From positions 1 through 64,000 of the forward strand of contig SVLJ01000001.1 of assembly GCA_015067995.1 (NCBI GenBank): a stretch of DNA of 64,000 bases, read 5' to 3'. Source of the stretch: Oscillospiraceae bacterium (lineage in GTDB: Bacteria > Bacillota > Clostridia > Oscillospirales > Oscillospiraceae). The notes under the pieces were generated by a model. The model searched no databases. It was not told where the DNA came from and saw only the letters and a program-made list of their open reading frames with translations. How positions within the stretch are numbered: position 1 is the stretch's first letter; every line of letters starts with the position of its first letter. A program made the translations under genes and the position numbers. This document shows positions 1 through 64,000 of this stretch, one piece after another.

Positions 1-24
1 TCGGGTAAAACCGATGGATAAATA

Positions 25-139
<115 letters not shown>

Positions 140-142
140 ACT

Positions 143-171
143 GCGACGGTCTTTTGACCGTCGCTTTTCTT
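143..171 (+). terminator. rho-independent terminator of the rRNA operon
   Basis: Stem GCGACGGTC / GACCGTCGC with a TTTT loop, followed by TTTTCTTTTC, placed three bases after the 5S gene. Confidence 0.9.
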
Positions 172-176
172 TTCAC

Positions 177-205
177 TTGACAAGCATCGGTCATCTATGT
201 ATAAT
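177..205 (+). promoter_or_regulatory. consensus sigma-A promoter of the PadR operon
   Basis: TTGACA (177-182), 17-nt spacer, TATAAT (200-205): a perfect consensus promoter driving the three-gene operon that starts at 248. The -10 box sits in the loop of the palindrome at 185-223. Confidence 0.88.
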
Positions 206-223
206 AAGCATAGATGACCGATG
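185..223. promoter_or_regulatory. 15-bp perfect palindrome over the -10 box, probable PadR operator
   Basis: CATCGGTCATCTATG (185-199) and its exact reverse complement (209-223) flank TATAATAAG. The dyad covers most of the promoter spacer, the -10 box and the start region. The operon encodes a PadR repressor, so autorepression is the natural reading; that link is inference. Confidence 0.75.
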
Positions 224-247
224 TATCTTTTGATAGGAGGTGTGCTG

Positions 248-1162
248 ATGAAAGAAGGTAACCAGACGTTTTCCACATGGTTTCAACATGTGCGGAAGCA
301 CATACGGTTCAAACCGGATCACGCTGCCATTGAACGGGAACTGTCGGCGCACTATGAGGATCACTGTCAGGATCTGCGCAGATTGGGCTATGAAGAGTTG
401 CTGGCACAGAAACGGGCGGTTCTTGCCATGGGTGACCCTGTACAGGTTGGAAAGGCGCTGGATGCAGCACATAAGCCGTGGCTGGGGTGGTTATGGGTGA
501 TTAGCAAAGTTTTGTGTATCGCTGCGGTTTTCGTAGCCGTTATGTATTCTCTGACAGCGGGACCGCTTTCCGGACCGATTACAGAGATATTCCAGAAGAA
601 TGATAGCAGAACATGGGATGGTGATTATACACGGGTTCGAGAGATCTTCTTTACTTATGAGGATGCGATTGCGGAACCGTGGTTTCATTCCGCGATACAA
701 ATCGCGACAGGAAAAGGCACACAATCAATAGAGCGTGCTGGTTATACGATAACGGTTCCCTATGCGGAGGTATGGGAAAGAACGATAGGGGATGGACGTA
801 CAGAGCGGTTCTATATCATGGTGCTGACGGCTAAGGATCGGTATTTCTGGGATGATCGACCAAAGTATCTAACTGATCACCTGACATTACAGGATGCCTG
901 CGGCCGCATCTTTGATAAAAATTACTACCACTATACTCTTGATGAAGAAGGGAAGGCGGTATGGCCGTCAGATGGCTATTTGCGCGCATATTCTGTAGAA
1001 AGGAATGCTTTTTCATCCACTTGGTTCATGGGAAGCAATGTGATTGTACAATCCGGTGACTTAGGAGAGAGCGCAGAACTGCAATATCCCTACGGGACAC
1101 CGTGGACGCTGCCAATTTGCTGGGAGGAGGTGCCGCATGTTTCATTGGAAGCTCTCGCGTAA
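248..1162 (+). CDS. membrane protein with N-terminal HAAS/permease-prefix-like domain
   Basis: The start is ATG 248, eight bases after AGGAGG, not the upstream ATG 221, which lies inside the operator. The 304-residue product has a cytoplasmic helical domain (about residues 15-75, motif IERELSAHYEDH...GDP) like the HAAS/permease-prefix domains often encoded beside PadR regulators. One membrane segment follows near residues 80-105, then a roughly 200-residue probably extracytoplasmic part with no family I recognise. The gene overlaps the next one by 26 nt. It is first in a PadR-controlled operon, so it may sense or respond to an envelope condition; the function is unknown. Confidence 0.75.
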   Translation: MKEGNQTFSTWFQHVRKHIRFKPDHAAIERELSAHYEDHCQDLRRLGYEELLAQKRAVLAMGDPVQVGKALDAAHKPWLGWLWVISKVLCIAAVFVAVMYSLTAGPLSGPITEIFQKNDSRTWDGDYTRVREIFFTYEDAIAEPWFHSAIQIATGKGTQSIERAGYTITVPYAEVWERTIGDGRTERFYIMVLTAKDRYFWDDRPKYLTDHLTLQDACGRIFDKNYYHYTLDEEGKAVWPSDGYLRAYSVERNAFSSTWFMGSNVIVQSGDLGESAELQYPYGTPWTLPICWEEVPHVSLEALA

Positions 1163-1832
1163 GCAGAAGCTGCTTCGCAATATCGTCGTAACGCTGGCGG
1201 CGCTCGGCTCCCTTTGGTGGATGCTCGGCTTCCCGGCATTGACGACAAAAAGCTTGCTGCGCCGGGCCGAACAGGCGTATCTGCTGGATGAGCACGGAGA
1301 GATCCTTTATACATGTAGTTGGCTGGATAACGGACGGACTTTGAGTCGGCACGGTGACCGCCTGATGTCCATGAACTGGGAACGCACTCTGCTGGGACGC
1401 CGGTTTCTTGGAGCGAAACTCTTTGATCCGGAGGTACGGCATATCCTGTTTTACCATGCCGAGATAGTTAAGGAGGCCGGGAAGACCTACTTGTATCCCC
1501 GGCCGGAACTGTGGGGACTGGTAGAGGATGCTGCATCCGCTGAACTGGAGTGGACGGTAATCGCCAAGGACGGCGCACAGATGACATGGACGATGCCCGG
1601 CGTGCGGAAGGATGACCATTGCCTGTCGTTCTCATTCCGGCGTAACTACGCGCCAGGAACAGACGGCGAAGAGTCCGCGATAGAGGAACGGCTTCTGTTA
1701 GGTGATTATTTGCGGGAAGATTATTCGGCTCTGATCCGTTTTTACGATGCAGAAGGTATGCTGACGGAGACGCATTGGTTTGACAATGTAGGCTATGGCT
1801 ATAATATCAGTGCAGGAGGAGAAGAAACATGA
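1137..1832 (+). CDS. single-pass membrane protein of unknown function
   Basis: ATG 1137 follows GGGAGGAGG and lies inside the end of the preceding gene. The 231-residue product has a basic N-terminus (KLSRKQKLLRN), one membrane helix at about residues 14-32, and a soluble, probably extracytoplasmic remainder. I recognise no family. Its last codons overlap padR as ATGA, so the three genes are translationally coupled. The partner at 248 has a similar one-helix layout; the two may act together under PadR control. Confidence 0.75.
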   Translation: MFHWKLSRKQKLLRNIVVTLAALGSLWWMLGFPALTTKSLLRRAEQAYLLDEHGEILYTCSWLDNGRTLSRHGDRLMSMNWERTLLGRRFLGAKLFDPEVRHILFYHAEIVKEAGKTYLYPRPELWGLVEDAASAELEWTVIAKDGAQMTWTMPGVRKDDHCLSFSFRRNYAPGTDGEESAIEERLLLGDYLREDYSALIRFYDAEGMLTETHWFDNVGYGYNISAGGEET

Positions 1833-2167
1833 AAGTCGACAAAAGTCTGATGACGGGCAGTACCACGCTGCTGATTCTGTCCCTATTAAAAAATGAGGAG
1901 ATGTACGGCTATCAGATGATCACGGAGCTGGCGCGCCGCAGTGACCGTACATTTGAACTGAAGGAGGGGACCCTTTATCCTATCCTTCACACCCTGGAGG
2001 CAGAGAAGCTGGTAACGGCACAAGAGAAGACGGCTGAGAATGGACGGATGCGTAAATACTACCGCATCACGAAAAAAGGACTGAAAGCACTGGATGAGAA
2101 GAAGGAAGAGTGGCGCTTCTTTACGGAGAAAGTAAATGCTGTGGTGTCCGGTATTTCTCCTGCATGA
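1829..2167 (+). CDS. PadR family transcriptional repressor
   Basis: This 112-residue protein is a typical short PadR regulator. It begins with a helix (MTGSTTLLILSLL), continues with the winged-helix signature MYGYQMITEL and GTLYPILHTLE, and ends with a dimerisation helix. PadR proteins bind short palindromes and are released by ligands or stress. It is the last gene of the operon and overlaps the gene before it by four bases; padR is more often promoter-proximal. The perfect dyad at 185-223 is its likely operator. Confidence 0.93.
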   Translation: MKVDKSLMTGSTTLLILSLLKNEEMYGYQMITELARRSDRTFELKEGTLYPILHTLEAEKLVTAQEKTAENGRMRKYYRITKKGLKALDEKKEEWRFFTEKVNAVVSGISPA

Positions 2168-2365
2168 ATTCTTTGTAAAAGTCCCAATTTGATTTTGTGT
2201 TCCCGATCAATGAAAACACACTTGACAAATAAGAATTTAATGAGACAACTATTGAAAAATGCGTTGTAATGCGACTGGCAACTTCAAGTTGCACAAACGC
2301 AAAAACAGGTTGGTCGTGTTTTGTGTTTTTTGTGTTAAAATAAAGGCACCAAAGGAGGTGTTCAT

Positions 2366-2908
2366 ATGAGTTTTTCAGAAAATCTAAAGCAAATCAGAAA
2401 AGAACACCATCTATCACAGGAAGAACTGGCAGAACTTCTGGATGTGAGCCGACAGGCTGTTTCCAAATGGGAGCAAGGCATGGGGTATCCGGAAGTGGAA
2501 AAACTATTGCTGCTTTCACATAAGTTGAACATTTCGCTGGATGCCCTTATGTCTACCGGGAATGTCAGTGACTCCGGATTAAACGATATCCATGTAACAG
2601 GTTCAATTGTGATAACTTCTCCCCATGAGAATGTTATTGTCACCTGCTATAAGGTATCGGCATCCGAGAAGATGAAAGGTGGTAAAAATTCACCCCAATA
2701 TGCTTTATTTGGTGTAAGCAATGGAGGTTCTTCTTTTTGGGGAGAGCCAACTACATTCTTAGCTTGGTATGCCAATCAAGAGTGTATATCAAAAGAAATT
2801 GAAGAAATCCACAAGGCTATTTCACAAGGCATTTCAACTTATACGCTGCAATATAGCGCAAAAACTAAGCGTCGATGGGCAAGTATAAAAGTGATTGAGG
2901 AGCAATGA
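2366..2908 (+). CDS. XRE/HTH_3 family transcriptional regulator with C-terminal effector-like region
   Basis: ATG 2366 follows AAAGGAGG with good spacing. Residues 5-60 form a Cro/C1-type helix-turn-helix (LSQEELAELLDVSRQAVSKWEQG). The remaining 120 residues are beta-rich and carry no enzyme motif that I can see. It has its own upstream gap and no coupled partner. A 15-bp dyad (GCAACTTCAAGTTGC, 2278-2292) upstream is a possible binding site. The target genes are unknown. Confidence 0.85.
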   Translation: MSFSENLKQIRKEHHLSQEELAELLDVSRQAVSKWEQGMGYPEVEKLLLLSHKLNISLDALMSTGNVSDSGLNDIHVTGSIVITSPHENVIVTCYKVSASEKMKGGKNSPQYALFGVSNGGSSFWGEPTTFLAWYANQECISKEIEEIHKAISQGISTYTLQYSAKTKRRWASIKVIEEQ

Positions 2909-3005
2909 TTAACTTATCATGAGATAGACAAACTCCAATTTATCTTACTGTTTTTGATTGTAGTTTATAGGAACACAAAAGGTAATTGGGAGTTGTAAAA
3001 CAAAA

Positions 3006-3030
3006 GAACCTCCGGAAAAACCGGAGGTTC
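3006..3030 (-). terminator. terminator of the decarboxylase operon, possibly bidirectional
   Basis: Perfect stem GAACCTCCGG / CCGGAGGTTC with an AAAAA loop. On the minus strand it is followed by TTTTGTTTT, and on the plus strand by TTTTC. It lies 15 bases beyond the oadA stop. Confidence 0.88.
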
Positions 3031-3044
3031 TTTTCATGTAAATA

Positions 3045-4520
3045 TCAGCCTTTCCACTCAACGTACACGGTGCGAACCTCGCCGGAAGCAGCGGGGGCTG
3101 CAGCGGGAGCAGCGGGCTTTGCAGGAGCGGGAGCGGCTGCAGGAGCCGGCTGGCGCTTCTCGGGATGATCCCGGTAATCCAGGAACTTGGGAGCCACCTG
3201 GGGGAACAGAGCCAGGCTCAGGACGTCCTCGTCGGACTTTGCGATGTCCTTGAACTCCTCACGGTACTTGGGCAGTTCGGGCTCCAGCAGGTCGGCGGGA
3301 CGGCAGGTGATCACATCCTCGGGCTTGATGCCGGCCTTGGCGCGAACTTCCTCGTTCACCTTGCCGGGCAGCTGGCCGTACTCGCCCTTCAGCATGGCCT
3401 TGGATTCCTTGGTGAAGGTCTTGTAGCGCTCGCCCAGAACGATGTTCATAACGGCCTGAGTACCAACGATCTGGCTGGAAGGAGTGACCAGAGGAGGATA
3501 GCCATAGTCCTCGCGGACTCTGGGAATCTCGGCCAGCACGTCGTAATAACGGTCTTCCTTGCCAGCCTGCTTCAGCTGGGAAATCAGGTTGGACAGCATG
3601 CCGCCGGGAACCTGATACAGCAGAGTGTTGGTGTCCACGTTCAGGACCTTGGGATCCAGATTGCCCTCGGCCTTCAGCTTCTCAGCGACCTTACGGAAGT
3701 GAACGGCAGCATTGCTCATCTTGCCCAGATCCAGACCGGTGTCACGGGCGCTGCCCTTCAGGGTGGCGACCAGAGCCTCGGTGGCGGGCTGAGCGGTACC
3801 GTTGGCCAGGGGAGACAGAGCGCAGTCCACGATGTCAACGCCTGCATAGGCAGCCATCAGATAGACCATGTCGCCGGTGCCGGTGGTGTTGTGGGTATGC
3901 AGGTGGATGGGGACTTTGACGGTCTCTTTCAGCTTCTTCACCAGGGAATAAGCATCCAGAGGCAGCAGCAGGTTGGCCATATCCTTGATGCAGATGGCGT
4001 CAGCGCCCATCTGCTCCAGCTCAACAGCCATCTTCACGAAGTACTCTTCGCTGTGGATGGGGGAGATGGTATAGGACAGAGTGGCTTCGACTTCGCCGCC
4101 ATACTTTTTGGTGGACTTGATGGCCTGCTCCAGATTGCGGATATCATTGAGAGCATCGAAGATGCGGATGATATCAATGCCGTTCTCAATGGACTTGGCG
4201 CAGAATGCGTCAACTACGTCATCGGCATAGTGCTTGTAACCCAGAATATTCTGGCCGCGGAACAGCATCTGCAGTTTGGTATTGGGCATAGCCTTGCGGA
4301 TGGCACGCAGGCGCTCCCAGGGATCTTCATTCAGGAAACGCATGCAGGAGTCAAAGGTAGCGCCGCCCCAGCACTCCACGGAATAATAACCGATGGAATC
4401 CAGAATCTCACAGGCGGGGATCATATCCTCCAGACGCATGCGGGTAGCAGCCTGGGACTGATGTGCGTCACGCAGAATGGTGTCGGTGATCAGCAGAGGT
4501 TTATTGCTTAAGAATTCCAT
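3045..4520 (-). CDS. oadA: oxaloacetate decarboxylase alpha-type carboxyltransferase (OadA/PycB-like)
   Basis: The 491-residue protein has the HMGL-like carboxyltransferase barrel (ITDTILRDAHQSQ at the N-terminus, metal-binding HLHTHNTTG near residue 208) and the conserved carboxylase domain (about 290-450). It transfers carboxyl groups between an oxo-acid and biotin. The C-terminal biotin domain found in many OadA proteins is absent: the protein ends in an Ala/Pro linker and VYVEWKG, while the biotin carrier is the separate upstream gene. With the OadG-like gene, a sodium-pumping oxaloacetate decarboxylase is likely, but no OadB carboxybiotin decarboxylase is in the window. A pyruvate carboxylase B subunit remains possible. 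Confidence 0.87.
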   Translation of the reverse strand: MEFLSNKPLLITDTILRDAHQSQAATRMRLEDMIPACEILDSIGYYSVECWGGATFDSCMRFLNEDPWERLRAIRKAMPNTKLQMLFRGQNILGYKHYADDVVDAFCAKSIENGIDIIRIFDALNDIRNLEQAIKSTKKYGGEVEATLSYTISPIHSEEYFVKMAVELEQMGADAICIKDMANLLLPLDAYSLVKKLKETVKVPIHLHTHNTTGTGDMVYLMAAYAGVDIVDCALSPLANGTAQPATEALVATLKGSARDTGLDLGKMSNAAVHFRKVAEKLKAEGNLDPKVLNVDTNTLLYQVPGGMLSNLISQLKQAGKEDRYYDVLAEIPRVREDYGYPPLVTPSSQIVGTQAVMNIVLGERYKTFTKESKAMLKGEYGQLPGKVNEEVRAKAGIKPEDVITCRPADLLEPELPKYREEFKDIAKSDEDVLSLALFPQVAPKFLDYRDHPEKRQPAPAAAPAPAKPAAPAAAPAASGEVRTVYVEWKG

Positions 4521-4624
4521 ATCAGGAACCCCCTTTCAGAGGATTGGCCGGACTATGATATATGTCGGCCGCGATGAGAGTACCATGACGCCTAAACAGG
4601 AGGCCTCATGGGAAAAGTCCATTC

Positions 4625-4993
4625 TTACTGGATGGTGCACAGAGTGGCGCCGGCCTCAACAGCGGCACCCTTGGTAACGTTGATACCGGTAACGACGCCG
4701 TCCTTGGGAGCAACGATATCGTTCTCCATCTTCATGGCTTCCAGAACCAGCAGAACCTGACCAGCGCTGACCTTATCGCCAACGTTGACCTTGATGTTCA
4801 GCACGGTGCCAGGCAGGGGAGAAGCAACAGGCTCGCCGGCGGCAGCTGCGGGAGCGGGGGCGGCAACAGGAGCGGGAGCGGCGACAGGGGCGGGGGCAGC
4901 AACGGGAGCGGCTGCGACGGGAGCAGCGCCGGTCATCTCTTCCAGTTCGATCTCATAGGCGATGCCGTTGACGATAACCTTGTACTTTTTCAT
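4625..4993 (-). CDS. biotin carboxyl carrier protein
   Basis: The start is ATG 4993, preceded by AAGGAG; the ORF track begins seven codons earlier. The 122-residue product has a short N-terminal region (MKKYKVIVNG), an Ala/Pro/Val linker of repeated PVAAPAP units, and a C-terminal biotinyl domain with the EAMKMEN motif whose central lysine is biotinylated. It carries the carboxyl group from the OadA-type subunit to the membrane decarboxylase or an acceptor. It lies between the gamma-like and alpha subunit genes in one minus-strand operon. Confidence 0.93.
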   Translation of the reverse strand: MKKYKVIVNGIAYEIELEEMTGAAPVAAAPVAAPAPVAAPAPVAAPAPAAAAGEPVASPLPGTVLNIKVNVGDKVSAGQVLLVLEAMKMENDIVAPKDGVVTGINVTKGAAVEAGATLCTIQ

Positions 4994-5029
4994 GTGCGTA
5001 ATCTCCTTACACAAAAATTAATTGGATGA

Positions 5030-5782
5030 TCAGATTTGCTTGATAGAATGGATGCGGATACTGTTGACATGAGTACCAAGCAGCTCTGCCAGTGCGGCAG
5101 AGATGGCGGCCATCATGTCAGGACGGACGGGCGCGGGAACGCCGACGCCGGACAGCTGTCTGATGGAATGAATACGGATGTTGCTCACATGCGTACCCAA
5201 GTTTTCGGCCAGTGCGGCGGAAACAGCAGCAACCATACTGGGCTGTACAGGTGCTGCCATCTGGACGCTCTGCCCGGACAACTGTCTGATGGAGTGGATG
5301 CGAATGTTGGTAACATGAGTGCCCAGAGCCTCAGCCAGTGCAGCGGAAACAGCAGCCACAGTCTCAGGCAGTACGGGGGTGGCGACAGGCACGCTGACAG
5401 CGGCCTCTGCACCGGATAACTGCCGGATGGAGTGGATGCGAATGCTGCTGACCTGAGTGCCCAGAGCTTCCGCCAACGCAGCGGAAATGGCAGCTACGGT
5501 CTCGGGGCGGACCGGTGCGGCAGGTGCAGCTGTGGGAATGGCGGCAGGTGCGGCCACGGGGGTGGCGGCGGGTGCAGCCGAAGGCACGGCGGCAGGTGCG
5601 TAAGCAACCGGTGCAGCGGGAACAGGAACTGCCTCAGGAGCGGGGGCGGAGGTAGGGACTGGGGTCACGGGCGCTGCAGGAGTCGATGATGTATCTGCAG
5701 TCGTTTGCCGTCGATTCTTCAGCAAGAGATAGCAGACCAAAACGGCCATCACAATGCCCACAACCAGAATGGGACTATCCAT
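5030..5782 (-). CDS. OadG/gamma-like membrane subunit with four tandem repeats
   Basis: The start ATG 5782 follows AGGAGG. One N-terminal membrane helix (residues 3-22, then KNRR) and a long Ala/Pro linker (about 31-90) are typical of sodium-pump decarboxylase gamma/delta subunits. Four near-identical units of about 33 residues follow at 91-124, 137-170, 179-212 and 219-250, each of the form AAxSAALAExLGTxVxxIRIHSIRQLSG. Gamma-type subunits of this class, as I recall them, carry one such segment, so this is a four-fold expansion. It is the first gene of the operon and probably anchors the soluble subunits to the membrane. Confidence 0.78.
   Translation of the reverse strand: MDSPILVVGIVMAVLVCYLLLKNRRQTTADTSSTPAAPVTPVPTSAPAPEAVPVPAAPVAYAPAAVPSAAPAATPVAAPAAIPTAAPAAPVRPETVAAISAALAEALGTQVSSIRIHSIRQLSGAEAAVSVPVATPVLPETVAAVSAALAEALGTHVTNIRIHSIRQLSGQSVQMAAPVQPSMVAAVSAALAENLGTHVSNIRIHSIRQLSGVGVPAPVRPDMMAAISAALAELLGTHVNSIRIHSIKQI
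5033..5512 (-). repeat. four tandem coding repeats inside the OadG-like gene
   Basis: Units at 5411-5512, 5273-5374, 5147-5248 and 5033-5128 (about 100 bp each) encode the four LGTxVxxIRIHSI segments. They are separated by short variable Ala/Pro/Val spacers of 6 to 12 codons. DNA similarity between units is high enough for slippage or unequal recombination. Confidence 0.85.
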
Positions 5783-5810
5783 GGCGACCCTCCTTTAGGT
5801 AGTTGTAAAT

Positions 5811-5839
5811 ATTGTATCAATTCCGTTGCGTAAACGCAA
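5811..5839 (-). promoter_or_regulatory. probable promoter of the decarboxylase operon
   Basis: On the minus strand TTGCGT (5834-5839), 17-nt spacer, TACAAT (5811-5816), about 30 bp upstream of the OadG-like start. The -35 lies within the palindrome at 5825-5840. Confidence 0.6.
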
Positions 5840-5840
5840 C
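5825..5840. promoter_or_regulatory. palindrome overlapping the decarboxylase operon -35 box
   Basis: GTTGCG TAAA CGCAAC, a perfect 6-bp dyad. A second dyad, TTGCATAAA (5869-5877) / TTTATGCAA (5889-5897), lies just upstream. Either may be an operator; the regulator is unknown. Confidence 0.45.
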
Positions 5841-5932
5841 AGGAAACCCAAAATTCATGCGGGGAATCTTGCATAAACAAACAGCTGATTTATGCAAAAA
5901 CTTTAGCGCAATAGAGCAAATAAACGTTTAGC

Positions 5933-5961
5933 TTGACATTTTATGAGTGGACGGATATTCT
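5933..5961 (+). promoter_or_regulatory. probable sfsA promoter
   Basis: TTGACA (5933-5938), 17-nt spacer, TATTCT (5956-5961), about 50 bp upstream of the sfsA start. Confidence 0.65.
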
Positions 5962-6014
5962 ATTAATGTCAACATAAGAAAAAACGAAAGAAAACATCTG
6001 GAGGATTAAGGGGA

Positions 6015-6698
6015 ATGCGATATAATCAGGTGCTTCCTGCAACTTTTCTTGCAAGACCCAATCGTTTTGTGGCAGAAGTGCTACTTCCTGATGGGAAACA
6101 AATTGTCTGTCACGTCAAAAACACAGGAAGATGCCGGGAACTGCTGATCCCCGGAGTGCGCGTTTGGCTGGAAAGATCTGAGAATCCTGCCAGAAAAACC
6201 GCATATGATCTCATTGCTGTGGAGAAGGGAACACGCTTAATCAACATGGATGCCCAGGCACCCAATCGCGTATTTCGTGAATGGGCGGAATCCTGTGGTG
6301 TGTTCGGACGAGACGTGTCTGTCAGACCAGAGTACCGATATGGAGAATCCAGACTGGATTTTTGCCTGACAACGGAGAATGGCCTGCATCTGATAGAGGT
6401 GAAAGGCGTTACATTGGAGGATCATGGTCATGCGAGATTTCCCGATGCACCCACAGAACGCGGCGTCCGCCATATCCGGGAATTGCAGCGGGCTGTGGAA
6501 AACGGTATTGACGCAACATTGTTCTTCGTGATACAAATGGAGAATATCCAGTCATTACGTCCCAACGATGAGACGCATCCGGCGTTTGGAGCAGCTATGA
6601 GGGAGGCTGCGGCAGCCGGTGTACGTATGATGGCTTGGGACTGCACGACAGCACCGGATATGCTGACGATTTGCCGTCAGGTGCCGGTGGTATTGTGA
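6015..6698 (+). CDS. sfsA: SfsA family DNA/RNA nuclease
   Basis: This 227-residue protein matches the SfsA family along its length. It has an N-terminal OB-like part (FVAEVLLPDGKQIVCHVKNTGRC) and a C-terminal PD-(D/E)XK-like nuclease core with RLDF and HLIEVKGVTLE. SfsA was named as a sugar-fermentation stimulator in Escherichia coli; nuclease activity is the family annotation now used. It starts at ATG 6015 after GGAGGATTAAGGGG and is followed 46 nt later by a radical SAM gene that may be co-transcribed. Confidence 0.93.
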   Translation: MRYNQVLPATFLARPNRFVAEVLLPDGKQIVCHVKNTGRCRELLIPGVRVWLERSENPARKTAYDLIAVEKGTRLINMDAQAPNRVFREWAESCGVFGRDVSVRPEYRYGESRLDFCLTTENGLHLIEVKGVTLEDHGHARFPDAPTERGVRHIRELQRAVENGIDATLFFVIQMENIQSLRPNDETHPAFGAAMREAAAAGVRMMAWDCTTAPDMLTICRQVPVVL

Positions 6699-6744
6699 CC
6701 TTAAAGAGAAATTGCGTGCTTTTCGGTGTGAAAGGAGAAACAGG

Positions 6745-7614
6745 ATGCATTATTCCGGCAGTGTTTATCGTCCGCCCAGCGAAGCGTACAGTCTGATCGT
6801 ACAGGTGACGCTGGGCTGCAGTCATAACAAATGCGCTTTCTGCAACATGTATAAGGATAAACAGTTTTCCATTGTAGACATTGAGCAGGTGATGGGAGAC
6901 CTTGCCTGGGCGCGGGAACGGTACAGCCGTATTGAGCGGATCTTTCTGGCAGATGGTGATGCTCTGATTTTGCCGATGGAGCACTTGCTGCGGATTTTGC
7001 ACTATATTCGCGAGAATATTCCGGAGTGTACCCGCGTTACGACCTATGCCAGCCCCAAAAGCATCCTGAGAAAGACTCCAGAGGAACTGCGCGCCCTGTA
7101 TGAGGCGGGATTGAGCATGGGGTATCTGGGTCTTGAGACCGGAAACGAGGCTTTGCTGCAGAAGATCAATAAAGGTGTCACAGTCACACAGCAGATTGAA
7201 GCGGCACAGAAATTGAAAGCCTCCGGTATGAAGCTGTCCGTTACAGCCATCAACGGTCTTGGCGGTACGGAGGATTGGGAATCTCATGCAGTGGATACAG
7301 CCAAGGCGCTCAGCGCTATGCGTGCAGACTATATTGCTTTGCTGACCTTGCGGATCTATACCGGCACGCCTATGGCGGAATGGGTCCGCGAAGGCAAGCT
7401 GACACAGCCGAATCCCATGGAGCTGATCCGTGAGACGCGTCTGCTTCTCAGTGAGATTGACAGCCCGGGAGCCGTGTTTCGATCCAACCACGCCAGCAAC
7501 TATCTGGTGTTGGCCGGTACGCTGAATCAGGATCGTCGTGCGCTCATTGAAAAGTGTGATGCCGCCCTGCAGGGAGATGTGGCACTGCGTAAATATGTAG
7601 AGCTTGGACGCTGA
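6745..7614 (+). CDS. radical SAM protein, substrate unknown
   Basis: I chose ATG 6745 (MHYSGSVYRPP) because AAAGGAG sits eight bases upstream; the ORF track's TTG 6712 has no such signal. The 289-residue product has an Elp3/NifB-type radical SAM fold with the cluster motif GCSHNKCAFCNMY (Cys-x4-Cys-x2-Cys), followed by GLETGNEALLQKINKG typical of the family. It would cleave S-adenosylmethionine with a 4Fe-4S cluster. Similar stand-alone proteins are common in Clostridia without an assigned reaction, and the neighbours do not reveal the substrate. Confidence 0.88.
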   Translation: MHYSGSVYRPPSEAYSLIVQVTLGCSHNKCAFCNMYKDKQFSIVDIEQVMGDLAWARERYSRIERIFLADGDALILPMEHLLRILHYIRENIPECTRVTTYASPKSILRKTPEELRALYEAGLSMGYLGLETGNEALLQKINKGVTVTQQIEAAQKLKASGMKLSVTAINGLGGTEDWESHAVDTAKALSAMRADYIALLTLRIYTGTPMAEWVREGKLTQPNPMELIRETRLLLSEIDSPGAVFRSNHASNYLVLAGTLNQDRRALIEKCDAALQGDVALRKYVELGR

Positions 7615-7624
7615 GCATTCAATT

Positions 7625-7663
7625 AAGAAGACATCCTGCCCAATCGTGACAGGATGTCTTCTT
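7625..7663. terminator. bidirectional terminator between the radical SAM gene and nrdG
   Basis: Perfect 14-bp stem AAGAAGACATCCTG / CAGGATGTCTTCTT with an 11-nt loop, between convergent genes. TTGTTTATT follows on the plus strand and TTAATTG on the minus strand. Confidence 0.85.
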
Positions 7664-7665
7664 GT

Positions 7666-8157
7666 TTATTCATTCAGAAGTATGGTTTTTCCCTGTACCA
7701 GACTTTCGTGAACCTGAATCAGACGTTGGTTGCGGCTGGAGCGCCAGGGGAGATCCTGCGTCCATTCCTCCAGAACGAATGGACCGTCTACCAGTACGTC
7801 GATTTCCTGCAGCAGCTCGCGCTGTGCATCTGTACCGTTGGAAAGCAGTGCTTCAAAGGTATATCCTGTCCAGCACCAGACATTCAGACCGGCCTGACGC
7901 GCTGCTTTTGCCAGTGCAGTGCAGTTTGCGGCCTGGCCGAAGGGCTCGCCTCCGGAAAAACTCAGACCGTTTGTCAGCGGATCGGAAAGCATTTGTTCCA
8001 GCAGTTCTTCAATGGGAAAGTCCACACCACCGCCGGCGTCCTGCGCGTCGGGATTATAACATCCCGGACATTTATGTTCGCAGCCTTGCAGAAAGACAAC
8101 AAATCGCAGACCGGGACCGTATGCTGTGGAGTCGCGTTTCATACCTGCTATTCGCAT
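7666..8157 (-). CDS. nrdG: anaerobic ribonucleoside-triphosphate reductase activating protein
   Basis: The start is ATG 8157 (MRIAGMKRDST) with GGAGG just upstream; the ORF track adds 29 doubtful codons. The 163-residue product has the NrdG layout: early glycine-rich YGPGLRFVVFLQGC, then the radical SAM cluster CEHKCPGC, and SFSGGEPF. It generates the glycyl radical on NrdD for dNTP synthesis without oxygen. No nrdD lies next to it in this window, although nrdD-nrdG pairs are usual. A PflA-like activase is less likely given the size and motifs. Confidence 0.92.
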   Translation of the reverse strand: MRIAGMKRDSTAYGPGLRFVVFLQGCEHKCPGCYNPDAQDAGGGVDFPIEELLEQMLSDPLTNGLSFSGGEPFGQAANCTALAKAARQAGLNVWCWTGYTFEALLSNGTDAQRELLQEIDVLVDGPFVLEEWTQDLPWRSSRNQRLIQVHESLVQGKTILLNE

Positions 8158-8327
8158 AATGTCCTCCAGATGAAAATGATGTGAAGAAAATAACCTGATT
8201 CCCCTTACCATATCTTTCCCGGGAAATGTATGGAAGGGGAACATTTCAGCTCGAGAGTTTGCATTATGGTATCATGGGGCATCCGGGCTGTCAAGTGGTA
8301 CATGCAGCAGTGCGGTGACAGAAAAAG

Positions 8328-8357
8328 CGCCTCCCTGAACAGTTGTACAGGGAGGCG
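8328..8357 (-). terminator. terminator of the small Cys-rich gene
   Basis: Perfect stem CGCCTCCCTG / CAGGGAGGCG with a 10-nt loop. On the minus strand it is followed by CTTTTTCTGTC. Confidence 0.85.
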
Positions 8358-8393
8358 TTGCTATGCTGTATGAAAGGCTGCTAATGCTTACAT

Positions 8394-8537
8394 TCAGCAG
8401 CAGGCGCTGTTGGAATTGCCGCAGCCCCAGTTGTTGTTGCCGCAGCTGCTGCCGTTGCCGCAGCAGAAGATCAGCAGCAGAATGACAATGATGATCCAGC
8501 AGCAGTTGCCGCCAAAGAAGCCGTTGTTATTGCACAT
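8394..8537 (-). CDS. small Cys/Asn/Gly-rich membrane peptide (47 aa), not in the ORF track
   Basis: ATG 8537 follows GGAGG with a 7-base gap, and a terminator lies 36 bases past the stop. The product MCNNNGFFGG... has a short Asn/Gly-rich start, a hydrophobic helix (residues 14-24, WIIIVILLLIF) bounded by Cys-Cys pairs, and a tail rich in Cys, Asn and Gly. Eight cysteines occur in 47 residues. It resembles short Clostridia proteins annotated as chorion-class high-cysteine or YjcZ-like, an analogy from memory. The complete signals (RBS, stop, terminator) argue for a real gene. Function unknown. Confidence 0.72.
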   Translation of the reverse strand: MCNNNGFFGGNCCWIIIVILLLIFCCGNGSSCGNNNWGCGNSNSACC

Positions 8538-8611
8538 AACAGAACCTCCAACGAGATTGTAGGCTGATGGATCAGCCTCGATCTATTATATGCAGGAGGA
8601 CGGCGCAGGTG

Positions 8612-9721
8612 TCAGGAAGGAGAGTTGGAATTGAATACAGAGACAGCGGCGTTGTAGTCATCTTCCGTGAAGATGCCCTTGGAGATCAGCTGTTCCCGAA
8701 GGAGAATGCCGCTGCCTGCGGTTGGAACATCCAGCGCATTGTAGGACAGATAAACCAGATGAGCGCGCAGAAACTGTTCTTTGATCATGGAGCTAATGTC
8801 CTCAGACGTCATCAGGCCGACAGCCTGCGCTCGCTGTGGAGCATCGGAGATGCTGTTGCCTACAACGCTGTATCCCAGTGCCCGCAGAAGGAACTCGGAA
8901 TACTGATACATATTGGTGGCACCGCCGGGACGCCATGTGCCGTCTTTATAGCCGTTTGTATAGCCCATTTTATAGGCATAACCGACATATCTGGCGGCAT
9001 TGGTATTGGGGGAAATGTCGCTGAAGGGAGGAAGCTCGGTGTTGGCCAAAGCCGCTTCTTCCTCGCCCAATACGCGGATAAACATGATCAGAGCCTGCAG
9101 GCGGGTGGGGGCGACTTCCAGATCGAATCCGCTGCCGTAGCCTGTGTAGCTGCCGCGGAACAGATTGATTTTTTTCAGGATGCTGGCCATTGCATTGTAA
9201 TCTACAGCATCGGAGAGGATGGTTCCGTACTGTCCCATATAATTGACAACGGCAGTCTTGGAAGCCACTGTAAAATATGCCGTGGTATCCTCGGCTACCA
9301 GATATCTGTGGTTGGTGAAGAGTGTGGCACCGCTGGCCACAGATTCACCGGAAGAGACATCCACGATTTCGCCGGACTCAAAGGTAACGGTTACGTCACC
9401 GGCCAATACCAGCAGCGACAGGCCGGTGGAGCCGTAGAGCGTATCGTCCTGTTTCAGGCGAGCCTCCATCCACGTATCTGCCCATTGACGATCGAGATAA
9501 AGCCCTGCTGCATTCATTTTATCAGCAGTATCCTGGCGGATGGTTTCGGTTGCTGTATCCAAAGCATCCTGTACTGCGAAATGGATGGAGTCACGATATG
9601 TACCGGTCAGATAGGAGAGGGAGATCAGCGGATCGGCGGCATCCCCGGCAGCTGCCAGTGCGGAAACAATGCTCAGTGCGGAGGCCAGAATAATCGTCAG
9701 AAAAATGGCGTATTTTTTCAT
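8612..9721 (-). CDS. secreted S-layer homology (SLH) domain protein
   Basis: The 369-residue protein opens with a Sec signal peptide (MKKYAIFLTIILASALSIVSALA). A first region of about 180 residues of unknown fold follows, then SLH-type repeats from about residue 180; the clearest is FSDISPN...GYTNGYKDGTWRPGGATN. SLH repeats bind cell-wall polymers, so it is probably a wall-attached surface protein. It lies 22 nt downstream of rex on the same strand and is probably co-transcribed, which suggests redox control. The only stem past its stop is a 7-bp hairpin at 8561-8578. Confidence 0.85.
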   Translation of the reverse strand: MKKYAIFLTIILASALSIVSALAAAGDAADPLISLSYLTGTYRDSIHFAVQDALDTATETIRQDTADKMNAAGLYLDRQWADTWMEARLKQDDTLYGSTGLSLLVLAGDVTVTFESGEIVDVSSGESVASGATLFTNHRYLVAEDTTAYFTVASKTAVVNYMGQYGTILSDAVDYNAMASILKKINLFRGSYTGYGSGFDLEVAPTRLQALIMFIRVLGEEEAALANTELPPFSDISPNTNAARYVGYAYKMGYTNGYKDGTWRPGGATNMYQYSEFLLRALGYSVVGNSISDAPQRAQAVGLMTSEDISSMIKEQFLRAHLVYLSYNALDVPTAGSGILLREQLISKGIFTEDDYNAAVSVFNSNSPS

Positions 9722-9743
9722 TGTGTCTCCTTAACACAGAAGA

Positions 9744-10373
9744 TCAGTGGTTGGATATCCGGTAGCTAAGAGTCAGGAGGCTGTCAGCAAAGTGGATGTT
9801 TTCAAATTTGACGTCAGGCCGACTGCTGGCAAGCTCTATATTGGTGAAGTTCCAGAATCCCTGAATTCCGGACGCGATCAGCTGATCCGCGGTAGACTGT
9901 GCCACAGACTGGGGGACGGTCAGAACGACCACGTCTACATGGTGCTGCCGGACATAGGCGTCCAATTCATTCATGGAATATACCGGTATTCCATTGATCT
10001 GCGTACCAATGATTGCCGGGCTGATATCAAATGCAGCACCGACAGTAAAGCCGTTTTGTGCAAAGGCGAAGTTTTTCAGTAAAGCGTGACCTAAATTACC
10101 AACGCCTACCAAAATAATATGATGGTCGTTATCCACGCCGAGGATGTGGCCGATTTCCGCTTTCAGTTCTTCTACATTGTATCCATATCCCTGCTGTCCG
10201 AACTCGCCGAAACAGCTAAAATCCTGACGAATCTGAGAAGCGGTAATTCCCATTTCCTGACCCAGTGAATGGGAAGAAATGCGTATAATGCCGCGATTCT
10301 GCAAATCAGTCAGCTGGCGGTAATACCGCGGAAGACGGCGGATGACAGCGTCTGAAATGTTATCCTTTTTCAT
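9744..10373 (-). CDS. rex: redox-sensing transcriptional repressor Rex
   Basis: The 209-residue protein has the Rex architecture: an N-terminal winged helix (residues 1-80, with SSHSLGQEMGITASQIRQDFSCFGEFG) and an NAD-binding Rossmann domain (LVGVGNLGHAL) followed by a C-terminal swapping helix. Rex senses the NADH/NAD+ ratio and represses fermentation and anaerobic genes. Upstream, TTGTTAA-N5-TTGACAA (minus strand) resembles a Rex box and overlaps its own -35, suggesting autoregulation. The SLH gene follows directly. Confidence 0.96.
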   Translation of the reverse strand: MKKDNISDAVIRRLPRYYRQLTDLQNRGIIRISSHSLGQEMGITASQIRQDFSCFGEFGQQGYGYNVEELKAEIGHILGVDNDHHIILVGVGNLGHALLKNFAFAQNGFTVGAAFDISPAIIGTQINGIPVYSMNELDAYVRQHHVDVVVLTVPQSVAQSTADQLIASGIQGFWNFTNIELASSRPDVKFENIHFADSLLTLSYRISNH

Positions 10374-10422
10374 AAAGAAGTGCTCCTTGGAGAAAGGGCA
10401 AGCGCCCGCAGAATTTTATGGT

Positions 10423-10451
10423 AGTTTAACGCAAACAACGGGAATTGTCAA
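10423..10451 (-). promoter_or_regulatory. rex promoter
   Basis: On the minus strand TTGACA (10446-10451), 17-nt spacer, TAAACT (10423-10428), about 50 bp upstream of the rex ATG. Confidence 0.6.
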
Positions 10452-10463
10452 TTTTTTTAACAA
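10445..10463. promoter_or_regulatory. Rex-box-like palindrome
   Basis: Plus strand TTGTCAA-TTTTT-TTAACAA. The known clostridial Rex box is TTGTTAA-N4-TTAACAA; here the spacer is one base longer and one arm has one mismatch. It overlaps the rex -35 box. Confidence 0.45.
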
Positions 10464-10510
10464 GCATTTCTATATGGCGAAAAATGTCGCAAAAATTTTC
10501 TGCAGGATGC

Positions 10511-10539
10511 TTTACAGATATTCTTTTTTCTGCTATACT
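10511..10539 (+). promoter_or_regulatory. tRNA-Arg promoter
   Basis: TTTACA (10511-10516), 17-nt spacer, TATACT (10534-10539), 46 bp upstream of the tRNA. Confidence 0.7.
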
Positions 10540-10585
10540 AATTCAGCCGCTGCGAGAGAAGCTGAGGCAAAATGTTGTTTTCCAT

Positions 10586-10662
10586 GCGCCCGTAGCTCAG
10601 TTGGATAGAGTGTCAGACTCCGACTCTGAAGGTCGCTGGTTCGAATCCAGTCGGGCGTACCA
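10586..10662 (+). tRNA. tRNA-Arg (anticodon CCG)
   Basis: A 77-nt cloverleaf: acceptor GCGCCCG/CGGGCGT, D arm GCTCAGTTGGATAGAGT, anticodon stem TCAGA/TCTGA with loop CTCCGAC giving anticodon CCG (reads CGG), T loop TTCGAAT, and an encoded CCA end. Confidence 0.96.
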
Positions 10663-10673
10663 AAAAATAATCC

Positions 10674-10718
10674 AAACGGTTGATGCCACTGGCTAAAAGC
10701 CAGTGGCATCAACCGTTT
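10674..10718 (+). terminator. 20-bp perfect hairpin after the tRNA
   Basis: AAACGGTTGATGCCACTGGC and its exact complement flank TAAAA. It begins 12 bases after the tRNA end. No long T-run follows (CCGTACTTTTG), so it may act as terminator or processing signal. Confidence 0.7.
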
Positions 10719-10740
10719 CCGTACTTTTGTAAATCCATTA

Positions 10741-10791
10741 TTTTATGAGACACTGAATTGGACCGCAGGTGCAATTCGGCGTTTCATAAAA
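10741..10791. other. imperfect 20-bp hairpin in the gap before the DMT gene
   Basis: TTTTATGAGACACTGAATTG pairs with CAATTCGGCGTTTCATAAAA around an 11-nt loop, with one mismatch and two G-U pairs. The rest of the 10719-10965 gap is AT-rich and shows no convincing promoter or gene. Confidence 0.4.
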
Positions 10792-10965
10792 ATGTGATAA
10801 AAAGGTTTTAAACACTTTGATCATGTTTTCGTATGAAACCATCCGCTTCAGGTGATTTTGTTATATAAAAAAGTTAGACCGTACAGCGAAAAAATGCATT
10901 TACAATCCTTTCCGCAGGCCATATAATAAACCCGCAGAAGTTGGCTGTAAAAGGGAGCTGATACC

Positions 10966-11886
10966 GTGCAAAATCAGGAAGAGACACTTCGGGAAGACCG
11001 CGGAGCCGTAGAAAGAGAATGGCTTCCCATCGCTGCGGCCGGACTGGGACACGCGATATGGGGAACGGGATATTTGTTTTCGCGTGTTGCACTTCAAATC
11101 GCAGGGACAGACATCTTGCTTTCCATGCGGTTTTTGCTGGCTGTTCTGCTGATGACGGTGCTGATCCTTTTTGGGAAAGCGCAGGTATCTTTTCGCGGGA
11201 AGAACCCCGGACCGTTGATCCTGTTGGCTGTAACGGAGTTGGCTTGTTTTTTCTTTGAAAGCTACGGTATTCTTTATACAAACGCTACCTTTGCTGGCGT
11301 GGTATCGGCGGTTTCGCCGGTGGTTGCAATCTGGCTGGCAGTATTGTTTCTGCGCGAGTATCCGACCAGACGTCAGGCGCTGTTTTGTTTGCTGCCGGTG
11401 GCCGGTGTTATCATGATGACGGTTTCGGGGAATTCGCTTGGCATAGTGCAGCCCATTGGCGTAGTGTGCATGATTTGCACCTGCATCGTATCTGCTGCGT
11501 ATAAAACAATAAATCGAAAGGCTGCGGAGGAATTCACACCATTTGAACGGACATATATTGTGCTGCTGATCTGCGCAATTGCGTTTACCTTGTCGGCGCT
11601 GCGGAAGGTGGGGGGAGATCTGGATGCTTATTTTGCTCCGCTGTCAGAACCGTCCTTCTGCGTATCTCTGATGGTTTTGAGTGTATTCTCCTCGGTGGCT
11701 GCCAATATGCTGATCAATTATGCTGCGGGAAAGATATCCGTGACGCAGCTGACGTCTATGGGATCTCTTACTACGCTTTGTTCTATGTTTGCCGGTGTTA
11801 TATTCCTGAAAGAGCCCATGTCTGCCGGATTGTTCCTGGGTGCTGTGCTGATTTTGGTAGGTATCCGTCAGGTGATCAGAAAATAG
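10966..11886 (+). CDS. EamA/DMT family transporter
   Basis: The 306-residue product probably starts at GTG 10966, with GGGAG eight bases upstream. It has a short charged N-terminus and about ten membrane helices in two EamA halves, the second near residues 165-305, with the late FLKEPMSAGLFLGAVLILVG signature of the family. Such proteins export or import small metabolites by a drug/metabolite transporter fold; the substrate cannot be inferred. It stands alone, with a terminator just after the stop. Confidence 0.88.
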   Translation: MQNQEETLREDRGAVEREWLPIAAAGLGHAIWGTGYLFSRVALQIAGTDILLSMRFLLAVLLMTVLILFGKAQVSFRGKNPGPLILLAVTELACFFFESYGILYTNATFAGVVSAVSPVVAIWLAVLFLREYPTRRQALFCLLPVAGVIMMTVSGNSLGIVQPIGVVCMICTCIVSAAYKTINRKAAEEFTPFERTYIVLLICAIAFTLSALRKVGGDLDAYFAPLSEPSFCVSLMVLSVFSSVAANMLINYAAGKISVTQLTSMGSLTTLCSMFAGVIFLKEPMSAGLFLGAVLILVGIRQVIRK

Positions 11887-11889
11887 ATC

Positions 11890-11929
11890 AAAAGAGACGA
11901 TGTACTGTTTGAAGTGCATCGTCTCTTTT
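11890..11929 (+). terminator. terminator of the DMT gene
   Basis: AAAAGAGACGATG pairs with CATCGTCTCTTTT; the stem is extended by one G-U-containing step. It begins four bases after the stop codon. Confidence 0.8.
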
Positions 11930-12001
11930 CCGAAAAAACGCGCTGCAGGGAGGAATGATTGCTGTCATTGGTTCATAAGCTGTCCGCGGGTGATGTTTGC
12001 A

Positions 12002-12484
12002 ATGAGAAAACTGTCATGGAATACGTATGCGTCGTGGATATTGCTGGTGGAAGCGGTGGGAGCGTTGTCTGGTTGGCTGACAAGGGAGGGAATGCGGCGA
12101 TATCGTGCCGATTTATTCATCCAACAGCCGGCACTGTCGCCGCCGGGGTTCGTGTTTCCTGTCGTGTGGGTCATCCTGTATGCCCTGATGGGAATTGGCG
12201 CCGCCCGGATCTATGAGGCTGGGGCATCCAAAGAGCGGTCACGTGCACTGCTGATCTTTTTCCTACAGCTTGCGTTCAATTTCTTCTGGAGCATTCTTTT
12301 CTTTAATCTGCAGGCGTTTGGTTTGGCGCTGATCTGGCTGGTAATTCTATGGATTCTGATCTGTGGCATGATCATTTCTTTTTGGCATGTGGATAAAGCT
12401 GCCGCACTGCTGCAAATTCCCTATCTGCTTTGGGTGACGTTTGCGGCATATCTGAATTATGGAATCTGGAGTCTGAATCGCTGA
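12002..12484 (+). CDS. tspO: TspO/MBR family membrane protein
   Basis: From ATG 12002 the product is 160 residues, the usual TspO length; GTG 11990 and ATG 11993 are alternatives and none has a strong RBS. Five membrane helices are visible. Family motifs include PALSPPGFVFPVVWVILYALMGIGAA and the late WVTFAAYLNYGIWSLN. TspO proteins bind porphyrins and other hydrophobic ligands and modulate stress responses. A complete short reading frame (MIAVIGS, 11955-11978) with its own GGGAGG precedes it. Confidence 0.9.
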   Translation: MRKLSWNTYASWILLVEAVGALSGWLTREGMRRYRADLFIQQPALSPPGFVFPVVWVILYALMGIGAARIYEAGASKERSRALLIFFLQLAFNFFWSILFFNLQAFGLALIWLVILWILICGMIISFWHVDKAAALLQIPYLLWVTFAAYLNYGIWSLNR

Positions 12485-12492
12485 AATGCACG

Positions 12493-12525
12493 ATACACCC
12501 GCAAGTCATGGCCTTGCGGGTGTAT
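12493..12525. terminator. terminator shared by tspO and the convergent trxB-like gene
   Basis: Perfect 13-bp stem ATACACCCGCAAG / CTTGCGGGTGTAT with a 7-nt loop, then TTTT on the plus strand. The right arm lies inside the last codons of the trxB-like gene, so minus-strand transcripts fold at their stop codon. Confidence 0.85.
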
Positions 12526-13492
12526 TTTTGCGCTCTGATCCGGATAGATAGGTTTCCATTTCGGCAGCAGCCACAGCGCCGTCTGCCGCCGCTGTGATTA
12601 CCTGCCGCAGACGCTTTCTGCAGACGTCTCCGGCTGCGAACAATCCTGCCTGTTCGGTTTCCTGCGCGTCGCTGACAATGATATATCCCTTCTCATCCAG
12701 TGTCGTATGATCCTGCGCCAGCGCAGAATCAGGCATATAGCCTGCGAATACGAATACACCGAAGCTGTCTCCTTTTTCCGTGCGGTGTTCCGTAACCAGA
12801 CCGGTGAGGGTGTTGTGGTATCGGATATACTGCAGGCCGTTTTCACCGGATACCTCATCCAGAACGGTATGAGGAAGGACAGTGATTTTTTCGTGATTCT
12901 TAGTTCGTTCCGCTACCGATTCAGCGCAGGTGAAGTCGTCGCGGCGGATGAGGACGGTGACATGTCTTGCGAAACGGGTCAGAAATACGCTTTCCTCTGC
13001 GGCGGAATAACTGCCGCCTACAACAAAAAGCTCTTTTCCTTTGAAAAACTGGCCATCGCAGGTGGCGCAATAAGAGACGCCGCGGCCTGTATATTCTGTT
13101 TCTCCAAGGAAACCGACGGTTCTGGGGCGCGCTCCGGTAGCCAGAAGAACGGCGCGGCAATGATAATCGCCGGATGTGGTGTGTACCGTCTTGATATCGG
13201 TGTCGAGATGCAGCTGTGAGGCCTCTGCTGACAGGAATTCTGCGCCAAAGGACTCTGCCTGCCGACGCATGGTTTCTGCCAGTGCTGCGCCGCTGATGTT
13301 GTCCACACCGGGATAGTTCTTTACCTCGCTGGTAAGTGCGATCTGTCCTCCCAAAGTGCCTTTTTCTATCACCAATACGTGAAGCTTTGCACGAGCCAGA
13401 TAAATTGCGGCACTCAGACCGGCGGGGCCGCCGCCAATAATGATGGCATCATATTGTGTTCCGGAAAAGACGGAATGGTTCTTTTCTTGCAT
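12506..13492 (-). CDS. trxB: thioredoxin reductase-like FAD/NAD(P) oxidoreductase
   Basis: The start is ATG 13492 (MQEKNHSVFSG) after AGGAGG; the ORF track's start is 25 codons too early. The 328-residue product has an FAD-binding GGGPAGLSAAIYLAR, the redox-active pair in YCATCDG, an NAD(P)-binding GGSYSAAEE and the second FAD motif FAAGDVC. It would reduce thioredoxin or a thioredoxin-like partner. No thioredoxin gene is adjacent, and GGSYSAAEE departs from the usual GGGDSAxEE, so the partner may differ from the housekeeping enzyme's. Confidence 0.88.
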   Translation of the reverse strand: MQEKNHSVFSGTQYDAIIIGGGPAGLSAAIYLARAKLHVLVIEKGTLGGQIALTSEVKNYPGVDNISGAALAETMRRQAESFGAEFLSAEASQLHLDTDIKTVHTTSGDYHCRAVLLATGARPRTVGFLGETEYTGRGVSYCATCDGQFFKGKELFVVGGSYSAAEESVFLTRFARHVTVLIRRDDFTCAESVAERTKNHEKITVLPHTVLDEVSGENGLQYIRYHNTLTGLVTEHRTEKGDSFGVFVFAGYMPDSALAQDHTTLDEKGYIIVSDAQETEQAGLFAAGDVCRKRLRQVITAAADGAVAAAEMETYLSGSERKNTPARP

Positions 13493-13523
13493 GGCACGGA
13501 CTCCTCCTCTTCTGTATACCAAA

Positions 13524-13570
13524 AGTATGCCCCCAGAGTCAGAGATAATCCAAAGCTCTTGGGACATACT
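13524..13570. promoter_or_regulatory. imperfect dyad between the divergent trxB-like and MFS genes
   Basis: AGTATGCCCCCAGAG (13524-13538) and CTCTTGGGACATACT (13556-13570) match as a 15-bp inverted repeat with two mismatches. A TACAAT box for the plus strand abuts it at 13570-13575. Confidence 0.4.
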
Positions 13571-13602
13571 ACAATGGAAAAGAAGGATTGGAAGAGGTGA
13601 CT

Positions 13603-15000
13603 ATGGAAAGAAAGTCTGCTTCGTATATGCGAGGTTTTTTGCCCTATGCACTGGCCGCGTTTATGGTGGGAATTGCCGGAGGCTTTTCTACTGTACTTGG
13701 ACCTGCTTTCGTGCAGGATCTGGATATCGGCTATCAAAATACCACCTGGACAGCGTTGGCGCAGGCGGTTTCCACCGCCACTTGTGCCCCTATTCTGGGA
13801 AAGCTGGGCGACGTTATCGGTCGCCGTCGGACGCTGCTGCTGGGGATCAGTGTATATACGATGGGCAGCGTTTTGACGTCATTGGCGGGTTCGCTGACAG
13901 CAATGCTGGCGGCCCGCTTCATCGTCGGTATTGGGACTGCGGCCATTGCTCCGATGGTTTTGGCGTATATCGTAACCGAATTTCCGGCGGATAAAGTGGC
14001 AAAGGGGTTTTCGCTGTATATGTTGATTTCCAGTGCGGCCGTCATTGTTGGACCGTCACTGGGCGGACTGATGGTTCAGTCCTATGGATGGCGGGGGATG
14101 ATCTGGCTGTGCACGGCTGTTTGCGCGGTCGTGTTTACCGCATGTCTGTTTCTGACAAACCTGCGGCATGATGTCCGGAATCCCGTGGTGGACTTTGATG
14201 GAGGCGGGGCTGTGCTGGTCATACTCTTTTTCGGCCTGTTTTTGTGCATCCCCTCTGTTGGGCAAAACTTCGGCTGGACTTCTGCGATGTTCGTTGTGGT
14301 GCTGATCTCTGCCATTGCCGCGCTGGCTGCGCTGGTTTTTGCAGAAAAAAGAGCTGCGGTGCCGATTTTGCCGGGAAGCTTCCTGCTGCGAAGACGGTTT
14401 TTCATTCCGGTACTGGCGATGTTTTTGACGCAGGGACTGATGCAGGCCAACATGACCAATGTCATTGTGTTTGTCAACGAAACTCGACCTGAAAACAGTG
14501 TCATTTCCGGCTATGCCGTTTCCATTATGTATCTGGGCATGTCTCTGGGGGCGGTTTTGCTGGGGCCGCTGGCAGATCGTTTCGATCCGAGGTGGGTTCT
14601 CAGTTTCTCGCTGCCGCTGACGGGGCTTGGCTGTGCTGTGATGCTGTGGTTTTCCGCGGAGTCCTCGCTTTTCTTATTGGCGCTTTCCCTGGGACTCCTT
14701 GGCCTTGGGCTGGGTGGGAACGGTACTATTTTTATGAAGGTAGTCCTTGCGGATCTGCCGCCGGGACAGGCGGGCAGCGGAACGGGGACGTACGGTTTGT
14801 TCCGTGATATTTCCGCACCCTTTGGCGTAGCGGTGTTTGTACCCATGTTTACCAATCTGATCACAGCATTGATGGAGGACGGAGTTTCCCGGGAGGCTGC
14901 TGCAGTTTATGCTGTGCGAAGGCTGTCTGTTGTGGAGCTTGTCTGCGTTGCTGTCAGTGTCTTGGTGGTCAGGATGCTTCCCAAAACACAGAAGAAATGA
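13603..15000 (+). CDS. MFS transporter, EmrB/QacA-like drug exporter
   Basis: ATG 13603 (MERKSASYMRGF) follows AGAGGTG; the ORF track's TTG start is weaker. The 465-residue protein has about 14 predicted membrane helices. The MFS motif A appears as GKLGDVIGRRRTLLLG after helix 2, and the DHA2-like motif C region as ISSAAVIVGPSLGGLM. This layout fits proton-driven exporters of drugs or metabolites. It is followed 15 nt later by an SDR gene, probably one transcript, so the pair may modify and export the same compound. Confidence 0.87.
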   Translation: MERKSASYMRGFLPYALAAFMVGIAGGFSTVLGPAFVQDLDIGYQNTTWTALAQAVSTATCAPILGKLGDVIGRRRTLLLGISVYTMGSVLTSLAGSLTAMLAARFIVGIGTAAIAPMVLAYIVTEFPADKVAKGFSLYMLISSAAVIVGPSLGGLMVQSYGWRGMIWLCTAVCAVVFTACLFLTNLRHDVRNPVVDFDGGGAVLVILFFGLFLCIPSVGQNFGWTSAMFVVVLISAIAALAALVFAEKRAAVPILPGSFLLRRRFFIPVLAMFLTQGLMQANMTNVIVFVNETRPENSVISGYAVSIMYLGMSLGAVLLGPLADRFDPRWVLSFSLPLTGLGCAVMLWFSAESSLFLLALSLGLLGLGLGGNGTIFMKVVLADLPPGQAGSGTGTYGLFRDISAPFGVAVFVPMFTNLITALMEDGVSREAAAVYAVRRLSVVELVCVAVSVLVVRMLPKTQKK

Positions 15001-15015
15001 AGAAGGAGGATGTCC

Positions 15016-15810
15016 ATGCGACTGAAGGATAAGGTTGTTCTGATTACTGCCTCAACAAGAGGAATTGGTCTGGCCTGCGTTCAGGCCTGTGCCAGGGAAG
15101 GTGCGCAGGTTTATATGGCTGCCAGAAATCCAGAGCATGCCCGGCACGAGGCGAAAAAGCTGAATCAGGAAGGCTGCTGCGTCAAGTGTGTGTATCATGA
15201 TGCCACAAAACCGGAAACATTTGCCGCCATGGTAGAAGAGACCGTGAAGGATGCGGGACGCATTGATGTGCTGGTCAACAATTTCGGAGGGTCTGACCGA
15301 CAGAAGGATCTGGACTTTGCCAGTACCGATGCGGATGTGTTTCTGGATACGGTTTGTCTCAATTTGCGCAGCGTTTTTCTGGCAGGACAGGCTGCCGTTC
15401 CGTATATGCGGAGAAACGGCGGAGGAAGCATCATCAATATTTCGTCTGTAGGCGGGAGTGTTCCGGATGTTTCTCAGGTGGCTTACGGTGTCAGTAAAGC
15501 GGCAATCAACTATCTCACCAAAATGATCGCTGTGCATGAAGCAAGAAACGGAATTCGCTGCAATGCAATTCTGCCGGGGATGATTGCCACGGATGCGGTA
15601 GAAGAAAAGCTGACCGGTGAGTTTCGCAGCATGTTCCTGCGGCATATTCCGTTTGGTAGAATGGGACAGCCGGAAGAGATCGCTGCTGCAGCCGTCTATT
15701 TTGCTTCAGACGCTTCTGCTTACACGACAGGGCAACTGCTGGCGATTTCCGGTGGATTTGGTATCGCAACGCCGCTGTACAGCGATTTTTTGAACGGAAA
15801 AACCATATAA
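15016..15810 (+). CDS. short-chain dehydrogenase/reductase (SDR), FabG-like
   Basis: ATG 15016 (MRLKDKVVL) lies at good distance from AAGGAGG; ATG 15010 overlaps that signal. The 264-residue protein is a classical SDR: cofactor-binding TASTRGIGLA, NNFGG in place of NNAG, the catalytic serine in INISSVGGS, and YGVSKAA with Tyr-x3-Lys. It oxidises or reduces a hydroxyl/keto group with NAD(P)H. The substrate is unknown; its position behind an exporter suggests a detoxification or secondary-metabolite role rather than fatty-acid synthesis. Confidence 0.9.
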   Translation: MRLKDKVVLITASTRGIGLACVQACAREGAQVYMAARNPEHARHEAKKLNQEGCCVKCVYHDATKPETFAAMVEETVKDAGRIDVLVNNFGGSDRQKDLDFASTDADVFLDTVCLNLRSVFLAGQAAVPYMRRNGGGSIINISSVGGSVPDVSQVAYGVSKAAINYLTKMIAVHEARNGIRCNAILPGMIATDAVEEKLTGEFRSMFLRHIPFGRMGQPEEIAAAAVYFASDASAYTTGQLLAISGGFGIATPLYSDFLNGKTI

Positions 15811-15815
15811 AGCAC

Positions 15816-15844
15816 AAACCGCCTCTGTAAAGCAGAGGCGGTTT
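15816..15844. terminator. bidirectional terminator between the SDR and SBP genes
   Basis: Perfect 12-bp stem AAACCGCCTCTG / CAGAGGCGGTTT with a TAAAG loop, between convergent genes. Confidence 0.85.
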
Positions 15845-15851
15845 ACATACT

Positions 15852-17390
15852 TTATTTTGCAGTGGATTTTAAAAGATTGATATGGAGCGTATTCATTGAA
15901 TAGAAGGGGTTGCTGGCTGTGGGCATGAGATGCTCTGCCACGCCTGCCTCTGACAAAACCGTAGTGCGCTTGAAGCAAAGCGGCAGAATGGGTGCATTTG
16001 CCTGCAGATAGCGGCAGAGCTGACGCATAGAGGTTTCGCGTTTTTCGGAATTGGCAGACCGTGCCAGCAGGAAGTCCATGCCGTTGTCGGAATAGCCGCC
16101 GTAATTCATGCTGCCTCCGGTACCAACCAGCGGAGAAAGATCCCAGTCGGCGGTCAGACGCACTTCACCGTAGTAAAGGTCAAATGCACCGCTTTCCAGC
16201 GCGGCGATGTACTCGCCCCAGGGAAGTGCACTGACGGTGATTTTGATATCACAGAGGGATAGCATATCGGCGATATAGTGGGCGGCAGAGACCTTGTGCC
16301 GGTTGTCTGTGTTTACAAGAAGCGTGATCTCACGGGGCGTTCCGGTGCGGTATCCTGCATTTGCCATCGCATCCAGAAATGCCTCTTTGGAATAGACAGT
16401 GTCCAGAGAAGCCGGGTACAGGGGCGAGCACGGAGAGATGGGACTCTGCGCAGGAAGTGCGTGCCCGGCCAAATGTGCGGAGACCAGTGTTTGGCGGTCG
16501 ATGCCGAATCCCAGAGCATTGCGAAGTTCGGCGGAGGAAAAGAGGGGATTGCCGATGTTGAAACCGATGAATTGCAGGACAGTGGTATCTGCGTCTGTCA
16601 GATCGACGCTGCCGCTGGGAACATACGTGCTCTGCGCAGTCAGATCAGTGCTGATCAGCTGTATCTGGTGTGAGGAGAACTGGTGATGCAGTGCCGTTGC
16701 TCCGGAACAGGGGGAAAGGTAGATGCATTCCGCAGGAAGCGTGGAATGGCGATATTCGGAGGGCAGCAGCACGGCCCCACCTTCAGATTCAGAAAAGAAA
16801 TAGGGAGCCGTACCCAGCGGAACCAGTCTGGATTCTGTGCCTGCCTTTGTGATGGGAATATCCAGCAATGCCGGGAAGGCTGCGTTGGGAGAGAGAAGTG
16901 TTACAGTAATGGTGCTGCCGTCGTGGACGATCATATCCACATGGGAAAGGCGGGCACGGTAACGAGCAGTTTCCCGGGCCCGATCCAACGATGCGGCGGT
17001 ATCTGCAGCGGTCAAAGGGGAACCGTCGCTGAAACGTGCGTCTTCCCTGAGCTGAAAGGTCCATGTCGTTTTGGATTCGTCGCAGCTGTATGCGGCGCAA
17101 AGCAGCTTTTGCGGCTGCATGGACGTGTCCAGCATGAACAGACCTTCGTACAGCAGTGCACCTATGACCTGATGGGGGCCATCAGGACAGGTGAGAGGAT
17201 CCAGAGTGACCGCAGGGTCATAAGGCAGAGCGAAACGCTCCGGCAGTGTGACAATCGCAGGAACTGTCTCCTGTTCCGTAATGGTATCGTCGACAGTCAG
17301 ATCCTCAGGCGGTGTATCGGGGAGCTCCTGTCCACAGCCGGACAGTGTCAGAAGTGCAGACAGAAAAAAGGCGGTTAGTTGTTTTTTCAT
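15852..17390 (-). CDS. ABC transporter substrate-binding lipoprotein, family 5 (peptide type)
   Basis: The 512-residue protein begins with a lipoprotein signal (MKKQLTAFFLSALLTLSGC; lipobox LSGC). The rest matches SBP_bac_5 proteins: FQLREDARFSDGSPLTAADTAASL in the first third and ALGFGIDRQTLV around the middle. Such proteins deliver peptides, nickel or other ligands to an ABC importer. No permease or ATPase genes are adjacent, so it is an orphan binding protein. It follows pgeF by 18 nt on the same strand and is likely co-transcribed with it. Confidence 0.9.
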   Translation of the reverse strand: MKKQLTAFFLSALLTLSGCGQELPDTPPEDLTVDDTITEQETVPAIVTLPERFALPYDPAVTLDPLTCPDGPHQVIGALLYEGLFMLDTSMQPQKLLCAAYSCDESKTTWTFQLREDARFSDGSPLTAADTAASLDRARETARYRARLSHVDMIVHDGSTITVTLLSPNAAFPALLDIPITKAGTESRLVPLGTAPYFFSESEGGAVLLPSEYRHSTLPAECIYLSPCSGATALHHQFSSHQIQLISTDLTAQSTYVPSGSVDLTDADTTVLQFIGFNIGNPLFSSAELRNALGFGIDRQTLVSAHLAGHALPAQSPISPCSPLYPASLDTVYSKEAFLDAMANAGYRTGTPREITLLVNTDNRHKVSAAHYIADMLSLCDIKITVSALPWGEYIAALESGAFDLYYGEVRLTADWDLSPLVGTGGSMNYGGYSDNGMDFLLARSANSEKRETSMRQLCRYLQANAPILPLCFKRTTVLSEAGVAEHLMPTASNPFYSMNTLHINLLKSTAK

Positions 17391-17408
17391 ATAGCGTCCT
17401 TTTCCGGG

Positions 17409-18221
17409 TCAGCAGAGAGAAATGAGGGCAACCTGTGCGCCTCGCTGTTCACCCATCTTTCGGTGGGACCAGAATAGTTCGGGGTGGCAGGCAGTGCAAA
17501 GACCGCATGTGTCGATGTTGGCGGAAAGCAATCCGGCGCGCAGCAGCCATTGCCGGTTCAGTCCCTCCAGATCCACATGGAATTTGGGATCACGCCATTG
17601 CAGATACGGTTCCGCATCCTGCCCCAGCGCTGCCCGCATAGCCTCCGGTACATCGCTGTCTGTTTCAAAGCAGCACTGGCCGATACAGGGGCCGATGGCG
17701 GCCAGCAGCTGCGCGGGATCGGAACCGAAGGCTGCCTGCATGTCGGCAACGGCTTTTTCCGGAATCCCGTTGGCGCAGCCGCGCCAGCCGGCATGGACGG
17801 CGCCTGCAGCGTGATGCACCGGGTCATACAAAAGAACGATTCCGCAATCGGCAGAGAAGACCACAAGGGAAAGATTGGGTTCGTTGGTAATCAGACCGTC
17901 CACCTGCTGATAATCCCGCTGATGCCAGAGTCCTTTGCCGGCATCTGCGGCGGTGACGCGGCGGATATTGATGCTGTGGGTTTGCTGTGGCAGGACGACG
18001 TTTTTGGGGTTGACTCCCAGCACACAGCAAAAGCGGCGATAGTTTTCCTGGACAGCCTCCGAGCCGTCCGGACGACCGATGGCAAGATTCAGGGAGTCCC
18101 ATGGGGCGGGGGATACGCCGCCTCTGCGGGTAGAAAAGCCGTGTCGAATGGCTTTGCAGTCCTCCAGCTGTTGAGAGGTCAGCCAGACCAGCGTGTCTGC
18201 TTCGTGCATACGAAAGGCCAT
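17409..18221 (-). CDS. pgeF: YfiH/PgeF family peptidoglycan-editing factor (multicopper-oxidase-like fold)
   Basis: The 270-residue protein shows the family's hallmarks: GFSTRRGGVS near the N-terminus, LPQQTHS, VVFSADCG, and the metal site AVHAGWRGCANGI, ending with CTACHPELFWSHR. YfiH homologues were annotated as laccases or polyphenol oxidases and later linked to purine nucleoside turnover and peptidoglycan precursor editing. ATG 18221 follows GAAAGGAG. It lies between secA, from which a terminator separates it, and the SBP gene. Confidence 0.93.
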   Translation of the reverse strand: MAFRMHEADTLVWLTSQQLEDCKAIRHGFSTRRGGVSPAPWDSLNLAIGRPDGSEAVQENYRRFCCVLGVNPKNVVLPQQTHSINIRRVTAADAGKGLWHQRDYQQVDGLITNEPNLSLVVFSADCGIVLLYDPVHHAAGAVHAGWRGCANGIPEKAVADMQAAFGSDPAQLLAAIGPCIGQCCFETDSDVPEAMRAALGQDAEPYLQWRDPKFHVDLEGLNRQWLLRAGLLSANIDTCGLCTACHPELFWSHRKMGEQRGAQVALISLC

Positions 18222-18260
18222 AGTGCGCTCCTTTCTGATAGTGGTGAATGCGGGGGAAAT

Positions 18261-18293
18261 ACGCTCCTGCTCTGTATTTCAGAGCAGGAGCGT
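18261..18293 (-). terminator. secA terminator
   Basis: Perfect 14-bp stem ACGCTCCTGCTCTG / CAGAGCAGGAGCGT with a 5-nt loop, 52 bases past the secA stop. The tail ATTTCCCCC is only weakly T-rich. Confidence 0.7.
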
Positions 18294-18344
18294 ACATGCT
18301 TTGGTGTAAAGGGTTTTTGCTTTCTGGTTATAGGAAGGATGGGG

Positions 18345-21083
18345 TTAAGCGTCTCTTCCGCAGCAGACTTTGTATTTCTTTCCGCTGCCGCAGGGACAGG
18401 GATCGTTACGGCCGATCTTGACCACCTTGCGGGGCTGGCGCTTGGGGCGGGAGCCGTCGCCGCCGACACCCTCCACCATGCCCTTGGCAACGCGTTCGCG
18501 CTTGACTTCCTGATCCTTTCTGAGCTGGACGGAGAACAGTCGGCGTACGGTCTCGCCCTGAATCGCTGCGATCATTTCCTCGAACATGTTCAGAGATTCC
18601 TGCTTGTAGGCAACTACGGGATCGGACTGGGCGTAGGCTCGCAGACGGATGCCTTGCTTGAGATCATCCATGGCGTCAATATGATCCATCCAGTACTCGT
18701 CCACCACACGCAGCATAATAACGCGCTCCAGCTCGCGCATGATGGTGGAAGAGATCTCGGCTTCCTTGGCCGCATAGGTTTTGTCAGCGGCATCACAAAA
18801 GAGGCCGGTCAGCTCCTCGGCAGACTTGTTCAGGTCTGCTTCTTCGTACCGGAAGGTGTACTTGGGGAAGAAGCGGCCTTCCAGATGACGCATCAGCTCA
18901 CGGTAACCTGCGGTATCCAGCCGCTGCTGTTCACTGAAGGCCAGATTTACCTCGTCGGCGATGGCGGCGTGCGTCATGTTCTGGATCTTTTCCTTCATGT
19001 CCAGACCGTCCAGCACCTGCTTGCGCTGAGAATAGATGATCTCACGCTGCTTGTTCATGACGTCGTCGTATTCCAGAACTGCCTTACGGGACTGGAAGTT
19101 TCTGGACTCCACAGTGGTCTGAGCATTTTCAATGCTCTTTGTCAGGATCTTGCTCTCAATGGGGGTGTCCTCATCCAGTGCCACCTTATCCATGATGTTT
19201 TGAATTTTTTCGCCGCCGAACAGACGCATAAGGTCATCCTCCAGCGACAGGTAGAAGCGGGACTCACCGGCGTCTCCCTGACGGCCTGCACGGCCACGGA
19301 GCTGGTTGTCGATACGGCGGGAGTCGTGGCGCTCGGTGCCGATGATGAACAGGCCGCCTGCGGCACGCACCTTTTCCGCCTCGTCGGCAATGGCGGCTTT
19401 GTGGAAGGCGAGGCGTTGGGCAAACAGCTTTCGGGCTTCCAGAATTTCCTCGTTGTCGGTATCCGCAAAACCGGTGGCTTCCGTAATCAGTTCGTCGCTG
19501 AAGCCCTGCTTGCGCAGATCGGCGGTGGCCAGATATTCGGCATTGCCGCCCAGCATGATATCGGTGCCGCGTCCGGCCATGTTGGTGGCCACGGTGACAG
19601 CGCCCAGCTTGCCGGCCTGTGCCACGATCTCTGCTTCGCGCTCGTGGTTTTTGGCGTTGAGGAGATTGTGGCGAATACCGGCACGGGTCAGCAGTCTGCT
19701 GAGGGTTTCGTTCTTCTCAATGGAAACCGTGCCCACCAGAACGGGCTGCCCCTTGGCGTTGCACTCCTTGATCTGCTCCACGACCGCACGGTACTTGCCT
19801 TCAACGGTCTTGTATACCACGTCGGCGTGATCCTGACGGGCGATGGGACGGTTGGTGGGGATCTCCACAATGTCCAGATTATAGATGGTGGCGAACTCTT
19901 CCTGCTCCGTCATGGCAGTACCGGTCATGCCGGACAGCTTGCTGTACAGGCGGAAATAATTCTGGAAGGTGATGGTGGCCAGCGTTCTGTTTTCATCGGC
20001 CACAGCCAGATGCTCCTTGGCTTCGATGGCCTGATGCAGACCCTGAGAATAGCGGCGGCCAAACATAAGGCGGCCGGTAAACTCGTCGACGATGATGACC
20101 TGACCGTCCTTGACCACATAGTCGATATCCCGCTTCATGATACCATGGGCTTTGATGGCCTGGTTAATATGATGGGAGATGGTGGAGTTTTCGGGATCAG
20201 ACAGGTTTTCCAGATGGAAGAACTGCTCGGCCTTGGCAATGCCATTGGCAGTGAGGGTGGCGCTGCGGGCTTTTTCGTCCACGATATAGTCGGCGGTTTC
20301 CTCGGAGGATTCCTCTTCTTTGGAGTCCAGCTCTGCCACCACACGCTTGCGCAGACGGGCAACAAACATCTCCGTCATATCATAGAGCTGGGTGGACTTT
20401 TCCCCTCGGCCGGAGATGATCAGGGGAGTGCGTGCCTCGTCGATGAGGATGGAGTCAACCTCGTCCACGATGGCGAAGTTATGACCGCGCTGTACCAGCT
20501 CGTTGGAGTAGATGCACATATTGTCACGGAGATAGTCGAAGCCCATCTCGTTGTTGGTGCCGTATGTGATGTCGGCTGCATAGGCTTCTTGACGCTGCTC
20601 CGTAGTCAGTCCGTGGACAATGAGGCCGACCTTCAGCCCAAGGAAACGATGGACCTTGCCCATCCATTCGGAGTCACGCTTGGCCAGATAGTCGTTGACG
20701 GTGACGATGTGAACGCCTTTTCCGGTAAGGGCGTTGAGATAAGCGGGAAGGGTAGCCACCAGAGTCTTGCCTTCACCGGTCTTCATCTCCGCGATACGGC
20801 CCTGATGCAGCACGATACCGCCCACCAGCTGCACCCGATAGGGACGCAGGCCCAGCACGCGGTCAGCCGCTTCGCGTACGGTGGCGAAGGCTTCCGGCAG
20901 GATGGCGTCCAGTGTTTCACCGTCAGCAAGACGGGCGCGGAATTCCTCGGTCTTGGCGCGGAGCTCGTCATCCGACTTGGTTTTATATTCATCCGCAAGA
21001 GCTTCGATCTTATCCACAATGGGATAGATGGACTTCAGCTCCCGGGAGCTGTAATCACCAAAGAGTTTTTGAAACAGACCCAT
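18345..21083 (-). CDS. secA: preprotein translocase ATPase SecA
   Basis: The start is ATG 21083 ([17 protein letters not shown]) after AAGGATG; the ORF track adds 21 codons. The 912-residue protein has both DEAD-motor halves (Walker [38 protein letters not shown], and later [16 protein letters not shown]), the preprotein-binding and helical-wing domains, and a C-terminal zinc-binding SEC-C motif ([13 protein letters not shown]). It drives Sec-dependent export. Monocistronic, with its own promoter and terminator. Confidence 0.98.
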
Positions 21084-21160
21084 GTTATTTGAAACATCCT
21101 TTCTCAGCTTTTTCCGCTCCACTGCAGGCGGGCGAAAAGTGTGCATACGAAAACAAAATT

Positions 21161-21189
21161 AGCATATCACAACAGCGGGAGGAATGCAA
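21161..21189 (-). promoter_or_regulatory. secA promoter
   Basis: On the minus strand TTGCAT (21184-21189), 17-nt spacer, TATGCT (21161-21166), about 78 bp upstream of the secA start. Confidence 0.55.
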
Positions 21190-21241
21190 AGGGAAAACTG
21201 TGCTTTCGAAGAAAGTTTACAACTCATGGGAGGTTTTCGGC

Positions 21242-21270
21242 TTGAGAGGGCAGGAAAAGCATGGTACAAT
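21242..21270 (+). promoter_or_regulatory. promoter of the beta-CASP hydrolase gene
   Basis: TTGAGA (21242-21247), 17-nt spacer, TACAAT (21265-21270), about 64 bp upstream of ATG 21334. Confidence 0.6.
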
Positions 21271-21333
21271 GATTGCAACAGGAATGTTCATTGCTTGTGC
21301 ATGACAGATCGGAGACAGAAAGGAGCTATGCGT

Positions 21334-22938
21334 ATGAAAATCAGCTTTTTTGGTGCAGATCAATGTGTGACCGGCAGCTGTCACTGTGTGGAGGCCAATG
21401 GGAAAAAGATTCTCATTGATTGTGGATTGCAGCAGGGAAGGGATGAAATTTCCAATGAAGAGCTTCCTTTTGAGGCGGGCGGCATCGACTGTGTGCTGAT
21501 TACCCATGCGCATATCGATCATTCCGGCCGTGTGCCCATGCTGCTCAGGCAGGGGTTTTCCGGAAAGATCATTACGACCCGCCTGACGGCGGCGCTGCTG
21601 AAAGTGATGCTGCAGGACTCCGCACACATTCAGGAGCAGGAGGCGGAGTGGCAGAGCCGCAAGGCAAAGCGCTCCGGAAGGGGGGCGGTGGAACCGCTCT
21701 ATACCGTGGCGGACGCCCTGACAACCATAGATCGCATCACCACCTGTGAGTATCATCAGCCGGTGGAGCTGTATCCCGGCATCGCGGCGGAATTCGTGGA
21801 TGCCGGACATCTGCTGGGAAGTGCGTGCATCATCCTTACGGTGACGGAAGGCGGCGAGACCAGAAAGATCGTATTCTCCGGTGATTTAGGCAATATTAAG
21901 CAGCCTATCATCCGCGATCCCTCCTACATTACCGGAGCAGATTATGTGGTAATGGAATCCACCTATGGAGACCGGAACCATGGCGAGGGCTGGAGCTATA
22001 CGGATGATCTGGCCGCGATCATCGACGAGACCATTGCCCGGGGCGGCAATGTCATCATTCCGTCCTTTGCTGTGGGTCGTACGCAGGAACTGCTGTATTT
22101 TATCCGTGAGATCAAGGATCTGGGATTGGTGAAATCCAATCCGGATTTCCCGGTCTATATCGATTCACCTTTGGCACGGGAGGCTACGGAGATCTTCGTG
22201 GGAGACCTCCGGGGATATCTGGACGAGGATGCGTTGGAGTTGGTGGCGGACGGCACCCACATGTTCAATTTCTCAAATCTGCGGATGACGGCCGGAGCGG
22301 AGGACTCCAAAGCACTGAATACCGACAGGACGCCGAAGGTCATTATCTCCGCCTCCGGCATGTGTGATGCCGGTCGTATTCGCCACCATCTGAAGCACAA
22401 CCTCTGGCGTCCGGAGTGTACTGTGGTGTTTGTTGGTTTCCAGGGAGAGGGTACACTGGGACGTCATCTGTTGGATGGCGCCAAAACTGTGAAGCTTTTT
22501 GGGGAAGAAATCGCGGTGAAGGCCAGACTGGTGAATTATAACGGCCTGTCCTCTCATGCGGATCGCGACCATCTCATCGAATGGGTGCAGGGTTTCACCC
22601 AGCAGAAGCCGCAGCACATTTTTGTTGTGCATGGCGACAGGGAAGTGGCTCCTTATTTTGCAAAGACCCTGACTGACATGGGATACTCCGCGCATGCGCC
22701 GCAGTATACAGAGGAGTATGATCTGATTGACTGCAGACAGCTGAAGACGGGTTATCTGCCGGAGCGCAGGCAGCGTGCCTTCGAAGGCGCACCCAGAACC
22801 GGCTCGGCGTATCAGCGTCTGGTGTCGGTGGGTCAGCTGATGACCGAGTTTATCCGCCGCAGCAAGGGGCGGGACAATAAGACCCTGGCAAAGTTTGCCG
22901 ATCAGCTGAAAGCACTGCTGGACAAATGGGAAGCGTAA
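21334..22938 (+). CDS. metallo-beta-lactamase/beta-CASP family RNA hydrolase
   Basis: ATG 21334 (MKISFFGADQ) is eight bases after AGGAG; upstream ATGs at 21184 and 21328 are less well placed. The 534-residue protein has the zinc-binding THAHIDHSG near residue 60, DAGHLLGSA, FSGDLG and the beta-CASP block with IPSFAVGRTQELL and ISASGMCDAGRI, then the RMMBL end (GLSSHADRDHLIEW, FVVHGD). This is the layout of CPSF73/YSH1-like bacterial exo/endoribonucleases, distinct from RNase J. Its RNA target is unknown. Confidence 0.92.
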   Translation: MKISFFGADQCVTGSCHCVEANGKKILIDCGLQQGRDEISNEELPFEAGGIDCVLITHAHIDHSGRVPMLLRQGFSGKIITTRLTAALLKVMLQDSAHIQEQEAEWQSRKAKRSGRGAVEPLYTVADALTTIDRITTCEYHQPVELYPGIAAEFVDAGHLLGSACIILTVTEGGETRKIVFSGDLGNIKQPIIRDPSYITGADYVVMESTYGDRNHGEGWSYTDDLAAIIDETIARGGNVIIPSFAVGRTQELLYFIREIKDLGLVKSNPDFPVYIDSPLAREATEIFVGDLRGYLDEDALELVADGTHMFNFSNLRMTAGAEDSKALNTDRTPKVIISASGMCDAGRIRHHLKHNLWRPECTVVFVGFQGEGTLGRHLLDGAKTVKLFGEEIAVKARLVNYNGLSSHADRDHLIEWVQGFTQQKPQHIFVVHGDREVAPYFAKTLTDMGYSAHAPQYTEEYDLIDCRQLKTGYLPERRQRAFEGAPRTGSAYQRLVSVGQLMTEFIRRSKGRDNKTLAKFADQLKALLDKWEA

Positions 22939-22953
22939 GTTACATATTTATCG

Positions 22954-22978
22954 AAAAGAGGGCTCAGTGCCCTCTTTT
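22954..22978 (+). terminator. terminator of the beta-CASP gene
   Basis: AAAAGAGGGC / GCCCTCTTTT perfect stem with a TCAGT loop, ending in TTTTTG. Confidence 0.9.
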
Positions 22979-23027
22979 TGCTGTTTTGATGGGAACAAAG
23001 GCTTGCGGTAAGGGAAAAATCGAGATA

Positions 23028-23036
23028 TGATATAAT
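23028..23036 (+). promoter_or_regulatory. extended -10 promoter of rlmD
   Basis: TGA-TATAAT, an extended -10 element 47 bp before ATG 23083. No good -35 is at 17 nt, as is usual for extended -10 promoters. Confidence 0.5.
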
Positions 23037-23082
23037 CGATAAAATACGGCCAATATTGACCGGAGACACTGGGAGCATGTAC

Positions 23083-24705
23083 ATGGAGAAATTGAAAGAG
23101 AACCAGATTTATACCGGCACGGTGGAAGGGTATTCCAGCGAAGGTCTTGGCATCATCAAGCTGGACGGAGCCGTGGTGTTTGTGCCGCATGCGATCCGCG
23201 GCGAAGAAATTGAACTGAAGATTACCAAGGTGATGAAGACCAGCGCGGCGGGAAAAATCGTAAAGATCCGCAAGGAATCACCGGAACGTATGAAACCGGA
23301 GTGCCCCTATTACGGGCAGTGCGGAGGCTGTGACTTCCAGCACCTGAGCTATACGGAGGAACTGTGGGCCAAGCGTCAGCGGGTGCAGGATGCCCTGACC
23401 CGGCTGGGCGGCACGGACATCATGGTGGAGGAGATCCTCGGAGCAAAGAATCCGCTCCACTACCGCAATAAGAGTCAGTATCCTGTGGGCGCAGACGGCT
23501 CTGTGGGATTCTACAAGGTGCGCAGCCATCAGGTGGTGGATGTGAAGCGCTGCCAGATACAGACGGAGGAGAGCGATGCCACAGCCCGCGCAGTGGCGGA
23601 ATGGATGCGCCGCTATCGTGTGGCGCCCTATGATGAGCATACCGGCAAGGGTCTGGTGCGCCATGTCTATGTGCGTACCAACCGGAAGGGGGAGACCCTG
23701 TGCTGTGTGCTGGTGAACGGAAAGGGACTGCCCCGTGAAGCAGAGCTGGTGGGGTATGTCCGGAAGGCTGCACCGAAGACTGTTGGTGTCGTGCTGGGGG
23801 TCAATACCAGCCGCAGCAACGTGATTCTGGGGGAGAGCTACCGTACCATCTGGGGTGAGGATTATCTGATGGACACCCTCTGCGGTCTGCAGTTTAAGCT
23901 GTCGGTACCCTCATTTTATCAGGTGAACCGTGATCAGGCGGAGGTGCTGTATAACAAGGCGCTGGAGTTTGCTGGACTCACCGGCACGGAGACAGTTCTG
24001 GATCTTTACTGCGGTACCGGCACCATTACCCTTTGCGTGGCAAAGCAGGCCGGCCGTGTCATCGGCGCGGAGATCGTACCGCCTGCCATCCGGGATGCCA
24101 GGGAAAACGCGGAACGCAACGGTATCGCCAATGCGGAGTTTTTCTGCGGCGACGCGGCAGACATTGCAGCAAAACTGGAATCCGAGGGCCTGCGTCCGGA
24201 TGTGATTGTGGTAGACCCACCCAGAAAGGGGCTTGCACCGGAGGTCATTGCCTCGGTCTGTGAAATGAAGCCGCAGCGAGTGGTGTATGTTTCCTGTGAT
24301 CCCGCCACTCTGGGCAGGGATGTGAAGATTTTTGCACGGCTGGGCTATACTGCTTCCCGTGCCGCGGCAGTGGATCTGTTCCCGGGAACCAAGCATGTCG
24401 AGACGGTATGTTTATTGTCCAAACTTAATGCAAAGCAACATATCGAGATTAACTTGGATATGGACGAGCTGGATTTGACCGATGCGGAGGAGAAAGCTAC
24501 CTACCAGGAAATCAAAGATTATGTGTTGGAGCATAGCGGCTTGAAAGTCAGCAGCTTGTATATCGCACAGGTGAAACAGAAGTGCGGCATCATCGAGCGA
24601 GAGAATTATAATAAGCCGAAGTCTGAGGACGCTAAACGGCCCCAATGCCCGCCGGATAAAGAAAAAGCAATCAAAGAGGCGTTGACGCACTTCGGTATGA
24701 TTTAA
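23083..24705 (+). CDS. rlmD: 23S rRNA (uracil-5)-methyltransferase RlmD/RumA with a foreign C-terminal extension
   Basis: ATG 23083 (MEKLKENQIYTG) follows GGGAG by 7 nt. The 540-residue protein has a TRAM domain (about 5-60), 4Fe-4S cysteines (CPYYGQCGGC at 74-83), a SAM motif LDLYCGTGTITL and the catalytic cysteine in YVSCDPATLGRD. Ordinary RumA proteins end soon after the HVETV motif (residues 438-442 here). This one continues for about 95 residues ending NYNKPKSEDAKRPQCPP...LTHFGMI, with more A/T-rich codons. I recall this tail from ends of Clostridia mobile elements. The enzyme core is intact, so it is probably still active. Confidence 0.9.
   Translation: MEKLKENQIYTGTVEGYSSEGLGIIKLDGAVVFVPHAIRGEEIELKITKVMKTSAAGKIVKIRKESPERMKPECPYYGQCGGCDFQHLSYTEELWAKRQRVQDALTRLGGTDIMVEEILGAKNPLHYRNKSQYPVGADGSVGFYKVRSHQVVDVKRCQIQTEESDATARAVAEWMRRYRVAPYDEHTGKGLVRHVYVRTNRKGETLCCVLVNGKGLPREAELVGYVRKAAPKTVGVVLGVNTSRSNVILGESYRTIWGEDYLMDTLCGLQFKLSVPSFYQVNRDQAEVLYNKALEFAGLTGTETVLDLYCGTGTITLCVAKQAGRVIGAEIVPPAIRDARENAERNGIANAEFFCGDAADIAAKLESEGLRPDVIVVDPPRKGLAPEVIASVCEMKPQRVVYVSCDPATLGRDVKIFARLGYTASRAAAVDLFPGTKHVETVCLLSKLNAKQHIEINLDMDELDLTDAEEKATYQEIKDYVLEHSGLKVSSLYIAQVKQKCGIIERENYNKPKSEDAKRPQCPPDKEKAIKEALTHFGMI
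24394..24414 (+). other. probable left attachment junction (attL) in rlmD
   Basis: The codons for HVETVCL mark the point where normal RumA sequence and CTG-rich codon use stop and the element-type tail begins. The bases CGAGACGG here correspond to GGAGAGCG at the right junction (31111-31118); only GAGA is identical, consistent with the short shared core of serine recombinases. Confidence 0.5.
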
Positions 24706-24716
24706 GGAGGGCGGAT

Positions 24717-24965
24717 ATGACGCATTTGATTTCTTGTGAGTTCAACATGGATACTGCCTGCGTTGAACTGAAATTCACCGATGGCAGCATGATTGCGATT
24801 GATACTATCGCTGTGGAGAATGAAGTTGCCGATAATATGTATCAGAGGTCGGAACTGGATTATCTGATCTACAATGACCCGATAGCATATGCTGATCTGA
24901 TACTGAACGGCGATCCGGCAATATATTTGAAAACAGTAACTGAATATAAATCTCTTGATAAATAG
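24717..24965 (+). CDS. DUF6061-like small protein
   Basis: ATG 24717 follows GGAGGGCGG, only 11 nt after the rlmD stop. The 82-residue soluble protein (VELKFTDGSMIAIDTIAVENEV, then YQRSELDYLIYNDPIAYADLILNG) matches, from memory, a short family seen at the ends of Clostridia integrative elements and named DUF6061. No catalytic motif is visible. It is followed by a strong hairpin terminator. It supports the mobile origin of this stretch. Confidence 0.72.
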   Translation: MTHLISCEFNMDTACVELKFTDGSMIAIDTIAVENEVADNMYQRSELDYLIYNDPIAYADLILNGDPAIYLKTVTEYKSLDK

Positions 24966-24976
24966 AGAGTGGTTAA

Positions 24977-25011
24977 GCCGCCTGTACAAGCACTGTGCTT
25001 GTGCAGGCGGC
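24977..25011 (+). terminator. terminator after the DUF6061-like gene
   Basis: 16-bp stem GCCGCCTGTACAAGCA / TGCTTGTGCAGGCGGC with one G-U pair and a 3-nt loop, then ATTCTTTCGTCTT. Confidence 0.85.
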
Positions 25012-25118
25012 ATTCTTTCGTCTTAATACAGATTTAATGCCAGTTTTTATACGCTAATACCCATTTCATGGATGAAGTGCGATAATAAATACAGAATACT
25101 CCCAATGGAGGGATGGGC

Positions 25119-26447
25119 ATGATTACGATAAAAAAACGCTTATCTTCATCACAAATTATTATTCTCGGGTTTGCCGGTGCTATTTTGTTTGGCAGCATTC
25201 TTCTGACGCTTCCTTTTTCTACTCGGGATGGGCATGGTGCTTTGTTTTCAGATGCTTTGTTTACCGCAACATCCGCTGTCTGTGTTACCGGACTGGTAGT
25301 ACAGGATACGGCAACCTATTGGAGCACATTCGGGCAGGCAGTAATTATTGCGTTGATTCAAATTGGCGGTATGGGTGTTGTCACCGTTGCTATTGCCATT
25401 TCATCCTTCTCTGGAAAGCAAATCAGTCTGAAACAGCGCAGCACAATGCAGGAAGCTATATCTGCCCATAAAGTGGGCGGGATCGTCCGACTAACCGGAT
25501 TTATCATTAAGATGACGATTATCTTTGAACTTCTTGGTGCTGTCATCATGGCTCCGACATTCTGTAAGGAGTTCGGCGTGCTGAAAGGAATATGGTATGC
25601 CGTATTCCACTCCATTTCCGCATTTTGTAATGCCGGATTTGATTTGATGGGCGTAAAAACACCGTATTCCTCTCTTGCATATTTTGTGGATAATCCGGTC
25701 ATCAATTTTGTAATCATGTCGTTAATCATAATCGGCGGTATTGGATTCATGACGTGGGATGACATTAAGGTAAATAAGCACCATGTTCGAAAATACAGGA
25801 TGCAAAGCAAGGTTATCCTGATAACTACTGTACTTCTGATTTCACTTCCAGCTCTGTACTTTTTCTTATTTGAGTTTGGAGACAAACCGATGGGCGAACG
25901 CATTTGGAGTTCCTTATTCCAGTCCGTTACGCCAAGGACTGCAGGATTCAACACCGCAGACTTGACGCAGATCAGCGAAACAGGTACAGCAATCACTATC
26001 ATGCTGATGCTCATCGGCGGTTCCCCCGGTTCAACGGCAGGCGGTATGAAAACCACAACACTCGCTGTTTTGTTTTCTACCGCAATCTCTGTATTCAGAC
26101 GCAGGGAGCATACACACTTTTTCGGGCGCAGAGTGAATGACGATACTATCAGAAATGCAGCAACAATTCTGATGATGTATGTCATCCTGTTCCTGACAGG
26201 CGGGTTCTTGATTAGTCACATTGAAAGTCTTCCGTTGCTTACCTGCTTGTACGAAACAGCGTCCGCAATCGGAACGGTCGGATTAACTCTCGGCATTACA
26301 CCAAATCTTGGAATTGCATCTCAGATCATTCTGATTGTCTTAATGTACATTGGCAGAGTGGGAGGACTAACACTGATCTTCTCGGCTCTCTCAGGGAATC
26401 AAGGAAATACGGCACGGCTGCCGCAGGAAAAGATAACGGTTGGCTAA
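25119..26447 (+). CDS. TrkH/KtrB family potassium uptake channel subunit
   Basis: ATG 25119 (MITIKKRLSSS) lies six bases after GGAGGG. The 442-residue membrane protein has the four pore-loop repeats with their filter glycines: TSAVCVTGLVV, ISAFCNAGFDL, SVTPRTAGFNT and ASAIGTVGLTL. This is the KtrB/TrkH fold, which imports K+ (sometimes with Na+). The partner TrkA/KtrA gene overlaps the ORF end region and begins 10 nt after the stop. Base composition is more A/T-rich than the flanking host genes. No clear promoter was found in the 107-bp leader. Confidence 0.94.
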   Translation: MITIKKRLSSSQIIILGFAGAILFGSILLTLPFSTRDGHGALFSDALFTATSAVCVTGLVVQDTATYWSTFGQAVIIALIQIGGMGVVTVAIAISSFSGKQISLKQRSTMQEAISAHKVGGIVRLTGFIIKMTIIFELLGAVIMAPTFCKEFGVLKGIWYAVFHSISAFCNAGFDLMGVKTPYSSLAYFVDNPVINFVIMSLIIIGGIGFMTWDDIKVNKHHVRKYRMQSKVILITTVLLISLPALYFFLFEFGDKPMGERIWSSLFQSVTPRTAGFNTADLTQISETGTAITIMLMLIGGSPGSTAGGMKTTTLAVLFSTAISVFRRREHTHFFGRRVNDDTIRNAATILMMYVILFLTGGFLISHIESLPLLTCLYETASAIGTVGLTLGITPNLGIASQIILIVLMYIGRVGGLTLIFSALSGNQGNTARLPQEKITVG

Positions 26448-26457
26448 GGAGGTACCT

Positions 26458-27105
26458 ATGAAATCCATATTATTAATTGGGCTTGGTCGTTTTGGCAGAC
26501 ACATCGCCCTAAAGCTGAACGCTTTGAACCATCAGGTGATGGCTATTGATCACAATGAGGAACGTGTAAATGCGTTGCTGCCCTTTGTAACAAATGCACA
26601 GATTGGTGACAGCACAAACGAAGAATTTCTTGCGGCTCTTGGCGTTGGAAACTACGATGCCTGTATCGTAGCGATTGGCGATAATTTTCAAAATTCGCTG
26701 GAAACTACATATCTTCTGAAAGAACTTGGCGCAAGAAAAATCATTGCCAGAGCATCAAAGGAAATGCAGGAGAAGTTTCTCCTGCGAAACGGTGCTGACG
26801 AAGTGGTTTATCCGGAGAAGCAGCTGGCAGCATGGACAGCGATCCGTTGTTCCTCTGAACATATTCTGGAGTACATCGAGCTGGATGATGAATATGCCAT
26901 TTTTGAGGTGGAGATACCATCCGATTGGAGCGGCAAAAGTATTCTGGAACTGGATATTCGAAAAAAACATGGTATCAACATCCTCGGAGTCAGAACAAAT
27001 GGAAAACTGAATATGAACATTACTCCAAACACAGTGTTTGGACATGGCACATCTGTTTTGGTACTTGGTCAAGAAAAAGCAGTTCACAAGTGTTTTCGCA
27101 TTTGA
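26458..27105 (+). CDS. TrkA/KtrA family potassium uptake regulatory subunit
   Basis: ATG 26458 (MKSILLIGLGRFG) follows AAGGAGG. The 215-residue protein has a RCK N domain (GLGRFGRHIALKLN; acidic ligand residue in AIDHNEE) and a C-terminal RCK C domain (about 140-215). It forms the cytosolic gating ring of the TrkH/KtrB channel and binds ATP/ADP or NAD(H). It is a one-domain pair type (KtrA-like) rather than the doubled TrkA of enterobacteria. Confidence 0.93.
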   Translation: MKSILLIGLGRFGRHIALKLNALNHQVMAIDHNEERVNALLPFVTNAQIGDSTNEEFLAALGVGNYDACIVAIGDNFQNSLETTYLLKELGARKIIARASKEMQEKFLLRNGADEVVYPEKQLAAWTAIRCSSEHILEYIELDDEYAIFEVEIPSDWSGKSILELDIRKKHGINILGVRTNGKLNMNITPNTVFGHGTSVLVLGQEKAVHKCFRI

Positions 27106-27141
27106 TAAAAATCCCGATAAAAGGTGGAGGAGGTGTTCCTG

Positions 27142-27675
27142 ATGAAAGACTTATTCTTGATTCCCATCATGCTGGCAGTATTTGTCTTTGGTTATTTTGT
27201 GATGGCGAAGATTGACAGCTTCATAGAGGAAAACCGCCGCCTGATCCATGCGGAAAACAGACAAAACAGAGCGCACATCCGTATTGCCGCAGAGTCTCCG
27301 ATGCTTCTGGATTCGATTGCAGTACAGCTCACATCGTATTCTCGTGCCAACCCATTTGTCGAGTTTTTTCTGAGTTCGGGAAAAGCAGAGCGCATCTTGC
27401 AAAAACTCATGGACGGCACATTGGATATCGCAATTCTGGCAGAAGATAACAATCTTTCTTTGAATGAAAACCATTCAATGTTTCGCATTCCATGTCGAAC
27501 AGGAGAAGTTTTATCTACAGCACTTGGTTTATCTGTTGAAAGTATTGATGAAGAAAAATGGGCTTTCGTTGTATGGAATAAATCGATACAGTCCAAATCT
27601 CGTGACCGTGTATTATTTGCCATAGAAACAGAGTATTGTTCACTGAAATGCGGATATGCGGATTATCTGGAGTGA
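27142..27675 (+). CDS. membrane-anchored protein with a LysR-effector-like domain, unknown function
   Basis: ATG 27142 (MKDLFLIPIML) follows GGAGGAGG. The 177-residue product has one N-terminal membrane helix (about 3-22) followed by a charged stretch (KIDSFIEENRRLIHAENRQ). From about residue 43 it has a domain like the effector-binding part of LysR regulators (SPMLLDSIAVQL, then AERILQKLMDGTLDIAIL). There is no DNA-binding helix-turn-helix. It lies between the K+ channel genes and the KdpD-like kinase, so it may couple ligand or ion sensing to one of them; that is inference. Confidence 0.65.
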   Translation: MKDLFLIPIMLAVFVFGYFVMAKIDSFIEENRRLIHAENRQNRAHIRIAAESPMLLDSIAVQLTSYSRANPFVEFFLSSGKAERILQKLMDGTLDIAILAEDNNLSLNENHSMFRIPCRTGEVLSTALGLSVESIDEEKWAFVVWNKSIQSKSRDRVLFAIETEYCSLKCGYADYLE

Positions 27676-27740
27676 TTGTTTACATCTGATCGGTGGAAAA
27701 AAGAAATTCTTTGTGATAAAATATTAAAAAGGAGGTGAGG

Positions 27741-29726
27741 ATGATGACACAGAGCAAACAGGAACAAAAAAGAATGGATTCGAATGAGCACATCCTTGCT
27801 TGCCTTTCTTCCGCCCCTTCCAACGCAAAAATCATCCGAACTGCGGCACGAATGGCAAATGCCTTTGGCAGCCAGTTTACGGCTTTGTTTGTGGAAACAC
27901 CGGATTTTTCTGTTGCTTCGAAAGAAAACAAAGAACGTTTGCAGGAAAACCGGAAGCTGGCAGAACAGCTTGGAGCTAATATTGAAACCGTGTATGGCGA
28001 AGACATCCCATATCAGATTGCAGAGTTTGCACGCATTTCGGGTATTACAAGAATCGTTCTTGGACGTAGTGCTGTTACCCGCCGCCATCTGTTTGGAAAG
28101 CCGACTTTGACAGAATTGCTCCTGACCTACGCTCCGGATATCGACATACATATTATTCCGGATAAAACCGTTGACACCACATATTACCCCAAAAGAGCGA
28201 GAAAAAAGCATCATAATCTGCGTGTGCTGAAAAATGCATTCACAAGTCTGCTCATTTTGCTTTTTGCAACGCTATTAAGTCTGCTTTTTCATGAGGTCGG
28301 CTTTACGAACCCCAATATCATCATGGTCTACATTCTTGGGGTTCTCTTGACCTCTGTCGCCACATCACATCAGATATATAGTTTGATATCTTCTGTTGCC
28401 AGTGTGTTTGTTTTCAATTACCTGTTTACGGAGCCTCGTTTTTCACTGACGGCTTATGAAACCGGTTATCCGGTCACCTTTGTGGTTATGTTTCTGACCG
28501 CTTATATTACCGGTACGTTTGCCATTCGTTATAAGGAGCAGGCACGAGAGTCCACGAAGATCGCACGCCGCACAAAGGTTCTGTTTGATACGGATCAGAT
28601 GCTTTCCAAGGCACATGGACGAAATGAGATCATTCATGTGGCTGCTGAACAAGTTATGAAACTGTTGGGACGAAGCATTGTAATTTTTGACAATCTGAGC
28701 GGACGGTTGTCAGAGCCGATCCTATTCCATACAAAAACAGACAAGACATATGATTGGGGAAAAGAACAGAAGGCTGCGGAGTGGGCATTGAAAAACAATC
28801 ATGCTGCCGGTGCCACAACGGAATTGTTCCCTGAGAGTCACTATCTATATCTTGCGATTCGGGTTAATGAACGGGTATACGGTGTAATTGGAATTGATGC
28901 TTCTGCCGGGGAACTTGATGCGTCTGAGCATGATGTTCTTCTTTCAATCCTCGGTGAAACCGCACTGGCTTTGGAAAACAATCGAAATGCTCGTGAAAAA
29001 GAAGCCGCTGCCATTTTAGCGGAAAGTGAACAGCTTCGTGCAAATCTGCTCAGGACAATCTCCCACGATCTACGTACTCCGTTGACTACCATTTCCGGCA
29101 ATGCCAGTAATCTGCTCAATAATGCGGAATATTTCGATCAAGAGACAAAGCAACAGATATACGCTGATATTTATAATGATTCCATGTGGTTGACCGATCT
29201 GGTTGAAAACCTGTTATATGCCACACGAATCGAAGATGGGTGTATGATGCTGCAGACATCTACTGAGCTGCTCAGCGAAATGATAGAAGAAGCGATGCAG
29301 CACATCGGCAGGAAAGCAGCGGCCCGTCCGATCAGGGTAGTTCAAGAGAATGAGATCCTGCTGGTCAAAGCTGATCCCAAGCTGATTGTTCAAGTCATCA
29401 CTAATATTGTAGATAATGCGTTGAAATACACGCCTGCCGACACTGCTATTACGCTGACGGCAAAAAAGACAGACGACATGGCGGAGATCAGGATCGCAGA
29501 TACAGGCAGAGGTCTTTCAGATGAAGAAAAACGGAAAGTTTTTGATAAATTTTACTGTGGCAAAAATAAAATAGCGGATAACCGTCGCAGTCTTGGCTTG
29601 GGACTGTATCTCTGCAAGGCAATTGTCGAGGCGCATGGAGGAGCAATTCGTGTTGAAGACAATCAGCCGCAGGGTGCTGTCTTTAGCTTTACTCTTCCGC
29701 TGGAGGAGGTTGTTTACCATGAATAA
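27741..29726 (+). CDS. KdpD-like sensor histidine kinase lacking the classical N-terminal KdpD domain
   Basis: Start at ATG 27741 or 27744 (AAGGAGG 5 or 8 nt upstream). The 661-residue protein has a USP-like domain (about 15-140), four membrane helices of the DUF4118 type (about 160-260), a GAF-like region (about 280-415), the phosphoacceptor box TISHDLRTPLTTI with His near 441, and an HATPase domain (NIVDNALKYTP, ADTGRGL, LGLGLYLCK). The roughly 230-residue Walker-containing KdpD domain of the classical protein is absent. It probably phosphorylates the KdpE-like regulator encoded next, in response to K+ or osmotic state. Confidence 0.9.
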   Translation: MMTQSKQEQKRMDSNEHILACLSSAPSNAKIIRTAARMANAFGSQFTALFVETPDFSVASKENKERLQENRKLAEQLGANIETVYGEDIPYQIAEFARISGITRIVLGRSAVTRRHLFGKPTLTELLLTYAPDIDIHIIPDKTVDTTYYPKRARKKHHNLRVLKNAFTSLLILLFATLLSLLFHEVGFTNPNIIMVYILGVLLTSVATSHQIYSLISSVASVFVFNYLFTEPRFSLTAYETGYPVTFVVMFLTAYITGTFAIRYKEQARESTKIARRTKVLFDTDQMLSKAHGRNEIIHVAAEQVMKLLGRSIVIFDNLSGRLSEPILFHTKTDKTYDWGKEQKAAEWALKNNHAAGATTELFPESHYLYLAIRVNERVYGVIGIDASAGELDASEHDVLLSILGETALALENNRNAREKEAAAILAESEQLRANLLRTISHDLRTPLTTISGNASNLLNNAEYFDQETKQQIYADIYNDSMWLTDLVENLLYATRIEDGCMMLQTSTELLSEMIEEAMQHIGRKAAARPIRVVQENEILLVKADPKLIVQVITNIVDNALKYTPADTAITLTAKKTDDMAEIRIADTGRGLSDEEKRKVFDKFYCGKNKIADNRRSLGLGLYLCKAIVEAHGGAIRVEDNQPQGAVFSFTLPLEEVVYHE

Positions 29727-30417
29727 ATTTCAAATATTGGTTGTTGAGGACGATGCGCCTGTACGCAACCTGATCACCACCACATTAAGGGCGAATAACT
29801 ATCGCTTTATTACTGCCGGAAGCGGTGAATCTGCTGTGTCAGAAACCGCATCACACAATCCGGATATTATTTTGCTGGACTTGGGGCTGCCTGATATTGA
29901 TGGCGTGGAGGTTATTCGGCGCATTCGCAGTTGGTCGAATGTCCCTATCATTGTAATCAGCGCCCGTAGTGAGGACAGTGACAAAATTGATGCATTGGAT
30001 GCCGGGGCGGATGACTATCTTACGAAACCATTTTCTGTTGATGAGCTTCTTGCCCGACTGCGTGTTACGCAGCGCAGGATCGCCTTGATGCAAAGCATCG
30101 GCAATGAGCAGGCGATCTATCAGAACGGCGCTCTAAAGATTGATTATTCTGCCGGATGCGCTTGGATGGGCGAAGAAGAATTGCGTATGACGCCCATGGA
30201 ATATAAGCTCCTATGTCTTTTGGCGAGAAACACAGGCAGAGTGCTTACTCACAAATTTATTTTACAGAATGTGTGGGGAAGCAGTTGGGAAAATGATGTT
30301 GGTACCCTTCGTGTGTTTATGGCAACACTGCGAAAAAAGCTGGAGACAGCACCCGGTTCTCCGCAATATATCCAAACCCACATTGGCGTGGGCTATCGGA
30401 TGCAGAAGGTGGAATGA
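29719..30417 (+). CDS. KdpE-like OmpR family response regulator
   Basis: The start is ATG 29719 (MNKFQILVVEDDAPV) after GGAGGAGG; it overlaps the kinase stop by 8 nt, whereas the ORF track starts far too early. The 232-residue protein has a receiver domain with the phosphoacceptor in LLDLGLPDIDG, the SARSE switch and KPFSVDEL, and a C-terminal winged helix ending IGVGYRMQKV. No kdpFABC genes are nearby, so it probably regulates the linked TrkH/TrkA-type genes instead. Confidence 0.93.
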   Translation: MNKFQILVVEDDAPVRNLITTTLRANNYRFITAGSGESAVSETASHNPDIILLDLGLPDIDGVEVIRRIRSWSNVPIIVISARSEDSDKIDALDAGADDYLTKPFSVDELLARLRVTQRRIALMQSIGNEQAIYQNGALKIDYSAGCAWMGEEELRMTPMEYKLLCLLARNTGRVLTHKFILQNVWGSSWENDVGTLRVFMATLRKKLETAPGSPQYIQTHIGVGYRMQKVE

Positions 30418-30464
30418 GAACGCAGGATACATTCTTGCATACGAGTAACTGTGTGGCACACGTA

Positions 30465-30514
30465 AAAACCGCTGCAATTTTCATCCCTGCAGGGATGGAG
30501 ATTACAGCGGTTTT
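30465..30514 (+). terminator. long terminator hairpin after the kdpE-like gene
   Basis: AAAACCGCTG...CATCCCTG pairs with CAGGGATG...CAGCGGTTTT over about 24 bp with a few mismatches; the stem ends in TTTTGTATTTT. Confidence 0.85.
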
Positions 30515-30536
30515 GTATTTTCTGAGGAATGGTGTC

Positions 30537-30794
30537 AAACTGCATTTTTACAGTTTGGGTACCATTTTCGAGGAAAATATGTGGGTGTCCAGAGGGATGC
30601 AATCCCTCGGCTCTGGGTTTCCAATAGGGGCGAGAAGCATCCCTGTTGGCACACGATTTTGCTTGCAAAATCTAGTGTGTTATACCTTTTGCGACCGCTG
30701 ACGCTGGAAAGGGACTGTCCCACGCTCGACAGACACTTTCCGGCTGTTCGGGTGTAGTTGGCATAGGAAACCTTGCAGCGAAGCGGAAAGGTTT
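30537..30794. other. chain of consecutive hairpins, no convincing gene
   Basis: The gap 30418-30867 holds no recognised gene. Hairpins follow each other: AAACTG/CAGTTT (30537-30556), ATTTTC/GAAAAT (30564-30578), CCAGAGGGAT.../...CTCTGG (30589-30616), CCAATAGGGG/CCCTGTTGG (30621-30649), CACACGATTTTGC/GCAAAATCTAGTGTG (30650-30679) and AAACCTT/AAGGTTT (30768-30794). A minus-strand ORF (30535-30804) crosses all of them. The density suggests a structured RNA or folded DNA element of the mobile region. Confidence 0.5.
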
Positions 30795-30867
30795 TCTGTG
30801 ACAACGGGGGCGCAAGAGGTATATAAAACCCGCCGCAGCATCCGTCTCTCCCGTCAGTGAAACCACC

Positions 30868-30927
30868 ATGGCAACTCCAAGAAAAACTGAATATAAAAAC
30901 AATTTACGCTTTGCTCTCGTCTTTTGA
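30868..30927 (+). pseudogene. truncated start of an Arc-like small DNA-binding protein gene
   Basis: The reading frame MATPRKTEYKNN... matches, from memory, the beginning of a common small Arc/ribbon-helix-helix protein of gut Clostridia elements (continuing normally with a YDRI...VPKGKK region). Here it changes after 12 codons and stops (LRFALVF*). The break coincides with the start of recombinase homology in another frame, so a deletion probably joined the two genes. Confidence 0.5.
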
Positions 30928-31115
30928 CAAAATCTATGCTATGATGACCAAAGAAGAGCGGCGATCGCTAATTAAGTATCTGATCTCCGATGTTCAGCTA
31001 TATATGCCGGAGGAACGCAAGATGAAGGCTCGTTTCTGTAAGTCCATAACATACAGATTCCCGATAGAGAAAGAAGTGCTGGCAGAATTTAGCGACAGCG
31101 GAGTACACGTGGAGA
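30904..31115 (+). pseudogene. C-terminal remnant of a large serine recombinase
   Basis: The frame reads TIYALLSSFDKIYAMMTKEE then RRSLIKYLISDVQLYMPE and ITYRFPIEK, the pattern of the last part of Clostridia large serine recombinases (coiled region followed by a beta-rich end). The catalytic and zinc-ribbon domains are missing. The remnant is read through into HVESVVLL, which is homologous to the HVETV stretch of RlmD, marking the right junction. It was probably the integrase of this element. Confidence 0.62.
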
Positions 31116-31120
31116 GCGTT
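31106..31120 (+). other. probable right attachment junction (attR)
   Basis: Codons for HVESV, aligned with HVETV of RlmD at 24394. Identity at DNA level is limited to short runs such as GAGA, as expected for a serine recombinase crossover between unlike attB and attP. Confidence 0.45.
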
Positions 31121-31177
31121 GTGCTGCTGACAACAGGTGATCCCGTCGAAAATACGGCAGCTGAGGTTTGTGTATGA
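31112..31177 (+). pseudogene. displaced native 3' end of rlmD
   Basis: After the junction the frame reads SVVLLTTGDPVENTAAEVCV and stops at 31177, overlapping the ATG of the next host gene as ATGA. RlmD proteins normally end shortly after HVETV, so these 20 codons are the likely original end, separated from the rest by the insertion. Inference from position, length and homology. Confidence 0.5.
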
Positions 31178-32388
31178 AAAAAGGACACTCGTTTTTTCAG
31201 GCAAAAAATGCCTTTCAGGAGGATTCCGGATTCCGGACATTCCTGCTTTCTATTCTGATCGCCGGTCTCGCCTATGGCCTTTATAAGGGCATGCTGGACA
31301 ATTTCCTGGCAGAAGTTGTAGGGATGGGTGAGATGGGCCGCGGTGTCACGGAGTTTTTCCGGGAACTGCCGGGGATTCTGCTGATTTTTATTCTGGCGGC
31401 ATTTTACATGCTATCTGCGGAGACACTGTACAAGGCCGGCGCGGTGATCATGCTGGTTGGTATGGGTATGCATGCCGTGCTGCCGCCTACCAAAGTGCTG
31501 GCGACGCTGGCAATTTGCGTATATTCTCTGGGCGAGCACATTCAGATCGGCATGAAGAGCACTTTGGCACTGAAGTATGCCAGACCCGGCTGCGGAGGCC
31601 TTGCGTTGGGTGCGCAGAGTGCTGCGAATCAGGTGGGTACACTGGCGGGTTACCTGGTGATCGTCTTTGTATTCACTGTGTTTGCGGCGCAGTCGCCCTA
31701 TACACTGTTTTTCGGCATTGCCACTGTGCTGGTGGGCGTGAGTATGATCTGCGCGCTGCGGATTCGCGGCAAGAGCGAAACGGATTCCAACAAACGGCGC
31801 TTTTACTTCCACCGGAAATATTATAAATACTACATGCTGGAGATGTTCTACGGCGCCCGGAAGCAGGTGTTCTTCACCTTTGGCCCCTATGTGCTGATCC
31901 TGTTTTACGGTGCCAATGCAGCCACCATCAGCCTGCTGTTTGCTGTTTCGGCCATTGCCTGTTTCTTTGCCTCTCCGGTGGTGGGAAGAATCATTGACCG
32001 GCTGGGCTACAAGATCGTCATGATCTCCGATACGTTGATTCTGGTGATTGTTTGCTTCTTCTATGGCTTTGCGCACCATCTGTTTCCCAGAGATGTTGCC
32101 TTTGTGGTGTGCTGCATCAACTATGTGCTGGATTCCGTGATCTCTCTGGCATCCATGGCGTCCAATCTGTACGTGCAGGATCTTTCTGACAATGAGGCGG
32201 AGGTGAAAGCCACCATTTCCACGGGTGTTTCCATCAATCATCTGATTACCATTTTCATTGCCTTGTTCGGCGGCTGGATCTGGAAGACACTGGGGATTGA
32301 ACTGCTGTTTATCATCTCAGCAATTCTGGGACTTTGCAACAGCGCCTACGCTGCGACCATCAAAACGAAAGCGAGGAAAAATACATGA
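31174..32388 (+). CDS. MFS transporter
   Basis: The start ATG 31174 (MKKGHSFFQAKN) overlaps the preceding stop as ATGA, with GAGG upstream. The 404-residue protein has about 12 membrane helices and an MFS loop motif (VVGRIIDRLGYKIV) between helices 8 and 9. The N-terminal half lacks the usual motif A. The substrate is unknown. It is first of three tightly spaced genes (MFS, acyltransferase, YitT-like) in CTG-rich host codon use, so it lies outside the insertion. Confidence 0.82.
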   Translation: MKKGHSFFQAKNAFQEDSGFRTFLLSILIAGLAYGLYKGMLDNFLAEVVGMGEMGRGVTEFFRELPGILLIFILAAFYMLSAETLYKAGAVIMLVGMGMHAVLPPTKVLATLAICVYSLGEHIQIGMKSTLALKYARPGCGGLALGAQSAANQVGTLAGYLVIVFVFTVFAAQSPYTLFFGIATVLVGVSMICALRIRGKSETDSNKRRFYFHRKYYKYYMLEMFYGARKQVFFTFGPYVLILFYGANAATISLLFAVSAIACFFASPVVGRIIDRLGYKIVMISDTLILVIVCFFYGFAHHLFPRDVAFVVCCINYVLDSVISLASMASNLYVQDLSDNEAEVKATISTGVSINHLITIFIALFGGWIWKTLGIELLFIISAILGLCNSAYAATIKTKARKNT

Positions 32389-33521
32389 GTAACGGCGGTT
32401 CCGGCGTGCCGGAGGTACATGCAGCTCCGGGAAAAACACGGAATTATGGCATTGATCTTCTCAGAATACTGGCCATGCTTTACGTGGTGATCCTGCACGC
32501 GGTAGGCCCCGGCGGCATTCTGGAGGCTGCGGCTGTGGGAACGGCTCAATACAAGGTCGCCTGGTTTCTGGAGACGTGGACTTATTGCGCGGTGAACATT
32601 TTTGCCCTTGTCAGCGGCTATGTTTCCTATACAGATCAGGATAGGCGGACAAACTGGTCCGGCTACGTGATGCTTTGGCTCCAGGTGGTGGTATACGGCG
32701 TGGCCGTGACACTGGTGTTCAATGCGTTCCATCCGGAACTGGTGACGAAAGCCGATTTGATTCGGATGTTCCTGCCGGTGACCGGTGGACTGTATTGGTA
32801 TCTGAATGCTTATACAGGCCTGTTTGTTGTGATGCCGCTGCTGGATGCAGGGGTACGCAAATGCTCCGCGGAAACGGCACGCAAGGTTTTTGTGCTGCTG
32901 TTTGTGATATTCTCCGTGTACGAAGCGGTTGTGTGGAGAATGGCGCTGTCCGGCGGATATTCGTTTGCCTGGGTGATGATTCTGTATTTGCTGGGCGCTA
33001 TTATCAAAAAATGCGAAATTGGCAAAGGATTGACAGCCTCTCAGGCGTGGATCGGGACTGCAGTTCTGTGCTTTATGGCGTGGTTCTGGAAAATGTATGT
33101 GCCGGAATTCAGCGTGCGCGGAATCTGGGTGGGCAAGGATGTGTGGATTTCCTATCTGTCGCCCATGGTACTGGGAGCGGCTGTTCTTCAGCTGATCGCG
33201 TTTTCCAAGCTGAAGGTAGGTAACGGCTTGCGGAAGGTTGTTGCTTTTGCTGCGCCGGGTTCTTTTGCGGTATATATCCTGAACTGCCATTGGGTGATCT
33301 GGAGACACATGATGACTGCGAAATTTGCGTCTCTTGCATCACGGCCTGTCTATGTTCTGGTATTCTGGGTGCTGGCGTTTTCGTGTGCATTTGTCGTGAT
33401 CTCGATCCTGATCGATCGTGTGCGCATATTCTTCTTTGAGCTGTTCCGTGTTCGAAAGATCGTGGACAGGCTTGTAGGTGTTGCCGGAAGAGCGGTAACC
33501 GCCGTGGCAGACCGACTCTGA
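32385..33521 (+). CDS. membrane acyltransferase, family 3
   Basis: ATG 32385 overlaps the MFS stop by 4 nt; the ORF track start is 17 codons too early. The 378-residue protein has about ten membrane helices and the family 3 opening NYGIDLLRILAMLYVVILHAV, with the catalytic histidine in the first helix. Such enzymes O-acylate wall polymers, surface glycans or exported metabolites. Coupling to an MFS gene suggests a role in envelope modification or export. Confidence 0.87.
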   Translation: MSNGGSGVPEVHAAPGKTRNYGIDLLRILAMLYVVILHAVGPGGILEAAAVGTAQYKVAWFLETWTYCAVNIFALVSGYVSYTDQDRRTNWSGYVMLWLQVVVYGVAVTLVFNAFHPELVTKADLIRMFLPVTGGLYWYLNAYTGLFVVMPLLDAGVRKCSAETARKVFVLLFVIFSVYEAVVWRMALSGGYSFAWVMILYLLGAIIKKCEIGKGLTASQAWIGTAVLCFMAWFWKMYVPEFSVRGIWVGKDVWISYLSPMVLGAAVLQLIAFSKLKVGNGLRKVVAFAAPGSFAVYILNCHWVIWRHMMTAKFASLASRPVYVLVFWVLAFSCAFVVISILIDRVRIFFFELFRVRKIVDRLVGVAGRAVTAVADRL

Positions 33522-33541
33522 GAGAGGAGGAGGACGATGGG

Positions 33542-34168
33542 ATGATCCAACCGGGAAAAATCAATCTGAGGAATATTCTTGTGGCGGCCGTGGGCGTCTT
33601 CTTTACCGCTACGGGCGCGGTGTTCAACATGTGCGCCGGACTGGGCAATGACTGTATTGGTATTGTCTATGATGGTATGCGCTGCTTTTTCGGCCTGAGT
33701 CAGGAGCAGCTGGGTACGGCCTCCAATATTGTGAATGTCGTGCTTGTGATTCTGCTGCTGATCATTGGCAGGCGATACATCAGCGTGGGTACACTGGTGT
33801 ATTTTATCCCCTACGGACTCTATGCCAATATCGCTACGAACCTTTACGGCCTTCTGTCGTTTTCCGACGGTCTGGTCAACAACATTCTGTTTTCGGTCAT
33901 TGGCTGCCTGTCGCTGTATTTCGGCGTGGCTACGTACATAACCGTGGACATCGGTGTGGACCCCTTCACAGGAATCGTTCTTTGGCTGACGGATAAGCTG
34001 AAGAAGGAGTACCGGTATGTCAAAATCGTATTTGACATCGTGATGATCGCTCTGGGCTGGGCGCTGGGCGGAAAAGCCGGTGTGGTGACGCTGCTGACCG
34101 CGTTTACGGCAGGCCCCTGCATCCAGTTCTTCCATCAGAAGATCCGCAGAGTGCTGGTAGGTGAATAA
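33542..34168 (+). CDS. YczE/YyaS/YitT-like membrane protein
   Basis: ATG 33542 is preceded by GAGAGGAGGAGG. The 208-residue protein has about five to six membrane helices and sequence blocks typical of the YitT/YczE superfamily (FNMCAGLGNDCIGIVYDG and VDIGVDPFTGIVLWL). Members have no firmly assigned function. It is third in the operon after the MFS and acyltransferase genes, with a strong hairpin just past its end. Confidence 0.8.
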   Translation: MIQPGKINLRNILVAAVGVFFTATGAVFNMCAGLGNDCIGIVYDGMRCFFGLSQEQLGTASNIVNVVLVILLLIIGRRYISVGTLVYFIPYGLYANIATNLYGLLSFSDGLVNNILFSVIGCLSLYFGVATYITVDIGVDPFTGIVLWLTDKLKKEYRYVKIVFDIVMIALGWALGGKAGVVTLLTAFTAGPCIQFFHQKIRRVLVGE

Positions 34169-34173
34169 ACAAC

Positions 34174-34213
34174 ATCGCCCCCGTTGGTATTTCCTGATAC
34201 CAACGGGGGCGAT
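34174..34213. terminator. 17-bp perfect hairpin between the YitT-like and thioesterase genes
   Basis: ATCGCCCCCGTTGGTAT and its exact complement flank TTCCTG. On the minus strand TTGTTTATT follows, so it best serves the thioesterase gene; it may stop both convergent transcripts. Confidence 0.8.
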
Positions 34214-34218
34214 GATTG

Positions 34219-34944
34219 TCAGCGGAAAATTTTGGCTGCCGCGGCGGTGCTGCCGTCCTGTTGAAGAACACCGATCTCCATGCCGTCCGATACATCTCTG
34301 CGGCAAATGGAGAGAAGGTCGCCCTCGTAACAAGGGGAGCGGAACAGAATGTCCACTTCCCGTATGGGCATGTCGGCCATCTCCCGGCAGGAGAATGCAC
34401 CAAAAATCGCGTGTACATAGGCTGCATTGTTCATATGCTGCCCCAGATCGATGTCTGTGGAGCGTACCGTGTAGCGACCGATCTCCGGACATGCGGAAAA
34501 ATCATCCGGGATTTTGGCATAAGCGCCTTCGCAGGCAGTGCGTTCACAATGCTCCAGCGATGGTGGATAGTTGTCGGCAATGCGCGCCAGTCTGCCGGTT
34601 TTTACCTCCAGCATGGCCCATTCAGTTTTTCCGGCAGCCACAAGCTCACCGTTGTGGGTCAGCTGGTAGGAGCGGTCACACCGGATTCGCCCTGGAACCT
34701 CCGGCCATGTAACGGCGTTGAGCGTCTGTAAAAGTCTTGGCCGCTGATAGATGCATATTTTGGTTTTGACGGTCAGCCAGAACAGTCCTTTATTGGACAG
34801 GACATCCATGCCAACGCCAATGGCGTCTCCGTGTTCTGCGGCCAGATCCATAAAAAGAGAAAAAATGTGGGGAATGGCAAGCCTGCCGGTGTTGTCGCAC
34901 ATGCTGAGCGCCACAGATACTTGTTTTTCCAGTTTACATTCCAT
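34219..34944 (-). CDS. acyl-ACP thioesterase
   Basis: The 241-residue protein has the double hotdog layout of acyl-ACP thioesterases (FatA/FatB-like family). The first hotdog includes LSNKGLFWLTVKTKICIYQRP; the second has RSTDIDLGQHMNNAAYV with the catalytic Asn/His region. It releases free fatty acids from ACP, adjusting membrane lipid precursors. It is monocistronic and convergent with the preceding operon. Confidence 0.87.
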   Translation of the reverse strand: MECKLEKQVSVALSMCDNTGRLAIPHIFSLFMDLAAEHGDAIGVGMDVLSNKGLFWLTVKTKICIYQRPRLLQTLNAVTWPEVPGRIRCDRSYQLTHNGELVAAGKTEWAMLEVKTGRLARIADNYPPSLEHCERTACEGAYAKIPDDFSACPEIGRYTVRSTDIDLGQHMNNAAYVHAIFGAFSCREMADMPIREVDILFRSPCYEGDLLSICRRDVSDGMEIGVLQQDGSTAAAAKIFR

Positions 34945-35098
34945 TGTTGCCGTCCTTTGCTTCGTGTTCTATTTTGAAATCATATCACCCGGAGAGAAAA
35001 AGTTCAAAGAGTTTTTGCCGGAAGCTGTTTTTTTCGCATAGAATCTGTTATGCTGTCAGTGAATAAACAGGGCGAATGAGGCCGGAACGGAGGAGTGT

Positions 35099-35269
35099 AT
35101 GGATCCCATTTTGTATGTTGTTAAGAAGATTGACGGAGATTATGCCTGGCTGGAGAACGCAGAGCATCCTGAGCGTGAGCCGGTATTTATAGCGCGGGCG
35201 CTGCTGCCGGATACCGTGTTTGAAGGCGCACGGCTTCGATTTGAAAATTTTGAATATACGCAGCTGTAA
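35099..35269 (+). CDS. small DUF3006-like protein (56 aa), not in the ORF track
   Basis: ATG 35099 follows GGAGG by 5 nt. The 56-residue product (MDPILYVVKKIDGDYAWLEN...VFIARALLPD) has the pattern of DUF3006 proteins: a beta strand, an IDGDYA turn, and a LLP...EGxxLRFE end. No catalytic residues are evident. It stands alone between the thioesterase gene and the MoxR operon. Confidence 0.65.
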   Translation: MDPILYVVKKIDGDYAWLENAEHPEREPVFIARALLPDTVFEGARLRFENFEYTQL

Positions 35270-35298
35270 GTATGCGCCATGTATATGAAAAACCGGAA

Positions 35299-35327
35299 TT
35301 GCACCGGGCGAATGGTTGAGATATAAT
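35299..35327 (+). promoter_or_regulatory. promoter of the MoxR operon
   Basis: TTGCAC (35299-35304), 17-nt spacer, TATAAT (35322-35327), 60 bp upstream of ATG 35388. Confidence 0.75.
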
Positions 35328-35387
35328 TAATAAAAAATATTTAAAATGGGACGATGTACCCGGTTGACACAGGAAAGGACTGCCAAT

Positions 35388-36332
35388 ATGGATATTTCTC
35401 GCTTTACAGAGTATCGCAGCAAAGTGCTGGAGAATTGCTCACGGGTCATTGTGGGTAAGGAAGACGCTATCTCTTTGGTCTTGACGTGTTTTATTTGCTC
35501 CGGCCATGTTCTGCTGGAGGATGTGCCAGGTACAGGCAAAACGATGCTTCTGCGCGCATTTGCCAAAACCATCGGCGGTGATTTTAAGCGAATTCAATTC
35601 ACACCGGATCTGCTGCCGTCAGATTTGACCGGCATTCATTTCTTCAGTCAGAAGAGCAGTGAGTTTGAGTTCCGCCCCGGTCCGTTGTTTTCCAACATTG
35701 TGCTGGCAGACGAGATCAACCGTGCTACGCCCCGTACGCAGTCCAGCCTGCTGGAGGCTATGGAGGAGCGTCAGATTACCGTGGATGGTGTTACCACGCG
35801 TCTGGCGGAGCCGTTCATGGTTATGGCTACACAGAACCCGCTGGAGTCCTATGGTACGTTCCCACTGCCGGATGCGCAGATTGACCGCTTCTTTATGCGG
35901 CTGTCTTTGGGATACATGACCCGCGAACAGGAGATGAGCGTTATTTCTCGCCGTTCTGCTGTGGATATTATTGAATCTCTGGAGCGGCGTGTGACGGATG
36001 AGGATACCGCATACGTCCGCAGCGCCTATGCCGAAGTAACGGTGCCGCGGGATGTTCTTGGGTACATGATGGATATTGTGGAAGGCACCCGCAATGGCGG
36101 CAGCTTTGTCAGTGGCGTGTCTACCCGCGGTGCCATTGCGCTCTATAAAGCGTCTCAGGTAACGGCGGCACTGCATGGCCGAGACTATGTGATTCCGGAA
36201 GACGTCAAATATGTGGCGCCCCATGTGCTGGTCCACCGCATTTCTGCCGGCAGCGGTTCCAGAAGCGGAGCGGCGGCAAGCTTTCTGGATGATATCCTGA
36301 AGAGTATTCAGGTTCCGCTGGAAACGGTATGA
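35388..36332 (+). CDS. MoxR family AAA+ ATPase
   Basis: The start ATG 35388 (MDISRFTEYRSKV) has GGAAAGGA upstream. The 314-residue protein has Walker A DVPGTGKTMLLRA, Walker B IVLADEINRATPRTQ, sensor 1 MATQNPLE and a C-terminal lid. MoxR ATPases act as chaperones for the assembly or activation of partner complexes, often with DUF58/VWA proteins. The next gene encodes such a DUF58 protein and overlaps by ATGA. Confidence 0.95.
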   Translation: MDISRFTEYRSKVLENCSRVIVGKEDAISLVLTCFICSGHVLLEDVPGTGKTMLLRAFAKTIGGDFKRIQFTPDLLPSDLTGIHFFSQKSSEFEFRPGPLFSNIVLADEINRATPRTQSSLLEAMEERQITVDGVTTRLAEPFMVMATQNPLESYGTFPLPDAQIDRFFMRLSLGYMTREQEMSVISRRSAVDIIESLERRVTDEDTAYVRSAYAEVTVPRDVLGYMMDIVEGTRNGGSFVSGVSTRGAIALYKASQVTAALHGRDYVIPEDVKYVAPHVLVHRISAGSGSRSGAAASFLDDILKSIQVPLETV

Positions 36333-37405
36333 TCGTATTTTTTGTTGTATTTCTGGCTGCGCTGGCGCTGTATATGCAGAATCGCTCCATAACGAAAGGA
36401 TTGGATTCTGTAAAGGAAGACCATTGGATGGACGCCGCGATTGTTGAGCCGGATGAAGAATTTCATATCGTGATTTCCCTGAAGAACACCGGTCGGGGGC
36501 TGATCCCGTTTCTGCGGGTCAGCGAGAGCATTCCCTACCGCATGGATTTGCTGATGGAAAGCGGATATATCATCAAGGACTCCCGGGGCGGTAAGCAGGT
36601 GAGTTATACCACCTGGCTTCGTCCACGGCAGGAGGTGCGGAAGTATTTGCCGGTGTCAGCGCCGCAGCGCGGACGGTATTTTTTGCAGGAACTGGTGCTG
36701 GGTGGCGGCGATTTTCTGGGGCTGAGTGAACGTACCCGGCATTACAATGGCTTCCGCGAGGTTGTGTCCGTTCCCAAAGCTGCCCCGGAGCAGGCGATAG
36801 GTGAGGTGCTGGGTGGATTTATGGGTGATGTGTCGGTGCGGCGCTTCATTCTGGAGGATCCGGTGCTGACGCTGGGGTACAGAGAATATACCGGCCGTGA
36901 GCCTATGAAGATGATCTCCTGGACACAGAGCGCCAGGGGAATGGGGCTCATGGTAAAGAAGTATGATTACACGCTGGAGCCTGCCGTTTCTGTGCTGTTG
37001 AATATCGAGAGTATATCAGACGGCTGCGACGAGGAACTTGAGCGCTGTTTCTCTTTGGCCAGAACCGTCTGCAGCACGCTGGAAGAACGGGGGATCCAGT
37101 ATGATTTTGCCACCAATGCCGTGATAGCGGGTGCCATGTCGGATCTGTCCACCATGAGTGAGGGCCTTGGCCAACGGCATTTTGAAGGCATCCTGGAGGC
37201 TTTGGGTCGTGCCACCTATTCCGTTTCCCGTTCTGCAGATAAGCTGCTGTCAGGGGCTGCGTCTGCCGGTTATGGCTCTGCAAGGGGGCGAATCCTCATC
37301 ACACCGGATCGTACTGCGCTTCATCCGCAAATACTAAACCGGCTGAGAGAGGTTTCCGGCGGAAATCTGCTGGTGATTGCTGCATCGGAGGTGGAACCAT
37401 GGTGA
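36329..37405 (+). CDS. DUF58 domain membrane protein
   Basis: The 358-residue product has a very short N-terminus and one membrane helix (residues 1-17), then a beta-rich stretch and the DUF58 core REYTGREPMKMISWTQSARG followed by a VWA-like fold. DUF58 proteins are usual partners of MoxR. It overlaps the MoxR gene by 4 nt and the next gene by 7 nt, so all three are translationally coupled. Confidence 0.9.
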   Translation: MIVFFVVFLAALALYMQNRSITKGLDSVKEDHWMDAAIVEPDEEFHIVISLKNTGRGLIPFLRVSESIPYRMDLLMESGYIIKDSRGGKQVSYTTWLRPRQEVRKYLPVSAPQRGRYFLQELVLGGGDFLGLSERTRHYNGFREVVSVPKAAPEQAIGEVLGGFMGDVSVRRFILEDPVLTLGYREYTGREPMKMISWTQSARGMGLMVKKYDYTLEPAVSVLLNIESISDGCDEELERCFSLARTVCSTLEERGIQYDFATNAVIAGAMSDLSTMSEGLGQRHFEGILEALGRATYSVSRSADKLLSGAASAGYGSARGRILITPDRTALHPQILNRLREVSGGNLLVIAASEVEPW

Positions 37406-38619
37406 TGATGCATGGCCTTCGCGGCCTAACGGAGCTGGCTTTTTACTATGCTTTTGCATCCTTTGTGGCTGTCTGCGGCGGCAGTCGGTATGCGTTGGCG
37501 GGGCTGATGCTTCAGACGATCTGCTTCACGCTCTCGGCAATGCTGAAGAAGCGCCGATGGCTGCGCATGGCTGCATTGACACCCATGATGCTTTTTTGGC
37601 TGCTGCCGGGTATTCGGATGGCAGATACGCTGCTGTTTCTTCCGCCGGCGGTTTATGTGATCTGGTTGGTATATAGCGGTTCGTATTCGCTGGATTGGGG
37701 CCGTCATGTGGAACTGTTTTCTGTTTTTTGGAAATCGTATGCCATATTTGCCTTTATTCTGCTGCTGATCGGAATGCTTCCGGAAATGTCGCAGGCGTCC
37801 ATTCCCATTGCGCTGATCATGCTGGTGGGATCTGTTTTGCTCATGCGTTCTTTGCGGCATGAACCGGAAACGTATTGCCGGAAATCGTACCAGCTGGCCA
37901 ATGCGGCCACTGTGGCGGTTGTGATGATGGTGGCGGCTTTAATGAGCACCAGGGCGTTTTTGGAAACATGTGCATCTGCTTTCGCAGCAGCGTACAGGAT
38001 GTTTGTGCTGCCGATGCTGATGCTGGCTCTGACGGGCTTTATTTACATTCTGCGAGTGGTGGCGTGGCTGGCATCCTTGCTGAATATCCATCTGCCGGAA
38101 AATCGGGAGGAGCCTCCCAAACTTCAGCTGGACGGATTCGTTGAGGATCTGGGGCTGGATCAGCTGGGCGGAGAGACGGTGGGGGAGGAGTTCCTGATCC
38201 TGCTGTGCGTTTTGTTGGCTGCGGCTGTGCTGTACCTGTTTTTCCGCTGGATGATGCGGCTTGGCTGGGGTGAGCGGCGGCCACCTGAGACACGTGAGGA
38301 ACGGTTTGATATATCCGGAGATACCGGCGAGAAGATGCGGCCTGCACGGCCAGGAAACGCTGTGCAGCGTGTAAGAGCACAGTACCGGAAATTCCTGAAG
38401 CTGTATCTTTCTGCGGGCGGTGAACTGGACAAAACGCACACCAGTCTGGATGTGGAACAGGGAGCCAAACGGTGTCGTTTTCCGCAGGAGGATGTTGAGG
38501 AATTGCGGTCTGTCTATATTCGTGCCCGCTATGCAGAGCGCGCGGAGGCAAAGGATGTTTTCCGGGCGAAAGAGCTGTATGCTGCTATGAAGAGAGCACA
38601 TCGTACCGAGGGAAAATAG
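37399..38619 (+). CDS. membrane protein with C-terminal DUF4129-like domain
   Basis: The 406-residue product has about six to eight N-terminal membrane helices, a further helix near 265-285 (FLILLCVLLAAAVLYLFFRWMM), and a C-terminal cytosolic helical domain of about 90 residues (VQRVRAQYRKFLKLYL...YIRARYAERA) typical of DUF4129. In many operons this domain is fused to a transglutaminase-like protein; no transglutaminase core is seen here. It completes a MoxR-DUF58 complex, probably acting at the membrane. Confidence 0.78.
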   Translation: MVMMHGLRGLTELAFYYAFASFVAVCGGSRYALAGLMLQTICFTLSAMLKKRRWLRMAALTPMMLFWLLPGIRMADTLLFLPPAVYVIWLVYSGSYSLDWGRHVELFSVFWKSYAIFAFILLLIGMLPEMSQASIPIALIMLVGSVLLMRSLRHEPETYCRKSYQLANAATVAVVMMVAALMSTRAFLETCASAFAAAYRMFVLPMLMLALTGFIYILRVVAWLASLLNIHLPENREEPPKLQLDGFVEDLGLDQLGGETVGEEFLILLCVLLAAAVLYLFFRWMMRLGWGERRPPETREERFDISGDTGEKMRPARPGNAVQRVRAQYRKFLKLYLSAGGELDKTHTSLDVEQGAKRCRFPQEDVEELRSVYIRARYAERAEAKDVFRAKELYAAMKRAHRTEGK

Positions 38620-38648
38620 TTGTATTTTTCTCTGAAACAGTGTATGAT
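38620..38648 (+). promoter_or_regulatory. promoter of the 60-aa membrane protein gene
   Basis: TTGTAT (38620-38625), 17-nt spacer, TATGAT (38643-38648), 36 bp upstream of ATG 38685. Confidence 0.55.
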
Positions 38649-38684
38649 AAAATTCAGTAAGGACAATGTACAGGAGGAATCGCA

Positions 38685-38867
38685 ATGGGTAAGACTGCAC
38701 GTATGGTCATGAAAATTGTTGGAGCAAGCCTGGCACTGGCAGCCGTGATTTGTTTGCTGATCGGCGGCTGGCATGACCTGGTTGTGGCCAAGGAAGGCCT
38801 GAAGGCTCGTATGTCTGGTAAACGGTCTGAGTATGATGACTACAACGACAGCGAGCTGTACGGATAA
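38685..38867 (+). CDS. small single-pass membrane protein (60 aa)
   Basis: ATG 38685 follows AGGAGG. The protein has a basic start (MGKTARMVMK), one helix at about residues 9-28, and an acidic, Tyr-rich tail (SEYDDYNDSELYG). I recognise no family. It has its own promoter and a strong terminator, which support a real, independently expressed gene between the MoxR operon and rpoB. Confidence 0.72.
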   Translation: MGKTARMVMKIVGASLALAAVICLLIGGWHDLVVAKEGLKARMSGKRSEYDDYNDSELYG

Positions 38868-38885
38868 ACAAGCTTACAAAGAGTA

Positions 38886-38921
38886 AAAAGAGCAGAAGCG
38901 GTACGCCGCTTCTGCTCTTTT
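38886..38921 (+). terminator. terminator of the 60-aa gene
   Basis: Perfect 16-bp stem AAAAGAGCAGAAGCGG / CCGCTTCTGCTCTTTT with a TACG loop, then GTTT. Confidence 0.9.
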
Positions 38922-38977
38922 GTTTACAAAAGGAGAAATAAAAAATGGATGAATCCCATTCATCCCCAAAACATGTA

Positions 38978-39006
38978 TTGACATTAAAAAAAATATATGG
39001 TAGAAT
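38978..39006 (+). promoter_or_regulatory. rpoBC promoter
   Basis: TTGACA (38978-38983), 17-nt A/T-rich spacer, TAGAAT (39001-39006). It yields a leader of about 225 nt before rpoB, with CTTGCAAT (39013-39020) pairing to ATTGCAAG (39050-39057). Confidence 0.8.
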
Positions 39007-39236
39007 AAATCGCTTGCAATAACGGGATTGAAAAATAACTTCCCCTGCCATTGCAAGATAAAGATAGCATATCTTACTGCGAAAAGCAATAGCTGACATT
39101 TGCGATTTTAACAACACCTCCGTGTGTGTCGGAAGCGGAGATGCATCGGCGTTGCTCATCGCAAATGAAAATACTCTGCTTCAGGGAAGAGGGGCAGCTC
39201 ATTCCTGCGGCAAAAGAAAGGTTGCGTGAATTACAG

Positions 39237-42953
<3,717 letters not shown>

Positions 42954-43018
42954 TTTGGAATTGATCCACTCAAATGATGTCGTTTGATTCTAAATCATCT
43001 AAGGAGGAATACAGCCAT

Positions 43019-46000
43019 ATGACTGATACTAATACTGGCAACAACATCACATTTGATGCCATCAAAATCGGCATGGCATCTCCGATGCAGATCAGCGAGT
43101 GGTCCTACGGTGAAGTCAGAAAGCCGGAGACCATTAACTACCGTACCCTGAAGCCCGAACGGGATGGCCTGTTCTGTGAACGGATATTTGGACCCACCAA
43201 GGACTGGGAGTGCCACTGCGGTAAGTTCAAGAAGATCCGCTATAAGGGTAAGATCTGTGATCGCTGCGGTGTCGAGGTGACCCGCGCAAAGGTGCGCCGT
43301 GAGCGCATGGGCCATATCAATCTGGCCACCCCCGTTTCTCATATCTGGTATTTCAAGGGCATTCCTTCCCGCATGGGTCTGCTGCTGGACATCAGTCCTC
43401 GTATTCTGGAGAAGGTTCTGTACTTCGCCAACTATATTGTTACCGATCCCGGCGAAACACCCCTGAGCCGCAACCAGATTCTTTCCGAGAAGGAATATCG
43501 CGACTATCGTGAGAAGTATGAGGACGACTTCAGCGCCGGAATGGGTGCTGAGGCTGTCAAGAAGCTGCTGGCTACCGTGGGCCTGAGTTCTGAGGATGGT
43601 GCACGCAAGCTGCAGCTGATGGCAGAGTATGACGAGCTGAAGGCCAAGCGCGACATTCTGCAGGAAAAGGGCATGGATCTGAAGGAAGACGAGCTGGAGA
43701 AGATGAAGGCTCTGGATTCCGAGATCGATACCTTCCATGGCCTGGACGCTCTGTCTGAGCAGCTGCATGCCGAGCTGCGCGGCGCTGCCGGTCAGAAGAA
43801 GGCGCGCATTGTCAAGCGCCTGGAGGTAGTGGATGCCTTCCGCATTTCCCACAATCGTCCTGAGTGGATGATCATTGACGTTCTGCCGGTGATCCCGCCC
43901 GAACTGCGCCCCATGGTGCAGCTGGACGGCGGCCGCTTCGCTACTTCCGATCTGAACGATCTGTATCGCCGTGTTATCAACCGCAACAACCGTCTGAAGA
44001 GACTGATCCAGCTGAAGGCGCCTGACATCATCGTGCGCAATGAGAAGCGCATGCTGCAGGAGGCTGTGGACGCTCTGATCGACAACGGCCGCCGTGGCCG
44101 TGCCGTTACCGGTGCCAACAATCGCGCTCTGAAGTCTCTCAGCGATCTGCTGAAGGGCAAGCAGGGACGCTTCCGTCAGAACCTGCTGGGCAAGCGTGTT
44201 GACTACTCTGGCCGAAGCGTTATCGTTGTCGGTCCTGAGCTGAAGATCTATCAGTGCGGTGTGCCCAAGGAAATGGCCGTGGAGCTGTTCCGCCCCTTCA
44301 TCATGAAGAAGCTGGTGGAGGACGGCACCGCCAACAACATCAAGTCTGCCAAGAAGATGGTGGATAAGGGCGTCACCGAGGTCTGGGATGCTCTGGACTT
44401 CATCATCAAGGACCATCCTGTTATGCTCAACCGCGCACCCACCCTGCACCGTCTGGGTATCCAGGCCTTTGAGCCTGTGCTGGTGGATGGCCGCGCACTG
44501 AAGCTGCATCCTCTGACCTGTACCGCTTTCAACGCCGACTTCGACGGTGACCAGATGGCCATCCATGTGCCTCTGTCTGCGGAAGCACAGGCTGAGGCAC
44601 GTCTGCTGATGCTCTCTGCCAATAACTTGCTGCGTCCTCAGGATGGCGGCCCTGTTACCGTTCCCACACAGGACATGGTGCTGGGTTCCTACTACCTGAC
44701 CATGGATCGCATGGGCAAGAACGAGACTGGTGCGGAGACCATCTGGTGTGATGATGCTGGTGAGACCGATCTGCCCGCGCAGAGCATCGTGGACGCGGAT
44801 GAGTTCCTGGCCGCCAATGCGGCTGCCAAGGCGGCGGGGAAGAAGCAGGCTACCTACAAGCCTCTGCACGTTTATGCCAGCGAGGAAGAGGCTATCATGG
44901 CCTACAATGCCCACATCATCGGCATGCATTGTCCCATTGGTGTCCGTGTGACTCGTTCCATCAATGGCGTAGACTATACCCGCGTTGTGGAAATTACTCC
45001 CGGTCGTATCATCTTTAACCAGAACGTGCCTCAGGATCTGGGTTTTGTGGATCGTACCGATCCCGAGCATGTGTGCGACTATGAGATCACCTTTACCTGC
45101 GGCAAGAAGCAGCTGGGCAAAATCGTTGACAAGACCATCCGCAACCACGGCTTCACCGTTGCTGCCGAGGTGCTGGATGCCATCAAGGCCACCGGCTACA
45201 AATACTCCACGGTGGCTGCCATCACCGTCTCCATCGCTGACATGACCGTGCCTCCCAAGAAGTATGAGCTGGTCAGCCAGACGGAGAACCGTGTTCTGGC
45301 CATTGAAAACCAGTATAAGATGGGCTTCATGACGGATCAGGAGCGCTATAAGCAGGTGGTTCAGGAGTGGGAGAAGACTACCAATGAAGTCTCTGATGCT
45401 CTGCAGGATAACCTGGACCGCTACAACCCCATCTATATGATGGCTGACTCCGGCGCTCGTGGTTCTATGAAGCAGATTCGTCAGCTGGCTGGTATGCGCG
45501 GCCTGATCGCAAACACTGCTGGTAAGACCATTGAGATTCCCATCAAGGCAAACTACCGTGAAGGCCTGACCGCTCTGGAGTACTTTATCTCCAGCCGTGG
45601 CGCCCGTAAGGGCTTGGCGGACACCGCTCTTCGTACCGCTGACTCCGGCTATCTGACTCGTCGAATGGTTGACGTTTCTCAGGAAGTCATCATCCGTGAG
45701 CAGGACTGCGGCATCAGCCATGGCATCACTGTTCGCGAGATCAGCGAGAACGGCCAGGTGATTGAAAAGTTCTCTGACCGCATTTTCGGCCGTTATCCCA
45801 TCACCGATGTGGTGGATCCCGCTACCGGTGAGCTGCTGTGCAGCGCCGATCAGATGATCGGTGAGGACGAGGTCAAGAAGATCGAGAAGGCCGGCATTAC
45901 CGAGCTGGGCATCCGTACTGTTCTGACCTGTAAGGCACGCCGCGGCGTCTGTGCCAAGTGCTACGGTATGAACCTGGCTACCCGTCAGCCTGTCGGCCCC

Positions 46001-46909
46001 GGCGAGGCGGTCGGCATCATTGCCGCACAGTCCATCGGTGAACCCGGTACTCAGCTGACCATGCGTACCTTCCATACCGGCGGTCTGGCCGGCGGCGATA
46101 TCACCCAGGGCCTTCCCCGAGTGGAGGAGCTGTTCGAGGCGCGCAAGCCCAAGAGAATGGCTCAGCTGGCTGAAATCGGCGGTAAGGTCAAGTTCGAGGA
46201 GACCGGCAAGAGCCTCCTGAACATTGTCATTACTGCAGATGACGGCGATACCCGCACGTATTCTGTGCCCCACACCGGCCTGCAGGTGCGGGACGGCGAG
46301 ATCGTCGAGAAGGGCGTTGCTCTGACTTATGGTGCATTGAATCCCCACGATGTTCTGCGTATCCGCGGCAACGACGCCGTGTACAACTACCTGATTCAGG
46401 AAGTTCTGCGCGTGTACCGTCAGCAAGGCGTTGACATCAACGATAAGCATATCGAGGTTATCGTTCGCCAGATGATGCGCAAGGTTCGTCTGGAGGATGC
46501 CGGCGATACCAAGCTGCTGGATGGTTCCATGGTGGATGTGCTGGAGCTGGATGCCGCCAACGAGGAGATCGACCGCCGCAACGCTGCGGGCGAGCGCCGC
46601 GAGGATGGCGAGCCCCTGCGCCACGCAGAAGGCACTCAGCTGCTGATGGGTATCACCAAGGCCTCTCTGGCCACGGATTCCTTCCTGTCTGCCGCATCCT
46701 TCCAGGAGACTACCAAGGTTCTCACGGAGGCTGCCATCAAGGGCAAGGTGGACCGCCTGGAAGGTCTGAAGGAGAATGTCATTATCGGTAAGCTGATCCC
46801 CGCCGGTACCGGCCTGACTGCTTACAAGGCGTTTGCTGAGGAGATCGTCCCCGATGTAGTCCATGAGACTGAGGAACCTCTTGCCGAAGCTGCTGATTTC
46901 ACAGAGTAA
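43019..46909 (+). CDS. rpoC: DNA-directed RNA polymerase subunit beta'
   Basis: ATG 43019 ([19 protein letters not shown]) follows AAGGAGG at a rather long 12 nt. The 1296-residue protein has the N-terminal zinc site [20 protein letters not shown], the catalytic [10 protein letters not shown] with its Mg-binding aspartates, the bridge/trigger helix region, and a second zinc cluster ([13 protein letters not shown]). Together with RpoB it forms the polymerase active centre. A terminator follows 15 nt after the stop. Confidence 0.98.
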
Positions 46910-46924
46910 TTTCTGATTTTTTTG

Positions 46925-46956
46925 AAAGGATGCTGCCTGAAAAGGCAGCATCCTTT
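46925..46956 (+). terminator. rpoBC terminator
   Basis: Perfect 14-bp stem AAAGGATGCTGCCT / AGGCAGCATCCTTT with a GAAA loop, then TGTATATG. Confidence 0.9.
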
Positions 46957-47037
46957 TGTATATGAAAAGTGACAGGGAAAGGGATGAAAAAGTGCCAAAA
47001 AATCACAAAAAAAGCAGTAGGTTTTCACAAAGAGTAC

Positions 47038-47066
47038 TTGACTAACCAGAATGCTGGTGCTATAAT
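47038..47066 (+). promoter_or_regulatory. promoter of the rpsL (str) operon
   Basis: TTGACT (47038-47043), 17-nt spacer, TATAAT (47061-47066), 58 bp upstream of the L7Ae-like GTG start. Confidence 0.8.
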
Positions 47067-47123
47067 TTATAACCGCGCGGGAATGTCCTGCGAATTTTTC
47101 CATGCGTTTCAGGAGGGACTCCC

Positions 47124-47366
47124 GTGCTGAATGAACTTGCTTCATCCAACAAAGTCGCCGGCGTGAAGCAGTCCAGAAAAGCCGTTAAGGAGGGCCGCGC
47201 CGCCAAGGTGTTTCTGGCTCGTGATGCGGATCCGGCCATCACGGAACCTCTGGAACAAGAGTGCACCGCTCTTGGCGTTCCGGTGGAGTGGGGATTCACT
47301 CTCAATGAGCTGGGACGAGCCTGCCGGATTTCGGTGGGTGCCGCAGTGGCTGTGATTCTGCGATAA
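47124..47366 (+). CDS. ribosomal L7Ae/L30e-like RNA-binding protein
   Basis: The 80-residue protein starts at GTG 47124 after AGGAGGG. It has the L7Ae/L30e fold signatures VAGVKQSRKAVKEGRAAKVFLARDAD, then a GxCRISVGAAVA-like end (LGRACRISVGAAVAVIL). Bacterial homologues (YbxF/L7Ae-like) bind kink-turn RNA and sit upstream of rpsL in many Bacillota, exactly as here. Its RNA target in vivo is unsettled. Confidence 0.92.
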   Translation: MLNELASSNKVAGVKQSRKAVKEGRAAKVFLARDADPAITEPLEQECTALGVPVEWGFTLNELGRACRISVGAAVAVILR

Positions 47367-47457
47367 TTTTTGGTTTTTTCAGAATAACCGCAAGGTTTTC
47401 TGTAAAAAATAAACAGGACTGGCAAACAGTTCAGAATTTTAAAGAAAGGAGAAACAC

Positions 47458-47874
47458 ATGCCTACTTTTAATCAGTTGGTCCGTAAAGGAAGACAGCAGG
47501 TTACTTTCAAGTCCGCTTCTCCCGCAATGCAGTTTGGTCTGAACACTCTGAAGAACAAGGAGACCGATCTGCCTTCTCCCCAGAAGAGAGGCGTCTGCAC
47601 TGCAGTCAGAACCGCGACCCCCAAGAAGCCCAACTCCGCACTGCGTAAGATCGCTCGTGTGCGCCTGACCAATGGCTATGAAGTCACCGCTTATATCCCC
47701 GGTGTTGGCCACTCCCTGCAGGAGCACTCTGTGGTTATGATCCGTGGCGGCCGTGTCAAGGACTTGCCCGGCGTTCGTTATCACATCATTCGCGGCGCTC
47801 TGGATGCTCAGGGTGTTTCCGGCCGTATGCAGTCTCGTTCCAAGTACGGTGCCAAGCGTCCCAAGCAGAAGTAA
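47458..47874 (+). CDS. rpsL: 30S ribosomal protein S12
   Basis: ATG 47458 follows AAAGGAG. The 138-residue protein shows the canonical S12 start [12 protein letters not shown], the decoding-site loops [13 protein letters not shown] and [33 protein letters not shown], and ends KRPKQK. Lys residues at the classical streptomycin positions (TPKKPNS) are present, i.e. the wild-type state. It is second in the str operon. Confidence 0.99.
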
Positions 47875-48022
47875 GAGCTGCTTGAAAATTCTGAAAGCTT
47901 TGCCGAATAGGTTTAATATATATTTTAATGTATTACCTCTTTGGCAGGCATTCACGGAAGGCTGAAATAACGCCTTTTGAGTACCTATGAGATCATAAAA
48001 TATTATGAAGGAGGGAAGTACA

Positions 48023-48493
48023 GTGCCCAGAAGAGGTAATGTTCCCAAGAGAGAAGTTCTGCCCGATCCCGTATATGGCTCCATCCTGGTGACCAAGCTG
48101 GTTAACAGTGTCATGCTGGATGGCAAGAAGGGCGTGGCACAGAAGGTTGTCTACGGCGCCTTCGATCTGATTAAGGAAAAGACCGAGAAGGATCCCGTCG
48201 AGGTCTTTGCACAGGCTATGGAGAATGTGATGCCCAGCCTGGAAGTCAAGGCTCGCCGCGTTGGCGGTGCCAACTATCAGGTTCCTATGGAAGTCCGTCC
48301 CGCACGTCGCCAGACCCTGGCTCTGCGTTGGCTGACCGTGTATTCTCGTTCCCGTGGTGAGCGTACCATGGCTGAGCGTCTGGCTGGTGAGCTGATGGAT
48401 GCTGCCAACAACACTGGCAACGCCGTCAAGAAGCGCGAAGATATGCACAAGCAGGCTGAGGCCAACAAGGCTTTCGCACACTTCCGCTGGTAA
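48023..48493 (+). CDS. rpsG: 30S ribosomal protein S7
   Basis: I choose GTG 48023 ([19 protein letters not shown]) because it gives the exact 156-residue S7 length and has AAGGAGGG upstream; the ORF track's ATG 48005 lies before the RBS. Core S7 blocks are present ([34 protein letters not shown]). It binds 16S rRNA in the head of the small subunit. A 148-nt gap separates it from rpsL, where no gene is seen. Confidence 0.98.
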
Positions 48494-48508
48494 GTTAAGG
48501 AGTTTAAT

Positions 48509-50611
48509 ATGCCGAGAAAGACAAGCCTGGAAAACACCCGTAATATTGGTATCATGGCTCACATCGATGCTGGTAAGACCACGACCAGTGAGCGTATCCT
48601 GTACTACACCGGTGTTAACTATAAGCTGGGTGAGACCCATGATGGCACTGCCACCATGGACTGGATGGCTCAGGAACAGGAGCGCGGCATCACCATCACT
48701 TCCGCAGCGACCACTTGCTTTTGGTCTGGTTCTCAGCAGCAGTTCCCCCAGACCCGTATCAATTTGATTGATACTCCGGGCCACGTGGACTTCACCGTTG
48801 AGGTCCAGCGCTCTCTGCGCGTTCTGGACGGCAGTGTTACCGTTCTGTGCGCCAAGGGCGGCGTCGAGCCCCAGTCTGAGACCGTTTGGCGTCAGGCTGA
48901 TAACTATCGCGTTCCCCGCATGATCTACGTCAACAAGATGGATATCATGGGCGCAGACTTCTACAACGTTCTGCGCATGGTGGAGGAGCGTCTGAAGTGC
49001 AATGCAGTGCCCATTCAGCTGCCCATTGGTGCCGAGGATACCTTCTGTGGTATGGTCGACCTGGTGAAGATGGAAGCTGACGTCTATTATGACGACAAGG
49101 GTCAGGACATGCGCGTTGAGCCCATCCCCGAAGATATGGTGGATCTGGCCGAGGAGTATCGTGAGAAGCTGCTGGATGCTGTTTCCATGTTCGACGAAGA
49201 GATCATGGAGCTGTATCTGGAGGGTGAGGAGATCTCCGAGGAGCGTATCCGCACTGCTATCCGTAAGGCTACTATCGCCAACGAAATGGTTCCCGTTGTC
49301 TGCGGCACCTCTTATCGTAATAAGGGTGTTCAGAAGATGCTGGATGCCGTTGTTGATTATATGCCTTCTCCCCTGGACGTTGAGGCCATCAAGGGCATCA
49401 ACCCCAAGACCGAGGAAGAGGAAGATCGTCCTTCCGACGATAACGGCCCCTTCTCCGCTCTGGCATTCAAGATCATGACCGACCCCTATGTGGGCCGTCT
49501 GAGCTTCTTCCGCGTGTATTCCGGTACTCTGACTGCCGGTTCTACTGTGCTGAACGCCACCAAGAACCAGCGCGAGCGTATCGGCCGCATTCTGCAGATG
49601 CACGCAAACCATCGTGAGGATATCGAGCAGGTTTACTCCGGCGATATCGCTGCCGCTGTTGGCCTGAAGAACACCACCACCGGTGATACCCTCTGCGATG
49701 ACAAGGCTCCTATCATTCTGGAGTCCATGGAGTTCCCTGAGCCCGTTATCCGCGTTGCCATCGAGCCCAAGACCAAGGCTGGTCAGGAGAAGATGGGCGT
49801 TGCGCTGGTGAAGCTGGCTGAGGAGGATCCTACCTTCAAGACCTACACTGATGAAGAGACAGGTCAGACCATCATCGCCGGTATGGGCGAGCTGCATCTG
49901 GAGATCATCGTGGACCGCCTGCTGCGCGAGTTCAAGGTGGAAGCCAATGTCGGTGCTCCCCAGGTCGCCTACAAGGAGACCATTAAGAAGTACGTTGAGC
50001 AGGACACCAAGTACAAGCGCCAGAGCGGTGGCTCCGGTCAGTACGGTCATGTCAAGATCAAGGTTGAGCCCAACGAGTCCGGCAAGGGTTACGAGTTTGT
50101 CAACGCCACTGTTGGCGGCTCCATCCCCAAGGAGTATATCCCCGCAGTCGACGCCGGTATCAAGGGTGCTCTGCAGTCCGGTGTTGTTGCCGGCTTCCCC
50201 GTGGTTGACGTCAAGGTTACGCTGTACGATGGTTCCTATCATGAGGTTGACTCCTCTGAAATGGCATTTAAGATCGCCGGCTCCATGGCCTTCAAGGAGG
50301 CCTGCCGCAAGGCTGATCCCGTGCTGCTGGAGCCCATCATGAAGGTTTCCGTCATTGCTCCCGATGAGTATCTGGGCAGCGTCATTGGCGACCTGACCGC
50401 ACGCCGTGGTCAGATTCTGGGTCAGGAAGCTCGTTCCGGTGCCCAGCAGGTGGATGCTCTGGTGCCTCTGGCAAACATGTTCGGTTACGCAACCGATCTG
50501 CGCTCCAGCACTCAGGGCCGTGGCCAGTATACCATGGAACCCCACAGCTACAGCGAGCTGCCCAAGAGCATTCGTGAGAAGATCATGGCAGAGCGCGGCA
50601 AGGCAGAGTAA
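48509..50611 (+). CDS. fusA: elongation factor G
   Basis: ATG 48509 follows AAGGAG 15 nt after rpsG. The 700-residue GTPase has the G1 box [15 protein letters not shown], switch [16 protein letters not shown], and the EF-G domains II to V through YGYATDL-type end ([22 protein letters not shown]). It catalyses ribosomal translocation. It is the fourth gene of the str operon and is followed by tuf. Confidence 0.98.
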
Positions 50612-50619
50612 TTATTTAC

Positions 50620-50648
50620 TTGCTTTTCTGTGGATTATACGATACAAT
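50620..50648 (+). promoter_or_regulatory. possible internal tuf promoter
   Basis: TTGCTT (50620-50625), 17-nt spacer, TACAAT (50643-50648) in the 101-bp fusA-tuf gap. Confidence 0.5.
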
Positions 50649-50712
50649 AAGCAATGTTGGTTATTGCATTGCATAAAAACGGATTTTGTAATTAAAATAG
50701 GAGGATTTTCAA

Positions 50713-51915
50713 ATGGCTAAGCAGAAATTTGAAAGAACTAAGCCCCATGTTAACATCGGCACCATCGGTCACGTCGACCATGGCAAGACCACTCTGACCG
50801 CTGCTATCACCAAGTACCTGGCAATGCAGGGCAAGGCCGAGATGCAGGACTACGCTTCCATCGATAAGGCTCCCGAAGAGCGCGAGCGTGGTATCACCAT
50901 CAACACCGCTCACGTTGAGTATGAGACTGACGCTCGTCACTATGCTCACGTTGACTGCCCGGGCCATGCTGACTATATCAAGAACATGATCACCGGTGCT
51001 GCCCAGATGGACGGCGCTATCCTGGTCATCGCTTCTACCGACGGCCCCATGGCTCAGACCAAGGAGCACATCCTGCTGGCCCGTCAGGTCGGCGTGCCCG
51101 CAATGGTCGTCTTCATGAACAAGGCTGACCTGGTTGACGACGAGGAGCTGCTGGAGCTGGTCGAGATGGAGATCCGCGAGACTCTGTCCTTCTATGAGTT
51201 CCCCGGTGATGACATCCCCGTCATCAAGGGTTCTGCTCTGAATGCTCTGATCTCCGAGTCCACCGATCCCAACGCTCCCGAGTATGCTTGCATCAAGGAG
51301 CTGATGGACAACGTTGACGAGTATATCCCCACTCCCGACCGTAAGGCCGACATGCCCTTCCTGATGCCCGTCGAGGACGTCTTCACCATCTCTGGCCGCG
51401 GCACCGTCGCTACCGGCCGTGTTGAGCGTGGCCAGCTGAACCTGGGCGACAAGGTCCAGATCGTCGGCCTGCAGGAGGAGCTGAAGGAGACCACCATCAC
51501 CGGTATCGAGATGTTCCACAAGCTGCTGGACTACGCTGAGGCTGGCGACAACATCGGCGCCCTGCTGCGTGGTATCGAGCGTACCGGCATTGAGCGCGGC
51601 CAGGTTCTGTGCAAGCCCGGCTCCATCAAGCCCCACACCAAGTTCGTTGGCCAGGTTTACGTCCTGTCCAAGGAAGAAGGCGGCCGTCATACTCCCTTCT
51701 TCAACAACTATCGTCCTCAGTTCTACTTCCGTACCACCGACGTTACCGGCGTCATCACTCTGCCCGAGGGCACTGAGATGTGCATGCCCGGCGACAACGT
51801 CGATATGAACGTTGAGCTGATCACCCCCATCGCCATCGAGAAGGGTCTGCGCTTCGCTATCCGCGAGGGCGGCCGTACCGTTGGTTCCGGCGTTGTTATC
51901 GACATCGCTGAGTAA
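50713..51915 (+). CDS. tuf: elongation factor Tu
   Basis: ATG 50713 follows AGGAGG. The 400-residue GTPase has G1 [30 protein letters not shown] and the three EF-Tu domains through the end [10 protein letters not shown]. It delivers aminoacyl-tRNA to the ribosome. It is the last gene of the operon, closed by a strong terminator. Confidence 0.99.
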
Positions 51916-51929
51916 TTTGCTCCATTGAA

Positions 51930-51961
51930 AGAGACCGGACGAAAGTCCGGTCTCTTTTTTG
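51930..51961 (+). terminator. tuf terminator
   Basis: Perfect 11-bp stem AGAGACCGGAC / GTCCGGTCTCT with a GAAA loop followed by TTTTTTG. Confidence 0.93.
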
Positions 51962-51970
51962 TTATTTCCG

Positions 51971-51998
51971 GGAACCTTTTGCCGTTCTGGTTCGTGTT
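51971..51998 (+). promoter_or_regulatory. ECF-type promoter upstream of the sigma factor gene
   Basis: GGAACC (51971-51976), 16-nt spacer, CGTGTT (51993-51998). The GGAAC -35 and CGT-containing -10 are typical of ECF sigma promoters, suggesting autoregulation of the gene at 52041. Confidence 0.5.
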
Positions 51999-52040
51999 AT
52001 TATCGGAAAGCTTTCTAAGAACTTGCAAGGAGGAGTGCTT

Positions 52041-52523
52041 ATGACGGAACAGAAGCTTCGTGACGCTATGGAATTATATGGCGACACGGTCTTTCGTCTG
52101 GCGCTTTGCCGTTTGCAGAACACTGCAGACGCGGAGGATGTTTATCAGGATGTGTTTCTGAAGCTGTTTCAGCAGGAACACCTGAGTAACAGCGATCCGG
52201 AGCATATCAAGGCGTGGCTGATTCGATCAACTGTAAACCGCTGCACAGATTTGATGCGTTTCCATTTTCGCCGCAGTACTATTTCATTAGATACGCTCGG
52301 TGAAGCTGCGGCGATGGTGGAAGAATCTGCGGCAGAACTCTGGACAGCGGTAAACGATCTGCCTGCAAAATTTCGGGTCGTTGTACATCTCCATTATGCA
52401 GAGGGGTATTCCACAGAGGAGATTGCCGCTTTGCTGGAGATCCCGGTTGTCACGGTAAGGACGCGTATGCGCCGTGCACGAATGAGATTAAAGGATGTGC
52501 TTGGAGGTAACGAAGATGGATAA
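52041..52523 (+). CDS. ECF family RNA polymerase sigma factor
   Basis: ATG 52041 (MTEQKLRDAMEL) follows AAGGAGG; the ORF track starts six codons early. The 160-residue protein has region 2 (AEDVYQDVFLKLFQQ, KAWLIRSTVNRCTDLMR) and region 4 (VVHLHYAEGYSTEEIAALLEIPVVTVRTRMRRARMRLK), the SigW/RpoE-like minimal layout. It redirects RNA polymerase to a stress regulon. It overlaps the next gene, a membrane M23 protein, which is probably its regulator or effector. Confidence 0.95.
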   Translation: MTEQKLRDAMELYGDTVFRLALCRLQNTADAEDVYQDVFLKLFQQEHLSNSDPEHIKAWLIRSTVNRCTDLMRFHFRRSTISLDTLGEAAAMVEESAAELWTAVNDLPAKFRVVVHLHYAEGYSTEEIAALLEIPVVTVRTRMRRARMRLKDVLGGNEDG

Positions 52524-53619
52524 ATATCAAGAGATGGAAGCATGCATCCATGTACCGGATGGGTTAAATGAACGCGTCATAAGAGCTGCCCGTGAAGGAA
52601 ACCGCAGAGAGCGTGGGCGTATGGTTTTTCGCAGTGCGGTGTGTGCAGCTTGTGCGTTGGCGTTGGTATTGGGAACCGTCTCTCTGGGTGAGTTAGCTGT
52701 GCCTGCACCGGAACAGCCCGGAAGCACTGTGGAGCATTTGTACAGTCCCCTGGTTTTAAATTACTCCTTTGGAATTACAGCGGGTGCTGTAGAGAATGCA
52801 GCGAACGGAGGCCTAATTTTTCGCTGGGAAAACGGCAGTGGCAGCTTTCGGATCAGTGGTGAGAATATTCGTGAGATTTTTCTGCAGACAAGTAAGGGCA
52901 CTTTGATGAAAGAAGGTGAAGAACATGGCAGCTGTATCCGAGAACCCTTTTGTTCTGATGCGGTATATCGTCTTGCAGCGACAGAGGGGGATCGGGTAGA
53001 GACTGTGGATCAGGCAGAACTGCTGCTGGAGGTCACGTTTGTCGACGGTACGGTGAAGGAGGAGCGGTACACTCTGCACGCGGAAAAACTCAGAGCATTT
53101 TTCAACGAGGACGGTGGGGAAGTGCTTGTGCCGGCGCTGAAAGGTGACAGGGATGGAAATATTCCGGCTCTTTATTTGGAAGGAAAAGATGCCAGATGGC
53201 TTGTGTGGCCTGTGGCGGACAGCCAGACGGTTAGCCTGAGTATGAGCTATGGATTTCAGAAAAGAATTAACGCAGATAACAGTGCATTTCATACAGGGAT
53301 TGATATTCCCGGTGCAGGTGGTATGAAAATTGCCGCGGCAGAAGCCGGCTGCGTAGTTGAGACTGGATATGATTCCCGTCAGGGAAACTATCTGGTTATT
53401 GATCACGGAGATGGACTGACCACGCGATATGCCCATTGTCAGGAAGTGATGACAGCTCAGGGAGCTGTAGTGGAGAAGGGGCAGGCGATCGCACTTATGG
53501 GCAGCACGGGTATGTCTACAGGCCCGCATCTTCATTTTGAAGTACGGCAAGATGGTGCAGCACAGAATCCAGTGGCATATTTTACGGGAGAGATTCGTGA
53601 TACGCTGCATGCGCAATAA
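52516..53619 (+). CDS. membrane-anchored M23 (LytM-type) peptidase, possible anti-sigma partner
   Basis: ATG 52516 overlaps the sigma gene by 8 nt (GGAGG upstream). The 367-residue protein has a 40-residue cytoplasmic head (VPDGLNERVIRAAREG), one membrane helix (about 42-61), a roughly 170-residue extracytoplasmic region of unknown fold, and a C-terminal M23 domain with HTGIDIPGAG, YAHCQ and HLHFEV zinc-site residues. Anti-sigma factors of ECF systems usually occupy this position; here the M23 domain suggests direct cell-wall sensing or cutting. The head is too short for a classical zinc anti-sigma domain. Confidence 0.85.
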   Translation: MDKYQEMEACIHVPDGLNERVIRAAREGNRRERGRMVFRSAVCAACALALVLGTVSLGELAVPAPEQPGSTVEHLYSPLVLNYSFGITAGAVENAANGGLIFRWENGSGSFRISGENIREIFLQTSKGTLMKEGEEHGSCIREPFCSDAVYRLAATEGDRVETVDQAELLLEVTFVDGTVKEERYTLHAEKLRAFFNEDGGEVLVPALKGDRDGNIPALYLEGKDARWLVWPVADSQTVSLSMSYGFQKRINADNSAFHTGIDIPGAGGMKIAAAEAGCVVETGYDSRQGNYLVIDHGDGLTTRYAHCQEVMTAQGAVVEKGQAIALMGSTGMSTGPHLHFEVRQDGAAQNPVAYFTGEIRDTLHAQ

Positions 53620-53625
53620 AATGCA

Positions 53626-53660
53626 AAATCCCCACAGGTACAAACGGCCTGTGGGGATTT
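53626..53660. terminator. terminator between the M23 and DUF4830 genes
   Basis: Perfect 13-bp stem AAATCCCCACAGG / CCTGTGGGGATTT with a 9-nt loop, between convergent genes. Confidence 0.85.
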
Positions 53661-53666
53661 GTATAT

Positions 53667-54143
53667 TCAGGGTTCTGCTGCCTGACGCGGGAAATGGATT
53701 CCTGCCTGAAAACCATTTGCACCGGTGGCGATGATGTCACCGGCGGCAACCCTGTCGCTGCAGATATACAGATTCAGTTGTACGCCTTTTGGATAATTGG
53801 GATAGTTATTCACCGTGTATGTGTACCTTGTCAGTTGTTTTCCGCAGCAGGTATTCAGATCAAAACCCTGTGCCAGCTGAATCTGATTATAAGCTATGTA
53901 GTTGTCGGGTAGCGTCTCCGGAAGGAGCAGCTGCAAAGATTCTGTGGGTTCCGGCTCTACATCCCAGCCCAGTGACTGGAGATATGCAATCCGATCGGCG
54001 TTGTTTTTCAGAACAGGCTCCGCCTCGGTATCTTCTGACGCGCGCGGCATAAAACACAGCAGTAGGATCAATGGTATTGTCAATGTGATCAGCAGAATAC
54101 GGAATATTTTTTTCCTGGATAAGCGTGCAGTAAGAATGAACAT
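53667..54143 (-). CDS. DUF4830 domain membrane-anchored protein
   Basis: The start is ATG 54143 (MFILTARLSRKKIF) after GGGAGGG. The 158-residue protein has one N-terminal membrane helix (about 14-32, LLITLTIPLILLLCF) and a DUF4830 region: NADRIAYLQSLGW, then YNQIQLAQGFDLNTCCGKQLTRYTYTVNNYP. The domain's function is unknown. It lies convergent to the sigma/M23 operon and just upstream of the divergent rsuA gene. Confidence 0.83.
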   Translation of the reverse strand: MFILTARLSRKKIFRILLITLTIPLILLLCFMPRASEDTEAEPVLKNNADRIAYLQSLGWDVEPEPTESLQLLLPETLPDNYIAYNQIQLAQGFDLNTCCGKQLTRYTYTVNNYPNYPKGVQLNLYICSDRVAAGDIIATGANGFQAGIHFPRQAAEP

Positions 54144-54252
54144 GATAATCCCTCCCAAGAGGTTAGTATTCCCATTCAAGCGTTTTTATGCTAAGATGAC
54201 ATATATTCCAAAAGACAGCCGTAGTTCCGGCAGTGGAAATACAGGAGGAATT

Positions 54253-54969
54253 ATGGAAAAACAGCGGTTGGACAAGATTATTGCATCTACAGGAAAGTGG
54301 TCTCGAAAGGATGTCAAGCTTCTGATAAAACAAGGTAGGGTGCTGGTGAATGGCGTTCCTGCCGGATCCGGTGATGAAAAATGTGATCCTTCGGAAGCAA
54401 TCATTGCTGTGGATGGCGAAGATATCGGATACCGTAAGGTTACCTGGCTGATGATGAATAAACCGGTCGGATATCTCTCAGCCACGGAGGATGGCAGGGG
54501 AGAAACCGTGTTGGATCTGCTGCCTCAGGAACTGCAGCGTCAGAATCTTTTTCCGGTGGGGCGCTTGGACAAGGACACCGAGGGTTTGCTGCTGCTGACC
54601 AATGACGGAGTACTTGCGCATAAGCTGCTTTCGCCTAAATATCATATAGATAAGGTTTATTATACCAGGGTGCAAGGACAGCTGGAGGAGGCGGACTGCC
54701 GGGCGTTCCGCGAAGGAATTGTTCTGGGGGATGGATTGCACTGTATGCCGGCTGAGTTGGAGATTTTGTCGGTGGGAGAGGTCAGCGAGGCACATGTAAC
54801 GCTGCGTGAAGGAAAGTTCCATCAGGTCAAGCGAATGTTGGCAAGCCGCGGAAAACCTGTACGATATTTGCGAAGAATCAAAATGGGCAAAATGACATTA
54901 GATCCGGACTTGTTGCCGGGAAAATACCGTTTTTTGAGTGAAGACGAAGTGGAAAAATTGAGGGAATAA
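54253..54969 (+). CDS. RsuA family 16S rRNA pseudouridine synthase
   Basis: ATG 54253 (MEKQRLDKIIASTGKW) follows AGGAGG; the ORF track begins 117 codons earlier in noncoding sequence. The 238-residue protein has an N-terminal S4 RNA-binding domain (residues 3-55) and the catalytic core GRLDKDTEGLLLLTNDG with the active Asp, as in RsuA. It converts one uridine of 16S rRNA to pseudouridine. RluE/RluF-type enzymes are alternatives. Confidence 0.92.
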   Translation: MEKQRLDKIIASTGKWSRKDVKLLIKQGRVLVNGVPAGSGDEKCDPSEAIIAVDGEDIGYRKVTWLMMNKPVGYLSATEDGRGETVLDLLPQELQRQNLFPVGRLDKDTEGLLLLTNDGVLAHKLLSPKYHIDKVYYTRVQGQLEEADCRAFREGIVLGDGLHCMPAELEILSVGEVSEAHVTLREGKFHQVKRMLASRGKPVRYLRRIKMGKMTLDPDLLPGKYRFLSEDEVEKLRE

Positions 54970-54994
54970 GTATAAACTGAATGTGAAATTCAAA

Positions 54995-55030
54995 TTTTCC
55001 ACAAAAACAGAGGGTGATTTTTGTGGAAAA
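54995..55030 (+). repeat. 13-bp perfect inverted repeat after rsuA
   Basis: TTTTCCACAAAAA and its complement flank CAGAGGGTGA. It lies between the rsuA stop and the cdaR-like promoter; no T-run follows, so it may be an operator for the downstream regulator rather than a terminator. Confidence 0.55.
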
Positions 55031-55043
55031 AGGAAATAACATC

Positions 55044-55071
55044 TTGCATTTCGACAAAATATCAGTATAAT
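55044..55071 (+). promoter_or_regulatory. promoter of the CdaR/PucR regulator gene
   Basis: TTGCAT (55044-55049), 16-nt spacer, TATAAT (55066-55071), 57 bp upstream of ATG 55128. Confidence 0.7.
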
Positions 55072-55127
55072 TATGGATGTTGACAGATTGCACAAAAGAT
55101 TGACATTTCTTCTTTGGGAGGCCAGCT

Positions 55128-56222
55128 ATGTCGGGAAGAATTTTTCAGAATGTAGTTCTTCAACTGAAAGATAATACTGATCGGACCATTGGCGTTATTG
55201 ATAGTGAAGGCGTTATCATTGCCTGCAGTGAGCTTTCGATGATTGGCCAGAGATGGGCGGAATATGTACCCGCTGTTAATGGAGCTGCTGGCGCCATGTT
55301 CTGCACGGACGGCAAGACGTTTAAGGCCTTGAACGGCTGGGGCTTCCAGTATGATTATACTGTGTTTGTGTATGGTGACAATGAGATCAGCAAAACGGTT
55401 TGCTCCTTGGCCACAGTGACCTTAAATGCAGCCAAGGCCTATTATGAGGAAAAGCATGACCGGGGTTCCTTTATTAAGGATATTATTTCGGACAATATCA
55501 TGCTGGGAGATATCTATGTGCGGGCAAAGGAATTGCGCGTGGCAGCAGATGTATCCCGCGGAGTGTTTGTGATTCGCTCCCTGAAAAAAGGTGAGTCTGT
55601 TCCCACGGAAGCCATTCAGACGCTGTTCCCTGATCGCCGCAACGACTTTGTGCTGTCGATTGGAGAAGGCGATGTGGTTCTGATCCGTCAGTTGACGGAG
55701 GCAACCGCCACTTCCAAGGAACTGAACCGCATTGCCGGGTTTATTGAGGAAACTCTGCGGGTGAATGGCAGCAGCACCGTGGTGGTTGGTATCGGTACTG
55801 CGGCACAGCATCTGCGAGATCTTGCCAAATCCTATAAGGAAGCACAGATCGCTATTGAGGTTGGCAAGGTCTTTGATACGGAGAAGTACGTTATCAACTA
55901 TGAGAATCTGGGTATCGGCCGCCTGATCTACCAGCTGCCGACAACCCTGTGCGAGATGTTTCTGCAGGAGGTTTTCAAAAAGAACCCCATCGATGCGTTG
56001 GATAAGGAGACTCTGTTTACGATCCATAAGTTCTTTGAGAACAATCTGAACGTGTCAGAGACGGCGCGAAAGCTGTTTGTGCACCGGAACACGCTGGTGT
56101 ATCGGCTTGAGAAGATCAAAAAGCTTACCGGTCTGGATCTTCGGGAGTTTGATGATGCCATCACCTTTAAGGTGGCGCTGATGGTTAAGAAATACCTTAC
56201 CTCGCGGGGAATTGAGGCCTGA
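55128..56222 (+). CDS. CdaR/PucR family transcriptional regulator
   Basis: ATG 55128 follows TGGGAGG. The 364-residue protein has an N-terminal sensor-like region (about 1-110, DRTIGVIDSEGVIIACS), a GGDEF-related middle (about 130-260) and the PucR C-terminal helix-turn-helix NVSETARKLFVHRNTLVYRLEKIKKLTG. Such regulators respond to sugar diacids, purines or amino acids. No metabolic gene is adjacent, so its target is unknown. Its conserved position upstream of ftsEX may point to a housekeeping role; that is a guess. Confidence 0.87.
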   Translation: MSGRIFQNVVLQLKDNTDRTIGVIDSEGVIIACSELSMIGQRWAEYVPAVNGAAGAMFCTDGKTFKALNGWGFQYDYTVFVYGDNEISKTVCSLATVTLNAAKAYYEEKHDRGSFIKDIISDNIMLGDIYVRAKELRVAADVSRGVFVIRSLKKGESVPTEAIQTLFPDRRNDFVLSIGEGDVVLIRQLTEATATSKELNRIAGFIEETLRVNGSSTVVVGIGTAAQHLRDLAKSYKEAQIAIEVGKVFDTEKYVINYENLGIGRLIYQLPTTLCEMFLQEVFKKNPIDALDKETLFTIHKFFENNLNVSETARKLFVHRNTLVYRLEKIKKLTGLDLREFDDAITFKVALMVKKYLTSRGIEA

Positions 56223-56239
56223 TGATTGTTTAACAGAGA

Positions 56240-56267
56240 AGAGACGGAGGCATCTCCGTCTCTTTTT
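56240..56267 (+). terminator. terminator of the CdaR/PucR gene
   Basis: Perfect 10-bp stem AGAGACGGAG / CTCCGTCTCT with a GCAT loop and TTTTCC tail. Confidence 0.88.
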
Positions 56268-56383
56268 CCGTTTTGGGAACGATTATGGAGGATGAAACGT
56301 GTTTATATCGGGGGAGAACTATATCTTGCGGTAAAGTATGGGTTATTCTCCAAAAAATAGTTATGAATTCTTTGGATTAAAGG

Positions 56384-56412
56384 TTGCGTCTGCCTGTAAA
56401 ATCTACTATAAT
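56384..56412 (+). promoter_or_regulatory. ftsEX operon promoter
   Basis: TTGCGT (56384-56389), 17-nt spacer, TATAAT (56407-56412), 87 bp before ATG 56499. Confidence 0.7.
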
Positions 56413-56498
56413 TTTGATGTATGACGAATTATGTCGACTATGGTTTTTTGATGAACCGAGTTGAATGACACAACAGATATCTGACAAGAGGTGTTCCC

Positions 56499-57191
56499 AT
56501 GATCCGAATGACAGACGTGGAAATGGAATATGGCAATGGCACGGAAGCGATCCGCGGCCTTTCGATGGATGTAGAAGATGGAGAATTTGTGTTTCTGGTA
56601 GGCCCCTCCGGCTCCGGAAAGTCGACCCTTACAAAACTGCTGACCGGCGAGGTTACGCCGTCTGCGGGACGGATTATGGTCAATGGCTTTGCTGTTAGCA
56701 GCATTACTGATCGTAAGCTGCCGCTGATGCGGAGGACGCTGGGTGTCATTTTTCAGGACTTCCGCCTGATTGAGAAGAAGACGGTCTATGACAATCTGGC
56801 TTTTGTAATGCGCGCTGTGGGTGCCAGTGGTAAGGATATCCGTCATCGGATTCCCTATGTGCTGAAGCTGGTGGGACTTGAGGATAAGGCGCGCAGTTTC
56901 CCCAATGAGTTGTCCGGTGGTGAGCAGCAGCGTGTGGCCATTGCGCGGGCGTTGGTAAACAACCCGGAAACCATCATTGCGGACGAGCCCACCGGCAATC
57001 TGGATCCGGAACGCTCCTGGGAACTGATGGAACTGCTGGTGCGCATTAATGAACTGGGAACTACAGTACTGGTGGTTACCCATGAAAAAGATCTGGTCAA
57101 CCAGTTCAGCAAGCGGGTTGTCACCATCGACCAGGGCCGCATCATCAGCGATCAGATTGGCGGCTATGTGGGAGGTAGTATCCATGCGTAA
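56499..57191 (+). CDS. ftsE: cell division ABC transporter ATPase FtsE
   Basis: The 230-residue ATPase has Walker A VGPSGSGKSTLTKLL, the signature LSGGEQQRVAIARALV, Walker B TIIADEPTGNLD and the H-loop. The text MEYGNGTEAIRGLSM matches FtsE proteins. With FtsX it forms a membrane complex that transmits a division signal to peptidoglycan hydrolases. The gene overlaps ftsX by 8 nt. Confidence 0.96.
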   Translation: MIRMTDVEMEYGNGTEAIRGLSMDVEDGEFVFLVGPSGSGKSTLTKLLTGEVTPSAGRIMVNGFAVSSITDRKLPLMRRTLGVIFQDFRLIEKKTVYDNLAFVMRAVGASGKDIRHRIPYVLKLVGLEDKARSFPNELSGGEQQRVAIARALVNNPETIIADEPTGNLDPERSWELMELLVRINELGTTVLVVTHEKDLVNQFSKRVVTIDQGRIISDQIGGYVGGSIHA

Positions 57192-58065
57192 TATTGGCTA
57201 TTACATCCGGGAAGGAATCCGGAATATGTTCAGCCATGGTTTTATGTCTTTTGCGGCTGTTGGCATTACGGTAGCATGCCTCGTCATTATGGGTACGTTT
57301 ACGCTGGTGGCGGTGAATTTGAACGAGAATCTGAAGGATCTGGAACGCGAAAATGAGATCATGGCTTTCGTGGATGACTCCTATACGGAAGACGAGGCCA
57401 GAGCCCTTCAGGAAACTCTTGAAAAAATCGACAATGTACGGTTGGTGAACTTCATTACTCGTGCAGAGGCTTTGAAAATCTTCCAGTCGGAGCATCCGGA
57501 TCAGGAATTGTATCAGGATCTGGATCCCCAGATTTTGCGGGATCGGTTCGCGATCCGTGTAGAGTCTTTGGAGGAACTCCGGGAGACCAAGGAAAAGATA
57601 AAGGCTGTCACCGGTATTGCGGATGTGAATGCCTATGAGAATATCTCTGACGGTTTCATCACTCTGCGCAATGTAGCGACGGTTCTGTGTGTGTCATTGA
57701 TCCTGATCCTGTTTGTTGTGTCTGTGTTCATCATTGCCAATACCATCAAGCTGACTACCTTTGACCGCCGCGAGGAAATTGCCATCATGCGTATGGTGGG
57801 TGCAAGGAACAGCTTTATCAGCTGGCCGTTTGTGTACGAGGGTTTCCTGCTGGGTATTTTCAGTGCAGTGGTTGCATTTTTGCTGCAATGGGCACTTTAT
57901 GAGGGTGTTACCCGCGGCGTGGCAGAGAGCCAGTCTCTGCAGTTGTTCCGGATTCTGGCATTTTCTGAATTCTGGAAGCCTGTGGCGGGCTCTTTCCTGG
58001 CTGCCGGCATGCTGATGGGTGTCGGAGGCAGTCTTTCTGCGATTCGGAAATTCCTGGATGTGTAA
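57184..58065 (+). CDS. ftsX: cell division protein FtsX
   Basis: ATG 57184 (MRNIGYYIREGIRNMF) lies inside the ftsE end. The 293-residue protein has a membrane helix at about 23-45, an extracellular domain of about 120 residues, and three C-terminal helices with the FtsX signature TFDRREEIAIMRMVGARNSFI. FtsX recruits and activates an extracellular coiled-coil hydrolase; the next gene encodes a matching one. Confidence 0.95.
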   Translation: MRNIGYYIREGIRNMFSHGFMSFAAVGITVACLVIMGTFTLVAVNLNENLKDLERENEIMAFVDDSYTEDEARALQETLEKIDNVRLVNFITRAEALKIFQSEHPDQELYQDLDPQILRDRFAIRVESLEELRETKEKIKAVTGIADVNAYENISDGFITLRNVATVLCVSLILILFVVSVFIIANTIKLTTFDRREEIAIMRMVGARNSFISWPFVYEGFLLGIFSAVVAFLLQWALYEGVTRGVAESQSLQLFRILAFSEFWKPVAGSFLAAGMLMGVGGSLSAIRKFLDV

Positions 58066-58106
58066 TGTGATTGTGCTTTACGAAGTTTGTTGTATAAGGA
58101 GATATC

Positions 58107-59357
58107 ATGCGTATAACTGACAGAAAGTACAGATGGCGCAAGCTTTCCTGCTCTGTGGCTGCTATGTTGCTGGTGGTCATGATGATCTTGCCGGAAATGG
58201 TGGTTCCTGCAGCTGGTGCCCGTATTTCTCAGGCAGATATTGACAAGCTGGAAAAGGAATCTGACAAGCTGGCGGATGAAAAAGCGGATCTGGAGCGGCA
58301 GCTTTCGCAGCTGGCGAAAGATAAGTCTAAAGCGCTTGAGAGGAAAAGACTTCTGGATCAGCGAATCGGAGTTGTTGTCAATGAGATTGCCAACACAGAA
58401 GAACTGATTGCCAATTATGAGCAGCTGATCGCACAGCGCCAGGAGGAATTGTCTGAGGCACAGGGACTGGAAGCGGAGCAGTATGCTTTGTTTTGTCGTC
58501 GTGTGCGAAATATGGAGGAGCGTGGTACCATCAGTTACTGGTCGGTGCTGTTTGACTCCAGCAGCTTCAGTGCGATGCTGTCGGCGCTGGATTCCATCTA
58601 TGAGATCATGTCCTCCGATCAGAAAGTGATTGATAATCTGAAAGCAACGCAGGCGGATATCTCCCAGCGAAAAGCAGAGCTGGAGACGAATAAAGCCGGT
58701 GCGGAACAGGCACGAAAGGATCTGGTCAGCAAAAAGGCGGATCTGACCAATCAGTATGCCGAGGCGGAAGCACTGGTGTATGAGATTCAGAACAATCAGG
58801 CAGAGTATAAGGAAGTTCTTGCTGAACTGGACGCGGAAGAAGAGCGAATCCGCAAGGAGATTGTGGAGATGTCCAAGAAGCTGGCGGAGCAGCAGGCGGC
58901 GGATGCAGCCAAGGCGGGCGGCTATATCTGGCCGACAGACAGCCGCTACATCACCTCTACCATTGGCGGGCGGGAATCTCCGGGCGGCATTGGTTCCACC
59001 AACCATAAGGGAACGGATATCGGCCGCGTGGGCTATACCTCGCCCATTTATGCATCCAAGGCCGGCACGGTTATCGTGTCCCAGTATTCCAGTTCCTACG
59101 GTCACTATGTGGTCATTGCTCATGGCAGCGGAAATACCACGCTGTATGCACATATGAGCAGCCGCAAAGTGAAGGTTGGTGACGTTGTGAAGCAGGGACA
59201 GACCATCGGCATCAGCGGTTCCACAGGAAACTCCACCGGACCGCACCTGCATTTTGAGATCATGGAAAACGGTGTGATCATCAATCCGCTGGATAAGAAC
59301 GGTGCGCATCCCAGAAAAGGGTATCTCACAGGATATACCTTGTCCAGTTCGGCCTGA
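58107..59357 (+). CDS. EnvC/PcsB-like coiled-coil M23 peptidoglycan hydrolase
   Basis: ATG 58107 follows AGGAGA. The 416-residue protein has an N-terminal signal or anchor (about 12-35), a long coiled coil (about 35-265, e.g. LEKESDKLADEKADLERQLS) and a C-terminal M23 peptidase domain with NHKGTDI, YAHMS and HLHFEI zinc-site residues. Placement directly behind ftsEX and the coiled coil indicate an FtsEX-controlled hydrolase for daughter cell separation. Confidence 0.92.
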   Translation: MRITDRKYRWRKLSCSVAAMLLVVMMILPEMVVPAAGARISQADIDKLEKESDKLADEKADLERQLSQLAKDKSKALERKRLLDQRIGVVVNEIANTEELIANYEQLIAQRQEELSEAQGLEAEQYALFCRRVRNMEERGTISYWSVLFDSSSFSAMLSALDSIYEIMSSDQKVIDNLKATQADISQRKAELETNKAGAEQARKDLVSKKADLTNQYAEAEALVYEIQNNQAEYKEVLAELDAEEERIRKEIVEMSKKLAEQQAADAAKAGGYIWPTDSRYITSTIGGRESPGGIGSTNHKGTDIGRVGYTSPIYASKAGTVIVSQYSSSYGHYVVIAHGSGNTTLYAHMSSRKVKVGDVVKQGQTIGISGSTGNSTGPHLHFEIMENGVIINPLDKNGAHPRKGYLTGYTLSSSA

Positions 59358-59368
59358 GATACATAAAT

Positions 59369-59405
59369 ATCCCCTCCTGTCCCATACCATGGAACAGGAG
59401 GGGAT
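59369..59405 (+). terminator. ftsEX operon terminator
   Basis: 12-bp perfect stem ATCCCCTCCTGT / ACAGGAGGGGAT with a 13-nt loop; no T-run. The right arm contains AGGAGG, which may double as the RBS region of the gene at 59412. Confidence 0.6.
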
Positions 59406-59411
59406 CATGCT

Positions 59412-60146
59412 ATGTATGGTTATATCGTGTGGACGAAAGAGTTGCGGCGTCCTGTCGTTACAGAATGGGAAATTCAGCAGCTGCGTTTTCGATGTGTTGC
59501 GATTCCGCTGCGGAAGGGGATCCCGCAGTTTATTCAGCGTCGGCTGGTGTCTCGCGCAGCTGGACTTCTGCATAAAGAGGGCGTTACCAGAGCGGTTTTT
59601 CCAAAGGCTTTTCCATGGCTGGATATCTTTGCGGAGTATCATGTTTTTCCGGCAGATCCCATGGTTCTGTGCCGTGCACTGGCAGCGGAGCTGGTCCAGA
59701 CGAGGCTGCATGCGCGGGGGCAAACAGGGAAAGGCGTATTGGTGGCTGTATGTACCCACCGCATCACGGAAGAGGTGCGTAGAACGGTTACGGAGCTCTG
59801 CATCCGAAATCGTTATGTGATACTGGCAGCTGCGGAAAGGGATGACGGGTTTTGCCGGAGACTGCGCAGGGAGTATGGGATTCCTCTGGTGCAGACAGAG
59901 AATCCGGAGCAGTTGGCAAAAGCAGCGGTGCTGGTACGTTTTTCTCCGGAGATGCAGTATACGAAAGGGCAGGATGTGATTGATTTGTTCCATGGCGGGA
60001 TACCGCTGAGAGAGACACTAATCCTTTCTTCAGAAGTGCAGCTTCCTGATGAGTGTGATCGCATGCAGCTGCTGGCTGCTTTGTATGGAGCGGGAGCCAT
60101 TCGCCTGAATCAGGTTCGGATTCTGCAGGAGCAGGAGCGGAAATGA
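59412..60146 (+). CDS. unrecognised 244-aa protein
   Basis: ATG 59412 has AGGAGGGG upstream, within the hairpin. The 244-residue protein is soluble and rich in Arg and Leu, without signal peptide, membrane helices or catalytic motifs that I recognise. It has alternating beta/alpha blocks (VLVAVCTHRITEEVRRTV; VILAAAERDDGF), suggesting a Rossmann-like fold. It lies between the ftsEX module and greA. It may be a lineage-specific division or sporulation protein; the function is unknown. Confidence 0.7.
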   Translation: MYGYIVWTKELRRPVVTEWEIQQLRFRCVAIPLRKGIPQFIQRRLVSRAAGLLHKEGVTRAVFPKAFPWLDIFAEYHVFPADPMVLCRALAAELVQTRLHARGQTGKGVLVAVCTHRITEEVRRTVTELCIRNRYVILAAAERDDGFCRRLRREYGIPLVQTENPEQLAKAAVLVRFSPEMQYTKGQDVIDLFHGGIPLRETLILSSEVQLPDECDRMQLLAALYGAGAIRLNQVRILQEQERK

Positions 60147-60202
60147 TCGCTTCTTCTACACGAAAAGCCTCAGAAAACTCGAAAAGGCCGTAAAAACGCG
60201 GC

Positions 60203-60231
60203 TTGACATTCCGGAGAGCAATCCCTATAAT
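60203..60231 (+). promoter_or_regulatory. consensus promoter of greA-lysS
   Basis: TTGACA (60203-60208), 17-nt spacer, TATAAT (60226-60231): full consensus, 86 bp upstream of greA. Confidence 0.9.
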
Positions 60232-60316
60232 ACTATAGCATGGTATAAAATAGTATAGGTATGTGCATCTCCGGATTTTCGGGTGCATAGCCGTGAATAT
60301 GAAAGGACGAACCGCA

Positions 60317-60790
60317 ATGGAAAAAGAATTCCGGATGAGCCAAGCACGCTTCGATGAACTGAGTCAGGAGCTGAACTATCTGAAAACAACCCGCAGTGAC
60401 GAAGTGGCTGAGCAGATCAAAATTGCCCGCGGCTTCGGCGATCTTTCCGAGAATAGCGAGTATGACGAAGCAAAGAACGAACAGGGTAAGCTGTACTCCA
60501 GAATCGCTGAGCTTGAGAATATCATCCAGCATACTGTGATCGTGGACGAAGCCAATGCGCCAACCAATGTGGTGACCATTGGTAGCATTGTGATTGTAGA
60601 AGACGTGGCCGGGAATGAACTGCCTGCTTATAAAATCGTGGGATCTCAGGAGGCTGATCCCATGAACAATGCAATTTCTGAGGAATCTCCCTTTGGTAAG
60701 GCTCTGTTGGGAGCGCAGGAAGGACAGAAGGTTACCGTGGAGGCCCCTCGCGGTACCATCGTGTATACCCTAAAAAGAATTGAGCGCTAA
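60317..60790 (+). CDS. greA: transcription elongation factor GreA
   Basis: The start ATG 60317 (MEKEFRMSQARFDELSQ) follows AAAGGA; the ORF track adds 18 codons. The 157-residue protein has the N-terminal coiled coil with the acidic tip (GFGDLSENSEYDEAKNEQ) and the C-terminal FKBP-like domain (ESPFGKALLGAQEGQKVTVEAP). It rescues backtracked RNA polymerase by stimulating transcript cleavage. lysS follows after 10 nt. Confidence 0.97.
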   Translation: MEKEFRMSQARFDELSQELNYLKTTRSDEVAEQIKIARGFGDLSENSEYDEAKNEQGKLYSRIAELENIIQHTVIVDEANAPTNVVTIGSIVIVEDVAGNELPAYKIVGSQEADPMNNAISEESPFGKALLGAQEGQKVTVEAPRGTIVYTLKRIER

Positions 60791-60800
60791 GGAGGCTGCC

Positions 60801-62300
60801 ATGTCTGAACAGAAGAATGCCAATCAGTCCCAGCAGGAACTGGGCGATCAGCTGAAGATTCGCCGGGAAAAGCTGGCCGCACTTCAGGCAGAAGGGAAGG
60901 ACCCCTTCCGACAGACCCGTTATCAGTGGAATGCTACCTCCCAGCAGATCAAGGATAATTATGATGAGTTGGAGGGCAAGTCCGTCAAGGTTGCCGGTCG
61001 GCTTATGAGCAAGCGCGGCATGGGCAAGGTCAGTTTCTGCGATCTGCAGGATCGCGATGGCCGCATCCAGCTCTTCGTCAAGATTGACGAGGTAGGCGAA
61101 GAGACCATGGCAGCCTTTAAGAAGTATGATATCGGTGATATCGTGGGCGTTGAGGGTGAGGTCTTCCGCACAAAGATGGGTGAGATATCTGTGCGCGCCA
61201 AAAGCATCGTACTGCTGAGCAAGTCTCTGTTGCCTCTGCCTGAGAAGTTCCACGGCCTGCAGGACAAGGAACTGCGTTTCCGTCAGCGCTATGTGGATCT
61301 GATGGTGAACCCCGATGTGAAGCGCAACTTTGTGATTCGCTCCCGCTTCATCAAGTATATGCGCAATTATCTGGACAACATGGGCTATATCGAAGTGGAG
61401 ACTCCGGTGCTGAATACCATTGCCGGCGGCGCTTCCGCCCGTCCGTTCATTACCCACCACAATACGCTGGACATTGATATGTTCATGCGCATTGCCACCG
61501 AGCTGCCTCTGAAGCGCCTGATCGTGGGCGGCATGGACCGTGTGTATGAGATTGGCCGCATTTTCCGCAATGAAGGCATGGATCCCAAGCATAACCCTGA
61601 GTTCACCACCGTGGAGCTGTATCAGGCCTATGCCGATTTCCATGACATGATGGATATCGCTGAGGGAATTATCTCTGGTGCAGCCAAGGAGATTCTGGGC
61701 ACCTATGAGATTGAGTGGATGGGTGAGAAGATCGACCTGACGCCCGGTTGGCGCCGTCTGACCATGGTGGATGCCGTCAAGGAATATGTGGGCATTGATT
61801 TCAGCGCCATCACCGATGACGCTGAAGCTGTGGCCGCTGCCAAGGCCATTGGCGTGGAACTGGCCGACGCCGCCGAGAAGACATGGGGCAACGCTCTGTA
61901 CGCCTGCTTTGACCAGCGGGTGGAGGAGAAGCTGATCCAGCCCACCTTCATCACCATGTATCCTGTGGAAGTCAGTCCCCTGACCAAGCGCAGCCCCGTT
62001 GATCCCCGCCTGACGGAGCGCTTTGAGCTCTTCGTCTGCCACAGCGAGCTGGCCAATGCCTACTCTGAGCTGAACGATCCCATCGATCAGCGTCAGCGCT
62101 TTGAGAAGCAGGTGGAGCAGCGTGAGCGCGGCGACGATGAGACGGAGATGATGGACGAGGACTTCCTCACTGCACTGGAGTACGGCATGGCGCCTACCGG
62201 CGGCATGGGTATGGGCATCGACCGCTGCGTCATGATGCTCACCGGTCAGGATACCATCCGCGAGGTCATTTTGTTCCCCACAATGAAACCTCTGGATTAA
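60801..62300 (+). CDS. lysS: lysyl-tRNA synthetase, class II
   Basis: ATG 60801 (MSEQKNANQSQQELG) follows AAGGAGG. The 499-residue enzyme has an N-terminal OB fold anticodon-binding domain (about 55-150) and the class II core: motif 1 near GYIEVETPVL, motif 2 RNEGMDPKHNPEFT, motif 3 GMGMGIDRCVMM. It charges tRNA-Lys. Co-transcription with greA is common in Bacillota. No T-box leader is seen; the greA promoter serves both. Confidence 0.98.
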   Translation: MSEQKNANQSQQELGDQLKIRREKLAALQAEGKDPFRQTRYQWNATSQQIKDNYDELEGKSVKVAGRLMSKRGMGKVSFCDLQDRDGRIQLFVKIDEVGEETMAAFKKYDIGDIVGVEGEVFRTKMGEISVRAKSIVLLSKSLLPLPEKFHGLQDKELRFRQRYVDLMVNPDVKRNFVIRSRFIKYMRNYLDNMGYIEVETPVLNTIAGGASARPFITHHNTLDIDMFMRIATELPLKRLIVGGMDRVYEIGRIFRNEGMDPKHNPEFTTVELYQAYADFHDMMDIAEGIISGAAKEILGTYEIEWMGEKIDLTPGWRRLTMVDAVKEYVGIDFSAITDDAEAVAAAKAIGVELADAAEKTWGNALYACFDQRVEEKLIQPTFITMYPVEVSPLTKRSPVDPRLTERFELFVCHSELANAYSELNDPIDQRQRFEKQVEQRERGDDETEMMDEDFLTALEYGMAPTGGMGMGIDRCVMMLTGQDTIREVILFPTMKPLD

Positions 62301-62309
62301 ACACGATCA

Positions 62310-62352
62310 AACGAGTCTGCATGTGCGCTCAGCGTATATGCAGACTCGTTTC
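62310..62352 (+). terminator. greA-lysS terminator
   Basis: Perfect 14-bp stem AAACGAGTCTGCAT / ATGCAGACTCGTTT with a 15-nt loop, then CTGTTAATG. Confidence 0.8.
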
Positions 62353-62432
62353 TGTTAATGAGACTGTAGAGTATTTGCATCTGCATGTTCTGACAGGTTT
62401 TATATTTTAATAAGTATATGCGTACTATTTTC

Positions 62433-62461
62433 TTGACAATCAGAAAAGATACCTTTATTAT
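62433..62461 (+). promoter_or_regulatory. promoter of the RNA methyltransferase-dprA region
   Basis: TTGACA (62433-62438), 17-nt spacer, TATTAT (62456-62461), about 120 bp upstream of GTG 62582. The leader shows no clear riboswitch. Confidence 0.7.
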
Positions 62462-62581
62462 ATAGGCGTTTAGACTGCAGAATTATGCACATTTGTTGCA
62501 AGAATGGCATCAGGATGCGGAAAATGTTATGTTGCGGTGCTGCCGACAACAGATCCATGGCGAAACAGGAGGCGATCAGCG

Positions 62582-63346
62582 GTGGAGAGAATTACAAGTC
62601 GGACAAATCCATTGTGTACCCATCTTCGCAAGCTGGGCGCTTCAGCTTCTTACCGGCACAGAGAAGGGCAGTTACTTTGTGACAGTCCCAAATTGGTTGC
62701 AGAGGCTGTTCGGTGGTGTCCTGAATCGATCAAAACTGTGGTTTGCACGCAGGGAATGGAAGTGCCTGCGCTTCCGAAGAGTGTCCGCGTGGTAGAGGTA
62801 CCTGGCGATGTGATGGAGAGCATTTCGCCGGCGAAGACACCTCAGGGCGTGCTGGCGGTATGCTCCATTCCGGATCGGCCTATGCCTGCCAAGCTGGATG
62901 GAAGTCATTATGTACTTCTGGATGGTGTGCAGGATCCTGGCAACGTGGGAACCATCCTGCGGACGGCAGATGCTTTCTGGGCAGACGGTTTGTTTCTGGT
63001 GAACGGCTGCGCGGATATCTGGAGTCCCAAAACTGTACGCGCGTCCATGGGAGCGGTATTCCGCTGCCCGGTATGGAATGCGGAGGCGGGGGATGTGATG
63101 GCGCTGTTCCGTGACAGTGGGATTCCTCTGTACGGAGCGGCGCTTCGGGATGACACTCTGGATGCAAGAGAAGTGGATTATACCCGTGCGGCAGTTGCCA
63201 TCGGCAGTGAGGGAAGCGGCCTTTCACGGCAGGTTCTTGAACTTTGTGACAGAACGATCCGAATCCCCATGCGGGATCGCTGCGAATCTCTGAATGCGGC
63301 TGCGGCGGCTACTGTGCTGCTGTGGGAAATGTCCAACAGCCGTTGA
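62582..63346 (+). CDS. SpoU/TrmH family RNA 2'-O-methyltransferase
   Basis: I start at GTG 62582 (VERITSRTNPL) with AGGAGG nine bases upstream; this matches the usual N-terminus of the family, unlike the ORF track's ATG 62504. The 254-residue protein has an N-terminal RNA-binding domain (SRTNPLCTHLRKLGAS) and the SPOUT knot: LLDGVQDPGNVGTILRTADAF, AIGSEGSGLS and the end RIPMRDRCESLNAAAAATVLLWEM. It methylates a ribose in rRNA or tRNA. dprA follows 19 nt later. Confidence 0.93.
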   Translation: MERITSRTNPLCTHLRKLGASASYRHREGQLLCDSPKLVAEAVRWCPESIKTVVCTQGMEVPALPKSVRVVEVPGDVMESISPAKTPQGVLAVCSIPDRPMPAKLDGSHYVLLDGVQDPGNVGTILRTADAFWADGLFLVNGCADIWSPKTVRASMGAVFRCPVWNAEAGDVMALFRDSGIPLYGAALRDDTLDAREVDYTRAAVAIGSEGSGLSRQVLELCDRTIRIPMRDRCESLNAAAAATVLLWEMSNSR

Positions 63347-63365
63347 ATACAAAAGGGGGAAGAGA

Positions 63366-64000
63366 ATGTCTGGCTTGAAATATTGGATCTGGCTGGCAGA
63401 ACTGCCGGGCCTGCGCAGTCAGACACGCTTGTCGCTTTTGGAGTATTTTGGAGACCCGGAGAATATTTATTGTGCAGATGCCGGAGAAATTTTTCTGGTA
63501 GAGAATATGACCCGGGAACAGGCTGCGGTGCTGGAGAACAAATCTCTGTCCAATGCGGAAAGAATTCTGGGCGAATGCCGCAGGCTGCGGCTGCGGATTC
63601 TGACACTGCAGGATGCGGATTATCCGGATCGTCTGAGGAATATTTACGATCCGCCCTGCGTGTTGTATGTAAAGGGGCACATGCCTGCGTTTGATGAAGA
63701 GGTAGCCGTGGCGGTGGTAGGGACCAGAGACGCTACGCCATATGGTGTCCAGTGTGCGGATAAGATCGCCGGACAGCTGGCTGCAGGCGGCGCGGTAGTG
63801 GTTTCCGGTCTTGCTCGCGGTATTGACACCATGGCGATTCGTGCGGCTCTGCGCTCCGGCGGTGTGACTGTGGGCGTTCTTGGCGGCGGTGTTGATGTGA
63901 TCTATCCGCCGGAGAACCGTTATCTTTACGAGGATGTCGCAGCTTCCGGTGCGTTGATCAGCGAGTATCCGCCAGGCACGGAAGCCAAAGGAAAACACTT
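63366..64000 (+). CDS. dprA: DNA-processing protein DprA (truncated by window end)
   Basis: ATG 63366 (MSGLKYWIWLAELPGLR) follows AAGGGGGAAGAG. The visible 211 codons run off the window without a stop, so the gene is not in the ORF track. The frame shows an N-terminal helical region and the start of the Rossmann core with VVGTRDATPYG, SGLARGIDTMAIRAAL and GVLGGGVDVIYPPEN, hallmarks of DprA/Smf. It loads RecA on incoming single-stranded DNA during natural transformation. It is probably co-transcribed with the upstream methyltransferase gene. Confidence 0.95.
   Translation, partial: MSGLKYWIWLAELPGLRSQTRLSLLEYFGDPENIYCADAGEIFLVENMTREQAAVLENKSLSNAERILGECRRLRLRILTLQDADYPDRLRNIYDPPCVLYVKGHMPAFDEEVAVAVVGTRDATPYGVQCADKIAGQLAAGGAVVVSGLARGIDTMAIRAALRSGGVTVGVLGGGVDVIYPPENRYLYEDVAASGALISEYPPGTEAKGKH

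Follow-up and report, generated by a model that had tools for sequence, protein, structure and literature searches.

The window, as the whole stretch of 64,000 nucleotides analysed here is called, very probably contains what is left of an integrative mobilisable element, which entered the rlmD gene site-specifically, by way of an att site inside its own large serine recombinase (LSR) gene, with a swap of the two gene ends. In the proposed mechanism, the att site of the element, at the VETVxLLS codons, separates the LSR core from a C-terminal domain some 95 residues long. One peptide, VE[TS]V[VC]LL, is encoded in a shared frame by att in the LSR gene and by att in rlmD, so that strand exchange at the HVETV codons would give RlmD the tail domain of the LSR; reciprocally, the LSR would lose its tail and gain the short end of the host rlmD. 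An internal deletion has stripped most of the LSR from the copy in the window. The support, at sequence level, comes from both ends of the element, from LSR genes that run in frame into the tail, from bimodal LSR lengths, from breakpoints at att and from the internal deletion.

The two ends of the element

RlmD gives a full match to the TIGR00479/rumA model (E 2.8e-131, residues 28–449 of a frame of 549 residues if the upstream TTG is taken as its start), and on reading the open reading frame the motifs SCDP and DPPRKG are intact, as is the catalytic motif VSCDPATLGRD. In the family-model search, the final 95 or so residues lie beyond this match. The first-pass annotation had described them as a foreign, A/T-rich tail with the motifs KATYQEIKDYVLEH and QCPPDKEKAI, and this description holds: both motifs are present, and the GC fraction is 0.447 in the tail, 0.581 in rlmD, 0.445 in the cargo and 0.529–0.532 in the flanks. 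RlmD proteins of element-free members of the same genus lack the tail and end at most about 20 residues from HVE[TS]V. The tail had been placed at the normal end of RlmD, at HVETV; the extension is real, but it starts after HVETVCLL, and the HVETV codons are the shared att core. The last native residues of RlmD are re-created by VCLLS, and with these residues re-supplied and the motifs intact, RlmD is predicted to be still active.

The tail is present in 16 of 99 relatives (83 are without it) and somewhere in 79 of 394 genomes of the order. In the first sample of relatives, four of 14 RlmD-fused tails are broken (L007, L010, L011 and L016) while the RlmD body is intact; the tail is therefore probably dispensable for RlmD, and probably a passenger that RlmD tolerates. 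No family was matched by the tail in a Pfam search, a PDB sequence search gave nothing significant and a PDB fold search with a model of the tail (pLDDT 70) gave no match.

Features of the rlmD locus and of the putative element (window positions)
Feature	Position	Strand	Evidence
rlmD frame	23083 (ATG; possible TTG 23056)–24705	+	ORF reading
rlmD body, host 23S rRNA U1939 C5-methyltransferase, up to att core	23083–24405	+	TIGR00479 E 2.8e-131; VSCDPATLGRD intact
attL core CATGTCGAGACGGT (codons H-V-E-T-V)	24394–24407	+	similarity to hosts with different rlmD genes begins at 24394–24399
Putative transplanted LSR C-terminal tail domain (95 aa from 24418), present RlmD C-terminus	24408–24705	+	in-frame C-terminus of LSRs; dN/dS 0.03–0.09 among close tails
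DUF6061 gene, first element gene after tail	24717–24965	+	PF19537 E 1.1e-42
Cargo: putative Trk-type K+ uptake membrane protein	25113–26447	+	ORF reading
Cargo: TrkA-like NAD-binding subunit	26440–27105	+	ORF reading
Cargo: KdpD-like sensor kinase	27735–29726	+	PF13493, PF00512, PF02518
Cargo: KdpE-like response regulator (ORF call starts at upstream TTG)	29593–30417	+	ORF reading
Conserved element segment, ending in the last codons of a sigma-factor gene (LELPWWFH-stop, minus strand)	30466–30881	.	90–93% identical to L106 9342–9830; sigma factor by Pfam
LSR remnant, C-terminal codons only, N-terminal part deleted	30878–31117	+	LSR C-terminal HMM E 9.9e-18, model positions 73–157 of 157
attR core CACGTGGAGAGCGT (codons H-V-E-S-V)	31106–31119	+	same model position as attP in intact LSRs
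Displaced native rlmD 3' end, VVLLTTGDPVENTAAEVCV-stop	31118–31177	+	sequence reading; similar short ends in tail-less relatives

The second end of the element, like its decayed state and the published exchange of ends at rumA/rlmD, goes beyond what the first-pass annotation had noted. In length and style, what follows the second core resembles a native RlmD end; its stop codon, TGA, shares bases with the ATG of the next gene (MFS), as in a coupled operon. The two att repeats are identical in GAGA, and the consensus of their cores is CAYGTSGAGASSGT. When the whole genome was searched with a profile of LSR plus tail, exactly two matches were obtained, the left one covering profile positions 150–255 at 24388–24702 and the right one positions 75–164 at 30878–31144 (E 8.4e-19). 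They overlap at the att segment, which is present twice; one recombinase profile is, to judge from these matches, split between both ends of the element. The MFS gene has no close homologue in 98 relatives, among which no empty rlmD site with that neighbour was seen, and a search of phage and plasmid records with the LSR remnant gave no match.

At the deletion joint, the 3' end of the sigma-factor gene runs straight into LSR codons, and one internal deletion would explain the loss of mobilisation, replication and most LSR codons. About 86 C-terminal codons are left of the serine recombinase gene, which is intact in relatives, and no relaxase was seen among the window ORFs between 24.4 and 31.1 kb. 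Since the element is without LSR and relaxase, it is predicted to be immobile, and the rlmD fusion should be fixed. The conserved segment that adjoins the sigma-factor gene is non-coding and 72–93% identical in many related elements; it is perhaps a candidate transfer origin or regulatory region. The DUF6061 gene, correctly anticipated directly after the tail, begins 11 bases past the stop codon of the tail and in the integrated state would share a transcript with rlmD. Of 127 tails examined, 15 are directly followed by it, a subset of elements, and for this reason it was dropped as a candidate general partner or directionality factor. Elsewhere in the window (5030–5782, minus strand), near an oxaloacetate-decarboxylase-like gene, a protein with four imperfect repeats of about 42 residues (AALAEALGTHVTNIRIHSIRQLSG type) is encoded.

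Tails on recombinases and their reassortment

The tail had been taken from the outset for the end of the integrase frame of circular elements in Clostridia, expected to become fused to rlmD upon integration, and a search for recombinases ending in the same way agrees with this. LSRs in frame through VE[TS] into the tail domain, in an attP-type arrangement, were found in L073, L075, L077, L080, L083, L085, L100, L106, L141, L178 and L202, and in loci from IMG/VR and GTDB the tail forms the in-frame C-terminus of serine recombinases of 640–680 residues with Resolvase, Recombinase and Zn-ribbon domains. By these gene structures, the tail is identified as the native, in-frame C-terminal domain of LSRs of about 650 residues. 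The C-termini of 46 LSRs are bimodal past VETVVLL, 28 ending after 0–16 residues, 15 after 93–108 and three in between; the two length classes evidently correspond to LSRs without and with the tail.

The closest attP-type relative, L106, has an LSR, a tail (91% identical) and a DUF6061 gene, and its DNA is similar to that of the window from base 24397, a position within the att core, onwards. Paired ends 13–16 kb apart and in the same orientation, one being a tail and the other a tail-less LSR, are present in G008, G013, G094, G510, G527, G666, G736, G753 and G772; the tail is mostly on RlmD, and in G510 and G772 it is on a frame without recognised RlmD. In the empty-site comparison, the gene past the LSR end of G013 matches the gene downstream of rlmD in the tail-less G023, with the same gene order beyond. 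G024 has an RlmD end identical to the LSR C-terminus of L097 (VETVVLMSKVKE). The relatives are mobilisable elements, with a Mob_Pre or MobA-type relaxase (in L106, L026 and L020), a CHC2 primase and a D5-like helicase. That rlmD is an insertion hotspot, as had been claimed, follows from the presence of the tail on RlmD in 63 of the best 80 GTDB loci. Misassembly was rejected, since the same fusion occurs in many independent assemblies.

Tails are also found on frames without recognised RlmD or LSR, each preceded by VETV codons (L123, L127, L143, L151, L192 and L201); they probably mark either stacked elements or further att sites, secondary or of another kind. Tandem LSR pairs occur in L092-L099, L101 and L256 (and in L073, L075 and L080), where the first LSR has the tail domain and a C-terminal extension without att junction, and the second has the att junction. 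In such elements the first LSR would retain its own copy of the tail after integration. Relatives from Anaerococcus and streptococci also have a conserved tail, but there it is in another frame than the recombinase (L038 5827–6285, L084 1791–2249 and L040 4971–5257), with possible internal start codons upstream. In-frame exchange is therefore not universal.

Comparison of LSRs points to breakpoints at att. In DNA, L041 and L100 are 80–100% identical as far as the VE codons and 27–67% past them, while L073 and L141 have the reverse pattern, dissimilar before these codons and similar after; G736 and L100 have LSR bodies that are 99.8% identical and tails that are 41% identical. Among 21 LSRs, the identities of the two body halves correlate (Mantel rho 0.77, p 0.0005), whereas body identity shows no correlation with tail identity (rho 0.05, p 0.35). 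For contiguous LSR-tail genes alone rho is -0.04, and for integrated pairs alone it is 0.44 (p 0.055), so that reassortment of tails among LSRs is, by these measures, strong but incomplete. Contiguous LSR-tail genes can be junctions of stacked elements; stacked elements or tandem tails are present at rlmD in G608, L131 and L154. Stacks would provide a route for reassortment, an element that enters the attL of another putting its own LSR before the resident tail.

Origin and role of the tail

Among close tails, dN/dS is 0.03–0.09 over 95 codons, the majority of which are distant from the att core, and there are residues invariant across 52 sequences. In an AlphaFold2 model of the C-terminal part of an LSR, the att-encoded stretch forms a linker, modelled at low confidence, that joins the LSR core to a three-helix tail; this would make a swap of ends tolerable. 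We infer that the tail serves the recombinase, that integration takes it off the LSR, and that its loss alters the integrated recombinase, the swap acting as a state switch or form of regulation. The position of att in the linker between the two domains also allows the tentative suggestion of a combinatorial domain exchange, in which recombination between stacked elements gives an LSR a new tail and integration stores the tail on a host protein. The tail would then both report and set the state of the recombinase (present when integrating, absent when resident), and its variants may tune specificity or directionality.

Other origins of the tail were weighed against transfer from the element's own LSR. 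It could be an extension inherited by RlmD and captured from rlmD by LSRs, and it does form an uninterrupted RlmD C-terminus in the 63 of the best 80 GTDB loci; this is hardly credible, however, given the 83 of 99 relatives without the tail, the tail-less RlmD proteins ending within some 20 residues of HVE, the different GC of tail and rlmD, and the same domain in LSRs without a preceding att junction, the first members of the tandem pairs L092-L099, L101 and L256. Somewhat unlikely is that two different elements, stacked at rlmD, supplied tail and LSR remnant (or that a tail exchange did), the DNA between them having been deleted. The tail is 93% identical to that of G013 and 91% to that of L106, while for the LSR remnant the corresponding identities are only 35% and 42%, and 31–47% to the sampled LSRs; identities of body and tail are generally uncorrelated, and tandem tails at rlmD are seen not only in L131, L154 and G608 but also in C. 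difficile (PMC4320837). The deletion joint at the sigma-factor end, however, fits one element with the gene order of L106, and the remnant is just some 86 codons of a variable region.

The two remaining alternatives concern what the tail is for. It is improbable that it is carried for the sake of RlmD, selected as a replacement or modified C-terminus of that protein rather than as a recombinase domain. The best argument for some role in RlmD is provided by the out-of-frame tails of the Anaerococcus and streptococcal relatives: in these type-B elements (Anaerococcus pAPRE01, L084) the frames of tail and LSR differ, and still the tail is conserved, with a dN/dS of 0.056 for L038a versus L084, although these are just two close sequences and type-B tails have upstream ATGs from which they could be translated alone. 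RlmD-fused tails are mostly open, but the four broken ones leave the RlmD body intact, and the domain is part of the LSR in many in-frame genes and also in LSRs without att in the gene. The tolerance of RlmD for broken tails would also suit a neutral passenger on both proteins, with a conserved frame that merely reflects constraint on the att site; this is very unlikely in view of the low dN/dS over codons mostly far from the att core and of the invariant residues. The preferred reading remains that of a recombinase domain moved onto RlmD by integration.

Relation to known systems

The principle of a reciprocal exchange of ends at rumA/rlmD is already known. Apparently new are the nature of the transplanted piece, a conserved in-frame LSR domain, and the reassortment of tails among LSRs with breakpoints at att; a literature search confined to papers outside subscription found neither in-frame transfer of a conserved LSR domain nor tail shuffling at att. 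On this reading, many odd C-terminal extensions of RlmD in Clostridia would be products of site-specific recombination and not RlmD variants, and a tail on RlmD would be a sequence flag for finding such elements, decayed ones included. The system would also offer natural recombinase domain swapping at a defined in-frame site, and a direct test of the role of the last 95 or so LSR residues.

Among streptococcal ICEs, rumA is a target of serine integrases (Ambroset et al. 2016, PMC4701971), and IMEs are treated in PMC5357655. rumA and the serine integrase gene contain one direct repeat each, and the 3' parts are reciprocally exchanged; the integrase differs in length and C-terminus between the integrated and excised states, and the two forms were suggested to differ in function (PMC4701971). 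The window element shares the target gene and the reciprocal exchange of 3' ends with the serine integrase gene. It has direct repeats within the 2–21 bp range of this element class, insertion in the 3' part of rlmD (attL core at 24394–24407) and a second repeat within the serine integrase gene (attR core in the LSR remnant). It differs in that the streptococcal exchange is reported to shift the reading frame of both proteins (PMC4701971), whereas the LSRs of Clostridia are in frame (that of pAPRE01 is out of frame) and a conserved domain is moved; unlike the streptococcal elements, the copy in the window has also lost its relaxase and most of its LSR.

According to Van Eijk et al. 2015 (PMC4320837), CTn5 of C. 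difficile enters rumA and fuses the rumA ORF to the element ORF CD1844A, with tandem elements there; a CTn7/CTn5 hotspot is described in PMC3158075. As in the window, rumA is thus fused to an element-encoded ORF; in the part of PMC4320837 consulted, CD1844A is not identified as a recombinase domain. In myxophage Mx8, as cited in PMC4701971, attP is within the integrase gene and integration replaces the C-terminal 112 residues by 13, giving a less active enzyme. The integrase C-terminus is replaced on integration, as in the window element; Mx8 differs in having a tyrosine integrase, and transfer of the lost part to a host protein is not reported there. The rlmD gene flanks prophages in Erysipelothrix and other Gram-positives (PMC12785378). 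TnpX of Tn4451, like the tailed LSRs, is a large serine recombinase of clostridial elements, and its residues 598–707 are listed as one of its DNA-binding regions (PMC2810336).
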